A stretch of DNA of 22,165 nucleotides from a virus. Both the position numbers and the translations under genes were made by a program. The notes beneath the pieces are model-generated. The model was given only the letters and a program-made list of their open reading frames with translations, was not told where the DNA came from and ran no database searches. The first letter of the stretch is position 1. The number at the start of each line of letters is the position of its first letter. The stretch is from positions 1-22,165 of IMG/VR virus record IMGVR_UViG_3300025009_000385, one strand, 5' to 3'. Shown here in pieces: positions 1 through 22,165 of the stretch.

Positions 1-2
1 AA

Positions 3-2576
3 GTCGGGAAGCGGTACCGGTTCATCCCGGGCGCCGAGGCTGCCGGTGCGTACAACCCGGACAACCCCTATGGGTCGTGGTCCGGGAACGCGCTAAACCT
101 GAAGGCCTACAATCCCGATGATCTGGTCAAGGTCAAGGGAATCCCGATCTATAAGCAGATGACACGGGAGCCGTTCATCAAAGCCCCGTTGCAGCAGAAG
201 AAGACCGCCCTGCTTTCCGTGCCCTGGTCCGTGGATCCCGCCTCAAACGATCCGCGCCATATCCTGCAGGCAAAGTTTGTGAAGCAGTGCCTAAAGAAAA
301 TCAAGGGCGGCTTCCATCGCGACATGTACGAGATGTGCGACGCGCTGGATTGCGGATGGTCATTGCTCGAGCAGATCTGGGACGTGGTCCCTGCAGGGGA
401 GTTCGCCGGGAAGATATGGATCACGGCGCTCAAGTCCAAGGATCCTGAGTATTTCGACTTTGCCTTTGACGAGTTCATGAACATCAAGCCCGAGGGCATC
501 ATTATGACCCGGGCAGCCGACGGAAGAATCGATGTCCCGCTGCCGTCGAACAAGTTTTTTGTTTTCTCATACCTGAAGCGATACGAGAACGCCTACGGTT
601 CGAGCGATCTCCGTGCCGCATACCGCGCGTACTGGATCAAGGACACTGCCTGGAAGCTCCGGTCTGTGTACATGGAGCGCTTCAGCGGGAACAACCTGAA
701 GGGCAAGTACCCGCGCAACAAGGACGCAGAGACGAACAAAAACACGCTGCTTTCAATCTTCCGCTCCTGGCAAAACGAGACAGGCATAGCGATCCCCGAG
801 GACCTCGAAGTCGAGGTGATGGAGGTTGCAACCTCGAACGAGAGCGAATACTCCCGGTCGATATCGGACTGCAACAAGGAAATGGCGATCGCGATCCTGG
901 GCGAAACGCTTACCGTGGACGAGGGCAGAAAAACCGGCGCACGGAATATGGGCGAGATTCACGCCGCGGTAGCCGAGCTTCTTGTTTTGTTCCTGGACAT
1001 GACGCTCACCTCGGACATCAACGAGCAGCTTATAAAGCCGCTGATCGATGCGAATTTTGCGGACGTGGACGAGTACCCCGAGTTCTTCTTCTTTCCCCGG
1101 GATTACGATCCTGTCGCGTTCGGTGAATTCGTGAAGGCCATGCAGGAAGCCGGGGTCAAGGTCTCGAAGAAGTGGGTTCAGCTCCGGACCAGGATGCCCG
1201 AGCCGAGCGGGGAAGATGATACGTTGGAACCGGTTGCAACTGCGGCTCCGGCAGGACTCCCCTCATCCCAGCCTTCTCCCCAAGGGGTAGAAGGTGCGCC
1301 GGTGACGGGACAGGAGTTGCAGACTACGCAGGCAACAGTCCTGAATGGTGCCCAGGTAACGGCAGCAACTGCGATCGTAGAATCGGTAGCCGCCGGCACT
1401 ATCCCGCGTGATTCTGGAATAGGCCAGCTAATGGTGTTGTTCAATTTGAACACCGATCAAGCCAACCAGATCATGGGCAGCGCCGGCAAGCCGGGCACAA
1501 CGACCACGCCCGTCGTTAATCCCGGAGCTACGGAGCCGGGAGGGCAACCCGCCATCCCTGCTATCAAATCTTCACAGGAACCGGCGAAGCTTGCGGAACC
1601 GGCCGCAAAGGCCAACGGGTACCGCCGGGAACTTTCTCAGTGGGAATCGTTCGCCGAGATTCCTAAAGTTGATAAGCGGCTGCTCCGGCTTACGGACAAG
1701 GCAAAGGCGATCGCGCGTCCGGCATACGAAAAGATATTCGATTACGTGCTGAAGCAGGTCCAGTCAAAGAACGTTCTTGCATCCAAGGACTTCGCCGCGG
1801 CCGCGAGAATCGCCGTGAATCCGGCGCCGCTCAAGGACGTTATCTTCAAGACGTTGCTCACCGGCAACATGATGGGCCGTGCCGATGCGGTCATAAACTG
1901 TCAGAACCAGGGCTTCGAATTCGGCAGAATCAAAAAATTTGCCGAGGTCGCGTTCGACTGGGAAGTCCTGGACGAGCCGTTCACTCCGGAGGAAGCCGCG
2001 AAGTTCTTCTCCGGGAAAGTGCCCATGACCCGGTCGGAATTCGATGCGCTTACGACGCAACTCCAGGGCCAGGCATTCTATGTTTCGGGGCTGGACAAGC
2101 TAGCGATCGAGCGGGATGTAAAGACGCTCCTGACCGACGCCCTGAACAACGGCATGACGCTGGAACAGTTCAAATTCAAACTGCAGGAAATGCAGATAAA
2201 ATACTCTGCCCCGGTTTACGGCCGGGAGGGCACGGCTGGCGAAACGATCCTGGACTATCACGCGGAGACTGTGTTCCGGACGAATATGATGTCCGCCTAC
2301 AACAGCGGCCGCAAGGAGATGTACCAGGACCCGGACATTAAAGAGTACTTCCCAGCCTATGCGTACACCTCCATCATGGATGGCCGCGAGACAGAGATCT
2401 GCCATGACCTGGACGGGTTTGTCGCCCTGGCAGACAATCCGATCTGGAACAAGATATGGCCTCCGAACCATCACGAATGCAGATCCACGGTCGTGACGAT
2501 CAATAAATACGATTTCACCCGGGAGATGCTGAGCGAGAAACCGAGCGTCACGCCGGCGGAAGGGTTTGGGGGCTAA
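3..2576 (+). CDS. Portal protein (DUF935 type) fused to MuF-like head morphogenesis protein, 5' partial
   Basis: The frame is open from the left edge, so the start lies upstream and 857 residues are visible. The N-terminal half matches the DUF935 (Mu gp29-like) portal family, which forms the dodecameric DNA channel at the head vertex: a run of 'QQKKTALLSVPW' with 'VDPASNDP', then near nt 1350-1470 the family-typical 'LNGAQVTAATAIVESVAAG' with 'IPRDSGIGQLMVLFNLN'. A Pro/Gly/Thr-rich linker follows (about nt 1480-1620). The C-terminal third (about nt 2200-2530) looks like a MuF/SPP1 gp7 domain, with 'FRTNMMSAYNSGRKE', 'IMDGRETEICHDLDG' and 'WPPNHHECRSTVV'. In Mu these are two genes (29 and 30); here they are one open frame. 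The terminase is presumably just upstream, outside the window. Family assignments are from motif recall; the fusion is seen directly. Confidence 0.88.
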   Translation, partial: VGKRYRFIPGAEAAGAYNPDNPYGSWSGNALNLKAYNPDDLVKVKGIPIYKQMTREPFIKAPLQQKKTALLSVPWSVDPASNDPRHILQAKFVKQCLKKIKGGFHRDMYEMCDALDCGWSLLEQIWDVVPAGEFAGKIWITALKSKDPEYFDFAFDEFMNIKPEGIIMTRAADGRIDVPLPSNKFFVFSYLKRYENAYGSSDLRAAYRAYWIKDTAWKLRSVYMERFSGNNLKGKYPRNKDAETNKNTLLSIFRSWQNETGIAIPEDLEVEVMEVATSNESEYSRSISDCNKEMAIAILGETLTVDEGRKTGARNMGEIHAAVAELLVLFLDMTLTSDINEQLIKPLIDANFADVDEYPEFFFFPRDYDPVAFGEFVKAMQEAGVKVSKKWVQLRTRMPEPSGEDDTLEPVATAAPAGLPSSQPSPQGVEGAPVTGQELQTTQATVLNGAQVTAATAIVESVAAGTIPRDSGIGQLMVLFNLNTDQANQIMGSAGKPGTTTTPVVNPGATEPGGQPAIPAIKSSQEPAKLAEPAAKANGYRRELSQWESFAEIPKVDKRLLRLTDKAKAIARPAYEKIFDYVLKQVQSKNVLASKDFAAAARIAVNPAPLKDVIFKTLLTGNMMGRADAVINCQNQGFEFGRIKKFAEVAFDWEVLDEPFTPEEAAKFFSGKVPMTRSEFDALTTQLQGQAFYVSGLDKLAIERDVKTLLTDALNNGMTLEQFKFKLQEMQIKYSAPVYGREGTAGETILDYHAETVFRTNMMSAYNSGRKEMYQDPDIKEYFPAYAYTSIMDGRETEICHDLDGFVALADNPIWNKIWPPNHHECRSTVVTINKYDFTREMLSEKPSVTPAEGFGG
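1257..1294. repeat. Palindromic REP-like element inside the portal fusion gene
   Basis: CCTTCTCCCC (1272-1281) pairs with GGGGTAGAAGG (1284-1294) around an AA loop, with one bulged T. It is preceded by CCCCTCATCCC. The whole resembles the common intergenic CCCTCACCC..CTCTCCC repeat type of bacterial chromosomes. It is read in frame as a Gly/Pro/Ser-rich piece ('SSQPSPQGVEG') between the portal core and the portal C-terminal segment. A related degenerate copy lies at 3889-3925. Confidence 0.55.
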
Positions 2577-2585
2577 GACAGTTCA

Positions 2586-2610
2586 GAGTTTAGGAGTTCG
2601 GAGTTCGGAG
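2586..2610. repeat. Degenerate 7-bp tandem repeat (GGAGTTC)
   Basis: GGAGTTC occurs at 2593-2599 and 2600-2606, followed by GGAG. Weaker units precede it back to about 2579. It fills the gap between the portal fusion stop (2576) and the ribosome binding site of the protease gene. Similar GGAGTTC arrays are common intergenic filler in some bacterial genomes; no function is evident. Confidence 0.5.
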
Positions 2611-2634
2611 AAAAGTAACCAGCAGGAGGACACA

Positions 2635-3864
2635 GTGAAAAAGTTCAGCGAGTTCAGTTTTGACGAAAAGCGCAAGATGATCAGCGATGCAATCCGCGAT
2701 CTCAGGAAGAAAGCTACCCCCGGAGACTTCGATCTGTATCCGTGGATCCGCGAGATGTACGACGATCGCGCGATCGTCGAAGATGGGAAAAATCTCTTTG
2801 AGTATTCCTATATGATCGCAGCCGACGGCGCCGTGACCCTCGGGGATCCGAAGCAGGTAAAGGTGACCTACGAGGCCTTTGCCGAGATCAAGGGGATGGA
2901 GATCCTGCAGACCGGTACTCACGTTTCAGCATCAGGCTCCAAAGTCATATATGTCGAGGACGACCTGGACCAGATCATCAAAAACGCCGAGGCGCTCAAG
3001 GAAACCGTTCAACCGCCGCTCGTGGTCGGCCATGCCGAAGGAGATCTCGGCGAGCTGATCAATGCCCAGACCGTGGGGGCCCCGCAGGTCGGCTTTGTGG
3101 TGCCGACGAATCTGAGCAAAAAGAAAAACGAAGACGGCAGCTTCAGCCTGTTCGCGGACATCAAAGACGTGGCCGCCAAGGCATTGGACAAGATCGGCAC
3201 GGAGCTGAAGCGTGTATCCCCAGAGATCTACGACAATTATAAATTCGGCGACAAGGCATACGGAAAAGTACTTCGGCGGGTGTCGTTTGTGACGATTCCC
3301 TCCATAAAAACCATGGCTGACGTTACCCAGGCACACCTCGCCTTTGGCGAGACGCCGGACCAGCCTACCACATGGGTGATCTTCTCTGAGGAGAGCCCAA
3401 AGTCCACAGGAAAGGAGACACCGGAGATGTTAATCAAATTGCAGGAGAGGATCGCCGCACTCGAGACGGAGAACAAAACCCTCAAGGCGGACCGGGAGAG
3501 CGTGGCAACGAAGCTTTCCGAGGCGCAGCAGAAGCAGAAGAAGGATGAAATTCACCGTTTCTGCGATTCCCTGAAGACGGACCCCAAGGGCGCACGGATC
3601 ACCCCGGCCATGCAGGAGATGGGCCTCGAGCAGTTCATGGAGAGTCTGGACGACTCGACCGTCACGAAGTTTGGTGAAGCCAAGGACGGCAAACAGGCCG
3701 AGCTCAGCCAGCTCGGGTTCATGAAAGAGTTCCTGGGCAAGTTCGGACCGATCATACGCTTTGGCGAGACGGCACAGACCGGCTCTGGCGCAGCGCCCGA
3801 GAAGTTCGCCGAAAGCCCGCTCGTTGCCGACGCAAAGCTCCGCGCGGAAGCAGCGAAGAAATAA
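2635..3864 (+). CDS. Prohead protease with C-terminal scaffold (Mu gpI-like)
   Basis: The start is GTG 2635, behind AGGAGG at 2625-2630; an in-frame ATG at 2566 overlaps the portal gene, lacks a ribosome binding site and would translate the GGAGTTC repeat. This gives 409 aa. The N-terminal two thirds resembles the Mu I-type phage protease: 'PPLVVGHAEGD' with a candidate catalytic His, 'VGFVVPTNL', 'LFADIKDVAAKALDKIG', 'ELKRVSPEIYDNY' and 'GKVLRRVSFVTIP'. These enzymes cleave scaffold and head proteins inside the procapsid. From about residue 265 comes a heptad-rich coiled coil ('LQERIAALETENKTLKADRE') and a charged tail typical of scaffolds. It lies between portal and decoration genes, as expected. 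The catalytic residues are inferred from position, not proven. Confidence 0.82.
   Translation: MKKFSEFSFDEKRKMISDAIRDLRKKATPGDFDLYPWIREMYDDRAIVEDGKNLFEYSYMIAADGAVTLGDPKQVKVTYEAFAEIKGMEILQTGTHVSASGSKVIYVEDDLDQIIKNAEALKETVQPPLVVGHAEGDLGELINAQTVGAPQVGFVVPTNLSKKKNEDGSFSLFADIKDVAAKALDKIGTELKRVSPEIYDNYKFGDKAYGKVLRRVSFVTIPSIKTMADVTQAHLAFGETPDQPTTWVIFSEESPKSTGKETPEMLIKLQERIAALETENKTLKADRESVATKLSEAQQKQKKDEIHRFCDSLKTDPKGARITPAMQEMGLEQFMESLDDSTVTKFGEAKDGKQAELSQLGFMKEFLGKFGPIIRFGETAQTGSGAAPEKFAESPLVADAKLRAEAAKK
3427..3864 (+). CDS. Nested in-frame scaffold protein (Mu Z / lambda Nu3-like arrangement)
   Basis: ATG 3427 is in frame with the protease gene and is preceded by AAGGAG at 3412-3417, nine bases upstream. 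It sits exactly at the protease/scaffold boundary. It would give 145 aa beginning 'MLIKLQERIAALETENKTLK', i.e. the coiled-coil scaffold without the protease. Mu (I/Z) and lambda (C/Nu3) both make a separate scaffold from an internal start in the protease gene, so the arrangement has precedent. Actual use of this start is inference. Confidence 0.55.
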   Translation: MLIKLQERIAALETENKTLKADRESVATKLSEAQQKQKKDEIHRFCDSLKTDPKGARITPAMQEMGLEQFMESLDDSTVTKFGEAKDGKQAELSQLGFMKEFLGKFGPIIRFGETAQTGSGAAPEKFAESPLVADAKLRAEAAKK

Positions 3865-3888
3865 GTATAGGGCTGAGAGATTAAATCT

Positions 3889-3925
3889 ATCCTCACCCCG
3901 AGCCCTCTCCTTGAAGGAGCGGGAT
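3889..3925. repeat. Second REP-like element, degenerate
   Basis: CCTCACCCCGAGCCCTCTCC followed by TTGAAGGAGCGGG. Its layout matches the element at 1257-1294 (CCCCTCATCCC-AGCCTTCTCCCC..AAGGGG), with a short CTCC-TTGAA-GGAG hairpin. It occupies the gap between the protease and decoration genes. Confidence 0.4.
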
Positions 3926-3955
3926 GTTGTTAAACCCAGAAACAAGGAGGATCCA

Positions 3956-4792
3956 ATGTTCACCAACCGAAACCCGTTTTTCATTGCAGGGGCCATACTG
4001 GTTTCTCTGCTTCTTTTCACCGGTATGCTCATGGCAGCCGGCAGCCGGCCGGATACATTGTTCGTGGTCGTCGGACTCGGTGCTTTTGCGGTGTTTTCGA
4101 AACGAACCACGCGCCGTCTGATAGTCGGCATCGTGGGCGCTGTCTACACCGAGCCGAATTACCTGTCCGACATCATCCTGCACGAACTGGACATGGATGG
4201 ATCGCGCGAGCAGGTGACGGTCCTGTCCGGCCAGAACCTGACGATCGGCACCGTGGTCGGCAAGGTCACAATGGCAGGAGTTACCGAGACCCATGCAGGG
4301 AACACCGGCAACGGGGCTATGACGATCGACGCTGTCACTCCGAGGCTCGCAAATTGCCAGCTCGGAGTGTACAAGGCGGTCTGTATCCTCGGGGTCCCGG
4401 GCGGGGGCACTTTCCGCGTGACCGATCCCAAGGGCAACGTATTGGGCGATGTCGTCGTAGGCGGTACCTTCGAAAGCCAGATCAAGTTCGTGATAGCTGC
4501 AGGAGCTGCCGACTTCATCGAAGGCGATACGTTTCTGATCACCGTTGCAGCCGGATCCGGCAAGATCAAGATCCTTGCGCCCGCCGCGCTCGATGGCACT
4601 CAGTATGCATACGGCATCACGATCGCCGATTACGATGCGAGCTTGGCGGACCTTGCGGGCGTGCTTATCGTGCGCGATGCGATCGCGAAGACCTCGCGCC
4701 TCGTATGGCCCGGCGGAATCACTGCAGGCGAGAAGGCGACGGCATATGCCGAACTGGCAGCCAAGGACATCACGACCCGAACCGATCAGTAA
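3956..4792 (+). CDS. Head decoration protein with an N-terminal membrane-like extension
   Basis: ATG 3956 follows AAGGAGG at 3944-3950; upstream in-frame ATGs back to 3761 only translate the protease tail out of frame. The product is 278 aa. From residue 63 on it resembles lambda-D-like head decoration proteins ('YTEPNYLSDIILHELDMDGS', 'REQVTVLSGQNLTIGTVVGK', 'GITIADYDASLADLAG', 'VIVRDAIA' type ending), which trimerise on the capsid surface; its place just before the capsid gene fits. Oddly, residues 1-60 form a basic N-terminus, a strong hydrophobic segment (9-28), a second one (34-48) and a basic KRTTRR stretch, like a small membrane protein. Decoration proteins normally begin near the 'YTEPNYL' motif. 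A GTG at 4133 (residue 60) could start a normal-length protein but has no visible ribosome binding site. Confidence 0.78.
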   Translation: MFTNRNPFFIAGAILVSLLLFTGMLMAAGSRPDTLFVVVGLGAFAVFSKRTTRRLIVGIVGAVYTEPNYLSDIILHELDMDGSREQVTVLSGQNLTIGTVVGKVTMAGVTETHAGNTGNGAMTIDAVTPRLANCQLGVYKAVCILGVPGGGTFRVTDPKGNVLGDVVVGGTFESQIKFVIAAGAADFIEGDTFLITVAAGSGKIKILAPAALDGTQYAYGITIADYDASLADLAGVLIVRDAIAKTSRLVWPGGITAGEKATAYAELAAKDITTRTDQ

Positions 4793-4802
4793 GGAAATCA
4801 AG

Positions 4803-4861
4803 CGCCCTATCCCTGCAGTTGTCAGCAGCCGACCCGCATAGCGGAGCGAGGGGATAGGGAA
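4803..4861 (+). other. Long-loop hairpin between decoration and capsid genes
   Basis: CCCTATCCC (4805-4813) is perfectly complementary to GGGATAGGG (4851-4859) across a 37-base loop. There is no U-tract, so it is not an ordinary terminator. It lies just upstream of the capsid ribosome binding site and could affect mRNA stability or the decoration/capsid ratio; that is inference. Confidence 0.4.
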
Positions 4862-4892
4862 CCATAAATCACAATCGAACAAGGAGGAAACC

Positions 4893-5906
4893 ATGTTTCC
4901 CAATCTTTTAAACGATCCCGCATTCAACAGCGCTTCACTGACTGCGGCGATCAATCACCTGCCGAACAATTACGGCAGGATGGTCAAGTCCAATCTTTTC
5001 CCCATCAAGGGAGTTGCCACGCGAGCCATCGTCATCGAGGAGTATCAGGGCGTACTTACCCTGCTTCCGACGAAGCCCCTCGGCGCCCCCGGGTCCACGG
5101 GCAAGTCCGGCAAGCGCAAGGTCCGCACCTTTTCAATTCTTCACATCCCGCACGATGATTCTCTCCTGGCCGCGGACGTGGCAGGCGTACGGTCCTTCGG
5201 GTCAGAGACGGAGCTGCAGGTGTTCTCGGCAGCGGTGAACGACAAGCTATCGGCAATGAAGAACAAGCACATGATCACCCTGGAGCATCTCCAGATGGGT
5301 GCGATACGCGGCACCATCCTGGACGCCGATGCCTCGACGCTCTACAACCTCTATACTGAGTTCGAGATCGTCCAGAAGGTCGTTGACTTCGTGCTCGGCA
5401 CGGACACGACCAAGGTCGCGAACAAATGCCGAGAGGTTGTGCGTCACATCGAAGAAAACCTCAATGGCGAAGTCATGAGCGGCGTGCGCGCCCTCGTTTC
5501 CGAGGAGTTCTACGACAAGCTGGTCACCCACCCTCTTGTTAAGGAAGCGTATGCAGGCTGGTCCGCGGCACAGGACCGTATTGGAGGAGATCTCCGCAAG
5601 GGGTTCACTTTCGGCGGGATCACTTTTGAAGAGTACGTCGGCAAGGCTCCGGATGCGGACGGTGTCTCCCGCAGGTTCATCGCTGCCCAGGAAGGGCATG
5701 CTTTCCCCGAGGGCACGACCGAGACATTCGCAACGCACTGCGCGCCTGCGGATTTCATCGAGACGGTGAACACGAAGGGCGTTCACATCTATGCAAAACA
5801 GGAGCCGATGAAGTTCGGCCGCGGCGTGGATCTTCACACCCAGTCGAACCCGCTGCCGCTTTGTCATCGGCCCGCGGTGCTGGTGAAGCTCCATACCAGC
5901 AACTAA
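4893..5906 (+). CDS. Major capsid protein, E family
   Basis: 337 aa from ATG 4893 after AAGGAGG. Length and pattern fit the phage major capsid protein E family (HK97 fold, lambda gpE type): N-terminal arm 'NYGRMVKSNLFPIKGVATR', 'IEEYQGVLTLLPTKP', the charged 'GKSGKRKVRTFSILHIPHDD', a central helix region with 'LNGEVMSGVRALVSEEFYDK', 'FTFGGITFEEYVG', and the C-terminal 'AHAFPEGTTETFATHCAPAD'-like segment (seen as GHAFPEGTTETF). It assembles as the hexamers and pentamers of the head. It is preceded by the decoration gene and followed by a strong hairpin, consistent with a highly expressed unit ending here. No N-terminal propeptide is obvious. Confidence 0.93.
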   Translation: MFPNLLNDPAFNSASLTAAINHLPNNYGRMVKSNLFPIKGVATRAIVIEEYQGVLTLLPTKPLGAPGSTGKSGKRKVRTFSILHIPHDDSLLAADVAGVRSFGSETELQVFSAAVNDKLSAMKNKHMITLEHLQMGAIRGTILDADASTLYNLYTEFEIVQKVVDFVLGTDTTKVANKCREVVRHIEENLNGEVMSGVRALVSEEFYDKLVTHPLVKEAYAGWSAAQDRIGGDLRKGFTFGGITFEEYVGKAPDADGVSRRFIAAQEGHAFPEGTTETFATHCAPADFIETVNTKGVHIYAKQEPMKFGRGVDLHTQSNPLPLCHRPAVLVKLHTSN

Positions 5907-5918
5907 TCTCTAAGGAAG

Positions 5919-5949
5919 GGAAGGGACGGGACGACCGTCCCTTCCGTTT
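5919..5949 (+). terminator. Intrinsic terminator-like hairpin after the capsid gene
   Basis: GGAAGGGACGG (5919-5929), loop GACGA, and CCGTCCCTTCC (5935-5945) form a perfect 11-bp stem, followed by GTTTA. The U-tract is short, so read-through into the gp36-like gene is likely and it may act as an attenuator. A second small hairpin ACGGTT-CA-AACCGT lies at 5961-5974. Confidence 0.6.
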
Positions 5950-5990
5950 AAACAGATGCAACGGTTCAAACCGTTTAAGCGGAGAAGTAC

Positions 5991-6446
5991 ATGTCCTACT
6001 GCACAAAGACAGACATCCTGAACCTCGAGCTCACCGAGGCCGAGTTGGTCCGTGTGACCGACGACAAAAAGCTGAACGAGGTGGATGCGGCAAAGGTGGC
6101 CGCGGCGATCGCGAAGGCCGATGCGGACATCGACGCGTATTGCCAGGCGCAGTATACCGTCCCGTTCAGCCCCGTGCCGACGATCGTCATGGGATGGTCC
6201 GCAACCCTGGCCGCGTTCAATTTGTTCCGGAACCAGCAGAAGCCGGCGACGCTGGTAGACCGGTACAACAAGGTCATGTCCTGGCTGAAATCGATCTCAG
6301 AGGGCAAGAGCGCGATCCCGGGCGTGACCAACGACGCTCTCAGCCTGCCGGCCAGCACGACCGAGGATTACGAGCCGGTGTTCAAGCGGGAGCAGAAAGA
6401 CAGCAGCGGAGCCGTGCTCGAAAAAGGCACGATGGAAATCTGGTAG
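5991..6446 (+). CDS. Head-tail connector, DUF1320 (Mu gp36-like)
   Basis: 151 aa, the usual size for the DUF1320/gp36 family. It starts 'MSYCTKTDILNLELTEAELV', which is the typical 'Y.t..dl.....e..l..lt' opening, followed by 'VAAAIAKADADIDAYCQAQY' and 'VPFSPVPTIV', where the family has an Asp-rich helix and a conserved Y..PF..P..... turn. Such proteins are thought to form a ring or plug between the portal and the tail. The ribosome binding site GGAG lies at 5981-5984. It is the last recognisable head gene before the secreted protein gene. Confidence 0.82.
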   Translation: MSYCTKTDILNLELTEAELVRVTDDKKLNEVDAAKVAAAIAKADADIDAYCQAQYTVPFSPVPTIVMGWSATLAAFNLFRNQQKPATLVDRYNKVMSWLKSISEGKSAIPGVTNDALSLPASTTEDYEPVFKREQKDSSGAVLEKGTMEIW

Positions 6447-6471
6447 TAAACCCAACACACGGAGGAATGAA

Positions 6472-6975
6472 ATGAAAAGATTACTCGTAATAGCAACTTT
6501 GGTTTTGTCCGTTCTAGGCGTGGCAATCCCCGCATCCGCGGCGAACCTGCTCTACAGCATGCCCACGATGACCGCCCTGGCCACCGGCCTTACCGGGTCC
6601 ATCAGCGGCACCGCGGGCGCTGCGGTGATCAGCGGACCCACGCTCACCCTTTCCCAGGCGGGCACTTATTCTTTGTCCAGTATGGTGACCACCAGCACCG
6701 CGGCCTCCACGTTCTCAACTGCCCAGACAGCAAAATGCTGGCTCTACCGGACCAATAATACGCCCGGGGTGGTAGCCAATACCACTGCCGCGGTCGTATT
6801 CCCGATCATGACCACGCTGTCCATTCCCGGGCCTACGGTCGCGATCCCGCCCACATGGTACTCGACCTCGAACAGCGACGACGCTATCAAGGTCTATTGT
6901 TCCATCTCTGCAAATCCCAGCGCCGGAGAAGTGGACGTCACCGCTGTCTCGATGATGGGCCAACGGTTCAAGTAA
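6472..6975 (+). CDS. Secreted protein of unknown function with a signal peptide
   Basis: 167 aa after GGAGG. Residues 1-23 are a clear Sec signal peptide (MKRLL, hydrophobic core, 'IPASA' cleavage motif). The mature part is rich in Thr/Ser/Ala/Val with alternating hydrophobic residues ('SGTAGAAVISGPTLTLSQAG') and looks like an all-beta exported protein; two cysteines flank the middle and end of the chain. I do not recognise the family. A signal-peptide gene among head and connector genes is unexpected: it could modify the host envelope (for example superinfection exclusion) or be a virion protein whose leader is incidental. The gene is followed by a terminator-like hairpin, suggesting it can be separately controlled. 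Confidence 0.7.
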   Translation: MKRLLVIATLVLSVLGVAIPASAANLLYSMPTMTALATGLTGSISGTAGAAVISGPTLTLSQAGTYSLSSMVTTSTAASTFSTAQTAKCWLYRTNNTPGVVANTTAAVVFPIMTTLSIPGPTVAIPPTWYSTSNSDDAIKVYCSISANPSAGEVDVTAVSMMGQRFK

Positions 6976-6980
6976 CGATT

Positions 6981-7010
6981 CCGGGGATGGGCCGTGCCGC
7001 CCATCCCCGG
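6981..7010. terminator. GC-rich perfect hairpin, U-tract absent
   Basis: CCGGGGATGGG (6981-6991) and CCCATCCCCGG (7000-7010) make an 11-bp perfect stem with an 8-base loop, directly after the secreted-protein stop codon. No T-run follows, so it may be a 3'-end stabiliser or a pause site rather than a true intrinsic terminator. Confidence 0.5.
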
Positions 7011-7030
7011 GTTCAGCAGGGGGGATTTAG

Positions 7031-7360
7031 ATGGCCGAATGCGACCCGACCAGATGCCCGACAGGGCTGGCCTACAAAGAAGTAGGCCTCCGGCTTACGA
7101 ACATAGAAGCCCAGACGGCTGCAACCCATAAGGTCGTGACGGACCAGGCAGTGCTGCTGCAGCAGGTCGTGGATCTTCGCGAGGACTTCAAGGAACTTAA
7201 AAAAGAGAACAACGACGATCACAACGATCTTTTCAGAAGGCTGCGGATACTAGAGGCCAGCAACAAGACAAAGATCACGGCGAAAGAGGCGCTTTATTAT
7301 TTCGGAGGCACGATCGCCGCGATCGGTGGAATTATCGTTTTCATAAAAGCAGTAGTGTGA
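7031..7360 (+). CDS. XhlA-like coiled-coil protein with a C-terminal membrane segment
   Basis: 109 aa. Residues 20-78 are heptad-rich and charged ('LQQVVDLREDFKELKKENND'), and residues 89-107 form one hydrophobic C-terminal helix ('YYFGGTIAAIGGIIVFIKAV'). This layout, an N-terminal coiled coil with a tail anchor, matches XhlA/haemolysin-type phage proteins that assist holins, and other phage tail-anchored proteins. The ribosome binding site is a G-run at 7019-7024. It is separated from the main lysis cassette (8256 on) by two virion genes, so a lysis role is only probable. Two cysteines near the N-terminus (C4, C9) are of unknown meaning. Confidence 0.6.
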   Translation: MAECDPTRCPTGLAYKEVGLRLTNIEAQTAATHKVVTDQAVLLQQVVDLREDFKELKKENNDDHNDLFRRLRILEASNKTKITAKEALYYFGGTIAAIGGIIVFIKAVV

Positions 7361-7367
7361 GGATGCC

Positions 7368-7820
7368 ATGCCCCCGGTCCTGAAAGTAAATTTAGATCCG
7401 CTCAAGAAGTTCGATGCCGTGCTCGACGCTATCAGGAACAACGGCAAGAAGTTGGAGCCCGCGTTCAAGGCATCCGGGCTGATTGCCATGGAAAGCGTAA
7501 ACAGGAACTTCATAGAGGGCGGCAGGCCGGAGAAGTGGAAGTCCCTTGCCCCGATCACCATACGCCAGCGCCGGGGGAACGGCAACCCCCAGCCCCTGCG
7601 CGACAGCGGCGTGATGATGTCCTCGGTCGGCGTGCCGGCAGCCGGCGGCGTGTTCGAACTCAAGCCCCTGACAGTCCGGGTCGGCACGAACGTGCCCCAG
7701 GCCGGAGCGCACAATGAAGGCATCGGGGTGCCGAAGCGAGAATTCATGGTCCTGCAGCCAGAGGACGAGGACAACATTCAAAAAGTTTTTGCGGAGCATA
7801 TGGCCGGGGGAACGGGATGA
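7368..7820 (+). CDS. Phage virion morphogenesis protein (Mu gpG-like)
   Basis: 150 aa. The pattern of the virion morphogenesis/tail completion family is visible: an N-terminal helix region 'LDAIRNNGKKLEPAFKASG', 'IAMESVNRNFIEGGRPEKWK', then 'TIRQRRGNGNPQPLRDSGVM' (the common 'L.~tG.L..S' element), and 'VGTNVPQAGAHNEG' followed by 'VPKREFM', the typical 'Y...h..G....~p~R.f'. These proteins act in head completion or tail joining. The stop codon overlaps the next start (ATGA), so the two genes are translationally coupled. Confidence 0.85.
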   Translation: MPPVLKVNLDPLKKFDAVLDAIRNNGKKLEPAFKASGLIAMESVNRNFIEGGRPEKWKSLAPITIRQRRGNGNPQPLRDSGVMMSSVGVPAAGGVFELKPLTVRVGTNVPQAGAHNEGIGVPKREFMVLQPEDEDNIQKVFAEHMAGGTG

Positions 7821-8251
7821 AGACGCTCCAGGTAGAAATGCAGAAGCGCATCGCCGCCCGAGTGGGCTACCTGGGCAACGCCGTGCATCTGATTCCCGAC
7901 GAGAACTTGCTTCCCTCCGGGACACAGTTCCCCTGCGTGGGCCTGAAGGATGGGCCTATCAAACATGTATACAGGCTGGGGATGACGAGGAAAAAGAGCG
8001 AACTTCAGGTCGATATTTTCTGCTACGTGGTAATCACGAACATGGAGACGGTCATGATAAACGGCGTTCCCGGGGATCCTGGGATACTAGATCTGACCGA
8101 TGCCGTTCGGGAGTCCATCGAGAAGTGGAGCCCGGACGGATACACGTGGGAGAACGGGGACGTGGACGAGACAGAATCCGTCACCGTCAAGGCCGAGGAC
8201 GACGGCAGGGTGCAGCGGAAGTCGTTCCGAATGAAGTGGCGAAAGGGGTGA
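7817..8251 (+). CDS. Probable tail terminator / gp37-like tail completion protein
   Basis: 144 aa, overlapping the previous stop by four bases. It has the size and place of the minor tail protein that caps the tail tube in siphoviruses or of Mu gp37-like proteins: an N-terminal helix 'LQVEMQKRIAARVG', then a beta-rich body with 'FPCVGLKDGPIKHVYRLGMT' and 'LQVDIFCYVVI', and an Arg/Lys-rich end 'VQRKSFRMKWRKG'. The order gp36-like, gpG-like, this gene supports a head-tail joining role. Assignment is by position and general pattern, not a diagnostic motif. Confidence 0.6.
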   Translation: MKTLQVEMQKRIAARVGYLGNAVHLIPDENLLPSGTQFPCVGLKDGPIKHVYRLGMTRKKSELQVDIFCYVVITNMETVMINGVPGDPGILDLTDAVRESIEKWSPDGYTWENGDVDETESVTVKAEDDGRVQRKSFRMKWRKG

Positions 8252-8255
8252 TGCG

Positions 8256-9002
8256 ATGAAAGATCTCATTCTCGATAGAAGCCACAAGCGCGGCGATTCC
8301 GGAGACAAGGTCCGGCTGATCCAGGAATGGCTCTGCCTCCATGGTTTTTCCATTCCCGTCGACGGCGAGTTCGGCGCAGCAACCGACCTGGCGGTCAAAC
8401 AGTTTCAGCAGAAAATGTCTTTGGCCGTCGATGGAGAGGTAGGAAACAATACATTCTCGATTCTTGTCCAGCCGATGGTCCGGGCAATAGAAAAAATGCA
8501 GGCGGTAAGAAGCCACACCTCGATTGGCAGCCTGGTCGCGGCCTACGCCATGCAACACTTGAGGCAGTCCCCCCGGGAAGTCGGCGGGCAGAACATGGGT
8601 CCCTGGGTGCGCTACTACACAGGGGGATACCAGGGCAAAGAGTACGCCTGGTGCGCGGGCTTCGTCTGCACGATCCTCCGCCAGGCCTGCGAGACGCTCG
8701 AGCTCGAGATGCCGGTCCCGTTCACGCTCTCCTGCGACACGCTCGCGATCGAGGCGAAAAAGGCAGGGCTGTTTGTGCCGGAAACCGAGGCACGGGGCAA
8801 GGCTCGCATCGGTTCACTCTTCCTCGTCCGGCGCACAGACAGCGACTGGACGCACGTCGGCATAGTCACGCAGGCCCAAGCCGACGCCGACGCATTCAGC
8901 ACCATCGAGGGCAATACCAACGACAGCGGCGACCGCGAGGGATACGAGGTCTGCGAGCGGGCGCGTGGCTACGGGAAAAAGGATTTTATCGTCTGGCGGT
9001 AG
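8256..9002 (+). CDS. Endolysin: peptidoglycan-binding domain plus Cys/His cell-wall hydrolase domain
   Basis: 248 aa. Residues 5-75 form a PG_binding_1 domain ('GDSGDKVRLIQEWL', 'FSIPVDGEFGAATDLAVKQF', 'LAVDGEVGNNT'). Residues 110-248 resemble a CHAP/NlpC-P60-type domain with the expected catalytic elements: C133 in 'YAWCAGFVC', H200 in 'DWTHVGIV', and N220 in 'IEGNTN'. Such enzymes cut amide or peptide bonds of murein at lysis. There is no signal peptide, so holin-mediated release is expected, and a holin candidate follows 36 bases later. It could instead be virion-associated, but position favours lysis. A four-base gap to the tail gene upstream suggests one operon. Confidence 0.87.
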   Translation: MKDLILDRSHKRGDSGDKVRLIQEWLCLHGFSIPVDGEFGAATDLAVKQFQQKMSLAVDGEVGNNTFSILVQPMVRAIEKMQAVRSHTSIGSLVAAYAMQHLRQSPREVGGQNMGPWVRYYTGGYQGKEYAWCAGFVCTILRQACETLELEMPVPFTLSCDTLAIEAKKAGLFVPETEARGKARIGSLFLVRRTDSDWTHVGIVTQAQADADAFSTIEGNTNDSGDREGYEVCERARGYGKKDFIVWR

Positions 9003-9038
9003 TCGAGAAGTTAACAGTATTAAAACATGGAGGTGCCT

Positions 9039-9305
9039 ATGGGTTTCTGGACAAAGGTTTTCGCATCCGGCGGGGAGCAGTCCTGGGGCAGGGTAGCCGC
9101 ATCCCTGGCCCTGGCATTCTCCTGCTTCTGGGTGACACTCCTGGTCCTCAAGTTCACCAGCCCGGACCAGTACGAAAAGCTCTACCCCCTGGGCGCGTTC
9201 ATCCTCTCTCTCGGCACCTTCGTCGGATCGCTCTACTGGATCAGCAAGCGCTACGAAACCATACAGAAGCAGGCAGAGAAAAAAGAAGAGGACCCAAAGC
9301 CATGA
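9039..9305 (+). CDS. Holin candidate, two membrane segments
   Basis: 88 aa from ATG 9039, which has GGAGGT at 9029-9034; the in-frame ATG 9027 overlaps that site and is rejected. Two hydrophobic segments are seen (about residues 18-38 'VAASLALAFSCFWVTLLVLK' and 50-67 'GAFILSLGTFVGSLYWIS'), with a charged C-terminus ('KQAEKKEEDPKP'). Small size, two segments, charged tail and the place directly after the endolysin fit a class II holin. No family motif was recognised. Its stop overlaps the next start. Confidence 0.68.
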   Translation: MGFWTKVFASGGEQSWGRVAASLALAFSCFWVTLLVLKFTSPDQYEKLYPLGAFILSLGTFVGSLYWISKRYETIQKQAEKKEEDPKP

Positions 9306-9472
9306 TCCCCGTCATCACCATCACCCGCCTTGACAAGGGCGCCCGCTGGTCAGCCAGTGTGCATGGCAGCCCCATGGTTCATCTGGGCCGCACCGCCCAG
9401 GGCGCGCTCGAACAGGCACTGCCGCACGTAGCCGGCAGCGAGAAGGGAGCCGAACCATGCTCGAAAAAATAA
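9302..9472 (+). CDS. Small protein of unknown function in the lysis cassette
   Basis: 56 aa from ATG 9302, overlapping the holin stop by four bases (ATGA) and running 16 bases into the next gene. It has a GAGG-type ribosome binding site about 10-15 bases upstream. The sequence is basic and hydrophilic, begins 'MIPVITITRLDKGARWSASV', and looks like a small beta-rich domain. Tight coupling on both sides argues that it is translated. Function unknown. Confidence 0.5.
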   Translation: MIPVITITRLDKGARWSASVHGSPMVHLGRTAQGALEQALPHVAGSEKGAEPCSKK

Positions 9473-10020
9473 AAACATACACTCCCTGGGTCATCACGGT
9501 AATCGCCCTGGCCTCTGCCCTGTACGGGTACTATCACCCAAAGCCGTCCCCGCAGGGTCAAAAGGAATTTGTCGCGGCAGAGGTTCCGAAGGAGTACAAG
9601 GCGGCCCCGAGGACGAAAGTCAAGACACAGGAGTGCCTCGTCACGGTTATTACGAAGACAGAGATTGTCATCCAGGAGAAGTGGCCGGATTGGTTCAAGC
9701 TGGACGACAACCTGCAGCTGACGGCGATCGGCATCGTTAAGCCGTACAAGGGCGAGACGGAGTGCGCATCGATCATCAACCTCCAGACCGGTGACAGCCG
9801 GATAGTCACGCGGCAGCTACCTGTCCCACTGTTCGGCTTCGAGAACACCTTCTACGTCGGCGGACTATACGGGGTGAACGGCGGATTCATGGTGAACGCC
9901 GGCTGGAACTTCGCGCGCGTCGGCAGCTTTTACCCGTCGGTCGGCCTGGCGTACGTGCAGAATGGCGACAAGAGCGCCGCGGTCGCAGGAGTGGGCGGGA
10001 CGTTTATATTGAGCAAGTGA
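9457..10020 (+). CDS. Membrane-anchored protein with a glycine-rich beta C-terminus, unknown (spanin-like position)
   Basis: 187 aa. Residues 7-25 are a membrane anchor ('YTPWVITVIALASALYGYYH'), followed by a Lys/Thr-rich extracytoplasmic part and, from about residue 130, a Gly/aromatic alternating segment ('FYVGGLYGVNGGFMVNAGWN') ending 'VGGTFILSK', reminiscent of beta-hairpins of outer-membrane-like proteins. An inner-membrane anchor plus a beta end beside endolysin and holin would suit an envelope-spanning lysis protein, but the usual long coiled coil or lipoprotein partner of Rz/Rz1 is absent. A virion or host-envelope role is equally possible. Confidence 0.55.
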   Translation: MLEKIKTYTPWVITVIALASALYGYYHPKPSPQGQKEFVAAEVPKEYKAAPRTKVKTQECLVTVITKTEIVIQEKWPDWFKLDDNLQLTAIGIVKPYKGETECASIINLQTGDSRIVTRQLPVPLFGFENTFYVGGLYGVNGGFMVNAGWNFARVGSFYPSVGLAYVQNGDKSAAVAGVGGTFILSK

Positions 10021-10027
10021 GGGTTTA

Positions 10028-11992
10028 ATGCATACATCAATACCGGTCCAAAAAATTGCCTATAAACGGGTATCCGATTATGCCAGCCTCACGGCGGCCG
10101 TTGCAGCAATCGGCGCTACAGTCACGACCCTCATCATCGATACGGCCACAACCATTACCGCGGCAACCGTTATCCCCGCAAATATCACCATAATAGTGCT
10201 GCGCACCGGGTCCATAACCAAGGTGGCCGGCACGCTCACGATCAACGGCGCATTTTCGGCGGGATCGTATAAGGTATTTTACAGTTTTGCAACCGATGAT
10301 GTGTCGTTCAGTGTCGGCAGTGTAGACCATGCACTGACGGAATGGTGGGGTGCGGTCGGAGATGATGCCACGGACTGCACCGTTGCCGTTCAGTGCGCCT
10401 TTGACTCCTACCCGGAGGTGCATTTTCTTAAGGGGACGTACAAGCTGAACTATAGCACCGCGTCGGCTATCTATATGAACAAGCCGCTGCGCTACTACCG
10501 GATCACCGGCAAGGGGCTCAGCACGATAATCAAGGGTTATAACTACCCCGCCGGGAAACATATATTCAAGCTCAACGAGGACTCGCTCGGCAATGTAGTC
10601 AATTCAGGTCCGGGTGCGTACAAGGCGTTTTTTGAGATGATGGGCTTTGACCTGTCCGACGCATCGAACAACGCCACGGCGTCTGTCATGAAAGTGAACA
10701 CCGCGCCCGTTTATTGGCGGACCGTTTACCTGAACTCCGTGTATTACGGCATTGAGACCGTGAACTACTGCGACGGCATCGGCCTCTATAATGTGACCGC
10801 CAGCGGCACGGTCAAGGCTGGCGGGGCCATCTATTATCAGGGTAGTAATGGCGACAACCTGGTCATAAAGCAGTGTTATTCGATGGGCAACTATTACACT
10901 GCTTTTGTCAACCGCAGCTCCGGCGGTGTCATAGAGCAGTGCATGGGCAAAGTGCGGCTCTATAACACGCACGGCTCCAGCATTCGCAACCATCACCAGG
11001 AGGGGCTCACAAACGGCCACATGATTGAGATCAATAACTCAACGGTCACGATCGAAGATTCGTATTTGATGAATCAATATATAGCCCCCGGCACCTATTA
11101 TCCAGTCTATATAAATGATGAATTGGGTACGAATTTGAGCGCGTCTCAGGTGACCCTACGAAACAATTTATTCCCGTTGAAGAATACAAATGGGCTGAAT
11201 TACAGGGCCGCGGATATATATATCAAAGACCCATCGCCGACAACCACTATATTCTTGATTAATAATTTCTCAGGAATGTATCAGCAAAACTATTTCACCA
11301 TGAACGGGAAGATGGGGATTACTGCACAGTCATCCGATGCGACTCTCAGTGCCTTGCTGCAGACTAACAAATCACTACTGTCCGGCGATATTGCTATCGG
11401 ATATTTCAACGGTGCGTATCGAGTATTTCCAATATCAGGTCGGGTCGATTTTATGGCGTACTCAGCAGCAGCATCCATGAATGTGCCGACGGAATCGGGA
11501 GTGTATGTCGGCACGATACCGGCAGGAACAACCTATTATTATCGATGCGCAATTGTTAATTTGATGGGGTCGTCGGCAAAATCTACCGAGCGCAGTAAGT
11601 TGACAACCGCCAATAATGTATCAATACAAATACAGGTCAACGGGTCGCTGCCCTCGTCTATCATCAGGATATGGCGAGGCACCGCGCCTGATACCTATGA
11701 CCGCTATGTGGACATCCCGACACCGGGTGGCTATGTCGTGTATCTCCACGATACCGGGGGCGCGGTGAGCGGATACGAATGGATCATTGCGGGCATACCC
11801 ACTCCGCCGACCGTCAACACGTTATACGAGGGGACCATGTTTTTGGGCGGGAAACGAGAATTTAACGCAACGGCTGCTCCAACAGCGGGAACGTGGGCGG
11901 TCGGGGATCGTGCGATAAATTCTGCTCCCGCTGTTGGACAACCGAAAGCATGGTCCTATACTGGAACCTGGACCAGTGAAGGTAACCTGTAA
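10028..11992 (+). CDS. Tailspike-like beta-helix protein, receptor binding or depolymerase
   Basis: 654 aa. The pectate-lyase-superfamily entry motif is clear at residues 106-128: 'EWWGAVGDDATDCTVAVQCA' then 'FHFLKGTY'-like VHFLKGTYKLN. A long right-handed beta-helix-like region follows, with repeated N/G/V-rich turns (about residues 150-420, e.g. 'IRNHHQEGLTNGHMIEINNS'). Residues about 480-580 look like a fibronectin/Ig-like module ('IPAGTTYYYRCAIVN'). The end 'GTWAVGDRAINSAPAVGQPK' and 'WTSEGNL' is a C-terminal motif shared by many phage fibre and spike proteins. It probably binds or cleaves host surface polysaccharide. The middle part (about nt 11040-11660) is visibly more AT-rich than its neighbours, suggesting exchange. 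It lies before the tail tube gene, away from the tail-tip genes. Confidence 0.82.
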   Translation: MHTSIPVQKIAYKRVSDYASLTAAVAAIGATVTTLIIDTATTITAATVIPANITIIVLRTGSITKVAGTLTINGAFSAGSYKVFYSFATDDVSFSVGSVDHALTEWWGAVGDDATDCTVAVQCAFDSYPEVHFLKGTYKLNYSTASAIYMNKPLRYYRITGKGLSTIIKGYNYPAGKHIFKLNEDSLGNVVNSGPGAYKAFFEMMGFDLSDASNNATASVMKVNTAPVYWRTVYLNSVYYGIETVNYCDGIGLYNVTASGTVKAGGAIYYQGSNGDNLVIKQCYSMGNYYTAFVNRSSGGVIEQCMGKVRLYNTHGSSIRNHHQEGLTNGHMIEINNSTVTIEDSYLMNQYIAPGTYYPVYINDELGTNLSASQVTLRNNLFPLKNTNGLNYRAADIYIKDPSPTTTIFLINNFSGMYQQNYFTMNGKMGITAQSSDATLSALLQTNKSLLSGDIAIGYFNGAYRVFPISGRVDFMAYSAAASMNVPTESGVYVGTIPAGTTYYYRCAIVNLMGSSAKSTERSKLTTANNVSIQIQVNGSLPSSIIRIWRGTAPDTYDRYVDIPTPGGYVVYLHDTGGAVSGYEWIIAGIPTPPTVNTLYEGTMFLGGKREFNATAAPTAGTWAVGDRAINSAPAVGQPKAWSYTGTWTSEGNL

Positions 11993-12004
11993 GGAGATTA
12001 CCCC

Positions 12005-12883
12005 ATGGCAATCAAAAAAATAACCGCATCCTACAATACCGGTGCATCGCTCACCGTCACCGTAATCGACGATGAAACCGGGAATATTCTCGACGATACG
12101 GACGGCATATTCCGGGCCGAGGGTTTGGCCGCGGATATTCGCATGGCAATCCCGGAGCACCTCGTTGCCAATGGTTTCACCGCCGATATAAAGGGGCTGT
12201 ACGAGCACTCCGAAAACCGTGTTCCCTGGCCCGATGGCGATAAAACACTGTTGTTCCGCAAGGTCGGATCGGATGACGTGATCTGGTCAGATCAAATGCG
12301 GACTGAGGCCGATACCGAGGTGCCGGTAGACACCAAGGAGATACTTGATAGACTCGGGGCTTTCACCGGCACCGGGGAAAACACTGTCCTTGGATTTTTC
12401 AAGGCGCAGCTAAAAAAAGACGCGGAGATCCCTTCCGACATCGGGGGCAGTTTCAATCCGGCAACGGACAGCCAAGAGGCGCTCCAGGAAAAGCTCGTGA
12501 ATGGGGTAACTATTTCTACCGTCCAGGTTACGAACGGAGTGCTGACCACCGCCGTGACCGAAGGGAGCGAGGTCCTCTGGAAGCGCGGCGATGCGGACCG
12601 GCTGACCGTGAACTTGGGCTCAGCCTACGCCAAAGCGGGTTCGAAGTTCTATCTCTGCATCAAGGCAAACCAGACCGACAACAATACCGCGGCCATCGTG
12701 AATGCCGAATGCACGATCACGGACGCATCAAACGTGGTCGGGTATATCGACCTCACAGCCGCACAGATGGCCATGGGGGGCAAATACTATGCCGAGATCG
12801 AGCGGCGCGATGCCGACGGAGCCAGCAACCCCCGGACCTGCTGGGAAGCGGTCTGGAGGATCACCCAGGATACCAGACAATAG
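12005..12883 (+). CDS. Fibre/baseplate-associated protein (BppU-like C-terminus)
   Basis: 292 aa after AAGGAG. The N-terminal half opens 'ASYNTGASLTVTVIDDETGN', a small beta domain often found in phage fibre-associated proteins, with 'LYEHSENRVPWPDGDKTLLF'. A linker follows: 'FTGTGENTVLGFFKAQLKKD' then 'PSDIGGSFNPATDSQEALQE', a segment recurrent in tail adhesin components. The C-terminal ~110 residues ('GDADRLTVNLGSAYAKAGSK', 'AECTITDASNVVGYIDLTAA') resemble the beta-sandwich of baseplate upper proteins. It probably anchors or accompanies the preceding spike. Twelve bases separate the two genes. Confidence 0.6.
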   Translation: MAIKKITASYNTGASLTVTVIDDETGNILDDTDGIFRAEGLAADIRMAIPEHLVANGFTADIKGLYEHSENRVPWPDGDKTLLFRKVGSDDVIWSDQMRTEADTEVPVDTKEILDRLGAFTGTGENTVLGFFKAQLKKDAEIPSDIGGSFNPATDSQEALQEKLVNGVTISTVQVTNGVLTTAVTEGSEVLWKRGDADRLTVNLGSAYAKAGSKFYLCIKANQTDNNTAAIVNAECTITDASNVVGYIDLTAAQMAMGGKYYAEIERRDADGASNPRTCWEAVWRITQDTRQ

Positions 12884-12892
12884 GAGGAAGTC

Positions 12893-13069
12893 ATGTACAT
12901 CGAATTCAAGGAGTCCGGGGAGAGCCCGGAGATCGGCGTGTTTACCAAGGGCGAGAAGCGGGAAGTATCGGACCTTCTCGGGCAGAGGTTCAAAGACCGC
13001 GGCCTTGCGAAGGCCGCGACGAAGACCAAGGCGGAAGCCGGGGAGGTGAAGGGCAATGGCAACGAATAA
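12893..13069 (+). CDS. Small protein upstream of the tail tube gene
   Basis: 58 aa (ATG 12893, TAA 13067-13069) with AGGAGG at 12882-12887. It begins 'MYIEFKESGESPEIGVFTKG' and ends in a Lys/Ala-rich helix ('GLAKAATKTKAEAGEVKG'). It overlaps the tail tube gene by 14 bases and carries that gene's ribosome binding site, so the two are translationally coupled. Mu-like phages have a similar small gene (gp38, DUF2635) just before the main tail gene; the correspondence is positional only. Confidence 0.62.
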   Translation: MYIEFKESGESPEIGVFTKGEKREVSDLLGQRFKDRGLAKAATKTKAEAGEVKGNGNE

Positions 13070-14153
13070 GACGTATGTGGCGATCGGCGAGGAGGCCGCG
13101 CGGGGCACGAAAGAGGCGACGACCGTTTCATTCCTCCCGCTCGTGGCTGTTCCGAAGATCAAGTTCGAGCCGAAGGACGAGGCCCGGAAACAGGTCCGGG
13201 GAGAGCAGAGCAGCCTGGGGGCTACAGCGATGCGCAGGTATCAGCGGGCCTGGTCCGGAGGACTGGAGATCGAGGGGTACTCCGAGGGCGGGACGGTCAA
13301 GGGCGGAATCGGCACCATCATAAAGCACTTCCTGGGCAAGATGGCCAGCGCGCAGAACGGGGTCACCGGGCAGTATCTCCACTTCGGCTACCCCGTGGCG
13401 GATCCTTTTGCCGCGGCAAACTTGGCAGGCAAAGCGCTTACCCTGAACGAGAACACGAACGAAGGCGACACTATGAAAAATTACCCCTGGGTGGGCGGCA
13501 GGGTCAAGGGTATTACTTTTGCCCAGGAGCCGGGACAGTCGCTCAAGATCACGCCTGACTTTTTCGGACAGTTCCGAGATGCGATCACGGCAGAGATCGG
13601 CTCGCCGGCGTTCCCGGCCGAGAACCTTCGCTTCGATGCCTCGCACTGCAAGCTCTACACCGGGACGATCACCCGCACCGGATCCGCCCCGGACTATACG
13701 CAATTTGCCTTCGGATCCGCGACCCTGATCAAACCGGACAAGCTCACGATTAAATTGGAGGACGGCAAGTCCGACGCTCTCCGCCTGGCCGGGGTCAACT
13801 ATGCGGACAAAACCCGGATGGCCGGTCTCGTGAAAGCAACGCTGGAGATGACGATCGACCTGGAGGATCCTGCGTCCGGGTTCAGCTCCGTGGACGACTT
13901 CAACCTCTGGTACTCGGACATCACCAGCTATATAAATTTCTGCGCGGTCTGGGACACGGGCGTGCAGGCGGGCACGGGCGACAATCACATGCTGATCATC
14001 GATCTTCCGGTAATGGCACGGAAGGGCGGTGAGCCGGACCGGAGCCCGGACAAGGACCCTATGATCACGCTGGCGTACGAGTCGCTGCTGGATCTCACGA
14101 CGACGCAGTATCCCTTCGGCATCGCGTTGAAGAATACGGGAGCGACTGTGTAG
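13056..14153 (+). CDS. Major tail tube protein
   Basis: 365 aa. It opens 'MATNKTYVAIGEEAARGTKE', the usual '...igkEt.~GT...~' start of siphovirus tail tube proteins, followed by 'LPLVAVPKIKFEPKDEARKQ' and 'RAWSGGLEIEGYSEGGTVKG', then a beta-rich body with 'KPDKLTIKLEDGKSDALRLA' and a C-terminal 'PFGIALKNTGATV'. It would polymerise as stacked hexameric rings. Length is on the large side, with about 100 residues beyond a minimal tube domain, possibly surface decoration. The downstream order of assembly chaperone then tape measure supports the call. Confidence 0.83.
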   Translation: MATNKTYVAIGEEAARGTKEATTVSFLPLVAVPKIKFEPKDEARKQVRGEQSSLGATAMRRYQRAWSGGLEIEGYSEGGTVKGGIGTIIKHFLGKMASAQNGVTGQYLHFGYPVADPFAAANLAGKALTLNENTNEGDTMKNYPWVGGRVKGITFAQEPGQSLKITPDFFGQFRDAITAEIGSPAFPAENLRFDASHCKLYTGTITRTGSAPDYTQFAFGSATLIKPDKLTIKLEDGKSDALRLAGVNYADKTRMAGLVKATLEMTIDLEDPASGFSSVDDFNLWYSDITSYINFCAVWDTGVQAGTGDNHMLIIDLPVMARKGGEPDRSPDKDPMITLAYESLLDLTTTQYPFGIALKNTGATV

Positions 14154-14179
14154 CAAGTCGCCGGCGATGCGACAAGGAT

Positions 14180-14200
14180 CGCCGCAGAGGCGGCGTAATT
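14180..14200 (+). terminator. Weak terminator-like hairpin after the tail tube gene
   Basis: CGCCGC-AGAG-GCGGCG (14180-14195) is followed by TAATTAATTT. A GC stem before an A/T-rich run at the end of a highly expressed gene suggests partial termination that lowers chaperone and tape measure expression. Confidence 0.42.
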
Positions 14201-14219
14201 AATTTAATCAGGAGGATCT

Positions 14220-14639
14220 ATGGCAATAATCACTTTCGATAAAGATGACGTGATCGAGTACGTTCCTGTTTCCGAGCGGAACAGCGAAAACCCGACCGTT
14301 GTCTTGATGAAGCATGTGACCTTTGCAGTCGCGCAGAAATACCAGAAGATGATCGCGGCACAGGTCAAAGGCATGGGCGGGTTCAATCCGGAGAAGATCG
14401 CCGAGAACACCCGCATGATCCAGAAGAAGCAGTTCTGTGAGAACGTTATAGGCGTGAGGAACTTCTTTGTCAAGGGCCGAGAGATATCTACCTCCGCGGA
14501 GCTGTACGAGGCAGCGGACAGCAAACTGATCATCGAGCTGATCAACGCCATGGAAGACAGCGCCAGGCTGACGGAGGGTCAACTGAAAAATTTCGCGCAG
14601 GAGTCTGGTACAGCTTCAGGCGAGGAAAAGGCGAGCTGA
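14220..14639 (+). CDS. Tail assembly chaperone (gpG-like, zero frame)
   Basis: 139 aa after AGGAGG, essentially the length of lambda gpG. It opens with a short beta part ('MAIITFDKDDVIEYVPVSER'), then is mostly helical and charged ('FAVAQKYQKMIAAQVKGMGG', 'LIIELINAMEDSARLTEGQL'). It lies between tail tube and tape measure genes, the invariant place of tail assembly chaperones, which coat the tape measure before tube polymerisation. Its last codons are overlapped in the -1 frame by a long open frame, so a longer G-T type product is likely. Confidence 0.75.
   Translation: MAIITFDKDDVIEYVPVSERNSENPTVVLMKHVTFAVAQKYQKMIAAQVKGMGGFNPEKIAENTRMIQKKQFCENVIGVRNFFVKGREISTSAELYEAADSKLIIELINAMEDSARLTEGQLKNFAQESGTASGEEKAS
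14588..14630 (+). promoter_or_regulatory. Candidate -1 ribosomal frameshift window
   Basis: Two candidate slip sites lie in the correct frame. A AAT TTC (14588-14594) fits the X XXY YYZ rule exactly. G GAA AAG (14624-14630) lies seven bases before the zero-frame TGA (14637) and permits AAG-to-AAA slippage in the A site, though the P-site pairing is poor. Slippage at either would join the gpG-like frame to the -1 frame that stays open to 15028. The second is closer to where the -1 product begins to look protein-like ('GELSFDCLSC'). Confidence 0.55.
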
Positions 14640-15028
14640 GCTTCGACTGCCTGAGCTGTTCAGACTCCGACAAGGATCTGCGCAACTGCCACAACTGGAA
14701 GGGTCTCGAGGAGACAGCGTTCGTCTTTGGCGAGATGGACCCCTTTGAAAAGGACGAGACGATCACTGCTTTGAAAGAGGCCCGGGCCGCGAAGACGGCA
14801 ACGCTCCACGGAGTCCGGCTGTTCGAGTGCCCGGTGGGCTGGATATCTCAGGAGACGCACGAGATCATGCGGGCGATATTCCTGGTCGAACAGACCGGCA
14901 GGCTGCTCTGGCCGGGCGAGTGGGCGGACCAGCCTGCATGGCTGGTGCAGGCTTTCGAGATATACGGGAGCCTGAAGGCGGAATGGCACAGGCCGAAGGA
15001 AGAGGCGAATGAGCAGAAAAAACGTTGA
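14630..15028 (+). CDS. Tail assembly chaperone extension in the -1 frame (gpT-like)
   Basis: This open frame lies in -1 relative to the gpG-like gene, overlaps its end and runs to TGA 15026. It has no good start of its own: the first ATG (14735) has only a weak purine run, and the protein-like sequence clearly begins well before it ('LSFDCLSCSDSDKDLRNCHN', a Cys-x2-Cys..Cys segment). About 130 residues would be added to the chaperone, giving a fusion near 270 aa. It also contains 'RAIFLVEQTGRLLWPGEW'. It overlaps the tape measure start by 20 bases. In lambda and many siphoviruses this G-T product is made by frameshifting and recruits tail tube protein. Confidence 0.68.
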   Translation, partial: GELSFDCLSCSDSDKDLRNCHNWKGLEETAFVFGEMDPFEKDETITALKEARAAKTATLHGVRLFECPVGWISQETHEIMRAIFLVEQTGRLLWPGEWADQPAWLVQAFEIYGSLKAEWHRPKEEANEQKKR

Positions 15029-16940
15029 CATCGTCATAAGCGCCGTCGACCAGTTCACCGATACCCTGACCAAGGCTACCGCTGCCCTGGCGTCCCTCTA
15101 CGGGGTGTATAAGCTGGGCGAGGAGGCAGTGGCCCAGGCCCAGGAGCAGGAGAACGCCGAGGCGAAGTTGGCCATTGCCCTGGGGAAAACGTCCCAGGCG
15201 CTCCTGGAACATGCCGGCGCCATGCAGCAGAGCACGAAGTTCGGCGACGACATGGTGATACAGTCTTATGCCGCGGTTGCAGCGTTCATCAAGAACGAGG
15301 AGCAGATAAAGAAGGTGACTGCGGCCGCGGCGGACTTTGCCACGGCTTACGGCATGGACCTTGTCTCTGCCTCTGAGATGCTTACGAAGTCGATCGCCTC
15401 GAACAGCAACATGCTGGGCAGGTACGGCATGGAGGTTACCGGCGCGGCAGGATCAGCCGAACGGCTTAATTCCGTCCTGGATCAGATCAACCAGCGTTTC
15501 GGCGGCCAGGCCGCGGCCCAGGCCCAAACGTTCAGCGGCTCGGTTGTGCGGCTCAAAAACGCCTGGGGAGATCTCCTCGAGGTGTTCGGGAATGTGATCG
15601 TCCGGAACCCGGCGGTGATCAAGACGATAGAGATACTGACAGGGGGGATGTTCTCGCTCGGGGCTTCTGCGAACGAAAGCAAAACGTACCTGCGGGAATT
15701 GGTGCGGGACGGACTGGCGTTTGTCATTGACGTCGTCGGGAAAGGCATCGGAGTTGTGGGCGCCTTCCATATGGCCTGGGAGATGATGAAGGTCGGGGTC
15801 ACGTCTATCGTGGGCGTTATCATCGAGGGACTTCGTTTCTTTTACACCGTCATGACGGACACGGTCCTCGCTCCCTTTAACCTTCTTTTCGATGCCCTGG
15901 TCAAGATCGACGCCATCGGAAGCAATCCCCTGAAGAACATGAAGCAGGGGCTTGATGACCTTGCGGGCGCAGCCTGGGAAAACAGAGATGCAATGCTGGC
16001 CCACGCGGACCAGGTCTATAACAAATATGATACGGTCACGCAATCGATCTATGAGATGGCAGAGGCCGTCCGGAACACCGACGTTTCCCAGGAGACGGAG
16101 GCAGGCGGGGTAGACCCGATCGCTGCCTTCGAGGCGGAAAGTGAGATCCGGCTGGAGCTCCTGACCGCGCGGTACGAGGCGGAGCGGGAGCTGGCAGCCG
16201 AGAACGACGCGCTGAGCGAAGAGGCGCAGCTGGCATCGCTTGCCGTGTTCGACATGCAGCAGATGCAGTCCTATGAGAAGTTTGCCGCGACGACCAGGAG
16301 CAAGGCCGAGCTGGAGTACCTGGTGGAAACGCAGAAGCTCCAGCGCCAGGCGTTCATCGTGGCGCAGCAGATGCAGCTTGAGCGTATCCGGGCGCAGGCA
16401 GGCATGCAGGCGCTCAGCAACGTGATGGCCTACAGCCAGTACATGTACCAGCAGGGCGGGGACCACGCCCGGAAGTACTTCTCCATGTACAAGGCGGCTG
16501 CTACCGCCCAGGCCCTGATCAAAACCTACGAATCGGCCACCAGCGCGTACAGCGCCATGGCAGGAATCCCCTATGTCGGCCCGATTCTGGGTGCCCTTGC
16601 GGCGGCCGCGGCAGTGGCGGCGGGTCTGGCGCAGGTAAGCAAGATACGGTCAATGTCCATGGACGGCGGTGCAGGCGGAGGCGGGAACCCCTACGGCACA
16701 ATGACCCAGCCCACAGCGGCCCCGCCGACCGCAGCCTTCCCGGAAACGGGCGGGGAGGTGCCGTCCCTGGGCGGCACCCAGAACCAGCCCGCCGGTCCGA
16801 CCCAGGTGTTCGTGACCGTGAACAGTCCGCTGGCCACGGAGAACTGGGACCAGATCGCCGAGAAGCATATCGTTCCCGCCATAAACAACGGCGGCACCCG
16901 CGGGGTGCAGCTGAACCAGAATGTCGTAGCAGCCCAGTAA
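15009..16940 (+). CDS. Tail tape measure protein
   Basis: 643 aa, the position and composition of a tape measure protein. The N-terminus 'MSRKNVDIVISAVDQFTDTL' is the usual 'i~i~a~D~~t~~l~~~~~~l' opening. It is followed by long Ala/Gln/Glu-rich helices, a domain with 'YGMDLVSASEMLTKSIASNS' and 'LNSVLDQINQRFGG' typical of the family, hydrophobic segments (about 235-300 and 545-590, e.g. 'VGPILGALAAAAAVAAGLAQ') that enter the host membrane, and a Gly/Pro-rich tail. From the rule of thumb of about 1.5 angstrom per residue the tail would be near 100 nm. No lytic transglycosylase or peptidase domain is seen. Confidence 0.88.
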   Translation: MSRKNVDIVISAVDQFTDTLTKATAALASLYGVYKLGEEAVAQAQEQENAEAKLAIALGKTSQALLEHAGAMQQSTKFGDDMVIQSYAAVAAFIKNEEQIKKVTAAAADFATAYGMDLVSASEMLTKSIASNSNMLGRYGMEVTGAAGSAERLNSVLDQINQRFGGQAAAQAQTFSGSVVRLKNAWGDLLEVFGNVIVRNPAVIKTIEILTGGMFSLGASANESKTYLRELVRDGLAFVIDVVGKGIGVVGAFHMAWEMMKVGVTSIVGVIIEGLRFFYTVMTDTVLAPFNLLFDALVKIDAIGSNPLKNMKQGLDDLAGAAWENRDAMLAHADQVYNKYDTVTQSIYEMAEAVRNTDVSQETEAGGVDPIAAFEAESEIRLELLTARYEAERELAAENDALSEEAQLASLAVFDMQQMQSYEKFAATTRSKAELEYLVETQKLQRQAFIVAQQMQLERIRAQAGMQALSNVMAYSQYMYQQGGDHARKYFSMYKAAATAQALIKTYESATSAYSAMAGIPYVGPILGALAAAAAVAAGLAQVSKIRSMSMDGGAGGGGNPYGTMTQPTAAPPTAAFPETGGEVPSLGGTQNQPAGPTQVFVTVNSPLATENWDQIAEKHIVPAINNGGTRGVQLNQNVVAAQ

Positions 16941-16949
16941 AGGAGCGCC

Positions 16950-17708
16950 ATGTCCTGGTCACCTGTAGTTTTCTATTACGATCACGGCCTGTCCGGACTG
17001 ACGGCAACCTATGCTCACGCCAGTTATCCCGTCGCCAACATCCTCGACAGGGTAGACGGCACCATGTGGAAATCAACAGCCACGGCCACTCAATACATCA
17101 CTTTTGATGCGGGAGTCGGCGTCACCATCAGTCCGGATTACCTCCTCATATCGAATCACAACCTCAAGACGGCCGGGGCCACGATCGTCCTGCAGTACTC
17201 GACGGACAATTTCGCAGCTGACATTAACGACATCTTTACAGCCTATGCCCCGGCGACCGACACGACCCAACTCAAGACTTTTACCACCCAGGCAAAGAGG
17301 TACTGGCGGCTTAAGATCACCGGGGCGACGGTCAATCCCTATATAGGCCTGTGCTGGTGGGGGCCGAAGACGGCACTGGACTATGCCGACAGCATCACTC
17401 CCTACGACGAGGAGATCAAGGCCAATGTGAACATCGGGGAGACCGGCTTTGTGCAGGGGATTCACACGAAGTACACCGAGAGGCAGCTGGACATCAAGTT
17501 CGAGGACATGGACAGCACCCTGACCGCCAAACTCATCGCCTGGCGGGATGCTGTCGGCATGGGCCTGTTCGGGGTCCAGTGGGAGCCCGGGGACCACAGC
17601 ACCGACATATGGATGATGCGCCGGGCCAAAGGGAAATATGACGCCCCCTTGAAGCAGGGAGGGCTGTACGTTGATAACAAGCTGGCACTCGTGGGCCGGA
17701 AGGAATAA
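16950..17708 (+). CDS. Distal-tail-like protein with a discoidin-type beta-sandwich
   Basis: 252 aa. The N-terminal ~140 residues resemble an F5/8C (discoidin)-like fold: 'ASYPVANILDRVDGTMWKST', 'QYITFDAG', 'SPDYLLISNHNLKTAGATIV', 'RYWRLKI', the common pattern of a solvent-exposed carbohydrate-binding sandwich. The C-terminal part ('TKYTERQLDIKFEDMDS', 'VQWEPGDHSTDIWMMRRAKG') is like tail-tip proteins that describe a ring around the tube end. Its place between tape measure and tail hub is that of the distal tail protein. The ribosome binding site is AAAGGAG. Sugar binding is inference from fold resemblance. Confidence 0.65.
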   Translation: MSWSPVVFYYDHGLSGLTATYAHASYPVANILDRVDGTMWKSTATATQYITFDAGVGVTISPDYLLISNHNLKTAGATIVLQYSTDNFAADINDIFTAYAPATDTTQLKTFTTQAKRYWRLKITGATVNPYIGLCWWGPKTALDYADSITPYDEEIKANVNIGETGFVQGIHTKYTERQLDIKFEDMDSTLTAKLIAWRDAVGMGLFGVQWEPGDHSTDIWMMRRAKGKYDAPLKQGGLYVDNKLALVGRKE

Positions 17709-17716
17709 CGTCGACA

Positions 17717-19777
17717 ATGATAACATTCCCCGCTAAATTCGAGGCAGAGCTGCAGAAGCAGCCCAATAGTCCGGCATTCATCGTTAAAATGACGAGCACG
17801 GGAACGATCTCCCACGAGGAAACGCTGCAGGCGGACTGGAATGCTTCCCCGGACAAGAGCTCCGATATCGACCTGACGACCAGCGCGGGGGATATCCTGC
17901 TGCCGGCGTACGTTCTGTCACAGGTCACGTCTAATGGGGAGGTGACGATCCACGGATTCTATGGTGAGAGGATATGTCAAAAGTTCAAGACCGGAAATAC
18001 CGCATCAGGGCCGTCTGTTGCAAAGTTCACTTTTAAAGCCAGATACCCTCTCGGCGCCGGGACGCTCCCCGTGTCGTTCTCAATTTTTGCGCACAACGCG
18101 GGTACGAACCACCCTAACTTCAGCGCAATGATAGGGAATTGGCAGACCAATGTTACCCTGCCGGCCACTGCGCAGGTATTTACTGTCGTCGCCCCTACCG
18201 CCATCGTTCTTTCCGCGAACACGTATTACTGGGTCACCGCGTCGCCGGACTATTACACTGATGTAGAGATGGCGTTCTCGTGGCAGACGACAAACCCCTA
18301 TGCTGACGGTTTCGCTGTTGTCAATTATGACGATTATACCTCATTTAGTGATTACGCGTCGAACGATTTTTATTTTAAACTCGAAGGGTACTACTCGAAT
18401 AAATATCTGGTGACTGCGAACATGGACCTGGGGAGCACCCCCGCAGATCCGGGAGAGTGGCGGTTCTCCACGCTTCTGCCGTCTGCCACCGCCGTTGTTT
18501 TTATTGCGTGGTCTTCGGCGACCGGGGCCTTTGCCGGAGAAGAGACGGCGCTGGGTACCGTGACCGATGGGCAGGCCATCAGCGACCTCAAGCGTTACTA
18601 TCGGGTGAAGGCTACCCTGACAACGACGGGCCAGTACACGCCCTCTGTCCGGTCGATCATGGCCTATTTCCCCATATACCTGTCCGTAGCCGATCATCCA
18701 AGGTTCGGGTATGAGCCGTCTGTCTCCGATGTGTCCACGCTTCAGACCACGATCGATATGTTCAGGGCGTCAACGATCGGGCAGGTGTCGGTCAAGCTTG
18801 CCCTGACCAAACAGATCTCGAACTATCTTAAGAGCGAGTACCCGAAGAACAAGGAAGTCCGGGTACTGATGGGCTTCATTGCGGACGGGTTCGCGGAGGC
18901 GGATTTTGTGAATTACTATCGGGGCATGGTCAGCGACTGGTCGTTGAGCAACAAGGACGAGGTGACCTTGAAGCTGCGCGATTTTCACGGATCGTGGCAG
19001 GATGTCATGGTGCCGGCAAAATGGCAGACCGTATCCGACGACGTGACCTTCACCGCGCAGCATCACACCGACACGATCATAAGCCTTGCCAAGGGATACA
19101 TCGGGACAGCGGACCGGTATCTTGACCAGGACAGCATAAACACGGTAAAGATTGCCACGGACGGATGGACCATTACGCGCACCCTGACAGGCAAAACGTT
19201 CGACGCAAAGGCGCTCATGGAGGAGCTCCGGATCCTGCTGGGGGCGTTTTTCATCCCGAACGCAGACGGCAAGGTGAAGCTCAAGAGGTGGGACGCGTCC
19301 GAGGCGGCGATCCTAGATCTGACCGAAACCGAGATCCAGGACCTGACATATCAGAGCAATGCCGATAACCTCATAAACAAGACGTATATATATTTTAACC
19401 ACGACGGAACGACCGGAACGGACCAGAAGAACTTTGCCGCTCTGGACATAAACACTGACTCCACGAGCCAGAGCAACTGGGGAGAGACCAAAACCAAGGA
19501 GGTTAAGGACTACTGGACCAAGACGGCGCAGGCAAGCCAGCTGGCCGACCTGTCGAATAAGATCATCGCCCGGTTCAAGAACATCCCCGACATTCTCCAG
19601 TTCTCCCTGGATCTGCGGTTCATGGCGTTGGAGGTTGGGGACATGGTCAGCATTACCCACCGCCGGGTCCCGTCTACGGACCTGACCGGGATCAGCGGGG
19701 TCAAGTACCAGGTCGTGAACAAGGACCTGGACTTCAAAAAGGACCGAGTGAAGTTGAAGGTTTTGCGGGCGTCATGA
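17717..19777 (+). CDS. Tail hub / tip attachment protein with an inserted adhesin-like domain
   Basis: 686 aa. The last ~330 residues look like a tail hub: 'FADHPRFGYEPSVSDVSTLQ'-type (seen as VADHPRFGYEPSV), 'VNYYRGMVSDWSLSNKDEVT', 'LMEELRILLGAFFIPNADGK', 'LQFSLDLRFMALEVGDMVSI' and 'SGVKYQVVNKDLDFKKDRVK', the pattern of siphovirus tail proteins whose end describes hub beta-strands. Residues about 85-235 form a separate module ('SFSIFAHNAGTNHPNFSAMI', 'ANTYYWVTASP', 'DFYFKLEGY') that matches the layout of beta-sandwich carbohydrate-binding-like 'choice-of-anchor' domains; this part is more AT-rich than the rest. It is the last gene of the tail operon. Confidence 0.7.
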   Translation: MITFPAKFEAELQKQPNSPAFIVKMTSTGTISHEETLQADWNASPDKSSDIDLTTSAGDILLPAYVLSQVTSNGEVTIHGFYGERICQKFKTGNTASGPSVAKFTFKARYPLGAGTLPVSFSIFAHNAGTNHPNFSAMIGNWQTNVTLPATAQVFTVVAPTAIVLSANTYYWVTASPDYYTDVEMAFSWQTTNPYADGFAVVNYDDYTSFSDYASNDFYFKLEGYYSNKYLVTANMDLGSTPADPGEWRFSTLLPSATAVVFIAWSSATGAFAGEETALGTVTDGQAISDLKRYYRVKATLTTTGQYTPSVRSIMAYFPIYLSVADHPRFGYEPSVSDVSTLQTTIDMFRASTIGQVSVKLALTKQISNYLKSEYPKNKEVRVLMGFIADGFAEADFVNYYRGMVSDWSLSNKDEVTLKLRDFHGSWQDVMVPAKWQTVSDDVTFTAQHHTDTIISLAKGYIGTADRYLDQDSINTVKIATDGWTITRTLTGKTFDAKALMEELRILLGAFFIPNADGKVKLKRWDASEAAILDLTETEIQDLTYQSNADNLINKTYIYFNHDGTTGTDQKNFAALDINTDSTSQSNWGETKTKEVKDYWTKTAQASQLADLSNKIIARFKNIPDILQFSLDLRFMALEVGDMVSITHRRVPSTDLTGISGVKYQVVNKDLDFKKDRVKLKVLRAS

Positions 19778-19815
19778 GCTCTCTGAAAATAGTCGGGCAG
19801 GCATGGTGTTTTTGT

Positions 19816-19823
19816 GTTATACT
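19816..19823 (+). promoter_or_regulatory. Extended -10 promoter for the small downstream gene
   Basis: TG at 19815-19816, one base, then TATACT (19818-19823) is an extended -10 element, preceded by a T-run. No -35 match is seen 17 bases upstream. The 11-mer TTTTTGTGTTA (19809-19819) recurs at 20047-20057 in the second promoter. Confidence 0.48.
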
Positions 19824-19852
19824 CTTGCGAATATGATGTGAGGAGGGAGACT

Positions 19853-20029
19853 ATGCTTGAGTTTATCATCGCATTCTGGTTTATTTCGCTGGTAGCAACA
19901 TCTTATGAGCAGGGGGAGGCCAACCCGCTGACCCCGGAGCAGATCGCCGAGATCGCCCAGGCAGAGCAGCAGCAGTGTGAGCAGGGGGGGTACCTGGACA
20001 CGATTGAGCGAGTGAGGAAGTGCAGATAG
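19853..20029 (+). CDS. Small membrane/exported protein, moron-like gene
   Basis: 58 aa from ATG 19853, with AGGAGG at 19840-19845; upstream in-frame ATG 19814 lies within the promoter and is rejected. Residues 2-17 are hydrophobic ('LEFIIAFWFISLVATS'), followed by an acidic/Gln-rich helix ('TPEQIAEIAQAEQQQCEQGG') and two cysteines. The gene lies alone between the tail operon and the attachment region, with a promoter-like site on each side. That layout is typical of a moron, a gene expressed from the prophage independently of the lytic operons. Function unknown; an envelope role is possible. Confidence 0.62.
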   Translation: MLEFIIAFWFISLVATSYEQGEANPLTPEQIAEIAQAEQQQCEQGGYLDTIERVRKCR

Positions 20030-20032
20030 AAT

Positions 20033-20061
20033 TTGACCTTGTACAGTTTTTGTGTTACTAT
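20033..20061 (+). promoter_or_regulatory. Sigma70-type promoter reading into the attachment site
   Basis: TTGACC (20033-20038), a 17-base spacer and TACTAT (20056-20061) with an extended TGT just before it. This is the best promoter match in the window. No coding frame follows on this strand; the transcript would cross the repeats and the tRNA segment and meet the terminator at 20215-20243, giving an RNA of about 175 bases in this configuration. Confidence 0.68.
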
Positions 20062-20100
20062 CCCGCCTGATTTTTGATCTTCCCGCAGGATTTTTAATCT
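20061..20100. repeat. Two 20-bp tandem repeats beside the attachment core
   Basis: TCCCGCCTGATTTTTGATCT (20061-20080) and TCCCGCAGGATTTTTAATCT (20081-20100) agree at 17 of 20 positions. Their location within 80 bases of the tRNA-derived core suggests arm-type binding sites of the integrase, as in lambda attP. The CCGCAGG part also occurs inside the core at 20150-20156. Confidence 0.6.
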
Positions 20101-20117
20101 TGCCATCATTAAAAATC
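20089..20117. repeat. Inverted repeat beside the attachment core
   Basis: GATTTTTAAT (20089-20098) is the exact reverse complement of ATTAAAAATC (20108-20117), with a nine-base spacer. One arm lies in the second tandem repeat. It may be a paired integrase or accessory-protein site, or a hairpin in RNA from the upstream promoter. Confidence 0.55.
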
Positions 20118-20140
20118 AATAACTTACGCGCAGGCAGACT

Positions 20141-20186
20141 ACTTCGAATCCGCAGGTCGCAGGTTCGACTCCTGCCGGGCGCACCA
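20141..20186 (+). other. Attachment site core: 3' part of tRNA-Arg(UCG)
   Basis: 46 bases that fold as the 3' end of a tRNA: anticodon loop CTTCGAA (anticodon TCG), 3' anticodon strand TCCGC, variable loop AGGTC, T stem-loop GCAGG-TTCGACT-CCTGC, acceptor strand CGGGCGC, A and encoded CCA. The matching 5' half is absent: the expected 5' anticodon strand GCGGA is replaced by GACTA, with only the last A fitting, and no GCGCCCG lies upstream. Tyrosine integrases commonly use tRNA 3' halves, with crossover in the anticodon arm. Adjacent integrase and repeats support an att site. Confidence 0.85.
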
Positions 20187-20214
20187 AAAATTAAAATAAA
20201 AACAATAGATTAGC

Positions 20215-20243
20215 GCCGGTCAATCACTGACCGGCTCTTTTTG
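20215..20243 (+). terminator. Intrinsic terminator, probably bidirectional
   Basis: GCCGGTCA (20215-20222), loop ATCAC, TGACCGGC (20228-20235), then TCTTTTTG. This is a good + strand terminator 28 bases after the tRNA CCA. The integrase stop codon (20220-20222 on the - strand) lies within the stem. On the - strand, T-rich sequence follows a few bases later, so it may end integrase mRNA too. Confidence 0.78.
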
Positions 20244-21353
20244 TTTATCGGGCTGTACAGGTATCGTGCCGGAAAGGGCCTTTCCCGGGCTTGGCTGCAG
20301 AGTTGATGGCGGTCTCATCCTGTCGATGGCCCCGGTGGTCTGTGCCAGGAACAGAGGCATGACCGTGGCATATATTTGGGTGGTCGATATACTGGCATGT
20401 CCCATTATCAGCTGGATATTGGCTATGTCCTCGCCGTCGGACAGTGCCCAAGTGGCGAAGCTGTGCCGGAGCATGTGGGACGTTATCTTTACCCCACTGT
20501 TCAGGGAGGCGTTGTCGTAGGCTTTCCGGGTGCTGATGACTCCGTGAAAAATATAGGGGCCGTCCTTGAATTGCTCGAGTGCAGCCATGGTTTCGAGTGC
20601 CCATGCGTTCAGCGTGATGACGATATCCTCTGTGGTCTTTTTCCTCTTGTAAGTGATCAGTCCGAATTCCTTGACATAGTTTTTGTCCCAGCGGAGCTTT
20701 CCCAGATCGCTATCTGCGATGCTGGTGCAGAGGGACAGGATGGCCCGGTACCGGTTGAGGGGCTTGTCGATGTGCGGGAGCCAGGCTGCGATCTGGTCCG
20801 GGGTGGCGTACTTCGGGAGAGACTTCGGGCACCTGAGCAGCTTGACCTTTACGGGGACCTTATAGATCATGCCGTTGTCGACCGCCCGGTTGAGCATGGC
20901 GCGAAGGCACTGAAGCCGAAGGTTGATGGTACGGGGATGATAGGGCGCGGGGACCTCCTCGTCCTGTTCGTTTTTCACGGTCCAGTTCTTGAGCTTGCCG
21001 ACAAAATCCTCGAGGTGCTTTTTGTTCAGATCGTTTGTTCGCAGGTGCTCAAAGGAGGGGCGCAGAAAATTTTCTATATAGAGCTTGTCGTCCCGGAGGG
21101 TGCGGGGATCTTTGTTGTTTTTGCTGTATTCCAGGTATTCGTCGAAAAGGTCCTTTAGCGGAGGGTTCAGTTTTTTGTTCTTCTCGGGCAGGCCGAGGAG
21201 ATCCCAGCGCTCGGCGCCGTTGTAGTCTTTGGCGATCTCTTCGGCCAGATCCCGGTCCCTGGTCTTGAGGCTGGTCCGTTTCTCTTTGTCGGGGTTTGCA
21301 GGATCGGGATAGCAGATGTACATCCAGCCGTTCCGCTCGACGATGTACGCCAT
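20220..21353 (-). CDS. int: Tyrosine recombinase (phage integrase)
   Basis: 377 aa. Residues 1-50 are an AP2-like arm-binding region ('VERNGWMYICYPDPANPDKE'), 65-165 a SAM-like core-binding domain ('FDEYLEYSKNNKDPRTLRDD'), and 180-345 the catalytic domain. Seen catalytic residues: a beta-strand Lys candidate at 236-239 ('YKRKKT'), H293 and R296 in 'HMLRHSFATWAL', H319 in 'IMGHAS' and Y328 in 'TTQIYATV'. The box normally holding Arg I (TGxR) reads T210-S-I-A213, so Arg I appears to be Ala. The start overlaps nothing but follows the PH-domain gene stop by three bases, so translation is probably coupled. The stop is 34 bases from the attachment core. It should integrate the element at tRNA-Arg, if active. 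Confidence 0.92.
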   Translation of the reverse strand: MAYIVERNGWMYICYPDPANPDKEKRTSLKTRDRDLAEEIAKDYNGAERWDLLGLPEKNKKLNPPLKDLFDEYLEYSKNNKDPRTLRDDKLYIENFLRPSFEHLRTNDLNKKHLEDFVGKLKNWTVKNEQDEEVPAPYHPRTINLRLQCLRAMLNRAVDNGMIYKVPVKVKLLRCPKSLPKYATPDQIAAWLPHIDKPLNRYRAILSLCTSIADSDLGKLRWDKNYVKEFGLITYKRKKTTEDIVITLNAWALETMAALEQFKDGPYIFHGVISTRKAYDNASLNSGVKITSHMLRHSFATWALSDGEDIANIQLIMGHASISTTQIYATVMPLFLAQTTGAIDRMRPPSTLQPSPGKALSGTIPVQPDKQKEPVSD

Positions 21354-21356
21354 GAA

Positions 21357-21770
21357 CTATCTGGAGGCCTCGCCCTGGATGGCGTGCTTGAAGTCTTCGG
21401 GGGACTTGAGGTTCTTGATCTTGACGGAGCTGCCGCCGGAGCCTACGACGGTGACGGTGCCGAGATCGGAGAAGGACTGGCTGACGTTGACGGCTTCGAT
21501 CTTGCCGAGGAGCAGCTCGAAGTTGTTTTTGGTGGACCATCCGGTACGGATGATGACGCGCTTGTTGGTGACGACAAAGGAGGAGCTGCGGAATTCTATG
21601 ATCTTGACAACGAACCAGGCTAGGGCAGCCATGAACGGCCAGGCAACGCCGCGAGGGCCGGTGAGAATTGTCGAGGTGATGAAGAGGATGACCGCGGCCG
21701 GGACGAGCATAAGCCAGTGCTGCCGGCCTTGATAGACGATCTGTTCTCCTGCGAGTAATTTGTACGACAT
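21357..21770 (-). CDS. Bacterial PH-domain (bPH2/DUF304-like) membrane protein
   Basis: 137 aa; the ribosome binding site AGGGAGG lies just before the start. The layout matches small YdbS/YdbT-type proteins: an N-terminal 'LLAGEQIVYQGRQHWLMLVP', two membrane segments (about 20-37 and 43-58), then a PH-like domain with the family signature 'SSSFVVTNKRVIIRTGWSTK' and 'LGKIEAVNVSQSFSDLGTVT'. The family is membrane-associated and its function is mostly unknown, though some members occur in envelope-stress and toxin-exporting operons. The gene is directly upstream of the integrase with a three-base gap, so both share one message. Its role in the element is unknown. Confidence 0.85.
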   Translation of the reverse strand: MSYKLLAGEQIVYQGRQHWLMLVPAAVILFITSTILTGPRGVAWPFMAALAWFVVKIIEFRSSSFVVTNKRVIIRTGWSTKNNFELLLGKIEAVNVSQSFSDLGTVTVVGSGGSSVKIKNLKSPEDFKHAIQGEASR

Positions 21771-21900
21771 GACTTCCTCCCTTTCGACCCCTGTCTGGAT
21801 TTGGACTCCCTGCCTTCGACTCCCCTAAAAATACCCCGATCTAAAAATTCCAGCATGATATAATAATCCCTGATTCGTATACTTCTAGCTGGAGGGAATC
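21771..21900. promoter_or_regulatory. Divergent intergenic region with promoters
   Basis: On the + strand TGaTATAAT (21856-21864) is a consensus extended -10 for the gene at 21901; no -35 match is seen. On the - strand an A/T-rich TATTAT (21865-21860) could serve the PH-domain/integrase unit, but weakly. Three imperfect GA-rich repeats (CCTTTCGACCCC, TTGGACTCCC, CTTCGACTCCCC; 21780-21826) lie in the presumed 5' leader of the - strand unit. Confidence 0.45.
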
Positions 21901-22077
21901 ATGAAATTATCTGCAACTGTTTTCGAGATAAATGCTTTTCAGAAAAAAATCAGGCCCGGCCCGGCTGCAGCGCCGCTTGCTCAGCCCTGTAGTGAGTGCC
22001 CGTATAAAATGCTTGTTGACCTGGTGGGCGAAACCCGGAAGGCGATACGGGCTCCGCATGAAGATCATTCGATCTAG
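21901..22077 (+). CDS. Small protein of unknown function with a CxxC motif
   Basis: 58 aa from ATG 21901, with a strong GGAGGG ribosome binding site at 21891-21896 and an extended -10 promoter upstream. It begins 'MKLSATVFEINAFQKKIRPG', has a Pro/Ala-rich middle and 'CSECPYKMLVDLVGETRKAI'. The single CxxC could be a half-site for metal binding in a dimer. It is divergent from the PH-domain/integrase unit and its TAG overlaps the stop of the convergent gene on the other strand (CTAG). Signals are good for so short a frame, but no family is recognised. Confidence 0.55.
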   Translation: MKLSATVFEINAFQKKIRPGPAAAPLAQPCSECPYKMLVDLVGETRKAIRAPHEDHSI

Positions 22078-22163
22078 CCTACCTTCTTTTTCTGTTCCCG
22101 TTTTTTCTTCTTGAGTATGGGGGCCAGGCGCGGAACCTTCTGGACCATCTGTTCCATGGTGGC
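22074..22163 (-). CDS. 3' end of an unidentified - strand gene, partial
   Basis: The frame is open from the right edge and stops at 22076-22074. The visible 29 residues end in a Lys-rich tail ('PILKKKKREQKKKVG'). Too little is present to identify it. The Lys-rich end and the convergent stop-codon overlap with the small + strand gene suggest a real gene end, but it could be an unused frame. Confidence 0.33.
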   Translation of the reverse strand, partial: ATMEQMVQKVPRLAPILKKKKREQKKKVG

Positions 22164-22165
22164 CT

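Follow-up and report, generated by a model that had tools for sequence, protein, structure and literature searches.

The locus analysed here raises the question of why a phage head decoration protein should begin with about 60 residues of membrane-like sequence, whether this front end is genuine and what it might do. The sequence analysed, hereafter the window, is the virus record IMGVR_UViG_3300025009_000385 at its full length of 22,165 bases. It carries a head and tail cassette in which a Mu-type portal fused to a Mu F-like part is followed by a head maturation protease, the decoration protein, a major capsid protein of the lambda gpE family, a Mu Gp36-type connector and tail genes; an integrase-like gene, so labelled by reading its sequence, also lies in the window. 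The decoration ORF is the single gene between those for the protease and the capsid protein, which is the standard place of a decoration gene, and the major capsid protein itself has no N-terminal extension. The features referred to below are as follows.

2635..3864, + strand: head maturation protease gene, just upstream of the decoration gene (phrog_976, E 4.7e-28)
3944..3950, + strand: Shine-Dalgarno sequence AAGGAGG of the extended start, five bases before ATG 3956 (duplex energy -11.4 kcal/mol)
3956..4792, + strand: extended decoration protein gene, 278 residues plus stop
3956..4144, + strand: N-terminal membrane-like extension, residues 1-63, ending before YTEPNYL
3977..4042, + strand: first hydrophobic helix, about residues 8-29 (hydropathy; helix 7-27 in the model)
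4049..4051, + strand: Pro32, at the turn between the hydrophobic segments, invariant in the four-protein alignment A2
4055..4099, + strand: second hydrophobic segment, residues 34-48 (hydropathy; low model confidence here)
4097..4117, + strand: basic patch SKRTTRR, residues 48-54, a stretch missing from the other three A2 proteins
4118..4144, + strand: short hydrophobic run LIVGIVGAV before the decoration domain, including the rejected start GTG 4133
4145..4789, + strand: lambda gpD-type decoration domain, residues 64-278 (PF02924, E 2e-27; phrog_49; gpD 1c5e fold)
4274..4549, + strand: inserted beta domain, residues 107-198, with a predicted fold like part of FlgL/FlgK and Wzc
4893..5906, + strand: major capsid protein, lambda gpE family, downstream of the decoration gene (PF03864, E 1.1e-109, residues 13-333)

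Between the Mu Gp36-type connector gene and the tail genes, the + strand ORF at 6472-6975 encodes a protein of 167 residues whose start resembles a signal peptide (MKRLLVIATLVLSVLGVAIPASA; judged by eye and by hydropathy), for which searches of Pfam and PHROGs returned nothing at E 0.01.

A gpD-type decoration domain behind a membrane-like extension

The window protein scored 96 bits against HDPD (PF02924, the lambda gpD family), for which the curated cut-off is 29.1, and phrog_49 (head decoration) matched its residues 65-276 with an E of 1.3e-17. The AlphaFold model has a mean pLDDT of 87.8, and its decoration domain is confident. The model resembled gpD (1c5e, Z 10.9 over 95 residues), the SHP protein of phage 21 (1td3, Z 11.9) and the Sf14 capsid chain 9c2d_K, presumably gp33 (Z 14.2 over 115 residues). 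A profile score over the cut-off, a predicted beta-tulip fold and a gene between the protease and the major capsid protein are thus all found here, as in the gpD family. Further, residues 60-275 of the model aligned to residues 3-110 of chain J0 of the mature lambda virion (8xqb, Z 10.5), a chain that from its length and fold is probably gpD, and therefore the extension appears to end where gpD itself starts. A plain Foldseek search put the flagellar protein FlgL at the top, with the best capsid-decoration chain in eighth place (E 0.018), and a sequence search of solved structures gave one chance-level match (E 0.62). In the model, the inserted beta domain resembles part of FlgL (Z 10.5) and of Wzc (Z up to 7.7). 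The pattern GNTGNG...ADFI-GD of this domain is also seen in other phage ORFs, and the domain is seemingly duplicated in the related genome L009 (3885-4967).

The translation of 3956-4792 opens MFTNRNPFFIAGAILVSLLLFTGMLMAAGSRPDTLFVVVGLGAFAVFSKRTTRRLIVGIVGAVYTEPNYL. When a hydrophobic segment was defined as a stretch of 15 residues with a Kyte-Doolittle mean passing 1.7, the extension had two such segments, at residues 8-22 (mean 2.57) and 34-48 (mean 2.27), and LIVGIVGAV forms a third hydrophobic run that was absent from the preliminary description of this DNA. The charges are +1 at the N-terminus, 0 in the loop and +3 after the second segment. The AlphaFold model places a helix at residues 7-27 with moderate confidence, and residues 44-53 fall below 50. 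Searches for a known family matching the window extension gave a best value of 0.085 in Pfam and nothing at E 1 in PHROGs; seven other extensions, searched likewise, gave nothing credible (best 0.078 in Pfam and 0.037 in PHROGs). Overall, the HDPD match and the hydropathy support the original description, in which a membrane-like segment stands at the N-terminus of a decoration protein.

The extended start and the integrity of the reading frame

Duplex energies bear out the earlier remark that the sole strong ribosome-binding site lies at the extended start: compared with -11.4 kcal/mol at ATG 3956, the best other internal start in the extension reached -5.0 kcal/mol and GTG 4133 only -1.7 kcal/mol. 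Over 3956-4138, the codon log-odds were +0.242 per codon in the frame of the ORF, and ranged from -0.003 (the nearest, on the minus strand) to -1.026 per codon in the other five frames; the same frame is favoured in the decoration domain (+0.431). Initiation at GTG 4133 or another internal codon, which would leave the extension untranslated, is suggested by the unextended relatives, which begin just before the TE motif. However, GTG 4133 has no ribosome-binding site, codon usage supports the extended frame, no internal start is consistent among the relatives, and the second type of module described below appears to be under purifying selection. We therefore regard internal initiation, which the preliminary description had named as a threat to its reading, as very improbable and the extended start as very probably genuine.

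The same description had also pointed to a possible frameshift near 4080-4133, by which an assembly error would have joined a small membrane gene to the decoration gene. A contig from almost the same phage, L002, answers this in part: its DNA is identical to that of the window across the extension (in the stretch compared), but it is not a fully independent witness because it possibly comes from a related sample. As far as testable, an indel separating two genes was thus not borne out. The sole difference of L002 in the stretch compared is a 9-base in-frame deletion near the decoration C-terminus (window 4670-4678, L002 near 5715), beside a short GCGATGCGATCGCGA-like repeat.

Extended and unextended relatives

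Five diverged relatives have an open, fused frame with a hydrophobic extension. One is the Thermodesulfovibrionales MAG L009, with a capsid protein 76% identical to that of the window and the extension MEMFKGLGKAGLLVVALLLFVGLLALASVSPMAASIGSFMLIGLGTVYTES; two are further genomes from the class of L009 (L016 and L018), and two are IMG/VR contigs (L085 and L088), L085 being 69% identical over query residues 60-275. All five share a layout of a short positive N-terminus, a strong hydrophobic segment, a turn, a weaker hydrophobic stretch and a domain start at TE. Sequence identity among the window-type extensions is low while this layout is kept, and a single proline between the stretches is invariant (alignment A2, n=4). 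The hydropathy threshold is passed twice in the window, L009 (second segment borderline, 1.71) and L016, and once in L018, L085 and L088. The extended starts reach -10.8 kcal/mol or stronger in four of the five; L088, at -5.6 and with a divergent domain, is the weakest case. The stronger internal starts were ATG at codon 14 in L085 (-7.7), codons 27 and 20 in L088 (-6.3 and -6.1) and codon 63 in L090 (-6.5), a carrier of the second module. Between the extensions of L085 and the window (43 codons), dN/dS (0.93/2.58) is saturated and was left unused.

L085, the closest diverged relative with an extension, also encodes two further signal-peptide-like proteins in its head-tail cassette (7711-8115 and 8111-9064, + strand), one of which has a Laminin_G_3 domain; a protein of L009 (8349-9038) resembles them but lacks such a start.

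Within the class of L009, an HDPD match was found in 9 of 230 genomes, three of them extended. The other six have open frames of 91 to 217 residues; three were read and are unextended, and the remaining three (L201, L202 and L204; 118, 124 and 135 residues), judged by open-frame lengths alone, have little or no room for an extension. A search of the collected loci with the A2 profile yielded 154 distinct decoration ORFs, some partial, among which 11 rows (about nine lineages) were extended, the class being assigned from the start with the best ribosome-binding motif and the sample being biased by the queries. Most relatives (143 of 154) were thus found without a leader. Two hydrophobic segments within the first 60 residues occurred in none of these 143 unextended ORFs and one segment in 35, so the two segments of the window extension exceed chance.

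In the named phages and plasmids searched, no match reached into the extension of the query. The window protein had 3 phage and 7 plasmid matches, all from residue 63 or later; L009 had 24 phage matches, all from residue 49 or later; and L138, a carrier of the second module, had 9 phage and 5 plasmid matches, all from residue 105 or later, although matches that do not reach the query extension leave room for different extensions in those homologues. The N-termini of three named homologues (L010, L011 and L012) are not extended.

The preliminary description had proposed looking in related phages for a separate small membrane protein at this locus. We scanned 138 unextended loci (four without enough flank and one on the other strand were omitted) for ORFs that end no more than 400 bases upstream, encode 30-150 residues, have a ribosome-binding motif and reach a hydropathy peak of 2.2. 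The single computed match, in L084, is itself the decoration frame, and hence the 138 loci contain no genuine case. With the same fusion in L002, the fused frames of the five diverged relatives and no support found for an assembly error or frameshift where it was sought, we rejected such an artefact as scarcely credible. Because the relatives have a comparable front end, the leader is better seen as a real, little-known design than as a sequencing error; the extension in the window is very probably not an artefact.

A second membrane-like module before capsid-shell proteins

A further type of extension was found in L090, L138 and L148, where about 100 residues contain two hydrophobic segments and a conserved motif in a long loop (consensus GMGFEHEQPWR in alignment A6, altered in L212). 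Two module scans, with patterns drawn from conserved stretches only, gave the same 12 contigs, representing eight lineages; 10 of the 12 were read, and in their matches the other two (L139 and L213) resemble near copies of contigs among those ten. The module stands before decoration proteins in seven lineages and before an HK97-type major capsid protein in one, L214, where it precedes a Phage_capsid match (PF05065, residues 265-556, E 3e-32).

L214 4992-6710, + strand: HK97-type major capsid protein with a two-segment module before a scaffold-like helix

The starts in the eight lineages range from -6.8 to -8.8 kcal/mol. The dN/dS values of 0.24-0.44 in the module (six pairs from six sequences), alongside 0.28 to 0.42 in the domain, indicate that the module is under purifying selection. 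Searches of Pfam and PHROGs with three second-type extensions gave nothing credible, the modules of L090 and L207 had no match among named phages, and that of L214 had none among plasmids. The AlphaFold model of L207 (mean pLDDT 64.2, pTM 0.38) was too poor and was unused.

Since the GMGFEHEQPWR motif is lacking from the window extension (as read in the sequence), we treat the two types of extension as analogous rather than as one family; no motif shared between them was seen in the sequences read, and the second module is apparently unrelated to the window type. Its presence in eight other lineages suggests that membrane leaders recur on capsid-shell proteins and that one of the two kinds can be carried from protein to protein. 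Their modes of action may differ, because the loop of the second module is positive (+3 to +5), which speaks against a hairpin with the domain inside. By analogy with HK97, the N-terminal helix of the L214 capsid protein would lie inside the procapsid, and a leader placed there is easier to understand as a removable prodomain than as a lasting anchor, unless use is made of the internal ATG 5568 (-6.1, a moderate site), which could start the capsid protein without the module or the scaffold-like helix.

Proposed role of the extension

The reading that we favour, at a little under even confidence, is that the extension is a membrane-targeting leader which holds the decoration protein at the inner membrane and is then cut off near the junction. 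The leader would bring newly made decoration protein to the inner membrane; in the simplest arrangement it would form a two-helix hairpin and leave the decoration domain cytoplasmic. Held at the membrane, the protein would be kept from premature lattice formation until cleavage near the junction, at about residues 57-66, freed the N-terminal arm through which decoration trimers are joined once the head has expanded. The proposal starts from the ORF, its start signal, its hydrophobic layout, its recurrence, the comparable module elsewhere and its position directly before the arm, and moves from these observations to membrane insertion, topology, retention, cleavage and a cutting protease, each of which we infer.

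Removal of the extension is plausible from its position: because it ends where the trimer-linking N-terminal arm of gpD begins, it is probably cut off. According to passages of one study, N-terminal hook extensions link the auxiliary proteins in lambda, YSD1 and P23-45 (PMC11445458), and passages of another describe the gp33 lattice of Sf14 as formed through N-terminal arms (PMC11821841). A leader placed on such an arm would have to be removed or accommodated, which favours retention followed by cleavage over a tether for procapsids. The extended phages have protease genes of different families, namely phrog_976 in the window, S49 in L018 and L214 and a Clp-type in L138, and this speaks against a single shared cut by a prohead protease. 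No conserved cleavage motif was seen by eye at the junction, where the letters S/T-E are uninformative as a cut motif because unextended proteins have them too.

The charges in the window (+1, 0 and +3) are compatible with a hairpin that has both ends inside. After the second segment, the charge is -1 in both L009 and L016, and only the N-termini of these two bear on topology. Against a hairpin, L018, L085 and L088 have a single segment over the threshold and the second segment of L009 is borderline, an arrangement that a signal peptide fits equally well. The main rival to membrane retention is that the extension acts as a Sec signal peptide, the decoration protein being exported to the periplasm or cell surface, where it would coat heads after lysis or serve another purpose. 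A basic N-terminus, a hydrophobic core and small residues near possible cut sites occur in several members (by eye, ALA in L016, ASA in L018 and x-A before A/L/M-P in most second-type modules), and signal-peptide-like genes lie in the same cassette in the window and in L085. The window extension shares the basic N-terminus and the hydrophobic core, whereas its cleavage site is unclear. However, the possible cut sites are followed by another hydrophobic stretch, the window has by eye no good small-x-small site after its first helix, and phage heads mature in the cytoplasm. We consider export unlikely, but the charge patterns leave it some weight: they fit a hairpin in the window, say nothing on one in L009 and L016 beyond their basic N-termini, and run contrary to one in the second type.

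A further reading, raised in the preliminary description, is that procapsids are tethered by the extension to the inner membrane while they assemble. The second module on the major capsid protein of L214 is in keeping with such a role. However, the capsid protein of the window phage lacks an extension, and lambda gpD binds heads after expansion. Further, in passages on JBD30, whose decoration protein has a Soc-like fold, procapsids are described as lacking the decoration protein because its binding sites form only on expansion (PMC11445458). Tethering is therefore less supported than first suggested, and we judge it decidedly unlikely; a membrane-held decoration protein would act more naturally on expanding or filled heads. 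It is also conceivable, though in our view quite improbable, that the anchor is kept, in which case the protein would work in the membrane, for instance in superinfection exclusion, or virions would bear the anchor and be associated with lipid. The lack of a visible cleavage motif and the otherwise intact domain would suit a kept anchor, whereas the standard position of the gene argues against a separate task in the membrane, and it would be unusual for a virion to expose hydrophobic hairpins by the hundred.

Relation to known systems and significance

Among known systems close to the window protein is the lambda gpD/HDPD family, which also includes SHP of phage 21, the YSD1 protein and gp33 of Sf14. 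The window protein shares the domain family, predicted fold and gene order, and adds the 63-residue extension before the arm and the beta domain at residues 107-198. The general view of outer decoration proteins is that they act as soluble cement, binding heads once these have expanded, and the passages on JBD30 agree with decoration as cement added to expanded heads (PMC11445458).

Head maturation linked to the inner membrane has precedents. In the parts of the sources available, T4 heads are described as assembling on the membrane, with a membrane scaffolding protein that contacts the connector (PMC3185693), and SPN3US proheads as lying on the inner membrane, their release depending on the prohead protease (PMC7411985). 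A 2011 review stated that an association of proheads with the membrane had been demonstrated only for T4 (PMC3185693), and SPN3US followed later (PMC7411985). Maturation at the inner membrane with release by proteolysis is what we propose for the window as well; however, the passages on these two phages do not describe a hydrophobic leader on a decoration protein, and the anchor of SPN3US is not named in them (PMC3185693, PMC7411985). N-terminal pieces are also removed from T4 and SPN3US proteins during head maturation, but, as described in part of the source, these propeptides are capsid-targeting and belong to shell, portal and internal proteins (PMC5694885), whereas the window extension is hydrophobic and sits on an outer-surface protein. 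In filamentous phages, a passage of the review notes, the leader of the coat protein is removed by a cellular peptidase after membrane insertion (PMC3185693); those virions assemble at the membrane, whereas the window belongs to a tailed phage with an icosahedral-type head cassette. In the open-access literature (subscription papers fell mostly outside this scope), no title or abstract among the matches listed named such a leader.

A prophage table for Paraburkholderia terrae BS437, seen within a partial text, lists a 310-residue protein with 16% coverage by head decoration protein D, adjoining protease and capsid genes (PMC5567305); this could be a further case of a decoration protein with an extension.

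Two apparently unrelated kinds of leader thus precede decoration proteins, one of them also preceding an HK97-type capsid protein. It is possible, with the balance somewhat against it, that tailed phages use portable membrane-targeting prodomains on capsid-shell proteins and that coating or maturation of heads at the inner membrane is gated by removal of the leader. If this is true, some phage heads would be coated or matured at the inner membrane beyond the cases of T4 and the giant phages, and proteolysis may gate the formation of the lattice.
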